A stretch of 64,000 nucleotides of DNA, from positions 1 to 64,000 of the forward strand of contig CAMAVE010000001.1 of NCBI GenBank assembly GCA_945861595.1, given 5' to 3'. Position 1 is the stretch's first letter. Each line of letters begins with the position of its first letter. The notes beneath the pieces were generated by a model. It did not search any database. It saw only the letters and a program-made list of their open reading frames with translations, and was not told the DNA's origin. This document shows positions 1 to 64,000 of this stretch, piece by piece. This DNA comes from Synechococcus sp. UW140 (GTDB lineage Bacteria; Cyanobacteriota; Cyanobacteriia; PCC-6307; Cyanobiaceae). Position numbers and translations under genes: made by a program.

Positions 1-198
1 GCCGTGCGCCAGATCGTTCAAAGCTGCTACACCGACACCCTCGCCCTGGTGGATGCCAACCGCGATTGCATGGACCGGGTGGTAGAGCTCCTGATCGAGA
101 AAGAAAGCCTCGATGGCGATGAATTCCGCGCCCTCGTGGCCGAATTCACCGAGGTTCCTGTGAAGGAGCGCTTTACTCCCGTGCTCGGCGCCAGCTGA
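1..198 (+). CDS. ftsH: ATP-dependent zinc metalloprotease FtsH, C-terminal fragment
   Basis: ORF open at the window edge; tail ...DRVVELLIEKESLDGDEFRALVAEFTEVPVKERF is typical of cyanobacterial FtsH C-termini. Confidence 0.85.
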   Translation, partial: AVRQIVQSCYTDTLALVDANRDCMDRVVELLIEKESLDGDEFRALVAEFTEVPVKERFTPVLGAS

Positions 199-247
199 AA
201 CCCCACCAGGTCTCAGCAAGAGCCACCTTGCTGCAGGGCAAAAACGT

Positions 248-284
248 AAAAGCCCTGTCCTGGATCTTCAGGGCAGGGCTTTTT
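248..284 (+). terminator. Rho-independent terminator after ftsH
   Basis: AAAAGCCCTGtCC - loop - GGgCAGGGCTTTTT stem-loop with T-tract. Confidence 0.8.
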
Positions 285-371
285 AGATGGCATCTAAACC
301 CTTTCGGGATTGGGAATAGCAGCGTTTAAACCTTGCCTTGTGGACAACTAGACAGGGCGCCAGCGTGCCCG

Positions 372-1013
372 TTAAACGGGGCGAATCGGACGCTTGTCGA
401 TCACCTTGTCGATCAGGCCATAGCCAATCGCTTCCTGGGGAGACATGAAGAAGTCCCGGTCCGTGTCCTGCTGGATGCGCTCCAGGGGTTGGCCCGTGCG
501 CTCGGCCAGCTCGGTATTGAGCTTGTCCTTCAGGTAGAGGATCTCGTCGGCCTGGATGCGAATGTCGCTGGCCTGGCCCCGGGCGCCACCAAGGGGTTGG
601 TGGATCATGATGCGCGAATGGGTAAGGCTGCTGCGTTTGCCCTTGGTGCCAGCACAAAGCAGAAAGGCGCCCATGCTGGCCGCCAGGCCAAGACATACGG
701 TCTGCACATCGGGCTTGATGTGCTGCATGGTGTCAAAGATACCGAGGCCGTCGTAAACGGAGCCGCCGGGGGAATTGATATAGAGGAAAATATCCTTCTC
801 GGGATCCTCAGCTTCCAGGAACAGCAACTGGGCCACGATCCGGTTGGCCGACTCGGAGGTCACCGTTTCCCCTAGGAAAACGATGCGCTCGCGCAACAGG
901 CGCGAATAAATGTCGAAGGCGCGCTCACCCCGCCCGGACTCTTCGATCACGATCGGGATCATCGGCTCATCAGGGACTTCCAGGCCCGATCCTACTGAGG
1001 GCGGATCACCCAT
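372..1013 (-). CDS. clpP: ATP-dependent Clp protease proteolytic subunit ClpP
   Basis: Motifs [32 protein letters not shown] (catalytic Ser), [11 protein letters not shown] (catalytic His); N-terminal start uncertain. Confidence 0.95.
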
Positions 1014-1062
1014 CGACCGGCCGGGGACGGCGCTATGGTCAACTCACCATGGCCTGAACTGA

Positions 1063-1785
1063 GTGGGCGCCTGCCTCACCGTCGCTGACAGCAAGCGCGC
1101 CTTCCATCGCGCCTTCCCCTTCGTGATCGCGCCGCTCTATCGCCGCATGGTCGATGAGCTGTTGGTGGAACTGCATCTATTGAGCCATCAGAAGGGGTTT
1201 CGCGCCGAAGGCCTCTTCGCCGTGGGCCTGATCCAGGTGTTTGAGAGCTTTTCCAAGGGCTATCGGCCCGAGGAGCAGCGCCAGCCCCTGTTTGAAGCCC
1301 TCTGCGGCTCCTCCGGCTTTTCGGCAGCCGATTTTGAGCGGGAGCGCCAAACCATGGTGGCGGCCGTGGGCCACCACAGTCTCGAGGAGGTGTCTGGCTG
1401 GCTGACCAGCGGCGGTTCCGGTGCTCCGGCTCCCATCGCCGACGTGCTCAGCGCCGTCAAACAACCCAATTTTCACTATTCCCGTCTCGCCGCTGTGGGG
1501 CTGTTGACCCTGTTGCAGCAGGCCGCTGGCGCCGATGCCCTCGAGCCCTCAGCCCTGCGGCAATCCGCCCACGAGATCGGTGAAGCCATGGGCTTACTCA
1601 AGTCACGCCTGGATAAGGACCTCAGCCTCTACGCCTCCAATGTGGAGAAGTTGGCCCAGGCGGTGGAGCTGATGGAAGAAACCGTGGCGGCCGATCGACG
1701 CCGCCGCGAGCGCCAGCAGGAGGCCGCAGCCCAACCATCCACGCCCCCGCCAGCTCCAGCCGATCCAGGTGCCAGCACCCCCTAA
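1063..1785 (+). CDS. thf1: Thylakoid formation / PSII biogenesis protein Psb29 (Thf1)
   Basis: TVADSKRAFHRAFPFVIAPLYRRMVDELLVELHLLSHQ is typical of Psb29/THF1. Confidence 0.9.
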   Translation: MGACLTVADSKRAFHRAFPFVIAPLYRRMVDELLVELHLLSHQKGFRAEGLFAVGLIQVFESFSKGYRPEEQRQPLFEALCGSSGFSAADFERERQTMVAAVGHHSLEEVSGWLTSGGSGAPAPIADVLSAVKQPNFHYSRLAAVGLLTLLQQAAGADALEPSALRQSAHEIGEAMGLLKSRLDKDLSLYASNVEKLAQAVELMEETVAADRRRRERQQEAAAQPSTPPPAPADPGASTP

Positions 1786-1810
1786 GAGCGCCCCCTCAAT
1801 TGTCAGGGAG

Positions 1811-1878
1811 AACTGTCAGGCGGGGTCAACTGTCGGGCAGGGGCAACTGTCTGGCAGGGCCAACTGTCTGGCAGGGGC
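1811..1878. repeat. Four tandem 17-bp units AACTGTCnGGCaGGGGC
   Basis: Units start at 1811, 1828, 1845 and 1862 with exact 17-bp period. Confidence 0.9.
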
Positions 1879-1959
1879 AAAGGTCTGGGGTCTGCTAGCC
1901 CTGCCCCATGAAACCTGGCCAGGCCAAAGCGGCATCAGCCGTCACCAGTGGTGCCGGGA

Positions 1960-3435
1960 TTAGGGCAAGGTCAGGCGTCCGGTGAATTGGCTGGGTCCAG
2001 GGCCGGAGGACCAACCGCCCGCAGCAAGGGCCCTGGCCCCGATCTGCAAAGACCTGGAGCGTTTGAGCAACGGGGGAACTCCCGGCGGCCAGAGCCCAAG
2101 CCGATCCAGGGCCTGGGGTTGGGCCCACAGGCTGAGCATGGCTGGGCTGACCTGGCCAGGATCCCAGGCCGCCCATCGAGCGGAGCCAACCGACTCCTGC
2201 TTGGGCTCGGGCCCCAGGAACAGGAGCAGCACCCGAGGTTGGGCCGGGACGGAGCCAGCAGGGGAGGGTCCAGGGGGCTGGTTCAACCAGCGCCAGCCAC
2301 CCACAACGGTGCCTTGAGCACCAATGCCGCCTTCCTTGGTTGCGCCTGGCGTGGTTGCGCCTGGCGTGGTGCCGCCTGCCTCGCTGCCATCGACCCGCTG
2401 CCAGGTGCTAGCGCTGAAGGGTTTCCCCATCCCCTGCCGTTGCCATTGGGGACTCGCTTCCCTTTCCTCCAGCCCCTGGGCCAGTAAGCCTTTGCGCAGC
2501 CCGGCCAGCAGGGCGCGCCAGTCGGATGCGTTGGCGCCCAGGGCCAGGTGCAACTCCAAACTGGCCCGATAGGGCCCCTTGGCCTGGGAGCGGAGCCGGA
2601 GTTGGAACGGGGTCTGGCGCAGCAAGCCCAGCTGGGCGGGACCCAAGCCATAGCGTTTCTGGAGCGGTTCGCTCACCAGGCGACTGCCCAAAAGTCCATC
2701 AACCAGGGGGGCCAGCCGCCCACCCTGGAGCAGCAAGAGGGCATCGGCGGCCTGGCGGGCGGGGGTCTCCAGCAATGGACCTGGGGCCTGGGGGCTAGCC
2801 GGGCTGGGCCCAAGCGGGCTGGCCTGACCCTGCCAGGTCAGGGCCTTCCCCTCGCCAGCCAGAACCAAGCAACCCTGCTGAAAGGGCAGAAACAATGGCG
2901 TCAGCGGTCCCAGCAAGTCGCCGAGGGTGGGGCCACTCCAGTAGGCCGCTTCCGAGCTCTTGAGCTGGTTGAGGCACTGGCGCTGTTGGCCCTGGGGCGG
3001 CGCGAATTTGAGCCGCAACTGGTCCTGCAACCACTGGCGGTTGAGCGGATCGGCTGCCACCACCACCAGATCGTCAACCTGCAGGGCCTTCGGAGGAAGG
3101 GGCAAGGGTTGGGCGCCGCCAAAGGGCTCTGCCGGCAAGACCAGGAATTCGGCTCCATCGCCATGGCCGCCCCAGAACTGCCACCACAGGCCGGAATGGC
3201 GGGCCCAGAGTTGCTGGGCTAGGCCGGGGCCAAGGCGCTGGCTCCAAAGGGGCGGCGGCGTAGGCAGGCCGCCACTGCGAAAACTTTGCAATAGGGCAGC
3301 GCTAGAGGCCAGCCGTTCCAAGCCTGAAGCGTGGCGTCGGGGTGTGCGCCACAACAGCCAGCTAGCCCCAACCAGCAACAGGACCAGGCTCAACCCAGTC
3401 ATCAACAAGGGAGGACGTGGGCGAACGAGCTGCAT
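1960..3435 (-). CDS. Membrane-anchored hypothetical protein (possibly DUF3352-like)
   Basis: Long ORF with N-terminal TM segment (LLMTGLSLVLLLVGASWLLW); start chosen at MQLVRP; family assignment tentative. Confidence 0.6.
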   Translation of the reverse strand: MQLVRPRPPLLMTGLSLVLLLVGASWLLWRTPRRHASGLERLASSAALLQSFRSGGLPTPPPLWSQRLGPGLAQQLWARHSGLWWQFWGGHGDGAEFLVLPAEPFGGAQPLPLPPKALQVDDLVVVAADPLNRQWLQDQLRLKFAPPQGQQRQCLNQLKSSEAAYWSGPTLGDLLGPLTPLFLPFQQGCLVLAGEGKALTWQGQASPLGPSPASPQAPGPLLETPARQAADALLLLQGGRLAPLVDGLLGSRLVSEPLQKRYGLGPAQLGLLRQTPFQLRLRSQAKGPYRASLELHLALGANASDWRALLAGLRKGLLAQGLEEREASPQWQRQGMGKPFSASTWQRVDGSEAGGTTPGATTPGATKEGGIGAQGTVVGGWRWLNQPPGPSPAGSVPAQPRVLLLFLGPEPKQESVGSARWAAWDPGQVSPAMLSLWAQPQALDRLGLWPPGVPPLLKRSRSLQIGARALAAGGWSSGPGPSQFTGRLTLP

Positions 3436-3631
3436 CACGGCCTCCTTGGAGTCACAACCGACAGGCGATCGCTCAACAGGAGAGGGGCGCAAAAAAGGGA
3501 GCCCACAAAAGCGGAGCCGATCAGCAAGGAGCCCCGCAGACAGCAGCCCCCTCGACAATCGACCAGCCGCCCCCTAGGCGGCAAAACAAACCACAAGCGA
3601 TCGATCGGCGCAATTGCCGTTGCCAACGGGA

Positions 3632-3781
3632 TCAACGGCGGGAGAGGGGAGCGGCCTGACGGCGGCGCCGATCCCGCCATTCGATCGTGGAGAGATAGAT
3701 CACCCCACCACTGACAAACACAAGCAAAAGGGTTGCTGTGGCCGCCAACAGGGTGGGGATGCCCAGGGAAAGCTCAGGCAA
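3632..3781 (-). CDS. Small 49-aa single-TM protein immediately downstream of petN
   Basis: TTG start 3 nt after petN stop; translation (M)PELSLGIPTLLAATATLLLVFVSGGVIYLSTIEWRDRRRRQAAPLSRR; one TM helix plus basic tail; absent from supplied ORF track. Confidence 0.65.
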   Translation of the reverse strand: MPELSLGIPTLLAATATLLLVFVSGGVIYLSTIEWRDRRRRQAAPLSRR

Positions 3782-3784
3782 GGC

Positions 3785-3886
3785 TCAGAAGTTGAGGGTG
3801 CCGTCGCCGTTGCGGCCCCAGACCACCATGGCAATCGAAAAAGTGAAGATGGCCGCAAGCGAGGCCCAACCCAGGGTGATCAGCAT
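3785..3886 (-). CDS. petN: Cytochrome b6f complex subunit PetN (33 aa)
   Basis: [33 protein letters not shown] matches PetN. Confidence 0.95.
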
Positions 3887-3952
3887 GGGGTTTGGAAAAG
3901 GGTCCCCCAGTGTACCTAGGCTTGGTCCTGTCGAGACCAGCCAATACGGGCC

Positions 3953-4288
3953 ATGACCAGCGTTCCTGCCCTCACCAGCACGCCCATGCGTCCCCTGGCC
4001 CCGGCGCGTCGGACCAGGCAAGCCGATGGCAGCCTCAGCGAGAGGGAGCCCTATCCCCAAGCCCGGGTCATCGTCCTCGATGACGATTTCAATACCTATC
4101 AGCACGTGGTGGAGAGCCTGCTGCGCCATATCCCGGGGATGGATCCGGATCGGGCCTGGCAGCTGGCCCACCGCATCGACAGCCAGGGATCGGCGGTGGC
4201 CTGGAGCGGCCCCTTTGAACAGGCGGAGCTCTACCACCAACAGCTGGCCGCTGAAGGCCTAACGATGGCACCCCTAGAGCGGATCTAG
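3953..4288 (+). CDS. clpS: ATP-dependent Clp protease adaptor ClpS
   Basis: [25 protein letters not shown]...[31 protein letters not shown]. Confidence 0.92.
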
Positions 4289-4335
4289 CTCGGCAGCATT
4301 CTGCCTAGATTTTTGCCCCTGCCGCAATCGCTGCC

Positions 4336-4617
4336 ATGGGGCGGGTGGTCATCACCCACAGCACCTACGTCGAGGGCCTGATCCCTTTGCTCCGCAAGCT
4401 GGCGCTCCATCCCCAGGTGGACACGATCACCCCAGCCGTGATCAGCCGGGTGCGGGGTCGAAGCCAGGGGCTGCGGCTGCGGATCTCCGCACCCCTGACC
4501 GGTGGTTGGAAGCTGGTGGCGCGCCGCGGCAGCTCGGCCCAGGAGGTGTTCCTGACCACCAGCCTGGATCGGGAGGCGTTGCAACGCGCTGTGGACGACC
4601 TAATCAAAGCCAGATAA
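4336..4617 (+). CDS. DUF2103 family protein
   Basis: GRVVITHSTYVEGLIPLLRKLA... recalled as DUF2103-like cyanobacterial protein. Confidence 0.7.
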   Translation: MGRVVITHSTYVEGLIPLLRKLALHPQVDTITPAVISRVRGRSQGLRLRISAPLTGGWKLVARRGSSAQEVFLTTSLDREALQRAVDDLIKAR

Positions 4618-4744
4618 CGGGGGCCAGCCCCTCACCCTTTACCAAGGAAGGGGCACCCCACACGCCACCCCCCAAAGGGGATGGAATGGGCCAACTTTCG
4701 TACCATCAAAATCCCCCCAAAAGGCAATTATCCCCACTCAAGAC

Positions 4745-4773
4745 TCACTTATTGCTTTTTTAGCAATAAGTGA
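4745..4773. repeat. Perfect 11-bp inverted repeat TCACTTATTGC-TTTTTTA-GCAATAAGTGA
   Basis: Direct reading; intergenic, about 230 bp upstream of the GGDEF/EAL gene. Confidence 0.85.
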
Positions 4774-5004
4774 TGGGTGAACATCTTGGCGGATCCCGGC
4801 CTTACATTGATGCCCTCGGGGTGCTCGGTTTTGCTCTTCCCCCTTGCCCGAGTAAACCCCAAGACAATGGGGCAACAACCAAGGATCAATCCAGGGGCAA
4901 GCACTGGCAGCCCAAGGCATTTGCCAGGGTTTCGAAGAACCCCGGTGGTGGACTAGAGCTCCTCCCTCGCTTGACAACAGGGGGGCATTCTGGGTTAGGC
5001 TAGA

Positions 5005-6858
5005 ATGATTAATTGCCATTTAGGCCGCCCCCCACATACCGCTACGACCGCGTCCCTCAATGAGGTCATCCCTTCAGCCCATGGTGACTTCAAGCTTGGA
5101 GTTCCTAAACTTGAACCAGCCGTGAGCGAGCTGGCCCAGTCCCTGGATCATCTCACCAAGTTGATCTCCCTGTTCGATCCCGATCAGGTCCACCCTGTGG
5201 TCGACGCCCTTGACCAAGTGGCTGGCGCCTTGGGGGCCCAGGTAGTTGTGCTGGTTGCCCATGGCCAGATCCGAGAATCCCTGGGCCTCATCCCCAGCGA
5301 TCGCCTCCTCGTGCTTCAGGCCCGGGAACAGCAGAACGCAACCCTTGAGCTGGCCGTTGGACGTCTTGAGGTCACCTGGCTTGAGCTAGCCAACCAGGAG
5401 CAGCTCCTCGTCGGTCGCCTCGGCCAACCCTTCAGTCCAACCGAACGGGAGCTGGTGAAGGCCTTCGGCCGCACCATCCAGATCGGCGACAAGGGCTGGA
5501 AAGCCCTGACGGCGGAACGGCAGGCCCATGAGGCAGCCGTGATCCGGGCCACCCATGACAGTCTCACCGGTCTGCCAAACCGGGAGATGGCCCTCGAGCA
5601 GCTCAGCCGTTGGCTGAAGGAAAACCAGCAACAACCCCAGGTTGACACCGTCATTGCGGTTCTCTTTATTGATCTGGACCGCTTCAAAAATGTCAATGAT
5701 GCCTACGGCCATGTGGCCGGTGACCAGTTCCTGATCACGGTGGCGCGGATCCTGCAGCAATTGGTCGGCCCCCAGGACATTCTGGCTCGGCTAGCCGGTG
5801 ACGAATTCATCGTGATCTGTCGCTACGACCTGGCCTACCAGGCCTTGAAACTGGCAGAGCAGATCATTACTGAGATCAGTATTCCGATCAATTTAGGTGG
5901 CCGTCTTCTCTCCCATTCCGCCTCCATTGGCCTGGCCTATGCCAACCCAAGGGACACGGCAGATTCCTTGCTGGAGAACGCCGATCTGGCCATGTATGAA
6001 GCGAAGCAAAAAGGTCGCCATTGTGTGATCAACTTCGACCATGGCATGCGCGAATCAGCCCAGCAACGCACCTCTTTGGAATCTGAGCTGAGGCGTGCCC
6101 TAGCCAATGGCGAGCTGGAATGCTATTTCCAACCGATCATGGAACTCTGGACCAACCGCATCAGTGGCTTTGAAGCCCTCGTGCGCTGGATCCACCCCCA
6201 GCAGGGCCTGCTGAACCCGGCTGACTTCATCCCGATTGCCGAAGAAACCGGACTCATCGTGGATCTCGATGCCCAAATTCTTGAGCAAGCTTGCAGGAAG
6301 ATCACCGAGTGGAACCTGGTTACCCCAGAAAAACTCCTTACCCTTTCAGTCAACATATCTGCCCGCAGCCTTTTGGACCTAGCCCTCTCCGAGCGGGTCG
6401 CTAGCGCGATCAAAACCCATCAGGTCCAACCCAGCAATCTTTACCTAGAAATCACCGAAACTGCCCTCATTGACGATATCGAACTGGCGACAACCTGTAT
6501 CAACAAGCTAGAGAGCCTGGGCATTCGCATGGCCATTGACGATTTCGGCACAGGCTATTCATCCCTTCGTTATCTTAAAAATCTGCAGGTTGGCGTGCTC
6601 AAAATTGATCGCTCTTTTACCGATGGCCTCTCGGTTGACCATGGCGATGGCGTGATTGTTAAAGCGGTGATTGACATGGCCAGCGCCCTCAACATGGCCG
6701 TAGTAGCCGAAGGAATCGAAACCCAGTACCAACTGGATGTGCTCAAGGGCTTGGGCTGCGAATACGGCCAGGGCTACCTGTTTGGCCGACCCCTCAACGC
6801 CGCCAACACGGAACGATTGCTCAAAACGGTCTGGGCTGGCGTGTCAAGCCGCCACTAA
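5005..6858 (+). CDS. Diguanylate cyclase/phosphodiesterase with GGDEF and EAL domains
   Basis: DHDSLTGLPNR-like segment, LARLAGDEF (AGDEF variant), FEALVRWIHP (EAL), DDFGTGYSSLRYLKNL; start codon uncertain. Confidence 0.93.
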   Translation: MINCHLGRPPHTATTASLNEVIPSAHGDFKLGVPKLEPAVSELAQSLDHLTKLISLFDPDQVHPVVDALDQVAGALGAQVVVLVAHGQIRESLGLIPSDRLLVLQAREQQNATLELAVGRLEVTWLELANQEQLLVGRLGQPFSPTERELVKAFGRTIQIGDKGWKALTAERQAHEAAVIRATHDSLTGLPNREMALEQLSRWLKENQQQPQVDTVIAVLFIDLDRFKNVNDAYGHVAGDQFLITVARILQQLVGPQDILARLAGDEFIVICRYDLAYQALKLAEQIITEISIPINLGGRLLSHSASIGLAYANPRDTADSLLENADLAMYEAKQKGRHCVINFDHGMRESAQQRTSLESELRRALANGELECYFQPIMELWTNRISGFEALVRWIHPQQGLLNPADFIPIAEETGLIVDLDAQILEQACRKITEWNLVTPEKLLTLSVNISARSLLDLALSERVASAIKTHQVQPSNLYLEITETALIDDIELATTCINKLESLGIRMAIDDFGTGYSSLRYLKNLQVGVLKIDRSFTDGLSVDHGDGVIVKAVIDMASALNMAVVAEGIETQYQLDVLKGLGCEYGQGYLFGRPLNAANTERLLKTVWAGVSSRH

Positions 6859-7059
6859 AATCATTTTGGACCGCTTGAGGCTGATCTAGCCAAGCAAGGA
6901 TAAAGCAAGCTTTCTAGTAGAGAACATGGTGAATTAGCAGACTGTTCCATACCAGATTCCAGCATGGATAAACTAGAAAGAATGAAAACCCTTAACTGCA
7001 GTCAAAATCCTATCGCTGGCAGGCCCATACCATCCATCTCTGTCAGCCGATCTGTCAGA

Positions 7060-7098
7060 TGTCAGTCCGCCCTGTCAGTCTGCCCTGTCAGTCCAGCG
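7060..7098. repeat. Three tandem 13-bp units TGTCAGTCnGCCC
   Basis: Units at 7060, 7073 and 7086. Confidence 0.85.
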
Positions 7099-7333
7099 AG
7101 CCCATGCCCCTTCCTACGGGCCTAATCCCAATTAGGGGGGAAAGGCCTACGCAAGCGAAGTCATCGAACCATGTCGCCTCCGAAAAGCCGGGGCAAGTCG
7201 GCCATCCATGGAAGGCTGGCGTTAAGCAGACTGGCAGAGGGCACATTTAGTTCAAAGAGCTGGTCACGGTCGAAAGCGTCTTCGACGCAATACCCCTAGA
7301 TTTGTGACAGCCCATGCATCGGAGACGCAAGGA

Positions 7334-7570
7334 TCAGGATTGTTGAACGCCGAGAAAGATACAGCCAACGATTCGTCGACCGTTAACGGCGACCTGCTTT
7401 AGGCCCAAGAGAGGTTGGACATCAAAGTGGGTACTCTGCTCAATCCAGTAGCACAACCCAATGGCACCTGGTAAACCATTTACGCCAAGAACGAGGAACG
7501 GATCTTGGCGACAGCAAAAGCCCAGCGGCGTGATCTCGACTTGTTTGACGATTGGACCAAAAAATGATGG
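7334..7570 (-). pseudogene. Possible decayed coding fragment, no start codon
   Basis: Open reverse frame PSFFGPIVKQVEITPLGFCCRQDPFLVLGVNGLPGAIGLCYWIEQSTHFDVQPLLGLKQVAVNGRRIVGCIFLGVQQS* bounded upstream by TAG; protein-like composition but no family recognised. Confidence 0.25.
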
Positions 7571-7806
7571 CTAGTTGAGGAGACTCAACACCATTCACCA
7601 GGCAGAGTGAAAGATAATCCTTGAATAGTTTGACGACTGGCCCAGCCAAGTAGCACCAAAGCGAAGCGTCCCGCAAGTCGTCGTCGACTATAAGCACCTG
7701 TCACTGTTCCGCCTGCTAAGTCCTTGGTCGGACTGTCAGCGTTAGGCTCTCACAACAGGTCACACCCCACTCGCCTGCCCAGCCCAATCACTACCGAAAG
7801 AACTAG

Positions 7807-9387
7807 CTAAAGAGCGTTTGCGCTACAAATCCGTATTTGATTAAATCTTTTACAGCTAAAATGCGTTCGCACCATGTCTTCGCCGGCAGAAACAAAGTGA
7901 TTCCAAGTATCAATTATTCTTTGCTTGTCAGCCCCTATTGGCAGCCAATTGGGAGGTTGCTCATAGCGGTGAAAACTGGGATCAATGACGAGTACTGGCG
8001 CTATTCTGACGCAATCTAAAATATTTTTCAACCTCTCTGCTGAATAGAAGACATACTGGTGGAAGTCTGGACAGACAAGCTTGTTCATTGGGGCACCGTG
8101 AGGGATCACATTGGAGTTCTGACCTAGCCGGGCAAACGCATATCCATTCGGGTATGCCGACCTAAAGGATTGTGACTCAGCTGACTCCTGCGTGGCCGAT
8201 ACAAGTTTATTTACAACCGCTTGAGGCGAGTCAATATAATGGGGAAAGCCTGGCATACCACTGAGTAGTACAGCTAGCAAAATGACTGAAATCATGGTGA
8301 TTGCCCTTGATCTCCTTAGGTAGCTCGATAGCATTGCAGCCAGCGTAATCAATATTAGGGTTTGGCCGAAATAGATGATCTGCAAGTGATGCCTCCATAG
8401 CCCCGTATTCGCCAGAATGAATAGGGAGAATAAAAAGGTTGCCAGTGTGGCGATAGCGAAAGAGCGAGCCTGCACTTCTCCACGACTAATTGCAACACAA
8501 ATGGCAAGAATCAGGCCTGCGAATGGCAACGCAACAGCAAAGAATACGCTTGCCTGGTCTGTGAATATCGTCCGCAGGTGAGCGACCAATGAACCCGAGA
8601 AGCCGTCGCTATTTATCAAGACACTATTGGCGTAAAGGATGTTATTACGCTGGGCTTGCAGGTAACCGAATAGCTCGCCCCTGCTGGCCAGTAATCCAAA
8701 AATTGAAGCCGCAGAGAATACGAACCCTATGAATATTAAGCCTAGATTCTGGACAGCAATGCGGAGTCGCCGCTCTCTGGAACTGGAAAGCTCGCTGGCG
8801 AGGCAAAACACAACGGGCAGCGGGAACATAATCAACTTTGAAAAAAGCAGAATGGCCATCAGTGAGCCGCTCAATAGAAATCTTTTTCGAAAATATTGAG
8901 AGCAGCACAGCAGAGCCAATGCCGTTGCAGGGAGATGGGTGTCGCCTGGAACCCAGAATGCGCCTGTTACCAGAAAGGGTACGGCGATAAGCAAGGCTTT
9001 TTGTTGTATTTTACTTATCGAGACCAGGTTTCTAGCAATATCGCAGGCAGAGAGGGCGGCGATTAACGCTATGGAGAGCTCAAAAACATACTCTCCAGCC
9101 GCGCCAAACAACCGCTGACTTGAAACGGCATAATAAAAGAGAGGATCCTTGTTGTCGTAAACGTCAACATAGAGACGACTGCCTTTATTGAGATACTCGG
9201 CTACGGATACAAATATTGCCCTGTCTGATGTGGGAGCAGGTATCAGGCTAAACAAAAAGCATGTGACGATAGAAGTTACCACTATTGCTAGAAATGGCCA
9301 TGATATCCACTGGCGGCTTGTGGCCGAGCTTGCGATGCTGCCAAGATGCCTTTCAAGATGGAAACGCTTCACGGCCTGGCGCCTCAA
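7807..9387 (-). CDS. Polytopic membrane protein, GT39/ArnT-like GT-C glycosyltransferase candidate
   Basis: About 526 aa with many TM segments; TSDRAIFVSVAEYLNKGSRLYVDVYDNKDPLFYY resembles the first-loop Asp motif of GT-C enzymes; low G+C relative to neighbours. Confidence 0.65.
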   Translation of the reverse strand: MRRQAVKRFHLERHLGSIASSATSRQWISWPFLAIVVTSIVTCFLFSLIPAPTSDRAIFVSVAEYLNKGSRLYVDVYDNKDPLFYYAVSSQRLFGAAGEYVFELSIALIAALSACDIARNLVSISKIQQKALLIAVPFLVTGAFWVPGDTHLPATALALLCCSQYFRKRFLLSGSLMAILLFSKLIMFPLPVVFCLASELSSSRERRLRIAVQNLGLIFIGFVFSAASIFGLLASRGELFGYLQAQRNNILYANSVLINSDGFSGSLVAHLRTIFTDQASVFFAVALPFAGLILAICVAISRGEVQARSFAIATLATFLFSLFILANTGLWRHHLQIIYFGQTLILITLAAMLSSYLRRSRAITMISVILLAVLLSGMPGFPHYIDSPQAVVNKLVSATQESAESQSFRSAYPNGYAFARLGQNSNVIPHGAPMNKLVCPDFHQYVFYSAERLKNILDCVRIAPVLVIDPSFHRYEQPPNWLPIGADKQRIIDTWNHFVSAGEDMVRTHFSCKRFNQIRICSANAL

Positions 9388-9445
9388 TTTTTTGGGGTGG
9401 GGGCGGGGGGTAGTTAGTGGACTAGAGCAGGCCTATGACGGCGTC

Positions 9446-9547
9446 CTATCCAGGCCTAGAGCGAACCATGATTGACTTGCCAAGAAAATATTTAAGGGCA
9501 ACGTGAACTATCGCCTCTGACGCACCGTAGCCGACCATCAAGACCAT
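9446..9547 (-). other. Short hydrophobic ORF (33 aa), possible gene remnant
   Basis: MVLMVGYGASEAIVHVALKYFLGKSIMVRSRPG*; same strand and just upstream of the GT39-like gene. Confidence 0.3.
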
Positions 9548-10445
9548 TATTCCGATGTGATTTTGCCCTAAGATTCAAGGGAGAGCAAGCATGTTAAGGG
9601 GTACCCAATCACGATAAACTTGAAAGGGATTACAGGAATCCCGATGGAGCAGAGATGGGGCTAATCCCCCCCATATATCGAGCCGAAGTAAAAAATGCCC
9701 GGGCCCCACTCCTCTGCCTGGGAAGATCACACCTCTCCAGCCCGACCACTAGCAACCACCAGGGGCTTGATTCAGATGGGTCATAGCGACCCTGTGCAGT
9801 TCGCCACAGCGAAACAGCTCGATCGTCCCGATCGCAACGGTTGCACTAGCTATGGCTTCGCGAACTGGGGTCCGACTCATGCTGGCAAGGCGATTGAGCA
9901 AAGCCCGGCAACCAAAGGCCGAGCAGGTGGTGCCAGGTTTCAATTCACCCCTACGGCCAGGCCCACGCGGCCTTCGCAAGCAAGCAGCGTGGGCCTGGCC
10001 ATCAATTCCACCATCCCTATCCACGCCCCTATCCACGCATCACCACCTCACCGTCCCAACCCCATGCCCGGTGCCTTGGACAAGTGTCCATGGGGGTTGC
10101 GCGAGACCTCCCCTGATCCACATCACTTTTGCAGTAGCTGACTGCCAATCCAGGGAAAGGGAAGATCGAAAGCGGAGCCCCAAAGCCAAGCTGTGGTCAA
10201 TCCACTTGTCAGTCTGTCCAAGTCCGGGACTTGGTAGCTCTCATTGGGCAAGAAAAGGGTGAACCACCATGCCGTTCTGCCCCAGATTCCGACCTGGATG
10301 AACCAGAAGGGGCATCAGAGCGGGGCTTCGTTTCCGGCTACGGGGCCGGTCTACGTCACCGTCGCGACAGACACCCCATGTCGAAAAGGGAGTCAGATCA
10401 GAAAACTGTAGAAGGCAGTCACCAACACAGCAGTTCCTCCACACC

Positions 10446-11885
10446 CTAAGCCCAATCGTGGGCCGGCAGGGGCCAGATGCTGCGGATTTCCTCCAACCGT
10501 TGGTGCGCTTCGAGGGCCCGCTCCTCGGGGTCGGAGGCCTGCAAAAGCACGGTGAGATGGCCCAGTTTGCGACCCAGGGCCGATCCCTGCTTGCCGTACC
10601 AATGCAGGGTTGCCTGGGGGAGGGCCGCCAGGGCCGCTAGGGCGGCTTCACGCTCGGCCTCTCCTCGGTCGATGCCAAGCAGGTTGACCATTAACGCCCC
10701 GGCGGCGGTCAGCTCAGGGGCTTGCAAGGGCTGGCCGTCAACGATGCGCACCTGCTGGGCGAACTGACTAATGGAACAGGCCTCGATGCTGTAGTGGCCG
10801 GAGTTGTGGGTGCGGGGAGCCAGTTCGTTCACCAGCAGCCCGGCCGGACCATAGAAAAATTCAATTGAGAGCACCCCCACGTAGTCCAAGGCCGTCAGCA
10901 GGGAGGCCGCCATGTTGCGGGCCATCGCTTCCAGCGATTGGCTGGCTTGGGCCGGGGCAAGTACCCAGTCACAGACCTGGTCCTGTTGGTGAGTTTCCAC
11001 CAGGGGGTAGCAGGCCACGGCGCCAGCACGGTCGCGGCAGGCCACCAGGGCCAGTTCCCGTTCAAAGGCCACGAACTCTTCCAGGATCCAGAGCGCCGGA
11101 TCCACCTGATTCAGCAACTGGCCCAGCTCCGCCGCCGATCGAAGAATCAAGGTGCCCTTACCGTCGTAGCCGCCCCGTATCGCCTTGGCCACCAGAGGGA
11201 AACTCCAGCCCTGGGGTAATCCCCCTTGGGCCAGCGACAGTTGCCCGGAGGCTTCCCCATCAGCCTCAGCCGCGTGAACGCCTAGCTCGCCAGGTTCAGG
11301 CTCTGCTGCAACAGCCGCAGCGGGGACCGGGCTCGCCACTTGCCATGGAACGGCCGAGTCGAAAAAGTTCGCCGCCGCGGCTGGGTTGTTGGCTTGCTCC
11401 AGGCTGGAGCGGGGCTGGAGCCGGGCGGCGGACCCCAGGGCGTTGAGCGGCAGCCAGCGGGGAGTCGGAATGGAGAGGCGGCCCAGCAGGTCCCGTTGCT
11501 GGCGCTTGTCCACCAGGGGACCCAGCGACTCCAAGCTGGGCAGGAAGACCACACCTGCCTCGGCCAAGGGGGCCAGGGCGTCGAGATCGACCCATTCATT
11601 CTCAAAGCTGATGGCGCCGCAACGCCGGCTCAGCTCCAAGGTGGCGCTGGCATCGCCAATTTTCGCCTGCAGCACCGTGGTGGCCAGGCCCACGGCCGGA
11701 TCGGCCGCCCCAGGGGTCTGCAGATGCAGGGGAACCCCCTGCTGCCGCGCCGCCTCGGCCAGCATCAAGGCCAGTTGGCCGCCCCCCACAATGCCGATCC
11801 CCACAGCGTGGGGCGACCCGGGCGACTGCAGGGGCAGCAAGGCGGGATCAGTGCTCACAACCACCTCGCGCCTGCTGCAGGCCAA
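10446..11885 (-). CDS. purK: 5-(carboxyamino)imidazole ribonucleotide synthase PurK
   Basis: IGIVGGGQLALMLAEAA, FPLVAKAIRGGYDGKGT, NELAPRTHNSGHYSIEAC; exact start uncertain. Confidence 0.93.
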   Translation of the reverse strand: MACSRREVVVSTDPALLPLQSPGSPHAVGIGIVGGGQLALMLAEAARQQGVPLHLQTPGAADPAVGLATTVLQAKIGDASATLELSRRCGAISFENEWVDLDALAPLAEAGVVFLPSLESLGPLVDKRQQRDLLGRLSIPTPRWLPLNALGSAARLQPRSSLEQANNPAAAANFFDSAVPWQVASPVPAAAVAAEPEPGELGVHAAEADGEASGQLSLAQGGLPQGWSFPLVAKAIRGGYDGKGTLILRSAAELGQLLNQVDPALWILEEFVAFERELALVACRDRAGAVACYPLVETHQQDQVCDWVLAPAQASQSLEAMARNMAASLLTALDYVGVLSIEFFYGPAGLLVNELAPRTHNSGHYSIEACSISQFAQQVRIVDGQPLQAPELTAAGALMVNLLGIDRGEAEREAALAALAALPQATLHWYGKQGSALGRKLGHLTVLLQASDPEERALEAHQRLEEIRSIWPLPAHDWA

Positions 11886-11933
11886 TCACCCACTTTGGCA
11901 CTGGATCGGGCCAACCCCGGGCCCAACCCAAAC

Positions 11934-12824
11934 TCAAGTCAGGCCCCGCTCGCCGGCAGCCACAAGCCGCACCAGGCTGAGCAGCAACACAATCAGGAAC
12001 AGGGCCAGGCCCACGGTGCAGGCATAGCTGATTTCGAGTTCCGAGAAGGCCTGGTCATACACGTAATACACCAGGGTGCGGGTCGAATCGGCAGGCCCTC
12101 CCTGGGTCATCAAGAACACCTCCTCAAACACCTTGGTGGCCGCAATCGCCGAGATCACGGCCACCAAGGTGATGTAGGGCCGCAGCAGGGGCAAGGTGAT
12201 ATCGACGTGCTTGCGCCAGCCCTCACTGCCATCGAGGGAGGCGGCTTCGTAGAGATCCTTGGAGATGCCCTGGAGACCGGCTACAAAGATCACCATGTAG
12301 TAACCCAGGCCCTTCCAAAGGGTCACCAGCATCACCGCCGGTAGGGCAAGCAGGGGGTTGGTGAGAAAGCCAATCGGCGAAAAAGCAGGCCCGAGCAGGC
12401 TGGCCAGCCAGCCATTGATCAGGCCGGTTTCGGCATAAAGCCAGCGAAAGGCAATGGCCGCCACCACAATCGACACCAACACGGGCGCATAGAAGGCGGC
12501 CCGGAACCAATGGATGCCTGGCAGCTGCCGGTTGACGAGTACGGCGAGCACCAGGGACCCCAACACAATCGGTGGCACCACGCCAACGAGATACACCAAG
12601 GTTGTGCCAAGCACCCGGAAAAACATCGGGTCGTGGAGCAGGCGCTTGAGGTTGGCCAACCCCACAAATTTCAGGGGTTCAGCCACATCGAGACCCGTCT
12701 GGCTGACGCTCATCAACAGGGCCATGGCCGCGGGCACCAGCACCGACAGGCCAAGCAGCAGCAAGGCCGGTGCCAGGAAGGCCCAGGCGGTGCGATTGCG
12801 TCTGGGGCTGGAAGCCTCGGCCAT
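11934..12824 (-). CDS. Sugar-type ABC transporter permease (MalF/UgpA family)
   Basis: Multiple TM segments; [29 protein letters not shown]-loop motif. Confidence 0.88.
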
Positions 12825-12900
12825 GGCCCAAACCTTAGGGGCTTGCTGGCCTGGGCAAGCTCAAGCGGCAGACTCGATCACAGCCCAGACGCCCTTGCCC

Positions 12901-14079
12901 GTGCCCGCCGTGAGCAGCAGCCCCGCCACTCCAGTCAGCTCGATCCAGGCAGGCCCAGCCCCTTCCCAGGCGCAACCGGTGCTGTTTGAGACGATTGAGG
13001 TCGCCTTGCAACGCCACCCCTACCCGGTGGTGATTGGGGCTGGCGGAATGGCCCAGCTAGGAGCCCTGGTGGCCCAGCAGGGTTTTGGCACCGGAACGAA
13101 GGTCTTAATCGTCAGCAATCCGGAGGTGGAGGCCCGGTACGGGGCCACGGCCCTGGCCAGCCTGCAGGCGGCCGGCTTCGACACCACGCTGCTGGTGGTG
13201 GAGGCCGGTGAACAGCAGAAAACCCCCGCCACCATTGGCCTCATTCACGAGGCCGCCTTCGAGCGCAAATTGGAGCGTCGCTCCTTGCTGGTGGCCCTTG
13301 GCGGTGGGGTGGTCGGCGACATGACTGGCTTTGCGGCCGCCACCTGGCTCAGGGGAATCGCCGTGGTGCAGGTGCCCACCACCCTGCTGGCCATGGTCGA
13401 TGCGGCGATCGGCGGCAAGACGGGGGTGAACCATCCGGGCGGCAAGAACCTGATCGGGGCCTTCCACCAGCCCGCTCTGGTGCTGATTGATCCCCAGACC
13501 CTGGCCAGCCTGCCGGAACGGGAATTCCGGGCCGGCATGGCCGAGGTGATCAAGTACGGGGTGATTGGCGATCCCGAGTTATTTGCAGCCCTCGAGGCCG
13601 CCGGCGACCTCTCCAGCCTGGAGCGGCTGAGCCCCCAACTTCTTCAGGCCATCCTGCAGCGTTCGGCGGCGGCCAAGGCCCAGGTGGTGGCGGCCGATGA
13701 ACACGAGGGCGGCCTGCGGGCGATCCTCAACTACGGCCACACCCTCGGCCATGTGGTGGAAGCCCTCTGCGGCTACGGCACCTATTTGCACGGCGAAGCC
13801 GTGGCGATCGGCATGGTCGCCGCCGGTGAAATCGCCCTGGCCCTGGGCCTGTGGACAGCACGCGAGCAGGAGCGCCAACGGTGCCTGGTGGCGGCCGCCG
13901 GCCTGCCCCAGCGCTGGCCCGACCTGGACCTAGAGGCGGTGTTGGCCTGCCTACAGGGAGATAAAAAGGTGCGCGACGGCCGGGTGCGCTTTGTGCTGCC
14001 CACGGGCATCGGCAGGGTGGTGATCCGCGATGACATCGACGCGGCGGTGATCGGCGCGGCCCTGGAGCGGCTGGCCTGA
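12901..14079 (+). CDS. aroB: 3-dehydroquinate synthase
   Basis: [57 protein letters not shown] start inferred. Confidence 0.95.
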
Positions 14080-14085
14080 GCCGGT

Positions 14086-15513
14086 TCAGGGATCGCGCAG
14101 AAACAGCGGCAGCGGCGACTCCCCGGGGGGCTGGCTCCCTGGGGGGCTGGGCTGGCCAGAGGGCAGGCTTGATCGGGGCTTGTCCCCAGCACCTGGCGCG
14201 GCAGCAGAGCCATCCCGGCTGAAGGCAAACCAACGAAAGGCCCCTAGGCCGGCGGGATCGACCAGGCGCAGCAGGCATTCGCGCCGGCCCAGGGCCGTGG
14301 CTAAATCGAGCCGCTCACCAACCAGCGGGGTTTGCAAGCCATGGAGCCGCTGGGCCAACCCCAGGGCCAGCAGGGCCTCCCCCTGGCTGCGCTGGCCGAG
14401 CAGCTGCCAGCCCCCCTGGCGGGCCGCCAGCACCAGGCTGTCGCTGCAGAGATGGGCCGTCAGGTCCCAGGAACCCGGTTGGCGCAGGGGGTCGCCACTG
14501 GCCTCCTGCTGGCGATAGGCCATCAGGGTGCCATCCAGCCGCTGGGGGGCGTAGTAGCGCTCGGCGGGGATGGCGTAATCAATCACCAGCAGCCGGCCGT
14601 GGGCGATCCCGGCGGCGCAGCTGGCCAACCAGGGCGCCAGCTCCGGATGCAGCTCCGTGGCCCAACCCGGGCCCCGGCGCGGGTCGGGGGGCCAGAGGCC
14701 TAGGGACTCCAGGGTTGGTTCCGCCTCCGGCCCGAGGGGATCGCCATCGATGAGCTCTAGGAACTCCGGCTGGCCAGCCTCCTGGCTGAGGGCCACCCGT
14801 TGCTGGCGCCAATGGCGGCCATCCCAACGGATCCGCGCCACCGCTAAGGCATCGAGCACCTCATGGGCGAGCACCACGCCGGTGCATGGGGATTGGGCCA
14901 GCTCCTCGGCGCTGACCCAGCGGCAGGGCAGGGGGCAGGATTGGAGTTGCCGGCGCTGGCGGTCCGCCATGCCGCCATTGGGTTCCACCAACACCAGCTC
15001 GCAGCAGGCCGCCAGCTGGGGCCACCCCAGGGCCAGGGCCTGGGCCAGCTGCAGGGCCAACTCCCCTTCGCCCGGGCCCGTTTCGACCAGGGCCAGGGGC
15101 CTAGGGGGCTCGCAACCAGCTCCGCGCGCGCTGGCAGACCGTTCAAGATCGAGCCCCTGCTCCAGCGCCAGTTCCGCCAGCCACTCGGCCAGCTGGGGGG
15201 CGAGCAGGGCCGCGAAATCCGAGCCCAGGGATGGGGAGGTGACGAAGTCGCCGCGGCGGCCAATTCGGAGACGGCCGCTGCCATAGGCCCCGTGGTCGGG
15301 ATCATGGAGGGCCCAGGCCATGTAGGTGTGGAACGGCACCGAGCCCCCCGCCGCCAGCAACCGCTGCTGCAACCACTCGGGCAGGTCTGATTCGTCCAGG
15401 CGGGAGATCAAGGGCTGAAGATCAAGGGGTCGAGGTCCTGGGCCCACGGCACCGCCCAAGTGTCGGTGAGAATGCTGGCCCACTGAAGCAGCAGCCATGG
15501 GCCTTTGCGACAC
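14086..15513 (-). CDS. MidA/NDUFAF7-family SAM-dependent methyltransferase (DUF185)
   Basis: VPFHTYMAWALHDPDHGAYGSGRLRIGRRGDFVTSPSLGSDFAALLA; ALVETGPGEGELALQL. Confidence 0.88.
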   Translation of the reverse strand: MSQRPMAAASVGQHSHRHLGGAVGPGPRPLDLQPLISRLDESDLPEWLQQRLLAAGGSVPFHTYMAWALHDPDHGAYGSGRLRIGRRGDFVTSPSLGSDFAALLAPQLAEWLAELALEQGLDLERSASARGAGCEPPRPLALVETGPGEGELALQLAQALALGWPQLAACCELVLVEPNGGMADRQRRQLQSCPLPCRWVSAEELAQSPCTGVVLAHEVLDALAVARIRWDGRHWRQQRVALSQEAGQPEFLELIDGDPLGPEAEPTLESLGLWPPDPRRGPGWATELHPELAPWLASCAAGIAHGRLLVIDYAIPAERYYAPQRLDGTLMAYRQQEASGDPLRQPGSWDLTAHLCSDSLVLAARQGGWQLLGQRSQGEALLALGLAQRLHGLQTPLVGERLDLATALGRRECLLRLVDPAGLGAFRWFAFSRDGSAAAPGAGDKPRSSLPSGQPSPPGSQPPGESPLPLFLRDP

Positions 15514-16327
15514 GTTCAGGCGCCTGGGTCGCTTCGCCGCCGGCCTGCTGTTGCTGGTCAGCCTGCTGGGGTTTGGCCCCGGGCCGGCCCAGGCCTATGA
15601 CAACCCCGACCTCCTGCCCGACCACCCCACCCCGGTAATCGACCTGGCCAAGGCCCTCAGCGATGGCCAGCGCGCCAGCCTGGAGGCCAGCCTCAACGCC
15701 TTTGAGGCAAGCAGTGGCTGGAAACTGAGGGTGCTGAGCCAATACGACCGCACCCCGGGTTTAGCGGTGAAGGAGTTTTGGGGGCTCGATGAACGCAGCC
15801 TGGTGCTGGTGGCCGATCCCCGCGGCGGCAACCTGCTCAACTTCAACGTCGGCGATGCCCTCTTCGCCCTGATGCCACGCACCTTCTGGGTCGAACTGCA
15901 AACCCGCTACGGCAACCAGTACTACGTTCGCGAGCACGGCGAAGATGGCGCCATTGTGGATGCCCTCTCGGCGGTGCAGGGCTGCCTGGAACGGGGCGGC
16001 TGCCAGGTGGTGCCAGGCCTGCCCCAAGAACAGTGGCTGCTCACCCTCTGCACCTCCCTTCTGGGCGGCCTGATCGTTGGCTTTGCCGCCTACCCGCGCA
16101 AGGAAGGGCGCACGGTGGAATGGGCCTGGGTGCTGCTGCTCTCGCCCCTCTGGGGACTCCTGTTCCTCGTTTTCGGCCTCGGGCCAGTGCTGACGCGCAC
16201 CAGCGACTGGCTACCGATCAGCCGCAACTGCCTGGGCTTTTTTGCCGCGGCCCTCGCGGCTTACCTCATTGCCCAGCAAACCGTTGGCCGTTCTCGCCTC
16301 AGCGACCAGGGCAGTGGCGACTCCTGA
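15497..16327 (+). CDS. TPM-domain protein, Psb32-like
   Basis: Signal peptide then VIDLAKALSDGQRASLEASLNAFEASSGWKLRVLSQYDRTPG; C-terminal TM segments. Confidence 0.8.
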   Translation: MGLCDTFRRLGRFAAGLLLLVSLLGFGPGPAQAYDNPDLLPDHPTPVIDLAKALSDGQRASLEASLNAFEASSGWKLRVLSQYDRTPGLAVKEFWGLDERSLVLVADPRGGNLLNFNVGDALFALMPRTFWVELQTRYGNQYYVREHGEDGAIVDALSAVQGCLERGGCQVVPGLPQEQWLLTLCTSLLGGLIVGFAAYPRKEGRTVEWAWVLLLSPLWGLLFLVFGLGPVLTRTSDWLPISRNCLGFFAAALAAYLIAQQTVGRSRLSDQGSGDS

Positions 16328-16527
16328 GGAGGGGCCTAAGCACGCTGGAGGACAACCCCGCGCTGATTGAGCTCAGGGTTGGAGCTCTCAAAAGTTCCAT
16401 TTCCCTGAAGGCGTGATTCGGCTGAACTGGCTAAGCCAACGAACCAGGCCAGTTGGGCCATTCAACCCATCAGCCAAGCCTGCTCAGCGAGGTTTGCCCA
16501 GGGCTGAAAGGTAAGCCTGCCTAGAAC

Positions 16528-17451
16528 TCAAAGCGACGGCTTGGCAGTTTCGGCGAACTGGCAAACCAGTTGGCCCCGGAGGCAAACAGGAGACCCGGCC
16601 TGATCGTCGCGCAGGCTTTCGCTGGGGAGTTCACCCTGCAACTGGGCCAGGTTGTCCTCGTAAAAACGCTTCAAGTCGGCAAACCGACGTACGGGCTGGC
16701 CGTAGTAGCTGCTGCCGCCGAGGGTCGGGAAAGACGCCCACTCCGGGGCCAGCCGGGCAGCCAGGCTGCGGGTAAAACGACCCGCATCGGCCAGGGGCAG
16801 GGCCCCGCGGCGCTGGATAAGCAGCAGGGCGGCCTGGTCCTGCTCCTCAGGGCTGAACGTCTGCAAGCCGAGCAGGCGGCTGGCCATCGACCAGGTGAAG
16901 GGCATGAACTGGTAGGCACCGGCAGCGGCACTGGCGTAGCGGGCCGTGCGGATCACCAGGTTGGGATGGCGCTCCATCGAGCCCATCAGGCTGCCGCCAA
17001 ACAGGATGCGATAGCCGATGTCTTGACCGCCGGCCCAGGTGCCTTCCGCGTAGCGGATCGTGTTGAGCAGGGCCCGGCGGGCCGGGGTGATCGGGTAGTT
17101 GGCCCGCACGGGCGGCGGACTGGCAATCGGGAAGGGTGCCGTTGACGGACCGTCCAGATCAAGCATGGCCAGGCGCTGGGCCGGCTGCTCCAGCTGGCGG
17201 CCCAGGCTGGAGCTGGTGGTGAGTGGGCCGCTGGCTTGCGGGCTGGACATCACGGCAGCCGAAGGGGCTGACGCTTCTAGGAACTGATCATTAAGGGCCG
17301 TGCCCAGGCTGTCTCGTGGCGCAGCCGTGGCCGCCAAAGGGGCGACAAGGGTCAGCAACCCGGTAGCGAGGGGCCAGAACGGGAATCGCGACGCTCGCGG
17401 GGTCTCAGCGACGCGAGTGGGAACGGCCTTGGTTGAAAAAACTGGAGTCAA
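16528..17451 (-). CDS. Secreted lysozyme-like muramidase (GH104/phage lysozyme-like fold)
   Basis: ALLNTIRYAEGTWAGGQDIGYRILFGG...SAAGAYQFMPFTWSMA. Confidence 0.8.
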   Translation of the reverse strand: MTPVFSTKAVPTRVAETPRASRFPFWPLATGLLTLVAPLAATAAPRDSLGTALNDQFLEASAPSAAVMSSPQASGPLTTSSSLGRQLEQPAQRLAMLDLDGPSTAPFPIASPPPVRANYPITPARRALLNTIRYAEGTWAGGQDIGYRILFGGSLMGSMERHPNLVIRTARYASAAAGAYQFMPFTWSMASRLLGLQTFSPEEQDQAALLLIQRRGALPLADAGRFTRSLAARLAPEWASFPTLGGSSYYGQPVRRFADLKRFYEDNLAQLQGELPSESLRDDQAGSPVCLRGQLVCQFAETAKPSL

Positions 17452-17884
17452 AGCGGTTCAGGCAAGATCGACAAGGTGCTTGGCTTTGCCGCCAGGGCAA
17501 GGCAATGGGCAACGCTGCAGTGCGCAGAAGCCGGGTTGATGGATGGGGCGAATCGTTTGAGGGGCGCTGACTAGGGCGACGCGAAAAACGACGCAAGGAA
17601 AAATGAACCGTGAAATTAATCGCTTGGGTTCCACAAAAAGGCGGAATGCCTCAACCGATGACAGCAATTTGCTGATGGCGCATAGCTTGTCGAACAAGAT
17701 GCTCCAGGAAGCCTATCGAGTGCCAGTCACACAGCTGTCCATTTGTAATCAGAACTACGCGGCGAGGTTCAAATCACCGTGGGCCACTGATTTGGGTTCT
17801 CCAATAACGGGAGCCGACGATCGCCAGCGTCAATCGCTACTACCGCCAATGATTCGCGTTACTGATCATTGACTTGACAAGGGG

Positions 17885-18973
17885 TCAAGTCCTTGGGGCG
17901 CAGCAGTTTTGGCGAATGAAGCGCTCCAGCAGGCCCGCGGCCTGGTCGGCGCCATCGCCAGGGATCGGGCCCCTGCTGGCGGGCTGCAGGGGTTGGTCCA
18001 GTTGCCAGTCCCCCGCCAGCAGCTGGTCGCGGCTGAGCAGGCGGTGCTGGCCATGGGCCTGCAGGGCGGCCTCCAGCACGGGGGCCTCGGCAAAGCCCTC
18101 GCGGCGGACCAGGTGCACCCCCAATCCCTGGGCGAGGGCCTCGCAAAAGGTGCTGTACCCCGGCTTGGTCAGCACCCGACCGCAGACGGGCATGACATCG
18201 AGGGGACGCAGGCCCTCTGGCAGCAGCGATGCATTGGGGGCCGCCGCGGCCAGTTCAGGATCGGTCACTAGGAAGTGGTGCTCTGACCAGCGGCTGAAAA
18301 GCGTGGCAGGCAGAGGAAAGCCCATGCCCCCGAAGCCCACGAGCACGGTGCGCTCCGCCGGTGTGTCGATCGCCAGGAGGCGGCGGAGGCTGGCGCAATC
18401 GAGCCTGGGCCGGCCGGCCGTTAACCCCACGGGCCAGTGGGGGATCCCCCAGTCCATGGCCATGGCGAAGGGGCATTCGATCACCGCCTCCCCCTGGCGA
18501 TAGGCCTGCAGGGCCCGCTCCGCCCAACCAACGAAGGCCCCGTCCATGGGCCGGTAAATGGCATCCCAGCCAAAGTTGCCGATCCAGATCAAGGGGGCCC
18601 CTAGCGCCTGGGCCAGGGCCGCCGCCGCCGGGGGCACATCGCCAAGCACCAAAAGGGGTTCCCCCTGGCCAGCCAGCCAGGCCGCCTCCCGGCTGACCTG
18701 GCTGGGCAGCTGGCGCTCAAGGGCATTGAGAGCCTCCAAGGTGGCGGCGGCATCGGCGCCGAGGGCATCGGCCTGCACCACCCCCACATCCCAACGGCAA
18801 GCCCGGTGTTCAAACGGCACCGCCCCAAAGGCTCCCCCCAGGGTGTGGGCCGGCAGGGGGGTGGAGAGCACCAGGCGCCAGTCGGGCTGGAGCTGGTGCA
18901 GGGCGGTGAGGATCGAGGCCGTGCGTGAAAGATGGCCATAGCCATGGCCACTGATGCAGGCAACGATCAGCAT
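17885..18973 (-). CDS. GT-B glycosyltransferase-like protein (MurG/L-arabinokinase N-domain type)
   Basis: CISGHGYGHLSRTASILTAL; TVLVGFGGMGFPLP; CGRVLTKPGYSTFCEALAQG. Confidence 0.75.
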   Translation of the reverse strand: MLIVACISGHGYGHLSRTASILTALHQLQPDWRLVLSTPLPAHTLGGAFGAVPFEHRACRWDVGVVQADALGADAAATLEALNALERQLPSQVSREAAWLAGQGEPLLVLGDVPPAAAALAQALGAPLIWIGNFGWDAIYRPMDGAFVGWAERALQAYRQGEAVIECPFAMAMDWGIPHWPVGLTAGRPRLDCASLRRLLAIDTPAERTVLVGFGGMGFPLPATLFSRWSEHHFLVTDPELAAAAPNASLLPEGLRPLDVMPVCGRVLTKPGYSTFCEALAQGLGVHLVRREGFAEAPVLEAALQAHGQHRLLSRDQLLAGDWQLDQPLQPASRGPIPGDGADQAAGLLERFIRQNCCAPRT

Positions 18974-19896
18974 GGCGCTGGCGCAGCGACCTGGACCTCA
19001 GGCGCAGGTTGCTGATACAGCCGCTGCTCGTAGAGGAGCTGGCCGCCCATGCCGTACCAGCGGTGGCTGGCCTGGTGCAGCTGGCCATCGCGCAGCACGA
19101 CCCAGCTGAAATGGCGCAGGGCCCTGCCCTGGTCGTCATTGCCGTGGCGGGGCACGCAGGCCGAATTGAGGTAGGCGGTGCCGGCACGATCGCGCAGGAA
19201 GCTGAGCCGCTCCCCCTGGCCCCGTTTGAGCCGGTGGTGCATGTGACCGAACACCACCAGGGGCAAGGGCCGGTGCCGACGAATGCGCTCGATCGCGACG
19301 GTCAGGTCCTGGTCACCCCAATCGACCGCAGGTTTTTTCCAATCCCGGCCACAGGGATCGGCGCAGGTGCTCCCCAAACCACTGGGGCCGCAATGGGCCA
19401 ACAGCACCATCGGCAGGCCCGGATCGGCCGCCAGGGCCGCCGCCGTGATCCGATCCGCCGATTCCTGCATGGTGACCGGACCGAACACGGCCAAGGCGCC
19501 CGGGTTGAGCCTGAAGCCACCCCCGGCACTGGCCGGCCGTCCTCCCACTACCGCCAGGCCCGGCGGATCTAGGCAGCGCAAACCCCAGCCGCAATGGCGA
19601 TCGCCCAACAGGGACAGTTGGCGTTGCAGGGTGCGGCCACTGGCATCGCGGCCGGCGTCATGGTTTCCCAGCACACAGGCCATCGGCAGCGCCAGCCGGC
19701 CCAACCGGGCCGCAATCAGTTGATCGCCATCGCTGAGGTCGCCGACCACCATCAGGGCATCGGGCCGCAGCAGGCCCAGGAGCTCCTCATCAAGCCCATC
19801 CCATTGGCCATGCAGGTCTCCAGCAATGGCGATCTGCAGGTCCTTACGCGGGTTCTTGCCGCTATTCGGATCGGCTGATGCCCCAATCACAGCCAT
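18967..19896 (-). CDS. Cyanobacterial metallophosphoesterase (TIGR04168-like)
   Basis: IAIAGDLHGQWD, VVGDLSDGD, VLGNHD, VFGHMHHRLKRG. Confidence 0.88.
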   Translation of the reverse strand: MAVIGASADPNSGKNPRKDLQIAIAGDLHGQWDGLDEELLGLLRPDALMVVGDLSDGDQLIAARLGRLALPMACVLGNHDAGRDASGRTLQRQLSLLGDRHCGWGLRCLDPPGLAVVGGRPASAGGGFRLNPGALAVFGPVTMQESADRITAAALAADPGLPMVLLAHCGPSGLGSTCADPCGRDWKKPAVDWGDQDLTVAIERIRRHRPLPLVVFGHMHHRLKRGQGERLSFLRDRAGTAYLNSACVPRHGNDDQGRALRHFSWVVLRDGQLHQASHRWYGMGGQLLYEQRLYQQPAPEVQVAAPAPC

Positions 19897-19921
19897 CCAA
19901 AATGCCTAGGGTGGCTCCACT

Positions 19922-20923
19922 GTGCATCAGTTGAGGCATCGCTTGGTTTTCGCGGCATCCCAGGCCACAGCGGACGGTGTCCGGGAAGGCCGCCCGGCGG
20001 CGGCGGAGCTGCAGGCGGCGATCGCCGAACTCAAGCGCCAGCGCAATGCCGTGATCCTGGCCCACTACTACCAGGAGCCCGCCATCCAGGACATCGCCGA
20101 CTTCATTGGCGATTCTCTCGAGCTCTCGCGCAAGGCCGCGGCCACCGAAGCGGATGTGATCGTCTTCTGCGGCGTGCACTTCATGGCCGAAACGGCCAAG
20201 ATCCTCAACCCGGGAAAAACGGTGCTGCTCCCGGATTTGAACGCCGGCTGCAGCCTGGCCGATGCCTGCCCCGCCGACGCCTTTGCCGCCTTCCGCGCCG
20301 CCCATCCCGACCATGTCGTGGTGAGCTACATCAACTGCTCGGCGGCGGTGAAGGCCCAAAGCGACCTGATCTGCACCAGCAGTAACGCGGTGGACCTGAT
20401 CAACCAGCTGCCAGAAGGCCAGCCGATCCTGTTTGCCCCTGACCAGAACCTGGGTCGCTGGGTGCAGCGCCAAAGTGGCCGGGATTTGACCCTCTGGCCC
20501 GGCAGCTGCCAGGTGCATGAAACCTTCAGCGAGCAGGCCCTGATCCAACTCCAACTCGATCACCCCGAGGCCGAGGTGATCGCCCATCCGGAATGCCAGC
20601 AAAACCTCCTTGATCTGGCCGACTTCATCGGCTCGACCAGCAGCCTGCTGCGCCATGCCGCCGACAGCCCGGCGCCCGCCTTCATCGTGCTGACCGAGCC
20701 GGGGATCTTGCACCAGATGGAACGGGCCCTGCCTGAGAAAAGCTTCCACGCCGTGCCCGGCCAGGACGGCTGCAGCTGCAACACCTGTCCCTACATGCGG
20801 CTCAACACCCTGGACAAACTCTGGGACTGCCTCCAGACCCTGGCTCCAGCCATCGACCTGGATGAGGAGCTGCGGCTCCAGGCGTTGGCGCCAATCGAGC
20901 GCATGCTGGCGATGAGCCGCTAA
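19922..20923 (+). CDS. nadA: Quinolinate synthase A
   Basis: [48 protein letters not shown]. Confidence 0.96.
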
Positions 20924-21013
20924 GTCGGCCCGAGACCGCCCCCCTGCATTCCCCGGCCCTGGAGCGGGCCCTTGGGGTGGGGCTGTTGAGGGAGCCCGGA
21001 CCGGCCGGCGGGA

Positions 21014-21094
21014 TCAGGTCCGTTCGAGCCGCCGCACGATCACGGTCATCAGCACGAGGGAACCGACCAGGGCAATCAGCAGGGCAATGGTCAT
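21014..21094 (-). CDS. Putative 26-aa membrane micro-protein
   Basis: MTIALLIALVGSLVLMTVIVRRLERT*; single TM helix plus basic C-terminus; not in supplied ORF track. Confidence 0.45.
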   Translation of the reverse strand: MTIALLIALVGSLVLMTVIVRRLERT

Positions 21095-21142
21095 GAAATC
21101 GGTGCAAGTCGGGTCCGATTCTCGGGGCTGGCCGGCCAGGCC

Positions 21143-21379
21143 TTAGCCGGCTTCAGCCAGCAACCAATCCGCCATCTCCATCCGCAGGGCATAGGCGTCC
21201 TCAAACGACCCCTCGGCCTCAAGGCTGGCCAGCCGCTGTTCCAGCCAGCTCTGCAACGCGCCCACCCCGTCCATAGATGGGCCGAGGGACTGGCCGAGGG
21301 ACTGGATTAGGGAGTGATCAATGGATGGGCCGATGGGCTGGTCGCCGGGCAATAGCCCCCCATCCAGACAAGGAACCAT
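21143..21379 (-). CDS. Small hypothetical protein (UvrB/C-motif-like helical tail)
   Basis: C-terminal WLEQRLASLEAEGSFEDAYALRMEMADWLLAEAG looks like a constrained helical segment. Confidence 0.55.
   Translation of the reverse strand: MVPCLDGGLLPGDQPIGPSIDHSLIQSLGQSLGPSMDGVGALQSWLEQRLASLEAEGSFEDAYALRMEMADWLLAEAG
21280..21315. repeat. Three 12-bp units GGccgaGGGAcT inside small ORF
   Basis: Units at 21280, 21292 (identical) and 21304 (diverged). Confidence 0.75.
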
Positions 21380-21486
21380 GGGGACACCCCCGACTCAGGC
21401 AAGCCTGATGCAGCGCAGGCGCCCTGGAGGGCAAACGCCTCAGGTGTGCCGCAGGATTGGGATCCGATTCTGCGGTGAGCCAGAGC

Positions 21487-23712
21487 TCAGGGCAGGGCCA
21501 CCAGCCAACGGCCGCCGGCGGCCAGGGCAAGGGCCAGCAGGGAGGCCGCTGGTAGGGCGGAACTGCCGGCGCGCAGCATGCGGCGCAACAGCACCAGCGC
21601 CCCGGCGAGGCCCACCACCACTGCGACGCTCTGGCAGAAGCCGATCACGTGGCTATCGGCCTGCCAACTAGGCATTTGGGCGGCGAATGCGCCATTGAGC
21701 GGGGCGAAGGAGACCTGCAGCACCGTGCCGGCTTCGGCCATGCCCAGGGGTAAGTAGCGGGCCAGCAGCAGCCCCCAGAGCAGGGGGAGTAGAGCGTAGA
21801 GAATCCGGCGCAGGCGCTGGGGCGCGAACCAGGGCCGCATCAACAGGAAGACCAAGGACGGCAGGGCCAGTGCCAGGGCGCCGAAGGCCAGCCGCGGTAG
21901 CAACGGACCCTCGCTGAGGCTGGCCGGGGCCAGGGGCAGGGACCCCAGCAGCCGCTGCCAGTGGTGCAGGGTCAGGTCACCCGCCAACACGAGGAACAGG
22001 CCTGCTTCCGCAGCCGGCGCGTCCAGGTCCCGCTGCAGGTCGGCGGCGGGCGGACGCAGGCTCAGCTGCACCGAGCGGTGCGGACAGGCCTGGGCGCAAC
22101 TCATGCACAGGACGCAGTTGCGGTTGTTGCTCAGGTGGGCCGGGTGGGTGCCGAGCGGGCAGCCGGCCGTGGCCAGGCCTTCGCCGTGGGCGGGACCGCC
22201 TTTGAAACAGCCGTAGGTGCTGCAGCTGCCACTGCAGGTGCCCACCTGGGCGCGCAATTCCAGGATCGAGAGCTTGGCAAACAGGCCGTTCATACCGCCA
22301 ACCGGGCACAAATAGCGGCACCAAAAGCGCTTCTCAAAGCGCAACGAACCGATCACGGCCCCGGCGGTGATCAACAGCAGCAGGCAACTGCTCAGCCAGG
22401 CGGTGTTCTCCAGGTCCCAGACCGCTTCCCAGAGCAGGATTGCGGCAAAGCCGGAGGCCAGCAGGGGCGCAGCCCAGTCGTCACTGCATCCCCTTGGCCA
22501 TTCCGCCGGTGTCCAGCCCAGCAGCCGGGCCAGCCGTTGGCTGATCTCGCCCCACACCATGAAGGGGCAAACCGCGCACCAGAGCCGCCCCACCAGGGGG
22601 TAGCTCAGCAGGATCAGGGGCCACCACCAGGCCCAGAACAGGGTGAGGCCGCCGTTGTGGGCCCGGTCCTGGGGCCCCATCCACAACCAGAGGTTCACCA
22701 GCACAAACAGCCAGCTGACCAGGCCGAACAGCACCACCGTCCATACCCGGGGATTGCGCAGCCAGTCGCGCAGGCCTGGTTTCCAGCGCCAGAGGTCGAA
22801 ACGAAAGCGCTGTTGGCGCACCGGCGTCCAGAAGACCTCCTCCGGCAATGGGGCCAATTCCGCTCCCGTGGCCTTGCCGCTAGGGCTGGCGGTAGCAGGC
22901 CGGGCCTGCTGCAGGGCCCGGTTGAGCAGCTCTTCGAGTTCCTGCAGATTGCCGGGAAAGTCGTAGCTCTGGAGCCGCTTGATCACCGCCTCCGGCACCT
23001 GGGGGGGCTGGCGCCAACCGAGGGGGCGGCTGCGCATCCGCACGCTGTAGCGCACCCATTCGCCCAGGTCCTGGCGCCGCACCCGCAGGGGCGGCACCCG
23101 GATCGAGAGGCAGTGGCGATCCACTGCCGGCACGGCCACTTCCGAGGTGAAGTACACGCGGCCGGGGAACTGGTGCAAGCTGCCGCCCGGGCCACCGGCG
23201 CGCCATTGCCCCGTATCGGCGAGGGTCAGCAGGGCCTGCTGCAGGCGGGCGGGCACCTGGTCGATTTTGTTGATCAGCAGGGCGCCGCTGCCGAGGCTCT
23301 CGAGCAGGGACCCGGCCCCATCGCTGCTGGCGGAGCCGAACAGTTCGGCCCCATCCTCCCGCAGCAGGGCACCATCGAGCCGCACCATCAGCTGGCGGCG
23401 GGCAGGGGAGCCAAAATGGATCAGGGCCGCCAGGTTGTCCTTCTCCAGGCCGGGCTCGCCGCTGATCAGCACGGGCTGGGCCGCGCCATCTTCGGAGGCC
23501 TGGCGCACGGCCTCCCGCAGCCGGGTGGCGTAGCGGCTGCTGCCAACAATGCCGCGGCGGGCGCGCACCACCAGGTGGGGCGCCAAACGCTGGAACCTTT
23601 CGGCGCTGGGCATGGGGGCCTGGGCCATCGCCAGGGCGCGGCTGGCGGCTGGCTCCGCCCCCGGGCGATCAGAACAGGGGGACTCCGCTGCTGGACTGGG
23701 TTGGTCGACCAT
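21487..23712 (-). CDS. Degenerate sigma54-activator-like AAA+ domain fused to NapH/CcoG-like 4Fe-4S polyferredoxin membrane domain
   Basis: N-half: VLISGEPGLEKDNLAALIHFGS, ELFGSASSDGAGSLLESLGSGALLINKIDQVPARLQQALL, PGNLQELEELLNRAL. C-half: TM helices, LWCAVCPF, FWCRYLCPVGGMNGLF, NCVLCMSCAQACPHRSV. Confidence 0.85.
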   Translation of the reverse strand: MVDQPSPAAESPCSDRPGAEPAASRALAMAQAPMPSAERFQRLAPHLVVRARRGIVGSSRYATRLREAVRQASEDGAAQPVLISGEPGLEKDNLAALIHFGSPARRQLMVRLDGALLREDGAELFGSASSDGAGSLLESLGSGALLINKIDQVPARLQQALLTLADTGQWRAGGPGGSLHQFPGRVYFTSEVAVPAVDRHCLSIRVPPLRVRRQDLGEWVRYSVRMRSRPLGWRQPPQVPEAVIKRLQSYDFPGNLQELEELLNRALQQARPATASPSGKATGAELAPLPEEVFWTPVRQQRFRFDLWRWKPGLRDWLRNPRVWTVVLFGLVSWLFVLVNLWLWMGPQDRAHNGGLTLFWAWWWPLILLSYPLVGRLWCAVCPFMVWGEISQRLARLLGWTPAEWPRGCSDDWAAPLLASGFAAILLWEAVWDLENTAWLSSCLLLLITAGAVIGSLRFEKRFWCRYLCPVGGMNGLFAKLSILELRAQVGTCSGSCSTYGCFKGGPAHGEGLATAGCPLGTHPAHLSNNRNCVLCMSCAQACPHRSVQLSLRPPAADLQRDLDAPAAEAGLFLVLAGDLTLHHWQRLLGSLPLAPASLSEGPLLPRLAFGALALALPSLVFLLMRPWFAPQRLRRILYALLPLLWGLLLARYLPLGMAEAGTVLQVSFAPLNGAFAAQMPSWQADSHVIGFCQSVAVVVGLAGALVLLRRMLRAGSSALPAASLLALALAAGGRWLVALP

Positions 23713-23793
23713 GGGGCCCGGCGCGGCTTCCACCCATTCTCGGCTGGACCCCAAGAACCGCACCACAGAACGGCCCGGGCGTTTGCGGGCTAG

Positions 23794-24405
23794 ATGATGG
23801 GGAGCCCTGCACCCCCTATGGCCATGGGCCTCACCCTGTTTGGCGGCCTGCGCAGCCGCGCCTCGATGCCCCGCTGGTACATGGCCGAAAGGGGCATTGC
23901 CTATGACTGGACCCTGGTGGACATGGGCGCCAAGGAGCACCACCAGGCCCCCTTTTTGGCGATCAATCCCTTCGGCAAGGTGCCGGCCCTAATCGACACC
24001 GATCCGGCCCTGCCGGGGGGCGAACTGCGCCTGTTTGAAAGTGGCGCAATCCTGCTCTATCTGGCCGAGCGCCACGGCCAGGACTTCCGCAACGCCGCCG
24101 ACCGGGCCCTGGCCCAGCAATGGGTGCTGTTTGCCAATGCCTCCTTGGCCCCGGCCCTGTTCAACCCCGGCCAGCGGGAGACGGAATTTCCCCGCTTGCT
24201 GGGGGTGCTGAACGGGTTGTTGGTGCCGGGCGGATCAATCACTGGCGGCGAGTGGGGCGTAGCCGATTGCGCCATCAATGCCCACCTGGCCTACCTGCCG
24301 ATTTTCTTTCCCCAGATCGATCTCTCCCCTTGGCCGGCCGTGGAAGCCACGATCCGCCTCACCCAGGAACGCCCCGCCTACCAGCAAGCCATGGCCGTGA
24401 GTTAA
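23794..24405 (+). CDS. Glutathione S-transferase family protein
   Basis: LFGGLRSRASMPRWYMAERGIAYDWTLVDM...NPFGKVPALID...LFESGAILLYLAE. Confidence 0.9.
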   Translation: MMGSPAPPMAMGLTLFGGLRSRASMPRWYMAERGIAYDWTLVDMGAKEHHQAPFLAINPFGKVPALIDTDPALPGGELRLFESGAILLYLAERHGQDFRNAADRALAQQWVLFANASLAPALFNPGQRETEFPRLLGVLNGLLVPGGSITGGEWGVADCAINAHLAYLPIFFPQIDLSPWPAVEATIRLTQERPAYQQAMAVS

Positions 24406-24495
24406 GGGTTTCGCTCTAGAGGGCTTTGATCTTTCAGGCTTCGCTCTTAAGAGCTTCGATCTCAAGGATTTCGCCCTAAGGGGCTTCGCCCAGGG
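24406..24495. repeat. Six tandem 15-bp units, consensus GGGCTTCGCTCTnAA
   Basis: Units at 24406, 24421, 24436, 24451, 24466 and 24481, directly after the GST stop codon. Confidence 0.9.
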
Positions 24496-24515
24496 GCTGG
24501 GCCAAACCGGGTCCC

Positions 24516-26057
24516 TTGACGGGAGGCCCTCCCGACGACCAGCGTTATGCAGCATCTTGGGCCACGGGTCGTCAGTTCTTGGAGAGTTCCCAGGCCAGGC
24601 CCCAACGCCGGAAGCGCCCCCATTACCAACGCAAACGCTGGCTGACGATCGCCATCCCCATGGGCACCCTGATCGCCCTGGTGGCGATTGCACCGCCCCT
24701 GCCGCCGCGGCCCTCGCCCAACAGCCTGCAGCAGCAGGCCAACCCCCAGGGCAAAGCCTTCCGCTATCTGCCTGACAAGGACGTCTTCGCCCTGGACTTT
24801 GATCCGCGCAAGGTGAGGATTGGCCTGCTGGAGGGCTGGGACCGGGAACAGGAGGCCTACCGCGATCCCACCGCCCTGGCCTATGTGTCGGGGCCGATGT
24901 ATGAGCGCCATGTCAATAGCAATGGCCAGGAAACCACCGTGCCCTTGGGGGACATCAAGCTGGGGGACCAGGTGTGGCGCGGCACCAACCGGACTGCCGC
25001 CCGCCAACGGGCCTATGTGGGCATCCGCCACGACGGACATGTGGACTTTGGCTTTGGCGAATTAACACCCAAACGGGCCGCCCTCTATGACACCTTCATC
25101 GGCGGACTCCATAGCATTTACAACGATCTAGAGGCGCCGCCAGCGGCCTACAAGGGCGCCTACAGCATCAGCATGGGCCAGCAGATTCGCTATTTTCTGC
25201 CGCGGATTCGCATGCTGATCGGCCTGCGCTCCGATGGCCGGCTCGAAGTGTTGATGAGCCGCGATGGCCTCACCCTGGAGCAAACCCGCGCCCTAGCGAG
25301 GGAACGGGGCCTAGTGGCGGCCTACCTGCCCGACCATGCCTCCAAAAGCCGCTTCATCATTCCTGGCGTCAAGGGCTTCAATGACGAAGATGCCAACTGG
25401 ATCAGCGGCGGCGCCACCAGCTTTGTGCATGTGCCCTACATGTTGCGGCTGAGTGAACGGTCCGTGCCCCTGCAGGGCTCCCTGCTCGCCAACCTCTCCC
25501 CCCACCTGGAGGAGGCCGGCTGCCCCAACCCCTGGCAGTGCGGCAAAACCCTGGGCAGTCAGATCCTCGATCGGGCCCTGGCGGGCTTCAACCGGTTGAT
25601 GGAGCAGGGGGTGGAGCCGATTGCCCGCATGATCTGGGCCCCCCAGGGCGGCAGGAAAGGTCCCCAGCGCCCGGCCCAAAGCGCCCCCCTGCGCGAACCG
25701 CCGATCACGGCCGATCCCTTCGCCCTGCGCCAGTTGCAGCAAAGCAACCAGCCCTCCTCACCCAGGTCCCTGCCCCTGGCCCCGGACCTGCCGGCACCGG
25801 TGTTGCTGGAGGAGGGCCAGACCCTGCCCCAGGAGATCACGGGCCCGAAATCCCCCTGCCAGGGGAGCGATTGTGCAACCACCCCGGCCGATGGCCTGGT
25901 GGGCCCGGAGCGGCCCGGCGACACCAGATCTCCCAGCGCCAACGCCCCGGCCCAGGAGCCCGCAGGCATGCCCTCCGGCGCCCCCACCAGCCAGCTGCCT
26001 GCAGCAACACCATTGGTGCCACCACCGCCCCTCTTGCCGCCACCGCCCGTGCGCTGA
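24516..26057 (+). CDS. Conserved-looking hypothetical with N-terminal TM anchor and Pro-rich C-terminus
   Basis: Long ORF; RKRWLTIAIPMGTLIALVAIAPPLPP anchor, globular body, low-complexity tail. Confidence 0.7.
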   Translation: MTGGPPDDQRYAASWATGRQFLESSQARPQRRKRPHYQRKRWLTIAIPMGTLIALVAIAPPLPPRPSPNSLQQQANPQGKAFRYLPDKDVFALDFDPRKVRIGLLEGWDREQEAYRDPTALAYVSGPMYERHVNSNGQETTVPLGDIKLGDQVWRGTNRTAARQRAYVGIRHDGHVDFGFGELTPKRAALYDTFIGGLHSIYNDLEAPPAAYKGAYSISMGQQIRYFLPRIRMLIGLRSDGRLEVLMSRDGLTLEQTRALARERGLVAAYLPDHASKSRFIIPGVKGFNDEDANWISGGATSFVHVPYMLRLSERSVPLQGSLLANLSPHLEEAGCPNPWQCGKTLGSQILDRALAGFNRLMEQGVEPIARMIWAPQGGRKGPQRPAQSAPLREPPITADPFALRQLQQSNQPSSPRSLPLAPDLPAPVLLEEGQTLPQEITGPKSPCQGSDCATTPADGLVGPERPGDTRSPSANAPAQEPAGMPSGAPTSQLPAATPLVPPPPLLPPPPVR

Positions 26058-26124
26058 AGGGAACTGAATCCTCAGACGACTAGAGCCGCTAGGGCTCCAA
26101 CCGCTGCCCCGAGACCCTCCAGGC

Positions 26125-26589
26125 TCAGCCGACCGCCGCCAGCGCCCGCACCACATCGCCGCGGGTCAATACGCCCACCAGATGGGTTCCATCGAGCACA
26201 AACAGGCGCTGCACGCTCTTGTCGTGCAGTTGCTTGGCCGCCGCGGGCAGGCCCAACTCGCTGCTGCAGCTATGGGGCTTGCTGCCCATTACCTCGCCGA
26301 CGCTGTTGCCGAGGACCTGGTGGACCTCCTTGTCCCACTGCAGGGGATTGCGCAGGTAGATCACCGCATCGAGCAACATCACGTAGGGGCCAGGATCAAA
26401 GCCGCTTTCGCGCACCATCAGGTCCTGCTCGCTCAGTTCGCCCACGAGGGCGCCACTGGCATCGAGCACGGGTAGGCCACTGAAGTGGTGCTCACTCATC
26501 AATTGGACCGCCTCCTGCAGGGGGGTGTCCGTGCGCACGCTGATCACCGGCGTTGACATCACATCGGCGACGCGCTGGGCCACAACCAT
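26125..26589 (-). CDS. CBS-domain pair protein
   Basis: VADVMSTPVISVRTDTPLQEAVQLMSEHHFSGLPVLDASGALVGELSEQDLM ... LVGVLTRGDVVRAL. Confidence 0.92.
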   Translation of the reverse strand: MVVAQRVADVMSTPVISVRTDTPLQEAVQLMSEHHFSGLPVLDASGALVGELSEQDLMVRESGFDPGPYVMLLDAVIYLRNPLQWDKEVHQVLGNSVGEVMGSKPHSCSSELGLPAAAKQLHDKSVQRLFVLDGTHLVGVLTRGDVVRALAAVG

Positions 26590-26673
26590 GGATCGGGATC
26601 GGTTCCCGCCATTGTGCCCGCAGGAGAGAGGCTCGCCGGCGGCGAGGATTGGGGCGAAGAGCGGAGCATTTGC

Positions 26674-27240
26674 ATGGCTGAGCTGATTCGCGCCCGCCAG
26701 CTCGCCGATGGCCTCACCCTGGGCCGGGCCGTGATCGGTCTGCCCCTGCTGCTAGCCCTGGTGAACGGCGCCGAAGCCCTGGCCTGGCTGCTGTTACTGC
26801 TCGGGGGCCTGAGCGATGCGGCCGATGGCTGGCTGGCCCGGCGCAGCGGCGGTGGTTCGGTCTGGGGGGCCCGGCTCGATCCGCTCACCGACAAGATCCT
26901 GATCAGCGCGCCCCTGCTCTGGCTGGGGGCGACGGGTGTCCTGCCCCTTTGGGCCGTGTGGCTGCTGCTGGCCCGCGAACTCTTGATCTCGGGCTGGCGC
27001 GCCGGCCAGGGCAGCGGTGGGCCGGCCTCAGCGGCCGGCAAGGCCAAGACGATCCTGCAATTCGCCTCCTTGCTGCTGCTGCTTTGGCCCTGCGACTGGG
27101 GCCTGGGCACCCCCCCAGCGGTTGGCCTGGTGGAGTGGCTGCACTGGGCGGGCTTCCTGCTGTTCTGGCCCTCGTTGCTGCTGGCCCTCACCTCGGCCCT
27201 GGGCTACCTGCGGGCCGGATCACGGCCCAGTTCGCCCTAG
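26674..27240 (+). CDS. pgsA: CDP-alcohol phosphatidyltransferase family (PgsA-like)
   Basis: LSDAADGWLARRSGGGSVWGARLDPLTDK matches CDP-AP motif DG-x2-AR-x8-G-x3-D-x3-D. Confidence 0.88.
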   Translation: MAELIRARQLADGLTLGRAVIGLPLLLALVNGAEALAWLLLLLGGLSDAADGWLARRSGGGSVWGARLDPLTDKILISAPLLWLGATGVLPLWAVWLLLARELLISGWRAGQGSGGPASAAGKAKTILQFASLLLLLWPCDWGLGTPPAVGLVEWLHWAGFLLFWPSLLLALTSALGYLRAGSRPSSP

Positions 27241-28154
27241 GCCAGCAGGGCGTCGTCGCCACTGAAATCGGGGCTGCTGGACGGCCGCAGGGCGTAGTCG
27301 TTGGTGAAGGAATCGGCCAGGCTGCGGGCCAGATCAAAGCGGGGTTCCCAGGCCAGTTCCCGCTGGAGCCGATGGATATCGGTGAGGAAATGGGCCAGGC
27401 GCAGGGGGAAGGCCTTGCGGGCCTTGGGATCGAGGCGGGAGGGATCGAAGCTACGGATCTCCACGGCTGCGGGATCCTTGCCGCAGGCCACCGCCGCAGC
27501 CGCCACCAGGCCCCGGAAGGTGACGCCCTGGGCACCGCTGCAGTTGTAGATGCGGTTGGTGGCCGCCTCGACGCCGATGCTGGCGGCCATGGCGCTGGCC
27601 AGGTCATCCACATGGCCCAGCTGGGTGATCGTGGTGCCATCGCCGGGCAGGGGTACAGGCCGGCCGTGGACGATGCGATCAAAGAACCAGCGCTCCACCG
27701 GGTTGTAATTACCGGCGCCAATGATGTAGGTGGGCCGGAAACTGGTGAAGGGGATTGCTTCGGCCCGCAACCAGGCCTCCGTTTCCGCCTTACCGGCGTG
27801 GCGGCTGGCCGGATCAATCGGGGCCTCCTCGTCCAGGGGCCAGAGCTCGCTATCGGCGTAGACCCCAGCGGAACTCACATAAACGAAGCGGTGGCTGGGG
27901 GCACCGGTCTGCTCGATCACGGCCCGGCTATCGGCGAGGCTGCGGCCGGAGCTATCGATGATCACGTCGAAACGGCGGCCCGCCAGCAGGCCCAGGCCCT
28001 CGGCCGTGGTGCGATCGCCCTGGAGGTGCTCAACCCCTTGCGGCAGGGGCTGCCGGCCGCGGGTGAACAGGCTGAGGCTGTGGCCGGCGGCCAGCAGCTG
28101 GGCCACCAGGGGCCTGCCGATGAAGCGCGTGCCGCCCATCACCAAAATCTGCAC
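27237..28154 (-). CDS. NAD-dependent epimerase/dehydratase, CSP41-like
   Basis: QILVMGGTRFIGRPLVAQLLAAGH; VYVSSAGVYADSE; start inferred at GTG 28154. Confidence 0.88.
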   Translation of the reverse strand: MQILVMGGTRFIGRPLVAQLLAAGHSLSLFTRGRQPLPQGVEHLQGDRTTAEGLGLLAGRRFDVIIDSSGRSLADSRAVIEQTGAPSHRFVYVSSAGVYADSELWPLDEEAPIDPASRHAGKAETEAWLRAEAIPFTSFRPTYIIGAGNYNPVERWFFDRIVHGRPVPLPGDGTTITQLGHVDDLASAMAASIGVEAATNRIYNCSGAQGVTFRGLVAAAAVACGKDPAAVEIRSFDPSRLDPKARKAFPLRLAHFLTDIHRLQRELAWEPRFDLARSLADSFTNDYALRPSSSPDFSGDDALLA

Positions 28155-28244
28155 CGCGCCAGCCCAAAACTGGCGCCATTCAAACCCGGCTGGCCCCCTA
28201 GGCCTGCGGCCAAGATGGCGCCAGCGACCCGACTCCCCACAACC

Positions 28245-29015
28245 ATGGAGATCATTCCCGCCATTGATTTGTTGGGGGGCCAGTGCGTGCGCCTGCACCA
28301 GGGCGATTACGACCAGGTGACCCGCTTCAGCGATGACCCGGTGGCCCAGGCCCTGGAGTGGCAACGCCAGGGGGCCAGCCGCCTTCACCTGGTGGATCTT
28401 GATGGCGCCCGCAGTGGCGAACCGACCAACGATCAGGTGGTCAAGGCGATCACCACGGCCCTTTCGATTCCGGTGCAGCTGGGCGGCGGCGTGCGCACGG
28501 CCGAGCGGGCCGAAGACCTGCTGGCCTTCGGCCTCGACCGGGTCATCCTCGGCACGGTGGCGGTGGAGCAGCCCGAGCTCGTGCGCCAGCTGGCCAGCCG
28601 CCATCCGGGCCGAATCCTCGTTGGCATCGATGCCAAGCAGGGTCGGGTGGCGACCCGGGGCTGGATTGACGAGAGCCCCTTGGAAGCCACGGCCCTTGCG
28701 ACCAGCTTCGAGGGCAGCGGCGTAGCGGCGATCATCAGCACCGATATCGCCACCGACGGCACCCTGGCCGGCCCCAACCTGGACTCCCTGCGGGCCATGG
28801 CCCAGGCCAGCTCGATTCCAGTGATCGCCTCCGGTGGGATCGGCAGCCTGGCCGATCTGCTGTCCCTGCTCTCGTTGGCGCCCCTGGGGGTGACGGGAGT
28901 GATTGTGGGGCGGGCGCTCTATGACGGCCAGGTGGACCTGGCCGAGGCCCTGCAAGCGATTGGGCCAGCCCGGCTGCAGGACCCCCCTGGCATGGGTATT
29001 GGGTCTATAACATAG
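28245..29015 (+). CDS. hisA: HisA, phosphoribosylformimino-5-aminoimidazole carboxamide ribotide isomerase
   Basis: MEIIPAIDLLGGQCVRLHQGDYDQVTRF; VQLGGGVRT; IISTDIATDGTLAGPN. Confidence 0.95.
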   Translation: MEIIPAIDLLGGQCVRLHQGDYDQVTRFSDDPVAQALEWQRQGASRLHLVDLDGARSGEPTNDQVVKAITTALSIPVQLGGGVRTAERAEDLLAFGLDRVILGTVAVEQPELVRQLASRHPGRILVGIDAKQGRVATRGWIDESPLEATALATSFEGSGVAAIISTDIATDGTLAGPNLDSLRAMAQASSIPVIASGGIGSLADLLSLLSLAPLGVTGVIVGRALYDGQVDLAEALQAIGPARLQDPPGMGIGSIT

Positions 29016-29036
29016 GGAGATCTTCTCGTTGCCCCG

Positions 29037-29561
29037 GTGCCTGCCCCCAAGCCAGCGTCACACCCGGCAGGCGTGGCCAATTCCAACGGGGCAACGCCGC
29101 CCCAGGCCCCCAGGGCTGGATCCAGCCCTGGGGGGATCCATTGCGCTAATGAGGCATCAAGTTCCGTCGATGAGGCATTCCTGCGCTGCCGCGACCTGGG
29201 CATGCGCCTGAGCCGCCAACGCAAGATGGTGCTCTCCCTGCTCTGGGACACCCAGGACCATCTCAGCGCCCGCGACATCTTTGAGCAGCTCAATGCCGAA
29301 GGCCGGGCCATCGGCCATACGTCGGTGTACCAAAACCTCGAGGCCCTGCAATCGGCTGGAGTGATCGAATGCCTCGATCGGGCCACCGGACGCCTCTACG
29401 GCTATCGCAGCGATCCCCACAGCCATCTCACCTGCAGTGACTCTGGGGCCATCCTGGATCTGGACATCCACCTGCCCCCCGACTTGATCGCCCGCATCGA
29501 AGCGCTCACGGGCTTTGAGATCGAGTCCTACACCCTGCAACTCACCGGCCACCGACGCTGA
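29037..29561 (+). CDS. Fur-family regulator, PerR-like, lacking both CxxC pairs
   Basis: RLSRQRKMVLSLLWDTQDHLSARDIFEQLNAEGRAIGHTSVYQNLEALQSAGVIECLDRATGRLYGYRSDPHSHLTCSDSGAI. Confidence 0.85.
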   Translation: MPAPKPASHPAGVANSNGATPPQAPRAGSSPGGIHCANEASSSVDEAFLRCRDLGMRLSRQRKMVLSLLWDTQDHLSARDIFEQLNAEGRAIGHTSVYQNLEALQSAGVIECLDRATGRLYGYRSDPHSHLTCSDSGAILDLDIHLPPDLIARIEALTGFEIESYTLQLTGHRR

Positions 29562-29787
29562 CATCGACCGCGCCACCGCCTGTGACATCCTTCGGGCCAC
29601 CGCCGCGGCCCCTGGCAGCGGTCCAGTCTGCGGCCCAAGCCAGGATTCCCCCCCCTGCTCTGGCTCACTCCCTCGCAAGCCCATCGGCCGCGAAGCCTGC
29701 TAACAGACCCCTTGACGTCGAAGACCTCACTGCAGCTGGAATGGCGCAGCCAGCCTCGGTAGGTTTGGCCCCACTTGTGCAGCCCCT

Positions 29788-31506
29788 GTGACCGAGAGCC
29801 AGGCCAAGCCGCTTCCCCAATTGCTGCTGTTCGCAGAACCGCTGTTGCGGGAGGGGTTGCTGCGGCTCCTGGGGGAAGGTCAGGCCCCATCGGACGGTGA
29901 CCGCTCCCCGGCGGGACCGGCTTCCTACCGGCTGGCCTGCTCCGATGGCGAACTGGAGGGCCGCCCCGATCTGGTGATCTGGGCCCCGGGCCAATCCCTG
30001 CCAGCCCCCACCCTGGCGAGGGAACTAAGCCTGCTGATGGAGCGCTGGCATCCCCAGCCGGTGATGCTGTTGATGGGTTCCGAGGGCCCCTACAGCGCTG
30101 ATTTTCTGCTGGGCCTGCCCGCCGCCGGCCTCTTGCAACAGCCCGACGCCGAGACCGTGCGCCAGGCCGTGACCACCCTGCTGGCAGGCGGGCGGGTGAT
30201 CGATCTGCAGCCGGACCAGGAGCGTGCCAGTGAGGGGCCACCCCTGGGCTTGGGTCAATGGCTCCTGCAAACGGGGCTGCAACAGATCCAGGTGGAGGAG
30301 GCCCGCTGCCGCCAATGGCTGGCCTTGGCCGATGTCAGCAGCCTGAGTGAGTGGCTCCTGCAGGGCCGCCTGCGCGAGCTGGCCGCCGCCCGGGCGTTGT
30401 TGCTCTGGCTCTGGGGACCGCTCAGCCTGGCCTGGGGCAGTGCCGCTGCCGATGCCCCTGAAGCGGCTGGCCTGGCGTTGACTGGGCCAGAGGACGGGGA
30501 TCACGGCAGCTTCGGCCAGGGCAGCGCAGGCCCCAGCTCCACCGCCATCACCCTGCGGGACCGCACAGCCCTGGGGGTGTGGCTGGCGATCCGCCAGCGG
30601 CTCGACCAGGCGGCCGAAGTGGGCTTGCGCAACAACAGCGGTCACCTGCTCGCCTTCGAAGGGCTCGCCCCCCACCATCGCCGCGACCTGCTTTTGGCCC
30701 TGCTCAGCCACCTAGACCTACTGCTCACCCGCCTGCGCCACGAGCGACTGCGGGGCGAGGACCTGGCCGAGCGCTGGCAGCAACTCCAACCGGAACTGCG
30801 GCGCCTGGCCCTCAGCGCCATGGCCGGCCCCTACGTGCAGTTGCCCCAGGAGGGCAGCCTGCTGCCCGTGGCGATCACCCTGGCCCAGGAGGGGGATTTT
30901 GAACTCGACGATCCCGAACTGCCCTCGCCCCTACCGATGCTGCTGGCCCTGGTCCAGGCCCAGCCCCTGCTGGTCAATGGCCAACTGCTGGCCCCCGATG
31001 AACCGCCGGCGTTGTTGCAGTTGGAGGCCCTGATCAGCAACTGGCTGATCCGCACGGCCGAACTGATCAGCGCCGAACTGCTGGCCAGCTGCAGCACCTG
31101 GCCCGAGCTGCGCCGTTACCTGCTCAGCGACGACTTGCTCGCCACCCGCAATCTCGAGCGGCTGCGCAACCAGCTCAACGCCCAGCAACGCTGGAGCGGC
31201 TGGTTCGAGCGGCCCATCCAGCTCTACGAAAGCCGCCGCCTGCTCTATCGCCTCCAAGGGGGAGCGATCACCCCCCTACTGCTGACCGAACCCCGGGACC
31301 AGGAACTGCGGCGCCTGGGCTGGCTGCAGCAGTTGGTGACCCTGGCCCTGGAAAGCCGGGATGCGATCGCCCCCCAGCTCCATGCCCTGATCCGCCGCAC
31401 GGGCGACCTGGTGGGCCTGGTCCTGACCCAGGTCATCGGCCGGGCCATCGGCCTGGTGGGCCGCGGCATCCTCCAGGGCATGGGCCGCAGCCTTGGCCGC
31501 AGCTAG
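29788..31506 (+). CDS. DUF3685/Ycf55-like protein with N-terminal pseudo-receiver-like domain
   Basis: N-terminus LLLFAEPLLREGLLRLLGEG...PDLVIWAPG resembles a receiver; C-terminal body resembles Ycf55. Confidence 0.7.
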   Translation: MTESQAKPLPQLLLFAEPLLREGLLRLLGEGQAPSDGDRSPAGPASYRLACSDGELEGRPDLVIWAPGQSLPAPTLARELSLLMERWHPQPVMLLMGSEGPYSADFLLGLPAAGLLQQPDAETVRQAVTTLLAGGRVIDLQPDQERASEGPPLGLGQWLLQTGLQQIQVEEARCRQWLALADVSSLSEWLLQGRLRELAAARALLLWLWGPLSLAWGSAAADAPEAAGLALTGPEDGDHGSFGQGSAGPSSTAITLRDRTALGVWLAIRQRLDQAAEVGLRNNSGHLLAFEGLAPHHRRDLLLALLSHLDLLLTRLRHERLRGEDLAERWQQLQPELRRLALSAMAGPYVQLPQEGSLLPVAITLAQEGDFELDDPELPSPLPMLLALVQAQPLLVNGQLLAPDEPPALLQLEALISNWLIRTAELISAELLASCSTWPELRRYLLSDDLLATRNLERLRNQLNAQQRWSGWFERPIQLYESRRLLYRLQGGAITPLLLTEPRDQELRRLGWLQQLVTLALESRDAIAPQLHALIRRTGDLVGLVLTQVIGRAIGLVGRGILQGMGRSLGRS

Positions 31507-31627
31507 GGGGAGCCGCTGCCGGCCGCTCCAGGGCTAGGGAAGACCCCTTCAGAACTCGGGAGGGCCCCGTCAGGGCTGAGGGTCACAATGGCGCCATCGT
31601 CCCGGCTCCCTTGACCCGGCTCCCCGC

Positions 31628-32191
31628 ATGCTCCGCTTCCCGGCCCACCCGTTGCTCTTGGGTCTGCTGCTCTGCCTGACCTGGATCCTGCCCGGGCCGG
31701 GCGGCTCAGCCGCCTGGGCGGCCCGCGACACCAATAGCTACGACGGCAACATCTACGCCCTCTATGCCGGCAACGGCTCCCTGGTGCCACCCAGAAACAG
31801 CCTGGCCGACTCCCTGGCCGAGCACAGGGTCACCGTGCTGGGCTTCTATCTCGATGACAGCGCCGACAGCAAGCGGTTTGCGCCGGTATTCAACGAACTG
31901 CAGCGCCTCTGGCTGCGCAGCGCCGAGCTAATCCTGGTGGAAAGCGATCTGGTCCAGAACCGGGGCGATGGCGGCCCCACCGACCCCGCCCATTACTGGA
32001 AGGGCTCCATCCCCCAGGTGGTGGTGTTCGATGCCCAGGGGAAGGTGGTGTTTGATGCCAGCGGCGCCATCAACATCGACGCCATCAATGCTGCCCTCAG
32101 CCTCGCCACCGGCCTCAAGCCCCAGGGGGAAGGCACCAGCAACAACAACGAGTTCAACGAGCTCAACAGCGAGATCACCTATTCCCGATGA
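31628..32191 (+). CDS. Thioredoxin-fold lumenal/secreted protein (PSI-accumulation-factor-like)
   Basis: Signal peptide; VTVLGFYLDDSADSKRFAPVFNELQRLW; HYWKGSIPQVVVFDAQGKVVFDASG. Confidence 0.75.
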   Translation: MLRFPAHPLLLGLLLCLTWILPGPGGSAAWAARDTNSYDGNIYALYAGNGSLVPPRNSLADSLAEHRVTVLGFYLDDSADSKRFAPVFNELQRLWLRSAELILVESDLVQNRGDGGPTDPAHYWKGSIPQVVVFDAQGKVVFDASGAINIDAINAALSLATGLKPQGEGTSNNNEFNELNSEITYSR

Positions 32192-32230
32192 TCTTTTTCT
32201 CGATGATCGGTGTCCCGATGATCGGTCCAG
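32186..32230. repeat. Three tandem 15-bp units CGATGATCnntnTCC spanning a stop codon
   Basis: Units at 32186, 32201 and 32216; first unit supplies the TGA of the upstream gene. Confidence 0.85.
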
Positions 32231-32243
32231 GAACCCGCTACCG

Positions 32244-33698
<1,455 letters not shown>

Positions 33699-33757
33699 GC
33701 CCCGGCGGCGATCTGGGCCGGGGACGCCTACGCTCCCGCAGTCATCGAGCCCTGGAT

Positions 33758-34942
33758 GTGCCCGCTCTCCATCCCCTGATCAGCCTGGTCCTGGCCAGCG
33801 CCCTGCTGTTCGGCCTGATCCTGGTGGTGTTGGAGTTGCGCCACCGGCTGCGGCCGGCCTCGCCCCTCAAGCTGCGCAGTGGCGCCTGGCAGGTGCGCAG
33901 CGAAGCCAACTGCCTGGTGGTGGAGGGCGAGATCCAGATCTCCAACCCCCACCCCCGCATGGAGGTGATGGTGCCCGAGCTCCAGGTGCTGCCCACCCTG
34001 CTGGGCCAGGGCCGGCTCACTGGCGTCACCACTCAGATCCAGATCGATCCCAACCACCCCGATGAGCCGGCCCGGCCCGATGGCTACTGGTTCGCCTACA
34101 TCGTCAAGGGCCGCAAAACCACTAGCGCCCGCATCAGCCTGCGCCTCAGCGCTCCGGCCGAAACCCCGATCGGGGACCTGCTCGACACCCTCTGGCTCGA
34201 CATCGACTGGGTGAATTACGGCCCCTTCGGCCGCCTGCAGCGCCGCGATGGCCTGCTGATCCCCCTGCGCCGGCCCGAACCAATCGCCCCGGCCAGCGCC
34301 CTTTGGCGCCAGGGCGACGCCAGCTTGGTGTTGCCGATTCGCACCCACCTGCTGGGGGTGCTCGACGATCCGGCCGAGGTGCTGCGCCACTACGCCGGCG
34401 GCCTGCTGCTGCCCGGTGATGTGCTCACCATCGGCGAAACGCCCCTGGCGGTGATGCAGGGCCGCTACCACCACCCGAGCACGGTGGAGCCCTCGGCCCT
34501 GGCCCGGCTGCTCTGCCGGGTGTTCCATCCCACCAGCAGCCTGGCCACGGCCTGCGGCCTGCAGAGCCTGATCGACCTGGTGGGCCCGGCCCGGGTGCTC
34601 TGCGCCTGGCTGGTGGGCATGGCCCTGAAGCTGGTGGGCAGCAAGGGCTGGTTTTATCGCCTCGCCGGCGACCAGGCCCGGCTGATTGACGACATCACCG
34701 GCACCACCCCCCCCTACGACCAAACGATCGTGCTCGGGCCCGAGCGCCCCGCCGAGCTCTGCCGCGACCTGGCTGCCCAGCTGGGGGTGGCCGTGGCCGT
34801 GGTCGATGTCAACGACCTGGGCCGGGTGAAGGTGCTGGCCTCCAGCCCTGGCTGTGATGAAGTCCTGCTGCAGCGAGCCCTGCGGCCCAACCCGGCCGGC
34901 AATGCCAACGAACGCACCCCCCTGGTGCTGGTGCGTCGCTAG
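33758..34942 (+). CDS. F420-0:gamma-glutamyl ligase-like cyanobacterial protein
   Basis: DQTIVLGPERPAELCRDLAAQLGVAVAVVDVNDLGRVKVLASS; recalled family, no search run. Confidence 0.65.
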   Translation: MPALHPLISLVLASALLFGLILVVLELRHRLRPASPLKLRSGAWQVRSEANCLVVEGEIQISNPHPRMEVMVPELQVLPTLLGQGRLTGVTTQIQIDPNHPDEPARPDGYWFAYIVKGRKTTSARISLRLSAPAETPIGDLLDTLWLDIDWVNYGPFGRLQRRDGLLIPLRRPEPIAPASALWRQGDASLVLPIRTHLLGVLDDPAEVLRHYAGGLLLPGDVLTIGETPLAVMQGRYHHPSTVEPSALARLLCRVFHPTSSLATACGLQSLIDLVGPARVLCAWLVGMALKLVGSKGWFYRLAGDQARLIDDITGTTPPYDQTIVLGPERPAELCRDLAAQLGVAVAVVDVNDLGRVKVLASSPGCDEVLLQRALRPNPAGNANERTPLVLVRR

Positions 34943-34992
34943 GGCTAGGGCGTCGCTGAAGCCGGTGCGTCGATAGCATCGAGGCAGGCCTG

Positions 34993-36117
34993 TTGATCTG
35001 GGCGATGCCCCTGCCGAACGAGCCGACACAACATTCCCCCTCTGGTGCCGCCCGCCGCGATGCCAGTGGCGCCCATGGGCCGTTGCTGTCGACGCCCGGC
35101 CATCCCCTGGTGATTGAACCGCTGCGGGGCTGGCACATGCCCCTGCTCCAGGACCCCGCCTTCCTGGATCTGCAACCTTTGCTGCAACGGGCCCTGCTGC
35201 TGAAAGGGCCCGAACAGCTGCTCCATGCCCTGGCGGCCCGGCGGCCCCTGGCCCCGGAGGTGCTTGTGGCCTATCGGGATCCCCAACAGCCCCTGGGCCT
35301 GGTGGTGAGCCAACGCCTCAACCGCAGCGGCAGCTGTTTTGAACTGCTGCACCTGCGCAGCGCCGAGGCCTGCCTGGCGGCCGCCGAGATCGGCGCCGTA
35401 GCCCTGGAATCGGCCCTAGTGCGCGAAGCGATACCCCGGGCCCGCAGCGCCGCCAGCTGGATCGCCAGCTGCTCCAACCTCGATCTGCAACGGCAGGGCC
35501 TGCTGCGCCAACTGGGCTTCCAACCCCAGCGCCAGGAGATGCTCTGGCGCTGGCAGCCCCCCCAGGCCAAACCGGCCACCCGGGGCCTACCCGCCGACCT
35601 GCAACTGCGCCCCCTCAACCGCCGCCAGGGGGCCCTGCTCTGGCACCTGGAGCAGGCCAGCTGCCCGGCCCAACTGCGCCAGCTGCTCGATCGGCGCTGC
35701 GAAGACCTTCTCGACCAGAGCCAGACCCCCAGCCTGCTTTTGGTGGACACCAACCGCCAGGTGGCCGTGGCTGCGGTGCGGCGGCTGCGGCGCTCGAGCG
35801 CCGGGCTGCCCGAGGTGGAATTGACCCTGCATCCGGGCTGGCAGCACCTGATCGGCGCGCCCCTGGAACAGCTGCTCCTGGCCGCCACGGCCGGTAGTGG
35901 GGCCTGCCTGATCCGCAGCGACCTGCTCGATGGCGAGCTCAACGGCTGGCTGCACCAGCTCGGCCTCGAACGGTTGGGCGAGGCGGTGCTGCTGGGCCGC
36001 AGCGTTTGGCGGCGCCAGATTCCTCAGACCAACGACGCCATGGCCCGGCGGCTGGAGGCGGTGGTGGCCCAGTGGCAGCCCCGGCGCCGACCCATGCCCA
36101 CCCCCCTGGGCCGCTGA
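34993..36117 (+). CDS. GNAT-like N-acetyltransferase, cyanobacterial
   Basis: Long ORF with ISCSNLDLQRQGLLRQLGFQPQRQEMLWRW-type segments; weak family call. Confidence 0.55.
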   Translation: MIWAMPLPNEPTQHSPSGAARRDASGAHGPLLSTPGHPLVIEPLRGWHMPLLQDPAFLDLQPLLQRALLLKGPEQLLHALAARRPLAPEVLVAYRDPQQPLGLVVSQRLNRSGSCFELLHLRSAEACLAAAEIGAVALESALVREAIPRARSAASWIASCSNLDLQRQGLLRQLGFQPQRQEMLWRWQPPQAKPATRGLPADLQLRPLNRRQGALLWHLEQASCPAQLRQLLDRRCEDLLDQSQTPSLLLVDTNRQVAVAAVRRLRRSSAGLPEVELTLHPGWQHLIGAPLEQLLLAATAGSGACLIRSDLLDGELNGWLHQLGLERLGEAVLLGRSVWRRQIPQTNDAMARRLEAVVAQWQPRRRPMPTPLGR

Positions 36118-36734
36118 CGGCCTCCCCGTCCCGGCAGCCCCCGGCGCCCCGCTCGGCGCTGGCCCTCGATGTGGGCCGGCGTCGCATTGGTCTGGCCGGC
36201 TGTGATGGCCTGGGCATCTGCGTCAGTCCCCTGCCGGCCCTACGCCGGGGCCGCTTCCCAGACGACCTGGCCCAGCTCCAGCGGCTGGTGAGCCAGCGAC
36301 GGGTGCGGGCCCTGGTGGTGGGCCTGCCCCTCGATGCCCAGCAACAACCCACCGAGCAGGCGCTCCATTGCCGCCGCTACGGCGAGCGCCTGGCCCGGGC
36401 CCTGGAGCTGCCTTTGGCCTGGGTGAACGAATACGGCAGCAGTTGGGCCGCGGCCGAGCTGCACGGGCTCCAGGGCGACCGCACGGGCGCCCTCGACAGC
36501 GCCGCCGCCGCCCTGTTGTTGCAGCAATGGCTGCAGGAAGGTCCGGAAGCCGCCATGGTCGGGGCTCCTGGTGGCACTGCAGGCGGGGCCGGTGGGGAGG
36601 GCGCGAATCGGGCCGCAGAGGGAGCCTCGGAAGGGCCCGCAGAAGCTGACACCGCCAGTGACTCCATAAGAACCCCTGTCTTGAACACAGCCGTGGCCAA
36701 GGAGAGCGCTCTGAGACACTCTGAAGAGGTCTGA
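36072..36734 (+). CDS. ruvX: Putative pre-16S rRNA nuclease / Holliday junction resolvase YqgF (RuvX)
   Basis: ALDVGRRRIGLAGCDG; VRALVVGLPLDAQQQPTEQA; LDSAAAALLLQQWL; start uncertain (GTG 36072 possible). Confidence 0.88.
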   Translation: MAAPAPTHAHPPGPLTASPSRQPPAPRSALALDVGRRRIGLAGCDGLGICVSPLPALRRGRFPDDLAQLQRLVSQRRVRALVVGLPLDAQQQPTEQALHCRRYGERLARALELPLAWVNEYGSSWAAAELHGLQGDRTGALDSAAAALLLQQWLQEGPEAAMVGAPGGTAGGAGGEGANRAAEGASEGPAEADTASDSIRTPVLNTAVAKESALRHSEEV

Positions 36735-36743
36735 AAATTCCCC

Positions 36744-37310
36744 ATGAGTGCCGAAGGCCCCAATTCCTCCGGATCCGGTGATGTGCCCACGGTGCTCGTC
36801 AAAGACAGCCAGGGCCTGCAACTGCTTTGCTTCCTTGAGCAGCTGATCCCCCTAGACGGCCACGATTATGCCCTGCTCACCCCCGTGGACACCCCGGTTT
36901 GCCTGGTGCGCATCGCCGCCGATGAAGACGGCGAAGACGAGGTGATCGAAGAGCTCGATGGCGCCGAGGCGATCCTGTCGGTGGCCGATGTGGTGCTGCA
37001 GGAACACGACCTCACCCTGGTGCGCTCGGCCGTGACCCTCACCGTGAGCGGCGAGCTCGATGAGCCCGACCTCGACGAGCTCGAGGACGAACTCGAGGGC
37101 GAGGACGACGAGGACGACAGCGACCTCTACGAGATGTTGATCCAGTTCCGCTCCGGTGACCAGGAATACGGCCTCTACATCCCGCTCGATCCCTTCTTTG
37201 TGGTGGCCCGCCTGGAAGACGGCATTGGCGTGCTGGTAGAAGACGAGGAATTCGAGCGCATCCAGCCCCGGATCGAGGCCGAACTGGACGAACGGGAGAG
37301 CGACGGGTGA
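36744..37310 (+). CDS. DUF3727 domain protein
   Basis: DYALLTPVDTPVCLVRI ... acidic segment ... EDEEFERIQPRIEAELDERE. Confidence 0.82.
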   Translation: MSAEGPNSSGSGDVPTVLVKDSQGLQLLCFLEQLIPLDGHDYALLTPVDTPVCLVRIAADEDGEDEVIEELDGAEAILSVADVVLQEHDLTLVRSAVTLTVSGELDEPDLDELEDELEGEDDEDDSDLYEMLIQFRSGDQEYGLYIPLDPFFVVARLEDGIGVLVEDEEFERIQPRIEAELDERESDG

Positions 37311-37819
37311 GCTTGACCCGGCTGCTGCAACCGAGCTGGCTCGCCAGTGGCACCCTGGCCGAACTGCCCCTGGAGCCCTTCCGGCGCCAGGGGATCCGGG
37401 CCCTGGTGCTCGATGTGGACCGCACCCTGCTGCCCCGGCGCCAGGCCCACCTGCCGGCGCCGATGGAGCTCTGGCTGCAGCAGGCCAAGGCCGAGCTGCA
37501 CCTGCACCTGTTCAGCAACAACCCCTCACGCGAGCGCATCGGATCGGTGGCCCGCCAGCTCGGGGTGAGCTTCACCACGGCGGCCGGCAAACCGCGGCGC
37601 AGTGCCCTAAGGCGGGTGCTGGCCGACCTGCAGCTGCCCCATGACCAGGTCGCCCTCGTGGGGGACCGCCTGTTCACCGATGTGCTCGCCGGCAACCGCA
37701 TGGGCCTGTTCACGGTGCTGGTGAAACCCGTGGATGCGGCCGGCCAGCCCTGCCAGCGGGACCGACTCCAGGCCACCGAGGTGCGGCTGGCCCGTTGGCT
37801 CGGCGCCGAGTTGCACTAG
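37307..37819 (+). CDS. YqeG-family HAD IIIA phosphatase
   Basis: IRALVLDVDRTLLPRRQ; GDRLFTDVLAGNRMG; ATGA overlap with upstream gene. Confidence 0.92.
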   Translation: MSLTRLLQPSWLASGTLAELPLEPFRRQGIRALVLDVDRTLLPRRQAHLPAPMELWLQQAKAELHLHLFSNNPSRERIGSVARQLGVSFTTAAGKPRRSALRRVLADLQLPHDQVALVGDRLFTDVLAGNRMGLFTVLVKPVDAAGQPCQRDRLQATEVRLARWLGAELH

Positions 37820-37861
37820 CTCCAAAGCACCAGCCGCACTGCTTTAGCCGCCATTCACTCC

Positions 37862-38992
37862 ATGGGACAGCGCCGGGTCATCAAGGTGGGCACCAGCCTG
37901 TTGCGCGGGCAGGAGGGCCGCAGCACCGCCGCCGTGATTGCCGATCTGGCCGCCAGCCTCAGCGGCCTCTGGCAGCGGGGAGAACCGGTGGCCCTGGTCA
38001 CCAGCGGCGCCGTTGGCCTCGGCTGCCAGGCCCTGGGCCTGCTGGAGCGCCCCCGGGAGCTGGAGGCCCTCCAAGCCGCCGCCGCCGTGGGCCAGGGGCG
38101 GCTGATGGGCCTCTACGACCAAAGCTTTGCCAGCCACGGCCGCAGCGTTGCCCAGGTGCTGCTCACCCGGGGCGATCTGGCCTCCCGGCGCCGCTACCAG
38201 ACCGCCTGCCGCACCCTGGACCAGCTGCTGGCCTGGGGGGTGACGCCGGTGGTGAATGAAAACGACACCCTGGCCACCGACGAACTGCGCTTCGGCGACA
38301 ACGACACCCTCTCGGCCCTGGTGGCCGTGGCGATCGGCGCCGATGAATTGGTGTTGCTCACCGATGTCGATGCCCTCTATTCCGGCGATCCCCGCAGCGA
38401 TGCCGATGCCCGGCCGATCGCCGAGGTGGCCAGCCTGGCCGAGCTGGAACGCTTGGGCAGCGCCGCCACCGGCGGCGGCCGCTGGGGCACGGGCGGCATG
38501 ACCACCAAACTGGCCGCCGCCCGCATCGCCACCGCCAGCGGCATCCGCGTGCGCCTGGCCGATGGCCGCGACCCGGCGGTGCTCGAAGCCCTACTGGCCG
38601 GCGAGCAAGTGGGCACGCTGTTTCAGCCCAGCCCCCAGCCCCTGGCCGACCGCAAGGGTTGGCTGGCCCATGCCCTGCTGCCCAAGGGCAGCCTCACCAT
38701 CGATGGCGGCGCTGAGCGGGCCCTGCTGGAGCGGGGTGCCTCCCTACTGGCCGTGGGCATCCGCGCCATCGAGGGCAGCTTCTCCAGGCGCGATGCGGTG
38801 CGCCTGCTCAGCCTCGATGGCCGCGAACTGGGCCGGGGCCTCACCTCCCTGGGCAGCGACGAACTGGCCCAGGTGCTCGGCCAGAGCAGCGAAGCGGTGC
38901 GGCTGCGGCTCGGCGCGGTGGGCGATGCTGTGGTGCACCGCGACCAGCTGGTGTTAACCACCAGCCCAGCGCCCCCGGAACCGGCCCCCTGA
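37862..38992 (+). CDS. proB: Glutamate 5-kinase
   Basis: VIKVGTSLLRG; VTSGAVGLGCQ; TPVVNENDTLATDELRFGDNDTLSALVA; GTGGMTTKLAAARIA; PUA domain. Confidence 0.96.
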   Translation: MGQRRVIKVGTSLLRGQEGRSTAAVIADLAASLSGLWQRGEPVALVTSGAVGLGCQALGLLERPRELEALQAAAAVGQGRLMGLYDQSFASHGRSVAQVLLTRGDLASRRRYQTACRTLDQLLAWGVTPVVNENDTLATDELRFGDNDTLSALVAVAIGADELVLLTDVDALYSGDPRSDADARPIAEVASLAELERLGSAATGGGRWGTGGMTTKLAAARIATASGIRVRLADGRDPAVLEALLAGEQVGTLFQPSPQPLADRKGWLAHALLPKGSLTIDGGAERALLERGASLLAVGIRAIEGSFSRRDAVRLLSLDGRELGRGLTSLGSDELAQVLGQSSEAVRLRLGAVGDAVVHRDQLVLTTSPAPPEPAP

Positions 38993-39094
38993 GCCGGCCG
39001 ATCCCCTGGGCCGCCACCCCTGGCGCCCGCCGGCGCTAACCGGCCCCGAGGGGCTCCGGCCCTAGCATCCGCCCCAGCCCAGTCGAGCCCGGCC

Positions 39095-40132
39095 ATGCGC
39101 TTCAGCGACCTGCTCATCCAGCTGGGGGAGCTGCAGGAGTCCACCCCCAGGCACCTGGCGGGCGACCCCGAACTCACGGGCGCCGCGGCCCTGGACCAGG
39201 CGGCCGTGGGCCAACTGAGTTTTCTCGAACCCGGCCACGCCCTGGCGGCGGCCCTGTCCGGCTGCGGCGCCAGCGCCGTGCTGATCCCCCCAGACCCGGA
39301 GCTGCAGCAGCAAGCCACGGGCCAAGGCCTGGCCTGGGTGGCCCTTCGCAATCCGCGCCTGGCCTTTGCCGAGGCCCTCGACGCCCTCTACCCCCGCCAG
39401 CGACCACCCGCCGGCATCCACGCCAGCGCCGTGGTCGATCCGGGCGCCGCCATCGGCCCCGGCGTCCATCTCGGCGCCCATGTGGTGGTAGCGGCGGGCA
39501 GCCGCATCGGCGCTGGCTCGATCCTCCATCCCGGCGTGGTGGTCTACGGCGATGTGGAGGTGGGCGAGGGCTGTGAGCTCCATGCCGGCGCCGTGCTCCA
39601 TCCCGGCAGCCGGCTGGCCGCCGGCTGCGTTGTCCACTCCAACGCCGTGGTGGGCTCGGAGGGCTTTGGCTTTGTGCCCACCGCCACGGGCTGGCGCAAG
39701 ATGCCCCAAACCGGCCTGGTGGTGCTCGAAGAGGGCGTGGAGGTGGGCTGCGGCAGCACGATCGATCGACCCTCGGTGGGCGAAACCCGCATCGGCGCCG
39801 GCACCAAGATCGACAACCTCGTGCACATCGGCCATGGGGTGGTGACCGGCCGGGGCTGCGCCCTGGCGGCCCAGGTGGGCATCGCCGGTGGCGCCAAGCT
39901 GGGCAACGGCGTGATCCTGGCCGGCCAGGTGGGGGTGGCCAACCGGGCCACGATCGGCGATCGGGCGATTGCCTCGTCGAAATCAGGCATCCATGGCGAT
40001 GTGGCCGCCGGCGAGGTGGTGAGCGGCTACCCCGCCATCCCCAACCGCCTCTGGCTGCGCTGCTCGGCCGTGTTCAACAAGCTGCCCGACATGGCCCGCA
40101 GCCTGCGCCAGCTCAAGAACCAGGGCGAGTGA
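39095..40132 (+). CDS. lpxD: UDP-3-O-(3-hydroxymyristoyl)glucosamine N-acyltransferase
   Basis: Hexapeptide repeats; [31 protein letters not shown]. Confidence 0.95.
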
Positions 40133-40196
40133 GCCCCAGGGCGGCCAGTAACCTCGCGAGCTGCCCCCTGGTACCGGCGCCGCCGGCCCTCCTGTG

Positions 40197-41276
40197 ATGA
40201 CGAGCTACCGGATCACGCTTCTGCCCGGAGACGGCATCGGCCCGGAAATCACGGCGGTGGCCCGCCAGCTGCTCGATGCGGTGAGCGGCCGCCATGGCTT
40301 CAACCTCAGCTACGACGAGCAGCCGATCGGTGGCGCCGCCATCGATGCCTGCGGCGAACCCCTGCCCGCCAGCACCTTGGAGGCGTGCAAGGCCGCCGAT
40401 GCGGTGTTGCTAGCGGCGATCGGCTCCCCCCAATACGACAGCCTCCCCCGGGAGCAGCGCCCCGAAACCGGCCTGCTGGGCCTGCGCTCTGGCATGGGCC
40501 TGTTCGCCAACCTGCGGCCCGTGAAGATCCTGCCGGCCCTGGTGGACGCCAGCAGCCTCAAGCGCGAGGTGATCGAGGGCGTGGATTTGATGGTGGTACG
40601 CGAGCTCACCGGCGGCGTGTACTTCGGCACCCCCAAGGGCCGCATTGAGGCCGAAGGCCACATCCGCGCCTTCAACACCATGGCCTACTTCGACTACGAG
40701 ATCGACCGCATTGCCAAGGTGGGCTTCGACCTAGCCGCCGCCAGAGGCGGCCGCTTGTGCTCGGTGGATAAGGCCAACGTGCTGGACGTGAGCCAGCTCT
40801 GGCGCGACCGGGTGGTGGCCATGGGCCAGAGCTATCCGGGCGTGGAACTCAGCCACATGTACGTGGATAACGCGGCCATGCAGCTCGTGCGCGCGCCCCG
40901 CCAATTCGACGTGCTGCTGACCAGCAACCTGTTTGGCGACATCCTCAGCGACGAGGCCGCCATGCTCACCGGCTCGATCGGCATGTTGCCCTCGGCCTCC
41001 CTGGGCAGCGAGGGGCCGGGCCTGTTTGAGCCGATCCATGGCTCCGCCCCCGACATCGCGCGTCAAGACAAGGCCAACCCGATGGCGATGGTGCTCAGCG
41101 CCGCCATGTTGCTGCGGGTGGGTCTGAAGCAGGAGGCGGCGGCCCTAGCCCTGGAATCGGCGGTGGACACGGTGCTCGATGCGGGCTATCGCACCGGCGA
41201 CCTGATGGCGCCTGGCTGCGTGCAGCTGGGCTGCCAGGCCATGGGCGAGCAACTGCTGGCGGCCCTGGAGGCCTGA
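40197..41276 (+). CDS. leuB: 3-isopropylmalate dehydrogenase
   Basis: LLPGDGIGPEI; RELTGGVYFG; NLFGDILSDEAAMLTGSIGMLPSASLG. Confidence 0.96.
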   Translation: MTSYRITLLPGDGIGPEITAVARQLLDAVSGRHGFNLSYDEQPIGGAAIDACGEPLPASTLEACKAADAVLLAAIGSPQYDSLPREQRPETGLLGLRSGMGLFANLRPVKILPALVDASSLKREVIEGVDLMVVRELTGGVYFGTPKGRIEAEGHIRAFNTMAYFDYEIDRIAKVGFDLAAARGGRLCSVDKANVLDVSQLWRDRVVAMGQSYPGVELSHMYVDNAAMQLVRAPRQFDVLLTSNLFGDILSDEAAMLTGSIGMLPSASLGSEGPGLFEPIHGSAPDIARQDKANPMAMVLSAAMLLRVGLKQEAAALALESAVDTVLDAGYRTGDLMAPGCVQLGCQAMGEQLLAALEA

Positions 41277-41349
41277 ACGCTTGCAGGCCATGGGGGCCCC
41301 CGGCCCCGTGACCTGCCAAACTCAGCTGCTGTTTTCCCCCCCTGCGCCG

Positions 41350-42252
41350 ATGTCGAAGCGTCACCCGGTTGTCGCCGTTACCGGTTCCTCTGGCGCAGGG
41401 ACCAGCACCGTCAAACGCGCCTTTGAGCACATCTTCCAGCGCGAAGGCATCACCCCTGCCGTGGTGGAAGGCGACAGCTACCACCGCTTTGAGCGGGCCC
41501 AGATGAAGGTGGCCATGGCCGAGGCCCTGGCCAAGGGCGAAAACTTCTCCCACTTCGGCCCCGAGGCCAACCTGTTCGACAAGCTGGGCGAATTGTTCCA
41601 GGCCTACGGCGAGACCGGCAGTGGCGAGAAGCGCTACTACCTGCACTCGGTCGAAGAAGCCGCCGAACACAACGAGCGCCTCGGTACCGCCCTCAACCCC
41701 GGCCAGTTCACCCCCTGGGAAACCATTCCGGCCGGCACCGACCTGCTTTTCTACGAAGGTCTCCATGGCGGTGTTGTTGGCGAGGGCTACGACGTGGCCG
41801 GCCTGGCTGACCTGCTGGTGGGCGTGGTGCCGATCGTCAACCTGGAGTGGATCCAGAAGATCTCCCGCGACAACGCCGAGCGGGGCTACTCGGCCGAGGC
41901 GACCGTGGACACGATCCTGCGCCGCATGCCGGATTACATCAACCACATCTGTCCCCAGTTCAGCCGCACGGACATCAACTTCCAGCGGGTGCCGACGGTG
42001 GACACCGCTAACCCGTTCATCATCCGCAACATCCCCACCCCGGATGAGAGCTTCGTGATCATCCACTTCCGCAAGGGAGCCCGCGAGAAGTGGGGCATCG
42101 ACTTCACCTACCTGCTCGACATGATCCACGACTCCTTCATGTCCAGCCCCACCTCGATCGTGGTGAACGGCGGCAAGATGGGCTTCGCCATGGAGCTGAT
42201 TCTCACTCCGGTGATCCATCGGATGATCGAAGAGAAGAGAAAACTCGCCTGA
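41350..42252 (+). CDS. prk: Phosphoribulokinase
   Basis: HPVVAVTGSSGAGTSTVKRAFEHIF; VEGDSYHRFER; LLFYEGLHGG. Confidence 0.97.
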   Translation: MSKRHPVVAVTGSSGAGTSTVKRAFEHIFQREGITPAVVEGDSYHRFERAQMKVAMAEALAKGENFSHFGPEANLFDKLGELFQAYGETGSGEKRYYLHSVEEAAEHNERLGTALNPGQFTPWETIPAGTDLLFYEGLHGGVVGEGYDVAGLADLLVGVVPIVNLEWIQKISRDNAERGYSAEATVDTILRRMPDYINHICPQFSRTDINFQRVPTVDTANPFIIRNIPTPDESFVIIHFRKGAREKWGIDFTYLLDMIHDSFMSSPTSIVVNGGKMGFAMELILTPVIHRMIEEKRKLA

Positions 42253-42328
42253 GCCCCTACGCTGGGCCGATCCGGCGGACCCGGTCACGGCTTCAGCTTC
42301 CCCCCAACAACGATCCGTCCCATCCTTT

Positions 42329-42640
42329 GTGATTGAGGCCGCTGGGGCTTTTCAGGGTTCACCCCTGAAAAGCCCTTTGCGCTGGGATCGAATCAATAGT
42401 GGTGACCTGATCGGCCGCGCTCGCCGCATTTATTTCACTTACCTGGAGCAGTGCCCTTGCGGTGGTGAACCGATGGGTATCGTGCTGGCTGGCCAGGGGG
42501 ACCTGGGCCGGGCCGTGTTCGAGCCGCCGGTGCTGCTGCCGGAGGAGCAGTTTGTGCCCCTCGATCTGATCCGGGGCGGCAGAGCAAGGCCCCGCAGCCC
42601 GCGCCCCCCCTTCCGCTCGCCTGGGCGCGAAGCAATCTGA
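42329..42640 (+). CDS. Hypothetical protein; true start probably downstream of the hairpin
   Basis: DRINSGDLIGRARRIYFTYLEQCPCGGEPMGIVLAGQ looks coding; annotated GTG start would translate through the terminator hairpin; TTG at 42377 or nearby is an alternative. Confidence 0.5.
   Translation: MIEAAGAFQGSPLKSPLRWDRINSGDLIGRARRIYFTYLEQCPCGGEPMGIVLAGQGDLGRAVFEPPVLLPEEQFVPLDLIRGGRARPRSPRPPFRSPGREAI
42345..42375 (+). terminator. Perfect 13-bp stem hairpin after prk
   Basis: GGGCTTTTCAGGG-TTCAC-CCCTGAAAAGCCC followed by TTT. Confidence 0.75.
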
Positions 42641-42744
42641 GCGTGTCTAGGGGTGAACGGGATCGCTGAAGGATCGCCAGGGGCCAGCGCCGGCAGCAGG
42701 ATGCAGGTCACCGCCCCGGCCATGGCCGGCCGGCGATCGTTCGC

Positions 42745-43800
42745 ATGACTGGGATGGATTGGGGAGTTGCCACCTGGGGCCGGACGGGCCTGGATCGCCT
42801 GGGGGATGGTCTCTCTGGAGTGGCAAGCGCCCTGCCGCTCCTAGCCACCGCGGGGGCACCGTTCCCAAATCCCACCGGCCTGGGCCCCTCGAGCCCGGGT
42901 TTCGCCCTCCTGGCCATCGGTGTTGCCCTGATGGGCGCCTGCGTGGGCAGCTTCCTCAATGTGGTGGCCTGGCGATTGCCGCGCCAGGAATCGGTGGTGC
43001 TGCCCCCCAGCCACTGCCCCCACTGCGGCACCCGCCTGGCCTGGTTCGAGACCATCCCCGTGCTGGGCTGGCTGGTGCTGCGGGGCCGATGCCGCCACTG
43101 CGGCGCTCCGATTAGCGCCCGCTACCCGGCCGTGGAGCTGCTGTGCGCCGGCCTCTGGGTGGCCGTGCTCCTGGCCACTCCACCCGTGGGGGGATCTCTC
43201 GTTTCGCCAGTCGCGGGTGGTTCTAGCGCCTGGGCGGCAGCCCTCCCCTGGCTCGGGGGCGGCCCGATCGACTGGTGGCTCGTGGCAGCTGGTTGGCTCC
43301 TGGCCAGCCTGCTGCTGCCCATGGTGCTGATCGATCTTGACCATCTCTGGCTGCCCGAACCCCTGTGCCGCTGGGGCCTGGTGCTGGGCCTGGCCCTCAC
43401 CGCCATCGCCGGCTACCGCCAGGGGGCTGCCGTGGGGGGGGCCCTGTTACTCGATCACCTGATCGCCGCCGCCGCCGGGCTGCTAGCCATGGAGGGGCTG
43501 AGCGCCCTGGCCCAAAAGCTGATGGGCAAACCGGCCCTGGGCCTGGGCGATGCCAAGTTGACGGCCCTCCTCGGGGCCTGGCTAGGGCTCTACGCCATGG
43601 CCCTGGCCGTGTTCCTCGCCTTCCTCAGTGGTGCCCTGCTCGGCAGCGCCTTGATGCTGGTCGGCCGGCTCCAGCGGGGCCAACCCTTCCCCTTCGGCCC
43701 CTACCTGGCGGCGGGGGGCCTGGCCGTATGGATCGGTGGTGCCCCCTGGTGGGGCCAGCTCCTGGGCTTTGCCTTTGGGGTCGGCCTCCAAGGCGGCTGA
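42745..43800 (+). CDS. pilD: Type IV prepilin peptidase/N-methyltransferase (A24)
   Basis: GSFLNVVAWRLPR; CPHCGTRLAWFETIPVLGWLVLRGRCRHCGAPISARYPAVE; GLGDAKL. Confidence 0.94.
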   Translation: MTGMDWGVATWGRTGLDRLGDGLSGVASALPLLATAGAPFPNPTGLGPSSPGFALLAIGVALMGACVGSFLNVVAWRLPRQESVVLPPSHCPHCGTRLAWFETIPVLGWLVLRGRCRHCGAPISARYPAVELLCAGLWVAVLLATPPVGGSLVSPVAGGSSAWAAALPWLGGGPIDWWLVAAGWLLASLLLPMVLIDLDHLWLPEPLCRWGLVLGLALTAIAGYRQGAAVGGALLLDHLIAAAAGLLAMEGLSALAQKLMGKPALGLGDAKLTALLGAWLGLYAMALAVFLAFLSGALLGSALMLVGRLQRGQPFPFGPYLAAGGLAVWIGGAPWWGQLLGFAFGVGLQGG

Positions 43801-43936
43801 GGCCGGGGGGGACTCTTTCGGGGGGCGGTCTCCCAGGGCTCTAGGGGAGGGCGGACGCCTTTAATGAGGTGACGACGGCGACACCCGAGCCCGGGAGCGC
43901 CTGGCCCCCAACCCCCTGCCGTTTGCTGCTAGCTCC

Positions 43937-44836
43937 GTGTCGCTCTTCGACTGGTTTGCCGATCGCCGCAAGAACGCCCCGCTGGTGCGCTCCAGCCAGG
44001 AGGCCAGCGAAGACGACGGCCTCTGGAGCAAATGCCCCGAATGCGCCCTGGTGGTGTATCGCAAGGACCTGCTCGCCAATGCGAGTGTGTGCAGCAATTG
44101 CGGCCACCATCACCGCATCGACGCCGCCACCCGCATTGCCCTGATCGCCGATCCAGGCAGCTTCCAGCCCCTCGACCTGGAGCTCTCCCCCACCGATCCC
44201 CTCGGCTTCAAGGATCGCCGCAGCTACGCCGACCGCATCCGCGACACCCAGCAGTCCAGCGGCCTCAAGGATGCGGTGAGCACCGGCATCTGCCGGATTG
44301 ATGGCCTGCCCCTGGCGATCGGGGCCATGGATTTCAGCTTCATGGGCGGCTCGATGGGATCGGTGGTGGGCGAGAAACTCACCCGCCTGATTGAGGCCGC
44401 CACAGCCCAGGGGCTGCCGGTGTTGATTGTGTGCGCCTCGGGCGGGGCGCGCATGCAGGAAGGGATGCTCAGCCTGATGCAAATGGCCAAGATCTCTGGG
44501 GCCCTGGAGCGTCACCGCCAGGCCGAATTGCTCTATATCCCCCTGCTCACCCACCCCACCACCGGCGGCGTCACGGCCAGCTTTGCCATGCTTGGCGACC
44601 TCATCCTGGCCGAACCCAAGGCCCTGATCGGCTTTGCCGGCCGCCGGGTGATCGAACAAACCCTGCGTGAAAAACTGCCCGACGGCTTCCAAACGGCCGA
44701 GTACCTGCAGGACCACGGCTTTGTTGATTTCATCGTTGCCCGGCCGAAATTGAAAGCAACCCTGGCTGGCCTGCTGCGCCTCCATGGCGTGCGGGCTGGG
44801 ATGACCGCTGGCGCCTCCGAAACGGTGGCGGCATGA
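43937..44836 (+). CDS. accD: Acetyl-CoA carboxylase carboxyltransferase subunit beta
   Basis: [24 protein letters not shown] zinc finger; [20 protein letters not shown]. Confidence 0.96.
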
Positions 44837-45444
44837 ACCGGCCCCTGGCCTGGATTCCGGGATCTGGGCGCCTGATCGCGAGCGCTGCCAAGGGTTTGCG
44901 CCGGGCCTGGGGCCTGGGCTTTGGCCTGATGCTGCCCCTGGTTTTGGCGCTGGCCGTGATGCTGAGCTTCGCCGGGCTCCAGCCCCAACCCGCCTGGGCT
45001 GGACCGGTGGAGTGGCAAGAGGTGCCAGCCACAGAGGCGGGCCGCCAATGGTGGGATCGGGGCAGCCTGCGGCTCAGCAAGCAAGGCACGCTCACGGTCT
45101 TGAGCCGCTTCCAAGCCGCTGCTGAGCCCGACCCGGCTGGGTCAACCCTGGCTGAACCGGCTCCCGCCCTATCAACCAATCCAGGCGCGAGCGCCGTCCC
45201 AGCCCCTGGCAACACCCAGGGGCTGGAGGAGCCAGGGTCCACCCAGCAGCGACGCCCGCGCCAACCCAACAGCGAGCTTTACGTCTCCGAGATCGACTGC
45301 GACCAGGCGCTGATGCGCGACACATCGATCAATGGCATTCCCCAGTGGCGGGCCAGCTGGCAGCCCGTCGCCGGTGATGGCCTGATGGAGGAGGTGGTCC
45401 AGGCGGTCTGTGAGGCTGGAGACCAGCTGCTCGCCTCGCGGTGA
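44833..45444 (+). CDS. Secreted hypothetical protein
   Basis: N-terminal TM/signal; ATGA overlaps accD; body [26 protein letters not shown]. Confidence 0.65.
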
Positions 45445-46604
45445 CTTCGAGCCCATCGGCCATGGCCAGCCCGCCAGACCCCAGGGGGGTCCCCGGCGGG
45501 GCCGCCCCCCTGCGGGTGGCTGTGGCGGGCCTGGGCTTCGGCGAACAGGTGCATCTGCCGGCCCTGTCCGCCTGCCCACTCACCGAGCCGGTGGCCCTCT
45601 GGCACCCCAGGCCCGAACGGCTCGCCAAAGCTTGCTCCGCCAGCGGCCTGCCGGGCTTCACTGATTTCGACGCCCTGCTGGCCGACCCCAGCATCGATGC
45701 CCTGGTGATCGCCACCCCGCCCGGGCCCCGCTTTGAACTGGCGAAAGCCGCGATAGCCGCCGGCAAGCACGTGTTGCTGGAAAAACCAGTAGCCCTGAAC
45801 GCCGAGCAGGGGCAGGAGCTGCAGCGGTTGGCCCTCGGAGCTGGGGTCTGCGTGGGGGTGGATTTTGAATACCGGGCCGTGCCCCTGTTTCAACAGCTCG
45901 CAGCCCTGCTGCACCAAGGTGCCATCGGCACCCCCTGGCTGGTGAAACTCGACTGGCTGATGGGCAGCCGCGCCGATCCCGGGCGGCCCTGGAGCTGGTA
46001 TTCCCAGCGCAGCGAAGGCGGCGGCGTGCTCGGCGCCCTCGGCACCCACGCCTTCGATACCCTCCACTGGCTGGTCGGCCCCACCCGCCAACTCAGTGCC
46101 ACATGCAGCACGGCCATTGCCGAACGGCCCCTACCCAGCGGCAAAGGCCCAGGTCCCGAGCCCGGCTCAGCCCCGGTCGATGCCGAGGACATCGCCCTGG
46201 TGCAGGGGGAACTCGAAACGTCCCGGGGCCAGAGCGTGCCCGCCCAAATCAGCCTGGCCTCGGTAACGCGGCCGGGGCGGGGCTACTGGATCGAGCTCTA
46301 TGGCAGCGAGGGCAGCCTGGTGCTGGGCTCCTCCAACCAGAGCGACTACGTGCATGGCTTCCAGCTCTGGCAGGCCCGCGCCGGCGAAGGCCTGCAATTG
46401 GTGGAACCCGATCCCTTGCTGGCCTTTGAGCGCACCTGGGTCGATGGCCGCGTCGCACCGGTGCAGCGGATCCTGCACGGCTGGGCCACGGCCGTGCGCG
46501 AGGGCAAACCGTTGGTGCCAGGCCTCACGGAAGCGGTCCTGAGCCAGGCCTGCTGCGATCTGGCCCTGCGCTCCGCCAGGGATGGCCTGCGGCTGCGCCC
46601 GTGA
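45441..46604 (+). CDS. Gfo/Idh/MocA family oxidoreductase
   Basis: RVAVAGLGFGEQVHLPAL; IDALVIATPPGPRFELAKAAIAAGKHVLLEKPVALN. Confidence 0.93.
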   Translation: MTSSPSAMASPPDPRGVPGGAAPLRVAVAGLGFGEQVHLPALSACPLTEPVALWHPRPERLAKACSASGLPGFTDFDALLADPSIDALVIATPPGPRFELAKAAIAAGKHVLLEKPVALNAEQGQELQRLALGAGVCVGVDFEYRAVPLFQQLAALLHQGAIGTPWLVKLDWLMGSRADPGRPWSWYSQRSEGGGVLGALGTHAFDTLHWLVGPTRQLSATCSTAIAERPLPSGKGPGPEPGSAPVDAEDIALVQGELETSRGQSVPAQISLASVTRPGRGYWIELYGSEGSLVLGSSNQSDYVHGFQLWQARAGEGLQLVEPDPLLAFERTWVDGRVAPVQRILHGWATAVREGKPLVPGLTEAVLSQACCDLALRSARDGLRLRP

Positions 46605-46890
46605 GTCCCGCCGAATCGCGCCTGCAGAGCCCGTTTGGCACTGCTTGACAGCCCAGTCCTTCTGATCCAAGCCCCCTTCTGGGGCCCAACAGGGTGATCC
46701 GATCCGCTGATACCGGCACCGCAGAAGGCCCCGACCCCTTGGCCAAAACTGGCCGGGGCCGGGGCCCAAAACCGCCTGGGTGAGCGGGTAGAGTCTCGGC
46801 CAGTCCTAGCCAGGGCCATCGGTTCGATGCCCTGACGCCTGGCAGGCCCCTAGGCCCCCCACCCGTCTTCCATCTCCGCGAGGTTTTCCC

Positions 46891-47964
46891 ATGGCGCTCG
46901 TTCCGCTTCGGTTGCTGCTTGACCACGCCGCTGAGAACGGCTACGGCATCCCTGCCTTCAACGTCAACAACCTGGAGCAGGTCCAGTCGATCATGGAGGC
47001 CGCCTCCGAGACCGACAGCCCGGTGATCCTGCAGGCCTCCCGCGGCGCCCGCCAGTATGCCGGCGAAAACTTCCTGCGCCACCTGATCCTGGCTGCCGTT
47101 GAAACCTATCCGGACATCCCGGTGGTGATGCACCAGGACCACGGCAACAGCCCCGCCACGTGCTTCGGTGCCGCCGCCAACGGCTTCACCTCGGTGATGA
47201 TGGATGGCTCCCTCGAGGCCGACGCCAAGACCCCCGCCAGCTACGACTACAACGTGCGCGTCACCAAGGAAGTGGTGGATGTGGCCCACGCCATCGGCGT
47301 GAGCGTGGAAGGCGAACTGGGTTGCCTCGGCTCCCTGGAAACCGGCATGGGTGAGGCCGAAGACGGCCATGGTTTCGATGGCAAGCTCGACCACTCCCAG
47401 CTGCTCACCGACCCGGCCGAAGCGGCTGATTTCGTCGCCAAAACCAACGTCGATGCCCTGGCGATCGCCATCGGCACCAGCCACGGCGCCTACAAGTTCA
47501 CCCGTAAGCCCACGGGTGAAGTGCTGGCGATCAGCCGCATCGCTGAAATCCATAAGGCCCTGCCCAACACCCACCTGGTGATGCATGGTTCCAGCTCCGT
47601 TCCCCAGGAATGGCTGGACATGATCAATAAGTACGGCGGCGCCATCCCCGAGACCTACGGCGTGCCCGTGGAAGAAATCCAGGAAGGCATCCGCAACGGC
47701 GTGCGCAAGGTGAACATCGACACCGACAACCGCCTGGCCTTCACCGCCGCCGTGCGCGAAGCCGCCGCCAAGGATCCCGCCAACTTCGATCCCCGCCACT
47801 TCAACAAGCCCGCCCGGGCCTACATGAAGCAGGTGTGCCTCGATCGTTACCAGCAGTTCTGGTGTGCCGGCAACGCCTCCAAAATCAAGCAGCGCGACAT
47901 CAACTACTACGCCGGCCTCTATGCCAAGGGCGTGCTAGATGCCAAGACGGCTGTTGCCGCCTGA
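46891..47964 (+). CDS. fba: Class II fructose-bisphosphate aldolase
   Basis: [46 protein letters not shown]. Confidence 0.96.
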
Positions 47965-48028
47965 AGCTCCCCAGAGCATCGATTCCAAGGGATGGGTTGA
48001 TCAGCAACCGATCCCCTGATGACTTCCA

Positions 48029-48053
48029 GGAGGGCTTGCAGCCCTCCTTTTTT
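48029..48053 (+). terminator. Rho-independent terminator after fba
   Basis: GGAGGGC-TTGCA-GCCCTCC-TTTTTT. Confidence 0.9.
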
Positions 48054-48125
48054 ATGGACCAAGGTGCGCTTGAGCGCCGCGAGCGATGCAAAGGTCAAGG
48101 CCTGGAACCCGAGCCGTGCCTTCGT

Positions 48126-48464
48126 CTACAAGACCTTGAAGCCTTCCGTCAGCAGGCCGCAAAGCAGGCCGATGCGAGCCATATCGATCAGTTGGAGTCC
48201 AAGCTTGTCCCCAGGACGCCGGATCAGGCTGCGGCGCCAACGCACGGCCAGCTCGATCAGGGCTATGGGCAAGAGGGCGGCTAGGGGTTCGGAAAAGCCG
48301 ACGGTGGAGGTAACCGTGGAGAGGGCCGACCCCATAAAACTGGCGCCCAAGAGCACGATCAGCAGCAAAGACAGGCGACGCCAAGGATTAACGGCCCACC
48401 GCAGCAGCCGATCCACCGCTTCATTGACCGTAAGTTGCAGGGCGGTCTGCTGAAATTTGGGCAC
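48126..48464 (-). CDS. ycf20: DUF565 / Ycf20 family protein
   Basis: RRLSLLLIVLLGASFMGSALSTVTS...ELAVRWRRSLIRRPGDKLGLQLIDMARIGLLCGLLTEGFK. Confidence 0.85.
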   Translation of the reverse strand: MPKFQQTALQLTVNEAVDRLLRWAVNPWRRLSLLLIVLLGASFMGSALSTVTSTVGFSEPLAALLPIALIELAVRWRRSLIRRPGDKLGLQLIDMARIGLLCGLLTEGFKVL

Positions 48465-48824
48465 AACAGGGCGCTTGCGTTGAAAGACCCTGGGGAAAGG
48501 GTGGATAAGGCGATCAACGTAGCATCAAGAAAGCACACCTCAACAAATTAATCAGCAAGCCGATTGAAAGCTGGGCGCTACACAACTGCTTGGCGATCTG
48601 GCGCAGGGCTTGTTCGCCGCCGCCGGTCGCCTCCATTTGCCTCGAACAGGCGACGCGTTCGGCGCGATCGCGGTAGCCCCCGTTGACCAGCTGGGCCCAG
48701 CGTTCCCGCAACACTGCCCAGCTTCTGCGCAGCATGGGCCGCACAACGGGCCGAAGCCGCAGCAGCCAGTTACCGCGTCGAGCAAGCGCAGTAGACAGGA
48801 ACCAGCTGGAACGATCGGGCCCCC

Positions 48825-49439
48825 ATGGGCGAATCCGCAGGGCCGATCGAACCGCCTACCTCCCAGCTGGAGAAAGGACCCACGGGAATCACCGGATTTG
48901 ATGAAGTCAGCGGTGGCGGCTTGCCGCTGGGTCGCAGCACCTTGGTGAATGGGACCGCCGGCAGCGGTAAAACCATCTTTGGCCTCGAATTTTTAGTCAA
49001 AGGGGTACTCAACTGTGGCGAGACGGGAATGTTGATCTACTTCGAGGAATCGAGCCCCAACCTCAGACAAGAGGCCAGCAGCCTGGGCTTTAATCTAGAA
49101 GAGCTGGTGAACAAAAAACAACTGACCATGGAATCGTGCCGCATCAACGGCTCTAAAATTGTCACGATCGACTGTTTCGATCTTGAAAGACTATTTGTGC
49201 ATCTGCAACATGCCAGCAATCCTGTTGGTGCCCAACGGGTGGTAATCGATCCTATCGAAACCCTGCTTTCCATCGATCGAGATCGAGCGAACGTAGGTGT
49301 TGAGCTCCTGCATCTCTGTGATTGGCTGAATGAACGAGGCCTCGTCTCGATGAAGCTCAGCGACGGCGCCGACAGCGAACGAACGCCGGATCCGGGTCGC
49401 CATCGACCTGATCGCACCCCCAGAGGGGGAGCTCACTAA
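48825..49439 (+). pseudogene. Truncated KaiC-like RecA-superfamily ATPase, frameshifted 3' end
   Basis: GITGFDEVSGGGLPLGRSTLVNGTAGSGKTIFGLEFLVKGV, LIYFEESSPNLRQEA, RVVIDPIETLLSI; second ATPase domain missing; CGAA duplication at 49376-49383 shifts frame. Confidence 0.75.
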
Positions 49440-49454
49440 CCAGGACTCCACACG

Positions 49455-50957
49455 ATGAATGACCGTCCGGCTGAACCTGGCGAACTGGAGCAGCTTCGCG
49501 CCCGGGTGGCGGATCTGCAGTCGGCATTAAAGGCGATTGCCAATGGTGATATCGATGCCCTGGTGATCGCAGAGGATGGTAAATCCAAGATCTACAGCCA
49601 CAGCAGGGCGGATCGGGCCTATCGCATGATCATCGAAGAAATGGGCGAAGGTGCTGCCACCGTGTCTGCTGATGGCTTGGTGCTTTTTGCCAACCATCGC
49701 CTTGAGCAGTTTGTCAAGCTCGAGTGGGGTTCCCTGCTAGGCAAGTCCATCTTCAAGCTGATCACGACCAGGCAACGCCCCTTACTGGAGCAGCTACTAA
49801 CGATCAAGACCGGCGAAACAAGCAGCAGCAAACTCGACCTCCTGCGCAGCGATGGCAGCACCACAGCGGCGTTAGTCTCTAGTAGCGGCCTGGCGACCAG
49901 CGAAGGCCTAATTCATTGCCTAATTGCCACCGATCTCAGCCAAATTGATCGTGCGGAAAAAGCCTTGATTGAATCGGAGCTGAGCTATCGCATGCTGGCC
50001 CTCAACGCCCAAGATGGCATCTTGATTTTGGATTGGGGCAGCGGCCTAATCACCATGGCCAACCCCTATATCAGCAAGATTCTGGGCTCTCTTCCCCTAG
50101 ACCTAATCGGCAAACAACTTTGGGAGATTGGCGCCTTTGTCGACAAAGATAAAGCCATTGACATCTACGCGGAACTCAAATCCAAGGGCTATGTCCGCTA
50201 CGAAGACATACCCCTGAAAGCCCTCGATGGCAGCCTAAAGGAAGTTGAATTTGTCAGCAATGTGTATCTCGTAGGCGATCAAAAAGTAATTCAATGCAAC
50301 ATCCGTGACATCTCAGACCGCAAAGCAGCTGAGCGGCAATCAATGCAATATCAATCGGAGATGATGCAGGCCCTGCATCAGATTGTCGCTGCACTAGTGA
50401 CCATGAACGAGGCCAGGGACCCCTACACAGCTGGCCACGAAGCGCGGGTTTCGCACTTGGCCGCCGAGATCGCTTCGGAACTAGGGTTATCGGCCCATCA
50501 ATGCGAAGGTATTCGCATTGCCGGCTTGGTACATGACATTGGCAAATTCTCAATTCCCGCCGAAATCCTCACCAAGCCCAACCGCATTTCGCCCCAGGAA
50601 CTAGCCCTGCTGAAAACCCATGTCCAGGCAGGCTACGAGGCCCTGTGTGAAATCCAATTCCCCTGGCCCGTGGCACAAGCCGTGTTGCAACACCACGAAC
50701 GCCTCGATGGCAGTGGCTACCCCCAGGGCCTCAAAGGGGATCAAATCGCCCTAGAGAGCCGAATTCTGGCGGTGGCCGACACGGTGGAATCGATGGCCGG
50801 CAACAGGCCCTACCGGATCTCGCCAGGGCTTGAGCCGGCGCTAGCCACCATTGAGGCCGGCAGCGGCACCATTTTTGATGCCAAGGCCGTTGCCGCCTGC
50901 CTGGGCCTATTTCGCGATAAGGGCTACATCCTGCCCCGCGCCCCGGGCGCCTTTTAG
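49455..50957 (+). CDS. PAS-domain/HD-GYP putative cyclic-di-GMP phosphodiesterase
   Basis: Two PAS-like regions; DPYTAGHEARVSHLAAEIA, GLVHDIGKFSIPAEIL, HHERLDGSGYPQGLKGDQI. Confidence 0.92.
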   Translation: MNDRPAEPGELEQLRARVADLQSALKAIANGDIDALVIAEDGKSKIYSHSRADRAYRMIIEEMGEGAATVSADGLVLFANHRLEQFVKLEWGSLLGKSIFKLITTRQRPLLEQLLTIKTGETSSSKLDLLRSDGSTTAALVSSSGLATSEGLIHCLIATDLSQIDRAEKALIESELSYRMLALNAQDGILILDWGSGLITMANPYISKILGSLPLDLIGKQLWEIGAFVDKDKAIDIYAELKSKGYVRYEDIPLKALDGSLKEVEFVSNVYLVGDQKVIQCNIRDISDRKAAERQSMQYQSEMMQALHQIVAALVTMNEARDPYTAGHEARVSHLAAEIASELGLSAHQCEGIRIAGLVHDIGKFSIPAEILTKPNRISPQELALLKTHVQAGYEALCEIQFPWPVAQAVLQHHERLDGSGYPQGLKGDQIALESRILAVADTVESMAGNRPYRISPGLEPALATIEAGSGTIFDAKAVAACLGLFRDKGYILPRAPGAF

Positions 50958-51218
50958 CCTTGCCCCCCTTGAAAGCCCACAGGGGCCTTTGTCGCTGTGT
51001 GGCGTCGCTGCCGCAGGCGCCAACTCCAGCTAAGGGCGTCGGCGTTTGACGGCCGAGGTTTTTCGGCTCTTCAGCGGCCAACCAGCCCCTAGCTTCGTTC
51101 AGTCCAGATAGGGATTCGGAGCGCAGAGGGGGGATTGCGGCCGGCTGGAGCGGTTTGGCGGCAACGACCGGTGCCAACCACTCTGCCCTTGGTACAGCGG
51201 GAAATTCCTCAAAATGGC

Positions 51219-52022
51219 TTAGTTCACGCGAAACGTCACCACCATTACGGCAGTGATGTCCTTATCAATCGTGCGGATGTCATAGGAACCGCTGTTACTG
51301 GCGTCGGTAGAATTGAGGGCCGTGATCTGGAAGGTGCCGGTGTCGGCATTGGTGATCGGGCCGATCGAGCTATTCGCCTGGCCGGCAATCGCCTGGGCAC
51401 GGTTACGAGCATCCTTGGTGGCCTTGGCCAGCATGTCCACGCGTTTTTCCGCCAGTTTGGTGTAGGTGTAGCTCGGTTCATTGATCGTTAGCGGCACGCC
51501 CTGGCCGATCAGGGCCGGAATTTCGCCCACCAGGCGATTGATCTTGTCGACATCGCCGCTACTGATCACGATCGTTTGGCGGCTGGTCCAGCGGGTTTGG
51601 CGCAGCGCACCGGTGCGGGGATCGCGGATTTCTTCCTTATCGGAGTTCAAGGATCCCAGCTTGATTTCGCTTGGCTTAAGGCCATGGGCCAGCAAAAAGG
51701 CCTGGGTTTGTTGCACCAGGGGCTGCAGCGCCCCGTAGGACTGCTGCTGGCTCTCGCCCCCCTGGCTGAGCAGCAGCGACCAGTCAGCAAAGTCACTGCG
51801 GATCCGCTCGGTGCTGGCCCCTGTCACCGTGATCGTGTCCTTGGCCGTGCGCAAGCCCTTCACCAGCAGGGCGCTGGAGCCCATCAGGCCCAGGCCCAAC
51901 ACCGCCATCGCCGTGACCAGGGCGGGGGTGCGGCGCAGCTGCCGCCAAAGCGGGGCCAGCCTGGAAGCGATGGAGCGAGCCATGCCGGCGGGCTGGGGAT
52001 CGGAGCTGTTGGCTGGGGCCAT
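51219..52022 (-). CDS. SIMPL (DUF541) domain protein
   Basis: TITVTGASTERIRSDFADWSLLLS; LAEKRVDMLAKATKDARNRAQAIAGQANSSIGPI; start inferred. Confidence 0.88.
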   Translation of the reverse strand: MAPANSSDPQPAGMARSIASRLAPLWRQLRRTPALVTAMAVLGLGLMGSSALLVKGLRTAKDTITVTGASTERIRSDFADWSLLLSQGGESQQQSYGALQPLVQQTQAFLLAHGLKPSEIKLGSLNSDKEEIRDPRTGALRQTRWTSRQTIVISSGDVDKINRLVGEIPALIGQGVPLTINEPSYTYTKLAEKRVDMLAKATKDARNRAQAIAGQANSSIGPITNADTGTFQITALNSTDASNSGSYDIRTIDKDITAVMVVTFRVN

Positions 52023-52417
52023 GGCACGGGGTGGTGGAAGGGTCGCCGCCAGGTCCCTGGTGCGGGCCCAGCGGGATGGCCAATCCCATGTTGGAAGCGG
52101 CTCCCAGGCCCTGGCGAAGGACGCGCAAGACGGCCGCAGCATCGGGGCGGATAGCAGCCCATCGTTGGTGCTGGCCGGCACCTTTGGTCTGGCCGCCGCC
52201 ATGGCTGCCCCGAGGGCCTCGGCCAGCCCGGCTGCAAGCCAGGCCCCGACCCCTGCCTCGCCCCGGCCCGAACCCAGGCGGCAGATATTCGCAATTGCAA
52301 CTACTATTGAGAACAACTGGCGGCCTTCCGCCGCCCCATGGCCTCCGCGGATGGCCCAAAGCGCCGCCGTTCCCCTCCTCCCGCCCCCCCCTGCTCCCCT
52401 TGGCCGCCCTCCCCACC

Positions 52418-52876
52418 GTGACTGCCGCCAACCCCCAGGCGGAGGCCCTGCGGACCTCCCTCAATGGCCGGGGCCAACGGCTCACGCCCCAACGCCAGCG
52501 GGTGCTGGGGCTGTTTGAACGCATCGGCGAAGGCAGCCACCTCAGCGCCGAAGAGGTGCATCAACGGCTGCTCAAGGGCGAGGAGAAGGTGTCCCTGGCC
52601 ACGGTGTACCGCACCCTGCGCCTGCTCAGTTCGATGCAACTTCTTCAGGAACTCGAACTCCCCGATGGCGGCCGCCGCTTCGAACTAGCCGGCGACACCA
52701 ACCGGGACCACCACCATTTGGTGTGCGTGCGCTGCGGCCAAACCGAAGAATTTGAAAGCCACGACGTGCTCCGGGCCGGCGAACGGGCCGCCGGGCTCCA
52801 CGGCTTTCGGCTGCTCGAATGCGTGCTCAATGTGCGGGCGGTGTGCCCCAGCTGCGCCCAAGCCGAAGGGGCTTAA
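52418..52876 (+). CDS. fur: Ferric uptake regulator Fur
   Basis: RLTPQRQRVLGLFERIGEGSHLSAEEVHQRLL..SLATVYRTLRLL..HHHLVCVRCGQTEEFES..VRAVCPSC; GTG start inferred. Confidence 0.92.
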   Translation: MTAANPQAEALRTSLNGRGQRLTPQRQRVLGLFERIGEGSHLSAEEVHQRLLKGEEKVSLATVYRTLRLLSSMQLLQELELPDGGRRFELAGDTNRDHHHLVCVRCGQTEEFESHDVLRAGERAAGLHGFRLLECVLNVRAVCPSCAQAEGA

Positions 52877-52946
52877 ATCAATCCAAAGAAAGGAAGTAGG
52901 ACACGCTCCCTAACCAAAGGAGACGACGTTGGCACCAACGCAGGCC

Positions 52947-53099
52947 TTAACGTCCCTGGGGATAACGGCGAACGGGCACGGGCACCAGCACGGGCTGCAT
53001 CAGGCCGCCACCGCCGTTGTCGTCATCGGAGCCCTCCACGAGCCACCACACCAGACCCAACAGCACCAAGACGACTGAACACAACACGAGCTCCGTCAT
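52947..53099 (-). CDS. Small 50-aa single-TM protein
   Basis: MTELVLCSVVLVLLGLVWWLVEGSDDDNGGGGLMQPVLVPVPVRRYPQGR*; TM, acidic linker, Pro/Val tail; absent from supplied ORF track. Confidence 0.65.
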   Translation of the reverse strand: MTELVLCSVVLVLLGLVWWLVEGSDDDNGGGGLMQPVLVPVPVRRYPQGR

Positions 53100-53285
53100 G
53101 CAGTCGCCTTGAAATGACCAAACCTTAGCCAGGATGGCCAGGATTGGTGTGTCATCGGTTGCCGAATGCAGGGTGGGGTTCCCGCCTAGGGACAGGCGAG
53201 CCGATCGGGGGCCCGATAGGGAAGAAAACCGGGGTGGACTGGCCCCATAGAGCTTTGGCAGAAAGCCACTCCCCGGCCTGGATGC

Positions 53286-54590
53286 TCAGCCGAAACCCTT
53301 GCCTGCGTCCCTAGCGACGCAGGCCTGCAGTTGCTGGCGCAGTTTGCGGTGGTTGAGGTCGCGGCCGATCAACACCAACTGGTTCTTGCGCTCGCCATCC
53401 CATTCGGTGTCATCGATCGAGAAGCGTTTGCCGGCCAGGTGAAACACATGGCGCCGCTCACTCTCGTTAAACCAGAGGATGCCCTTGGCGCGGAACACGC
53501 CGCTGGGCAACTGGTTGTCTAGGAAGTTCTGGAACTTGCGCAGGGCAAAAGGTCCATCGCTACTAAAGGAGAGGGAGGTGAAGCCCTCAATCGCCAGGTG
53601 GTCGGCGGCCCGTTGCACGGGATCGTCGGATAGGGCAGTGTCACTGGGGTGGTCGTGGTGGTCATGGTCATGGCTGCAGTGGCCGTGGTCATGGTCACAG
53701 GAGCTGTGGTCTGCCTCGGCCGAGGGCGCGAGCGCACCGTGATCGTGCTGGTGGCCGCCTGAATGGCCATGCCGGTGGCCGTGATCATGCCCGTGGCTGT
53801 GGTCGTGACCATGGCTGTGGTCGTGGCCGTGGTCATGGCTGTGGTCATGGGCGGGCTTGGCTTCGCCGGCCGCCACCACCCGATCGGACTCAAACAACCC
53901 CACGCTCAGCAGCAGGGGCAAGGCCACCTCGCCGTGGCTGGAGCGCAGGATGCGGGCGTCGGTTTTGATCTCCTTGAGATGGCTCTCCAGGGCCGTGAGC
54001 CGCTCCTCGCTGACCAGATCGCACTTATTCAGCAGCAGGATGTCGCCGTACACCACCTGGGCCCGGGCCACTTCGCCCTGGTCAATCGTGTCACTGAAGT
54101 TTTCAGCATCGATCAGGGTGATGATCGAATCAAGCCGGGTGGCATCGCGCAGGTCACTTCCGAGGAAGGTCATGGCCACCGGCAGGGGATCGGCCAGGCC
54201 GGTGGTTTCGACCACCAGGTAGTCCACCGGCTCGGGCCGCTCCAGGATCCGATACACCGCTTCGAGCAGCTCGCCATTGATCGAGCAGCAAATACAGCCG
54301 TTGCTGAGCTCCACCATGTCTTCGCCGGTGGCGATGATCAGGTCGTTGTCGATGCCGATTTCGCCGAATTCATTCACCAATACGGCGGTTTTGAGCCCCT
54401 GTTGGTTACTGAGGATGTGGTTCAGCAGGGTGGTTTTGCCGGCCCCCAGAAAGCCGGTGATGATCGTCACCGGCAGGGTGCTCTGGCGTAGGGCCGCTCC
54501 AGCGAGGCTGTCTTCACCCGCGGCGGGAGAGGCTCCGGATCCGGCTGCCGCAGCCGACCCGGTCGATGCTCGCGAAGCCGTGCTGGTCAT
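53286..54590 (-). CDS. G3E-family GTPase (CobW/COG0523) with long His-rich insert
   Basis: VTIITGFLGAGKTTLLNHIL; GCICCSI (CxCC); HDHSHDHGHDHSHGHDHSHGHDHGHRHGH. Confidence 0.95.
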   Translation of the reverse strand: MTSTASRASTGSAAAAGSGASPAAGEDSLAGAALRQSTLPVTIITGFLGAGKTTLLNHILSNQQGLKTAVLVNEFGEIGIDNDLIIATGEDMVELSNGCICCSINGELLEAVYRILERPEPVDYLVVETTGLADPLPVAMTFLGSDLRDATRLDSIITLIDAENFSDTIDQGEVARAQVVYGDILLLNKCDLVSEERLTALESHLKEIKTDARILRSSHGEVALPLLLSVGLFESDRVVAAGEAKPAHDHSHDHGHDHSHGHDHSHGHDHGHRHGHSGGHQHDHGALAPSAEADHSSCDHDHGHCSHDHDHHDHPSDTALSDDPVQRAADHLAIEGFTSLSFSSDGPFALRKFQNFLDNQLPSGVFRAKGILWFNESERRHVFHLAGKRFSIDDTEWDGERKNQLVLIGRDLNHRKLRQQLQACVARDAGKGFG

Positions 54591-54782
54591 GCGTACTTAA
54601 AAAAGCTATTCCCCCACTGTGGCACTGCCCCAAGGAAAGGGCCGGCCGGCCCTCCCTACCCAAGAGGCTGAATCGCCAGGGCGGTTTCGCCAGGACGCGG
54701 TAGGAGCTCAAGCTGGGGGACCCAGCCCAAGAGGAGCTCGTCAGGCGCTGATTAGCTTGAGGTCTGTTTCCAGGCAGGGCGG

Positions 54783-55478
54783 TTGGGCCTCGCGGTCGAA
54801 CAGGTAGGGGTGCGCCGCGGCAGCGACCTGGCGATCGAGGCGGTGAGCTTCGAGCTCCAAAGCGGCAGCCTCACGGCCCTGGTGGGCCCCAACGGGGCCG
54901 GCAAAAGCACCCTGCTGCAGGCGATTGCCGGCCAATTGCCCCTGGAGTCGGGCTTCATCAAGCTCGATGGCCAGCCCCTCACCTTGCCCCTGGCCCGCCG
55001 CCAGCTGGCCCTGATGCCCCAGCGGGGTGAGATCGCCTGGGGGTTCCCGATCACGGTGCGGGAGTTGGTGGGCCTGGGGCGCTTGGTGGCGGCCCGCCCC
55101 GGCTGCTGCGACGTGGAGGCAGCCCTGCAACGGGTGGGCCTGGCTGGCCTAGCCCAACGGCGCCTCGACCAACTCTCCGGTGGCCAGCAGCAACGGGCCC
55201 TGCTGGCCCGCACCCTGGTGCAACCGGCCCAGGTGTTGCTGCTTGATGAACCCTGCGCCGCCATCGACCCGCCGGCGCGCACAGCCCTTTTGCAGGTGAT
55301 GGGCCAGCTGCGCGATGCCGGCCTCACCCTGCTGGTCTCCAGCCACGATTGGGGGCACGAACTCGATGCCTACGACCGGGTGCTGGTGCTCGATCGCCGG
55401 CTGCTCGCCGATGGCACCCCGCAGCAGGTGCGCCGGGCCCTGGGGGACTTGCGGGTGGGCAACCACCGCTGCGGCTAG
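54783..55478 (+). CDS. Metal (Mn/Zn-type) ABC transporter ATPase
   Basis: LVGPNGAGKSTLLQAIAG; LSGGQQQRALLARTL; QVLLLDEPCAAID. Confidence 0.9.
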   Translation: MGLAVEQVGVRRGSDLAIEAVSFELQSGSLTALVGPNGAGKSTLLQAIAGQLPLESGFIKLDGQPLTLPLARRQLALMPQRGEIAWGFPITVRELVGLGRLVAARPGCCDVEAALQRVGLAGLAQRRLDQLSGGQQQRALLARTLVQPAQVLLLDEPCAAIDPPARTALLQVMGQLRDAGLTLLVSSHDWGHELDAYDRVLVLDRRLLADGTPQQVRRALGDLRVGNHRCG

Positions 55479-55543
55479 CCCAGGCGCGTGGGCGCCCCAT
55501 TCGGCAATCTGGAGGACCCTGGCCAAGCGGCACCCCCACGTCT

Positions 55544-56347
55544 ATGGATCGCTGGTGGGCCCTGCCCTTGCTCCTGGCCCTGCTGATCGGCGCCCTTTGC
55601 CCCCTGGCCGGCACGCTGCTGTTAGTGCAGCGGCGCCTGTTCCTGGCCAATTTGATCTCCCATGCAGTGCTACCTGGCCTGGCCCTGGCCGTGGCCCTGG
55701 GCCTGTCTCCCGGGCTGGGCGGCATGGTCAGCGGGGTGGCCGGGGCCCTGCTCGCGGAGCGCCTGAGCCAGGGCAGCAAACCCGGCGACAGCCGCGATGA
55801 GGCCGTGCTCAACACCGTGCTGGCGGGCTTTCTGGGCCTGGGAGTGCTGCTGATCCCCCTGTTGCACATCCGGGTTGATCTCGAAGCGATCCTGTTTGGC
55901 GACCTGCTGGCGGCCAGCCCGGGCGATCTGGCCGGCGGCCTGGCCGCCCTGGCCGCAGTGGGGGCCTTGCTGGGTTGGCGGTACCACCAGCTGGTCTTCC
56001 TCGGCGTCGATCCGGTGGGGGCGGCCAGCGCCGGCTTGCCGGTGCGGAGCCTGCGGCTATGGATGACCCTGGCCACCGCCTTCACCGTGGTGAGCGCCAT
56101 GACGGCCGTAGGGGTGGTGCTGGTGATCGCCCTGATGGGGGCGCCAGCCCTGGTGGCCCTCGTGGGGGCCCGCTCCTTGAAACAAGCCCTGCTGCGGGCC
56201 GGCCTGATTGGCATGGGGTTGAGCGCCCTGGGCTTTGGCCTGGCGATCCATCCGGCGATCAACCTGCCGCCGGGGCCGGTGATTGCCCTGCTCTGCCTGG
56301 CCCTGCTGCCCCTGGCCCAGGCCCTACGCCGGGCCCAGGTCACCTAA
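55544..56347 (+). CDS. Metal (Mn/Zn-type) ABC transporter permease, ABC-3 family
   Basis: GTLLLVQRRLFLANLISHAVLPGLALAVALG; polytopic. Confidence 0.9.
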   Translation: MDRWWALPLLLALLIGALCPLAGTLLLVQRRLFLANLISHAVLPGLALAVALGLSPGLGGMVSGVAGALLAERLSQGSKPGDSRDEAVLNTVLAGFLGLGVLLIPLLHIRVDLEAILFGDLLAASPGDLAGGLAALAAVGALLGWRYHQLVFLGVDPVGAASAGLPVRSLRLWMTLATAFTVVSAMTAVGVVLVIALMGAPALVALVGARSLKQALLRAGLIGMGLSALGFGLAIHPAINLPPGPVIALLCLALLPLAQALRRAQVT

Positions 56348-56385
56348 GTGGGGGCTGACCCAGGCCACCCCAAGGAGAGGTCGCT

Positions 56386-56865
56386 CTAGGCGGCCCCGAA
56401 CCAGTCAGGCAAGGCGTCGTAGGAGGCGGCGTTCTTCTCGTTTTCACGGGCTTCGACCTTCACGCAGCAGGTGCGGCCGCCATCGCGAGCCAAAAGCTGG
56501 GCATTGGCCCAACCCCACACCAACTGGGCGCTGGCTTCCATGCCCACATTCGCCATCACCCGCAGATCGAGGGCGCCCTGGTCGTGCAGGGCCTGCCACT
56601 GGGGCAGCAGGGGGTCGTCGGCGTTGACGAGAAAGGTGTGGTCGAACTGCTCAGCCAGTTGGGCTTCTAGGGCCTTGAGGCTGGAGAAATCAACGACAAA
56701 GCCATAGCCGTCGAGCTCACTGGCCTCAAACCAGCAGGTGAAACTGCGGCTGTAGCCGTGCACAAAGCGGCAGTGGCCCGGATGGCGCCACTGGCGATGG
56801 CAGCAGGGATAGCCGCTGAAGGTCTTGCTGCACGTGAACGCTGATGGGCGGCGGGGGGCGATCAT
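56386..56865 (-). CDS. 6-carboxytetrahydropterin synthase / 6-pyruvoyl-tetrahydropterin synthase family
   Basis: CRFVHGYSRSFTCWFEA; GFVVDFSSLKALEAQLAEQFDHTFLVN. Confidence 0.88.
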   Translation of the reverse strand: MIAPRRPSAFTCSKTFSGYPCCHRQWRHPGHCRFVHGYSRSFTCWFEASELDGYGFVVDFSSLKALEAQLAEQFDHTFLVNADDPLLPQWQALHDQGALDLRVMANVGMEASAQLVWGWANAQLLARDGGRTCCVKVEARENEKNAASYDALPDWFGAA

Positions 56866-56902
56866 CAGGCGGGGACGGGGTGTTGCGGGAGGATCAGAGC
56901 AG

Positions 56903-57595
56903 ATGGAACAGCAGCCCTTGCAAGCATCATTTCAGCCCCCTGACCAGGCCTGGCTCGGGCAGCTCCGCTTCAACGACGCCGGCCTGATCCCGGCCATCGC
57001 CCAGGACTGGCTCGATGGTGCCGTGCTGATGGTGGCCTGGATGAACAGCGAAGCCCTCGAGCGCAGCCTGGCCAGCGGCGAAGTGCATTACTGGAGCCGT
57101 TCCCGGGCCGAGCTCTGGCACAAGGGCGCCAGCAGCGGCCATTTCCAAAAACTGCGCGGCCTCCGCTACGACTGCGACGCCGATGTGCTGCTACTCACGA
57201 TTGAGCAGGTGGGTGATGTGGCTTGCCACACGGGGGCCCGCAGCTGCTTCTTTGGCGAGGCTGCCGCTGCCGCCGGGGGCCCCGGGGCCCTGCCGCCGCC
57301 GGCCGATGTCTGCAGCGAGCTCTCGCGGGTGATCGAAGGCCGGCGCGCCACCCCCGAGCCCGGTAGCTACACCAACCGGCTGCTCGAGGGCGGCGACAAC
57401 CGCATCCTCAAAAAGATCGGCGAAGAATGCGCCGAATTCGTGATGGCCTGCAAGGACGACAACGCTGCCGAGATCGCCGGTGAAGCCGCCGACATTGTGT
57501 TCCATCTGCAAGTGGCCCTGGCCCACCATGGCGTCCCCTGGCGCCAGGTGCAGGAAGTGTTGGCCGAGCGCCGTGGCGCCCCCCGGCGCCCATAG
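56903..57595 (+). CDS. hisI: Bifunctional phosphoribosyl-AMP cyclohydrolase / phosphoribosyl-ATP pyrophosphatase
   Basis: VLMVAWMNSEALERSLASGEVHYWSRSR; GEECAEFVMACKDDN. Confidence 0.95.
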   Translation: MEQQPLQASFQPPDQAWLGQLRFNDAGLIPAIAQDWLDGAVLMVAWMNSEALERSLASGEVHYWSRSRAELWHKGASSGHFQKLRGLRYDCDADVLLLTIEQVGDVACHTGARSCFFGEAAAAAGGPGALPPPADVCSELSRVIEGRRATPEPGSYTNRLLEGGDNRILKKIGEECAEFVMACKDDNAAEIAGEAADIVFHLQVALAHHGVPWRQVQEVLAERRGAPRRP

Positions 57596-57701
57596 CAAAC
57601 CAGCGCCCCAAGGCGCCCTTAGCAAACCAACGCCCCCAGGCGCCCTTAGCAAACCGGCGCCCCCGGCGCCCTTAGCAAACCAAAGGCCCCCGGCACTCTT
57701 T
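57594..57701. repeat. Four tandem ~27-bp units AGCAAACCnnCGCCCCnnGGCGCCCTT
   Basis: Units at 57594, 57621, 57648 and 57674; first begins inside the hisI stop codon; each of the first three holds a GGCGCC-containing dyad. Confidence 0.9.
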
Positions 57702-57744
57702 ATCAAGAAGGGCCCCCGGACACCCCGTATCGATCCGCCACCAG

Positions 57745-58539
57745 CTAAGGCGCCAGCCCCGGCTGCCGCAACAGCCAGCGCAAGGTGGCCCGGTCCCTTG
57801 GGCTCAGGGACAACACGGGTCGGGCCGTGGGACTCACCGCCATCACATCGCCGTCCTGGTCGCTATGGCCCCAAAGGCCGAAGGCATGGCCCAGTTCATG
57901 CAGGCTGGTGGCCTGGATCGCCTCGGGCCGCTGGCCGGGGCTAATCAGCACTTCCACCAGGGGCTCAAGCTGCCACTGGCCCAGCCGCTGCACCTGGCGC
58001 AGCTCCAGCAGGGCGCGTCCATGGCTGGCCCTCAAGGCCCCATCGGACCCTGACTTCAGGGGCGGCCTACGGCGCCAGAGGCGCACCTGGGCCTGGTCGG
58101 CCGTGGCAACCCGCTGAATCGGCAGCTCCCCTTGCCAGGTGGCCAGCGCCGCCTCCACGGCCCGCTGCCAGCGAGCCTCAAACGAGCTAGCTGGAGTGCC
58201 TGGAGCCAACGGTTCGATCCAAACGCACCATGACGAGCGCACCGGCCAGCCAGCCGCGGTGGGTTTCAAGAGTTGGCGGTAATCGCCGCCGCCGGCATCC
58301 CCCCCGGGCAGGAGCGAAGCCTTGGCAGCGTCGTCGCCTTGCCGATCGGCCTGCTTAGATCCAATCGCCGCCCCAGCCCTGGGCTCAGGGGCAGTCCAAG
58401 GCCGGCTTTCCGTTAGGGGCGGACAGTCGAAGCGGGGAGCTGGCACGGCACCGGCAGATCTGGCCCCCTGGAGCAGCAGGGGCGGGGGCTCGGGCAAGGG
58501 GACCTGCAGGGGCACGGGCTGCACGGGGCCGATGGGCAC
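57745..58539 (-). CDS. Matrixin-like (metzincin) zinc metalloprotease
   Basis: TSLHELGHAFGLWGHSDQDGDVM matches HExxHxxGxxxH plus Met-turn-like motif. Confidence 0.82.
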   Translation of the reverse strand: MPIGPVQPVPLQVPLPEPPPLLLQGARSAGAVPAPRFDCPPLTESRPWTAPEPRAGAAIGSKQADRQGDDAAKASLLPGGDAGGGDYRQLLKPTAAGWPVRSSWCVWIEPLAPGTPASSFEARWQRAVEAALATWQGELPIQRVATADQAQVRLWRRRPPLKSGSDGALRASHGRALLELRQVQRLGQWQLEPLVEVLISPGQRPEAIQATSLHELGHAFGLWGHSDQDGDVMAVSPTARPVLSLSPRDRATLRWLLRQPGLAP

Positions 58540-58551
58540 GAGGGCCTGGCC

Positions 58552-59076
58552 TCAGGCCGGCAGGCCCACGCCCCGGGCCATCAACACCGCCATCATCGGA
58601 ATCAGGGCAAAGCCCACCAATTCGATGTTCAAAATCCAGCCCAGGCGCTGGGCCAGGGCCTCGCTCACCTGGGGCAACTCGCCCTTGCGCAGGGGGATCG
58701 CCCAGAGGATATAGGTGACGGTGGGATAGAGGGACAGGGCTCCCACCGACAGGTAGGCCCCCACCTTCCACCAGAACAGGGGGTTGTGGGTATAGAACTC
58801 GCTGCCCTGGCCGAAATAGAGAACCCGCAGGATGCCGCTGCCCAGTAGCGCCAGCGCTGCCAGGCCGTACACGACATCGGTGATCACCATGGTGATCGCG
58901 TCCTTGCGGTCCGGATTGGGGCGGATCAGGCGCCGCTCCAGCACCAGGGCGCCGAAGCAAACCATGAAGCTGAGGTAGTGGACATAGGCCACGGCGGCCC
59001 TGGGCAGCAGGTCGCTGGGCAGCCCCAAGGGCAAGGTGCTGAGTAGATCGCTGATGGGTGCGGCAAACCCGACCAT
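58552..59076 (-). CDS. DUF2214-like integral membrane protein
   Basis: AAVAYVHYLSFMVCFGALVLERRLIRP...ITDVVYGLAALALLGSGILRVLYFGQG; start inferred. Confidence 0.75.
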   Translation of the reverse strand: MVGFAAPISDLLSTLPLGLPSDLLPRAAVAYVHYLSFMVCFGALVLERRLIRPNPDRKDAITMVITDVVYGLAALALLGSGILRVLYFGQGSEFYTHNPLFWWKVGAYLSVGALSLYPTVTYILWAIPLRKGELPQVSEALAQRLGWILNIELVGFALIPMMAVLMARGVGLPA

Positions 59077-59290
59077 GGGGCGCTGGATGCTGGGGACCTG
59101 ACCGTAGCGAGGCCCAGCATCCGCCGTGCCGAGTCGCGCCGCGGACGCGGAGATGCTGACGGGCACTGCCTCGATTGCAAATGTGTGGAAATACTTGCGC
59201 CACGAAAACCAGTTAATCCGCCCAAAAAGGGAGAAAAAGCGAAAGTCCGAAGCCTTTCAGTTGCTTCCAGCAAAGGCTGAAATACGCCCT

Positions 59291-60241
59291 ATGTTCTTTT
59301 CAGTGCCTGGGGTAGAAATGGCGAGTTCGCTGAGTGCGTATTTAGGAGAAATTGGTCGTCACCAATTGCTCACACCCGAACAGGAGCTCACCTTGGGCCG
59401 CAAGGTTCAGGCCTTGGTTGAGCTGCAAGAACGCTGCAGCAGCGCTGGTGGTGTGGGGGAAGCCTGCAGCTACGACGATGTTGAAAAGCGCACGATGCGC
59501 CTGGGGGAACGGGCCAAAACCCAAATGATCACGGCCAACCTGCGCCTGGTCGTCAACCTGGCCAAGCGCTACCAGGGCAAGGGGTTGGACCTGCTTGACC
59601 TGATCCAGGAAGGCACCTTGGGCCTCACCCGGGCGGTTGAGAAATACGACCCCACCCGCGGCCACAGATTCAGTACTTATGCCTACTGGTGGATTCGCCA
59701 AGGTCTCAACCGGGCCCTCTCCACCCAAAGCCGCACCATCCGCATTCCGGTGAATGTGAATGAGAAGCTGACGCGGCTGCGGGCCGCCAAGGCTCGCTTG
59801 CTGCAGAGCAATGGCCTGTTGCCTAGCCCCCGGGAGTTGGCCGCCGCCATGGCCATTCCCTTGGAAGAAGTCGAAGAGCTGCTCGGTTGTGAACTGCGCA
59901 GTGTCACCGTGAGCCTGCAGGGGGTGCTGAAATCGAAATCGGATCCCACCGAGCTGGTGGATGTGCTGCCCAGCAATGAAATGGCCCCGATGGAGCGGGC
60001 CGAACTGGCCGAACGCAGCGCCTCGGCCTGGACCTTGCTGGACGAGTCCAACCTCACCCCCAAGGAACGCACGGTGGTGATGCTGCGCTTCGGCCTCGAT
60101 GGCGGCAACGAATGGCGCACCCTGGCCGAAGTGGCCCGCCAACTGGGCTGCAGCCGCGAATACTGCCGCCAGGTGGTGCAACGGGCCCTGCGCAAGCTGC
60201 GCAAGACCGGCATCCAGAGCGGTCTAGTTGAGGTCGACTGA
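59291..60241 (+). CDS. RNA polymerase sigma-70 family factor, RpoD/SigA-like group 2
   Basis: LRLVVNLAKRYQGKGLDLLDLIQEGTLGLTRAVEKYDPTRGHRFSTYAYWWIRQGLNRAL; C-terminal region 4 HTH. Confidence 0.94.
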   Translation: MFFSVPGVEMASSLSAYLGEIGRHQLLTPEQELTLGRKVQALVELQERCSSAGGVGEACSYDDVEKRTMRLGERAKTQMITANLRLVVNLAKRYQGKGLDLLDLIQEGTLGLTRAVEKYDPTRGHRFSTYAYWWIRQGLNRALSTQSRTIRIPVNVNEKLTRLRAAKARLLQSNGLLPSPRELAAAMAIPLEEVEELLGCELRSVTVSLQGVLKSKSDPTELVDVLPSNEMAPMERAELAERSASAWTLLDESNLTPKERTVVMLRFGLDGGNEWRTLAEVARQLGCSREYCRQVVQRALRKLRKTGIQSGLVEVD

Positions 60242-60428
60242 GGGCTGAAAGCCCCCCAGGCCAGGCGCCTAGTGCCTGGTGGCTTGGGCTGGCCAAGGAC
60301 TCCAACTTGGGCTAAGCCCAGCAGCGGGATCGAGCGGGCCAGCCGCACCCTGCCCGCCGGTCATTAGCCCCTTCCGTCCAGCCCGGATGGGACCAAAGTA
60401 GGACGACCTTCTGCCAACGGGCATCGCC

Positions 60429-60824
60429 ATGGGTCCATCCACCCAGTCCCCGCCGCCCCGGGCCGAGCCCCGCTCTGCAGAAACCATCGAGGCCGAGGTG
60501 CTGGGCAGCACCGAAATCGATGAGGGGCTGCTCTGGAAACTGCTGCGCCGGGCCGGCCGCAGCGTCGCCCGGCCGGCGATCGAGTGCCTGGAGTTGGTGC
60601 TTGATGCCGGAACGCCCTTCCAGGTGCGCCTCACCATGGTGGCAGCCTTGACCTACCTGGTGTTCCCCCTGGATCTGATCCCGGATTTCATTCCCGTGGC
60701 TGGCTTTGGCGATGATGTGGTGGCGATGACGGCCCTGCTCGGCCTCTATCGCAGCAACATGAGTGAAGCCGTGCGCACCCGGGCCCAGCGCAAACTGGAC
60801 CAGTGGTTTCCCCCGGTGCGTTGA
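60429..60824 (+). CDS. YkvA family (DUF1232) protein
   Basis: AALTYLVFPLDLIPDFIPVAGFGDDVVAMTALLGLYRSNM. Confidence 0.9.
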   Translation: MGPSTQSPPPRAEPRSAETIEAEVLGSTEIDEGLLWKLLRRAGRSVARPAIECLELVLDAGTPFQVRLTMVAALTYLVFPLDLIPDFIPVAGFGDDVVAMTALLGLYRSNMSEAVRTRAQRKLDQWFPPVR

Positions 60825-61147
60825 TGGCCAGCCTCAGCCTCGAAGACCTGGAGGAACTCCAGAGCTTTCTCAAGGACTGGCTGCGCCACAGCGGCCGCAC
60901 CCAGGCGGACCTGCGCCGGGCCCTGCGGGTCAGCTCGATTCGCATGCCCGTGCTTCTCAATGAACTGCAACGGATCCATGGCCGCGAGGGCTTGAACGGC
61001 CTGGCCGAGCGGCTCTGCGGCATCGACCTGCTCTGGCAAGAGCAGCCAGGCTCCGGCGACGATGACCTTCCCGACCTGGAGTCTTCCCTGGGCCAACTGG
61101 ATCTCTTGCTCGAGGAGATTCGCCAGGGGGGCGGCGCAGGCGCCTAA
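60824..61147 (+). CDS. Cyanobacterial hypothetical with HTH-like region
   Basis: SLEDLEELQSFLKDWLRHSGRTQADLRRALRVSSIRMPVLLNEL. Confidence 0.7.
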   Translation: MASLSLEDLEELQSFLKDWLRHSGRTQADLRRALRVSSIRMPVLLNELQRIHGREGLNGLAERLCGIDLLWQEQPGSGDDDLPDLESSLGQLDLLLEEIRQGGGAGA

Positions 61148-61255
61148 CCCGGCGCCCACCCCGGCGACTGAAGCGGCTGCCCGCGGGCCGACTCCGACCG
61201 CCTGCGGCCAGCCGACTGCAGGGCAGGCAGAGTGGGGGCCGTTGCAGCGATCGCC

Positions 61256-61522
61256 ATGTCCCCCCGTCCCCAGCCCCTGGCAACCCAGTCCCTGCAGACC
61301 CTGATCGCCGGGCTGGGCCTGGCGGCAGCCCTGGCCAGCCCTGGCCTAGCCCAGAGCGAACGCTTCCTGCTCGGCCCCGGCAGCAACATTGGTCCGGAAA
61401 CCAAGATCGAGCCCAAAAACTGCGTCACGGCCGCCGACGGCAGCATCACCTGTGACACCAAGATTGTGAATCCCAAAGGCGATACGCCGGCTAAACCGAT
61501 TTACTCCCCCTTTAACCAGTGA
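61256..61522 (+). CDS. Small secreted hypothetical protein
   Basis: Signal peptide (LIAGLGLAAALASPGLAQ) then NCVTAADGSITCDTKIVNPKGDTPAKPIY. Confidence 0.7.
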   Translation: MSPRPQPLATQSLQTLIAGLGLAAALASPGLAQSERFLLGPGSNIGPETKIEPKNCVTAADGSITCDTKIVNPKGDTPAKPIYSPFNQ

Positions 61523-62118
61523 TGGCGATGGCTCCAATCCGCCTGGGCCTCCGTCGCATCCGCCAGCAAGGACTCCTGGCCACAGGTCGGCTCAGCCGCA
61601 GCCTCAAAGCAAACGGGCTAGGCGATCAGGCCTTCCTGAGCCAGGTCCATCGCTTCGAGCGCCTCCTGGCCAAGCTGCTTGCGGCGGCCATGATCGTGGT
61701 GCTGGTCGTGGCCACGGGCGAGCTGGTGATCACCCTGATCAACCAGCTCTTGGGTGGGTCAAGCCACTGGCTTGGCAACGACATGACCCGCTTTCTTGAC
61801 CAGATCCTGGCCCTGCTCATTGCTCTGGAGGTGTTGCAGAACCTCACCGCCTACCTGCGCGACCATGTCGTCCAGATCGAGCTGGTGTTGATCACGGCCC
61901 TCACGGCCCTGGCCCGCAAGGTGATCGTCATGCCCGAAGGGATGCTCAAGAGCCCCGGCGAACTGGCGGGGCTGGGGGTGGCGGTGCTGGCCCTGTCGAG
62001 CGCCTACTGGCTGGTCCGCCAGTCCCACAGCAGTCGGAGTCCTACCAGAAGAGAGCCAACCAGCGGGTTCCCGGAGCCGGATCGGTCGCTTCAACCCGGT
62101 GACGCCGCCGAGGGGTGA
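61519..62118 (+). CDS. PsiE-family phosphate-starvation-inducible membrane protein
   Basis: ALEVLQNLTAYLRDHVVQIELVLITALTALARKVIVM. Confidence 0.85.
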   Translation: MMAMAPIRLGLRRIRQQGLLATGRLSRSLKANGLGDQAFLSQVHRFERLLAKLLAAAMIVVLVVATGELVITLINQLLGGSSHWLGNDMTRFLDQILALLIALEVLQNLTAYLRDHVVQIELVLITALTALARKVIVMPEGMLKSPGELAGLGVAVLALSSAYWLVRQSHSSRSPTRREPTSGFPEPDRSLQPGDAAEG

Positions 62119-62635
62119 TCAGCAGGCTGTCGCCCGCCTTGAGGCTGCGGGCCTGGGCTTCATCGGCAAAGCGCAACTGCGCCTTGCCCTGAAGCAGCAG
62201 CACCCATTCGCTTTCGATCTGGTCGTACCAAAAGCCCGGGGGATTGGCGAACTCGCAGGAATGGATCAGCTCCAGCCGCAGCTGGCCCGGGCCCAGCAAC
62301 CGGTCGCTGCGCTCCTGGCCTGGAGTGGGACAGGCTCCTGAGAGCAGGTTCTGGCCTGAACCGTTGTCCCCATCAGCCAGCAGCGCCAGGTCCCTGTCCT
62401 GGAGATCTGCCCCGTCACGCGCGATCGACACCATCGGCTGGCTGCCCTGGCTAGGGGGCTCTCCCCAGCGCCTGGCGATGTCAAAACCGAAACTGCTGGC
62501 CAGATCCACCACCTGCTGGTGGTTGGCGCAGTCGCTGAGGCGCTGCCGGAAAGCGGGATCGGCCTCGCTGAGGGCCACAAAGGCATTCAGCTGGCGCACC
62601 TTCTCAAGAAACTGCTGCAACTGGGCTTCCGCCAT
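62042..62635 (-). CDS. Nif11-like N-terminal domain fused to cupin domain
   Basis: MAEAQLQQFLEKVRQLNAFVALSEADPAFRQRLSDCANHQQVVDLASSFGFDIARRWGE (Nif11-like) then WYDQIESEWVLLLQGKAQLRFADEAQARSLKAGDSLLITPRRRHRVEAT (cupin). Confidence 0.78.
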   Translation of the reverse strand: MAEAQLQQFLEKVRQLNAFVALSEADPAFRQRLSDCANHQQVVDLASSFGFDIARRWGEPPSQGSQPMVSIARDGADLQDRDLALLADGDNGSGQNLLSGACPTPGQERSDRLLGPGQLRLELIHSCEFANPPGFWYDQIESEWVLLLQGKAQLRFADEAQARSLKAGDSLLITPRRRHRVEATDPAPGTRWLALFW

Positions 62636-63114
62636 CAGCTCACGGTGGGGAGGGATTTGGTCATGCGGTAGCGCCGAAACAGGATGCCGTCGATCAGGAG
62701 AGCCTCGACCCAGGCCACTCTCCAGCCCCGCCGCCGTAACAGGGGCAGGGACAACTGGCTGGCTTCGGTGCGGAGCTGGCCCAGGCCCTGGCTGCTGGCC
62801 AGGGCCTCCAAGCGATCCAACAAGCGGCTGGCGTGGCCTTGCCGGACAGAACGGCCGCGGCAGTAGAGCAAGGACAGGCGATCGGCCGGCTCCATCACGG
62901 CAAAGGCTTCGATCTCACCAGATTCGCTACAACTCGCCAAGCCGCTGCCTTGGTTCAGGGCAGCCGCCAAAGGGCCAGGGGCACCAACCTGACTCAACCA
63001 GGCAGCCACTTGGCGGTCGCCATAGGGACCAGGGGCCTGGCTTGACACCGCATCGCCATAGATCGCCAGAAGCTCGCAGTGATCAGCGGGCGTCAAGGCA
63101 CGAATGGGGGCCAT
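62635..63114 (-). CDS. GNAT-family N-acetyltransferase
   Basis: IEAFAVMEPADRLSLLYCRGRSVRQGHASRLLDRLEALASSQG. Confidence 0.8.
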   Translation of the reverse strand: MAPIRALTPADHCELLAIYGDAVSSQAPGPYGDRQVAAWLSQVGAPGPLAAALNQGSGLASCSESGEIEAFAVMEPADRLSLLYCRGRSVRQGHASRLLDRLEALASSQGLGQLRTEASQLSLPLLRRRGWRVAWVEALLIDGILFRRYRMTKSLPTVS

Positions 63115-63314
63115 GGCGAACGATTCGATGATTGCCAGAATGGCAGCAATGGTGTAAGGACTAACAGTAGCGATCGATCCGACAACCGCGCCAACCACTA
63201 TTGAAGACGACGAAACTATTGCAGGGAATGCAACAGTCAGCTCAAAGGCCGCGCCTATTGTCACCGTCGCAGCCGATGCTGTAATTTAAAGTGGTCATTG
63301 TTTTCCACCTCCCG

Positions 63315-63677
63315 ATGCTCACCGGATCTGAATTGCTGTCCAAGGTCAAGGAACTCGGCGACGCCAGCAAATCCGAAGTCGTGCGGGCCTGCGGCTATGT
63401 GTCCAGCAAAAAGGACGGCGCCGATCGCTTGAACTTCACGGCCTTCTACGAAGCCCTACTGGAAGCCAAGGGGGTTGAATTCGGAGCCAACAGCAAGATC
63501 GGCAAGGGAGGCCGCAAGCTCAGCTATGTGGCCACAGTTCAAGGCAACGGCAACCTGCTGATTGGTAAGGCCTATACCGCCCTGCTGGAACTCAACCCCG
63601 GCGATGAATTTGACATCAAGCTGGGTCGTAAGCAGATCCGCCTGATCCCCGTCGGCGGCAACGACGACGAGGAGTGA
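63315..63677 (+). CDS. AbrB-family (cyAbrB) transcriptional regulator
   Basis: LTGSELLSKVKELGDASKSEVVRACGYVSSKKDGADRLNFTAFYEALLEAKG. Confidence 0.93.
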   Translation: MLTGSELLSKVKELGDASKSEVVRACGYVSSKKDGADRLNFTAFYEALLEAKGVEFGANSKIGKGGRKLSYVATVQGNGNLLIGKAYTALLELNPGDEFDIKLGRKQIRLIPVGGNDDEE

Positions 63678-63769
63678 GCCCCGGCGCCGAAGCGCCAAGC
63701 CCATCCCAAATCCCGCGAGCAGTTAATCTGGGGTTACAGATTAATCCTTCCAGATCAACCCTGGCTGTT

Positions 63770-63803
63770 CCCCTGGATCGCCCCAAGCGATTCAGGGGTT
63801 TTT
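63770..63803 (+). terminator. Rho-independent terminator downstream of cyAbrB
   Basis: CCCCTGgATCGC - CCCAA - GCGATtCAGGGG - TTTTT. Confidence 0.8.
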
Positions 63804-64000
63804 ATCGGCTCTGCCTGGGAGACCAGGGCTCCCCCTCCGGGCCAACCCAATCGGGCCCCACCTAGGCTCGCCCCAGATGCCTCCCTGGCTTGTTCACACC
63901 CCTATCCCCCATCACTCCAATCGCCAGAACGGTGACCGATTGGGCCCAATCCCTTGCCCAATCCCTAGCCCAAATCCTTCGCCTGGGCCTTGTCCTGAAT

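Follow-up and report, generated by a model that had tools for sequence, protein, structure and literature searches.

An NtrC-type AAA+ domain without sigma54-contact motifs, fused to a polyferredoxin-like membrane module in Cyanobacteriia

The window analysed here is a stretch of 64,000 nucleotides from Synechococcus sp. UW140 (contig CAMAVE010000001.1, positions 1 to 64,000). On its minus strand, with the stop side at 21487, lies a frame that is open throughout; its product begins with an AAA+ domain of the EBP type, lid included, and continues into a membrane module rich in cysteine. Longer starts are open at ATG 23712 and GTG 23943, neither of which is conserved among relatives. Since the homology with relatives begins near 'FQRLAPHLV', ATG 23628 is the likeliest start, and it or 23613 is a likelier choice than ATG 23712. 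The features of the gene are the following:

21487..23628, minus strand: whole gene, 713 aa from ATG 23628 (open reading frame and homology)
22906..23565, minus strand: EBP-type AAA+ core and lid, PF00158, PF14532 and PF25601 (Pfam, models and fold match)
23434..23460, minus strand: GEPGLEKDN, a variant Walker A at residues 57-65, with a lysine at position 63 throughout the family (census and alignment)
23305..23334, minus strand: L1/GAFTGA loop site, SASSDGAGSL, residues 99-108 (census and alignment)
23260..23280, minus strand: LLINKID at the Walker B position, residues 117-123, with NK in place of the acidic pair (census and alignment)
22339..22752, minus strand: four predicted transmembrane helices, residues 293-430 (model and alignment)
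22567..22578, minus strand: CxxC pair C351 and C354, invariant (alignment)
22306..22320, minus strand: CxxxCP pair C437 and C441, invariant (alignment)
22084..22236, minus strand: cytoplasmic ferredoxin-like segment with C465, C469, C474, C490, C505, C508, C511 and C515, all invariant (Pfam and alignment)
21490..22014, minus strand: C-terminal membrane helices, residues 539-711 (model and alignment)

The fusion gene is single-copy in its own genome, and a dN/dS of about 0.3 against three relatives (0.232/0.678, 0.297/0.942 and 0.244/0.680) indicates purifying selection on a maintained gene. The original prediction, that one uninterrupted frame joins an NtrC-type AAA+ domain to a NapH-like membrane polyferredoxin, agrees with the open frame, the Pfam domains and the recurrence of the gene across the class. 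The two halves are not separate genes in all relatives; the fusion was found in 260 of 390 sampled Cyanobacteriia genomes, about two thirds (profile search, E<=1e-100), and an assembly artefact or chance fusion of two genes was ruled out by the identical fusion in so many genomes. In a search of 386 genomes of the phylum, full-length fusions were found only in Cyanobacteriia; matches in the sister classes covered one half each, either the membrane module or the AAA+ part. The best 80 matches of one genome scan were only cyanobacteria, with no fusion from elsewhere among them, and a plasmid search returned two full-length matches, both cyanobacterial. The fusion gene is missing from Prochlorococcus-sized genomes and several marine Synechococcus-type genomes. 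In some Cyanobiaceae (G372, G348, G201, G272, G342 and G257), Group I matches contain in-frame stops or are split in two, suggesting either ongoing loss or matches that overrun the true start.

Two clades are resolved by a tree of the membrane half, in which the long outgroup branches leave the root unsure: Group I, which includes the window protein (support 93/72), and Group II (100/99), with about 43 occurrences in the 390 genomes. The majority of relatives, at around 850 aa, carry an N-terminal Crp/Fnr-type cNMP-binding-like domain (PF00027) above its cut-off, as did 4 of 5 scanned relatives. The window protein and its family are without this domain, which makes the window protein a shortened version; in one marine genus the AAA+ part is shortened further and the protein is 658-668 aa. 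That the cNMP-like domain of the relatives senses cAMP is doubtful, as the usual cyclic-nucleotide ligand residues (Glu/Arg) were not seen by eye.

The AAA+ fold is of the NtrC (EBP) type, as had been predicted, and it matches NtrC1, FleQ, NifA and VpsR both by sequence and by structure. The window protein scores 34.5 bits with Sigma54_activat PF00158 (Pfam cut-off 20.2, E=2e-8) and 26.3 bits with AAA_lid_14, just below its own cut-off. In a Foldseek comparison of two AlphaFold models, all 50 matches listed per model were EBP AAA+ domains, with FleQ and VpsR, for both of which c-di-GMP-bound structures exist, among the matches listed. An arginine before the (I/V)G motif, conserved in 134 of 142 Group I members, made c-di-GMP binding as in FleQ and VpsR a candidate, but the other FleQ ligands do not seem to match.

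Motifs were surveyed in a census of 185 proteins (P-loop segment present in 184, with a gap in one) and aligned with real activators, namely two NifA and one phenol-type EBP. The Walker A string GEPGLEKDN had been read correctly but was called degenerate, and this proved an overstatement: the P-loop lysine is kept in 184/184 proteins, the Group I motif GEPGL[E/G]KDN is nearly invariant, and the third Gly of the canonical GExGxGKE/T, which is Glu in the window protein, is present in 30/142 Group I members (28/123 plus 2/19), so that this Glu is one of two common Group I states. The motif is a variant rather than lost. LLINKIDQVP, on the other hand, was rightly taken for a broken Walker B. Its acidic pair is replaced, the Asp has become Asn in 121 of 123 Group I proteins outside Cyanobiaceae, and the catalytic Glu occurs in none of the 184 proteins, whichever the group. 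Judged from the census, Walker B is the damaged element, rather than Walker A. The sigma54-contact loop is indeed replaced by SASSDGAGSL, as claimed; canonical GAFTGA occurs in 0/185 proteins, and compared with real EBPs the loop of the family is short by 6-8 residues. The arginine finger motif (RxDLYxRL) is found in 0/185, and the segment of about 12 residues that holds the finger in real activators is deleted. The kept lysine beside the damaged Walker B suggests nucleotide binding, or a structural role, without efficient hydrolysis, and in Group I the Walker B is so altered that even Mg-ATP binding may be gone.

No HTH DNA-binding domain was detected in the window protein at E up to 1 or in the relatives scanned, and the C-terminus of the window protein consists of membrane helices in place of the HTH. 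A search for rpoN gave no PF04552 match in the own genome, which is 86% complete, and one convincing match in 386 genomes of the phylum. That sole match to the sigma54 DNA-binding domain is a short frame of 207 aa (G125:C1:411956-412339, minus strand). The near-absence agrees with the prediction that cyanobacteria generally lack sigma54 and with a report that sigma54 and its activators were absent from all 29 cyanobacteria sequenced at that time (PMC3162934). Without GAFTGA, the arginine finger and an HTH, and with no rpoN in the genome, the protein cannot act as a sigma54 activator, and this role was ruled out. Homology-based automatic annotation labels such proteins as regulators, and depositors' names for Group II members include 'nitrogen assimilation regulatory protein' and 'cyclic nucleotide-binding domain-containing protein', but an ordinary sigma54 activator, or two genes joined by an assembly artefact, is an exceedingly improbable reading given these losses and the class-wide fusion.

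The membrane half is a multi-TM module with several Cys clusters, again as predicted. Fer4_5 PF12801 matches the window protein in two stretches (28.1 bits, cut-off 22), while the NapH family TIGR02163 scores 45.5 bits, far under its cut-off of 213. Twelve cysteines, in a CxxC, a CxxxCP, a Cx3Cx4C...C set and a CxxCxxCxxxCP, are invariant in 185/185 proteins. Conservation is highest in the ferredoxin segment, with 84-90% identity within groups compared with 59-65% for the AAA+ part. Two AlphaFold models (pLDDT 75.5 and 78.8) are confident for the AAA+ part and the helices and of low confidence for the ferredoxin loop, so that ligation of Fe-S clusters is proposed from the motifs. Given a cytoplasmic AAA+ part and the predicted helix count, all twelve cysteines would lie on the cytoplasmic side. 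This half also has stand-alone homologues, in Deinococcus and, at a greater distance, in haloarchaea and Sulfurovum. At one Sulfurovum locus (L155, 6028-11258), a distant stand-alone polyferredoxin adjoins a 2-hydroxyacyl-CoA dehydratase and the ATP-dependent activase of that enzyme, a hint that ATP-driven reductases may receive electrons from carriers of this sort.

Group II is linked to cysK. Of 42 loci, a total in which one plasmid appears twice, 29 have this gene downstream in the same orientation, 18 of them with a spacing of -7 to +36 bp; any cysK is nearby in just 4/84 Group I loci. The linked gene product passes the NCBIfam cut-off for cysteine synthase A. Other recurring Group II neighbours are rhodanese, nitronate-monooxygenase-like, psbA, Rieske, DUF2892, DUF4079 and DsrE genes. 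The loci with cysK (L032, L033, L035, L036, L041, L152, L153 and L217-L245) are often part of islands that also contain rhodanese, psbA, Rieske and DUF2892 genes, and some are on plasmids. Sulfide-adapted cyanobacteria have been linked with special psbA copies near sqr (PMC5061849), a parallel to the psbA neighbours of Group II that is suggestive only. The adjacency of cysK points to a redox or sulfur job and not to gene regulation.

Among the Group I loci no neighbour is conserved across orders, which leaves the window's copy without a genomic clue to its partner. In one marine genus (L252, L253, L255 and L256), the Group I gene is followed immediately, in the same orientation, by a FUR-family gene. 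An ArsR/SmtB-like gene lies upstream on the opposite strand in L044, L151 and six more Group I loci, close by in L044 and L151. In the window, a glutathione S-transferase gene (23794-24405, plus strand) is divergent from the fusion gene, an arrangement shared by only a few close relatives. A functional link to the adjacent nadA, which encodes an Fe-S enzyme, was ruled out, as nadA is no neighbour in the relatives examined, with gst a neighbour in a few. A defence system was likewise rejected, since the PADLOC matches reflect only the EBP AAA+ part shared with RtcR-like models.

The most likely reading, with a probability of roughly 0.4, is that of a cytoplasm-facing membrane protein that transfers electrons through iron-sulfur clusters and is gated by an EBP scaffold able to bind nucleotide but impaired in hydrolysis; it ranks above an assembly factor, an inert scaffold and a transcription-signalling sensor. 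The original suggestion of a redox-coupled regulatory or assembly module stays a proposal. The architecture and its spread, the motif losses, the invariant lysine and cysteines and the cysK linkage of Group II are established here; for the clusters, the electron transfer with its partners and direction of flow, the nucleotide gating and the sulfur chemistry, we infer the following scheme. The cysteines would hold two ferredoxin-type [4Fe-4S] clusters plus one cluster at the membrane interface. The AAA+ part would bind nucleotide without efficient turnover and act as an oligomerising, nucleotide-sensing gate for electrons passing between a donor in the membrane, for example the quinone pool, and an acceptor in the cytoplasm. 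For Group II, the chemistry on the acceptor side would probably be that of sulfur, with sulfide or persulfide feeding cysteine synthase. The complete version of this model, in which an EBP-derived AAA+ ring that has lost transcription gates a membrane Fe-S wire by the nucleotide state of the cell and the Group II form supplies reduced sulfur to a dedicated cysteine synthase of the same operon, would make the fusion a distinct class of redox protein and is unlikely as a whole.

Foremost among the alternatives, yet unlikely, is an assembly factor in which an active AAA+ machine and an electron donor mature a metalloenzyme, like MoxR/NorQ-type ATPases with a CcoG/NosR-like reductase. NosR and CcoG are NapH-like proteins connected with metalloenzyme function, and Group II retains a canonical GKT Walker A, with the Walker B Asp in 22/42 members. 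However, N, Q or H occupies the position of the catalytic Glu in 42/42 Group II proteins, which together with the deleted arginine finger makes strong ATP hydrolysis unlikely, and no client enzyme adjoins Group I. Next, and also rather improbable, the AAA+ part may be a relic or mere scaffold, with the polyferredoxin alone at work. Its weaker conservation, the loss of the cNMP-like domain in the window's family, the further cut in one marine genus and the stops in some Cyanobiaceae copies all fit such decay, but a relic would not retain the P-loop lysine, and the near-invariant Walker A and the retention of the fusion across the class also disfavour it.

More doubtful still is a redox sensor, in which the Fe-S module senses the redox state and the AAA+ part relays the signal to transcription without sigma54, like the sigma70-type TyrR, DhaR and HupR. 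Both sequence and fold place the AAA+ part near VpsR, FleQ and NtrX, most relatives carry a cNMP-like sensor domain, and a precedent exists in EBP homologues with a damaged GAFTGA that function with sigma70 (listed in PMC3162934). Against it, no scanned member has a DNA-binding domain, no conserved target gene adjoins Group I, and conservation is highest in the electron carrier rather than in the AAA+ domain.

The fusion protein differs from each of the closest known systems. With the sigma54 EBPs NifA, NtrC1, FleQ and PspF it shares the AAA+ core and lid fold, the Walker A position and the LFG and PPLRxR motifs; it differs in having no GAFTGA, Walker B DE, arginine finger or Fis-type HTH, in a genome without rpoN, and in the membrane protein fused to it. 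The sigma54-independent relatives TyrR, DhaR, VpsR and HupR likewise have an EBP-type AAA+ domain and a damaged GAFTGA, but they retain a DNA-binding domain and act on promoters, whereas the fusion has a membrane electron carrier instead. Polyferredoxins of the NapH/MauN, NosR and CcoG kinds resemble the membrane half in their Fer4_5 stretches, the CxxC and CxxxCP near membrane helices and the ferredoxin CxxCxxCxxxCP; beyond these, the fusion has a further set of cysteines, some five additional helices at the C-terminus and the N-terminal AAA+ part. A stand-alone polyferredoxin of Deinococcus ficus (WP_027463891.1), 28% identical to a Group II member along 422 residues of the latter, has most of the Cys motifs and the C-terminal membrane part and lacks any AAA+ or cNMP domain. 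NCBIfam holds no model for the fusion, and the literature searched gives no description of the architecture. The parts are all of known kinds, while their combination and the cysK-linked clade appear undescribed within what was searched.

In conclusion, an activator AAA+ fold unfit for sigma54 work persists in about two thirds of a class from which, in 29 cyanobacteria, sigma54 and its activators were reported absent (PMC3162934). The pairing of Group II with cysK offers a tangible lead into sulfur metabolism that can be tested. Should the gating model hold, a transcription motor of the AAA+ type would have been converted to controlling electron transfer in the membrane, and such control is vital to cyanobacterial life.
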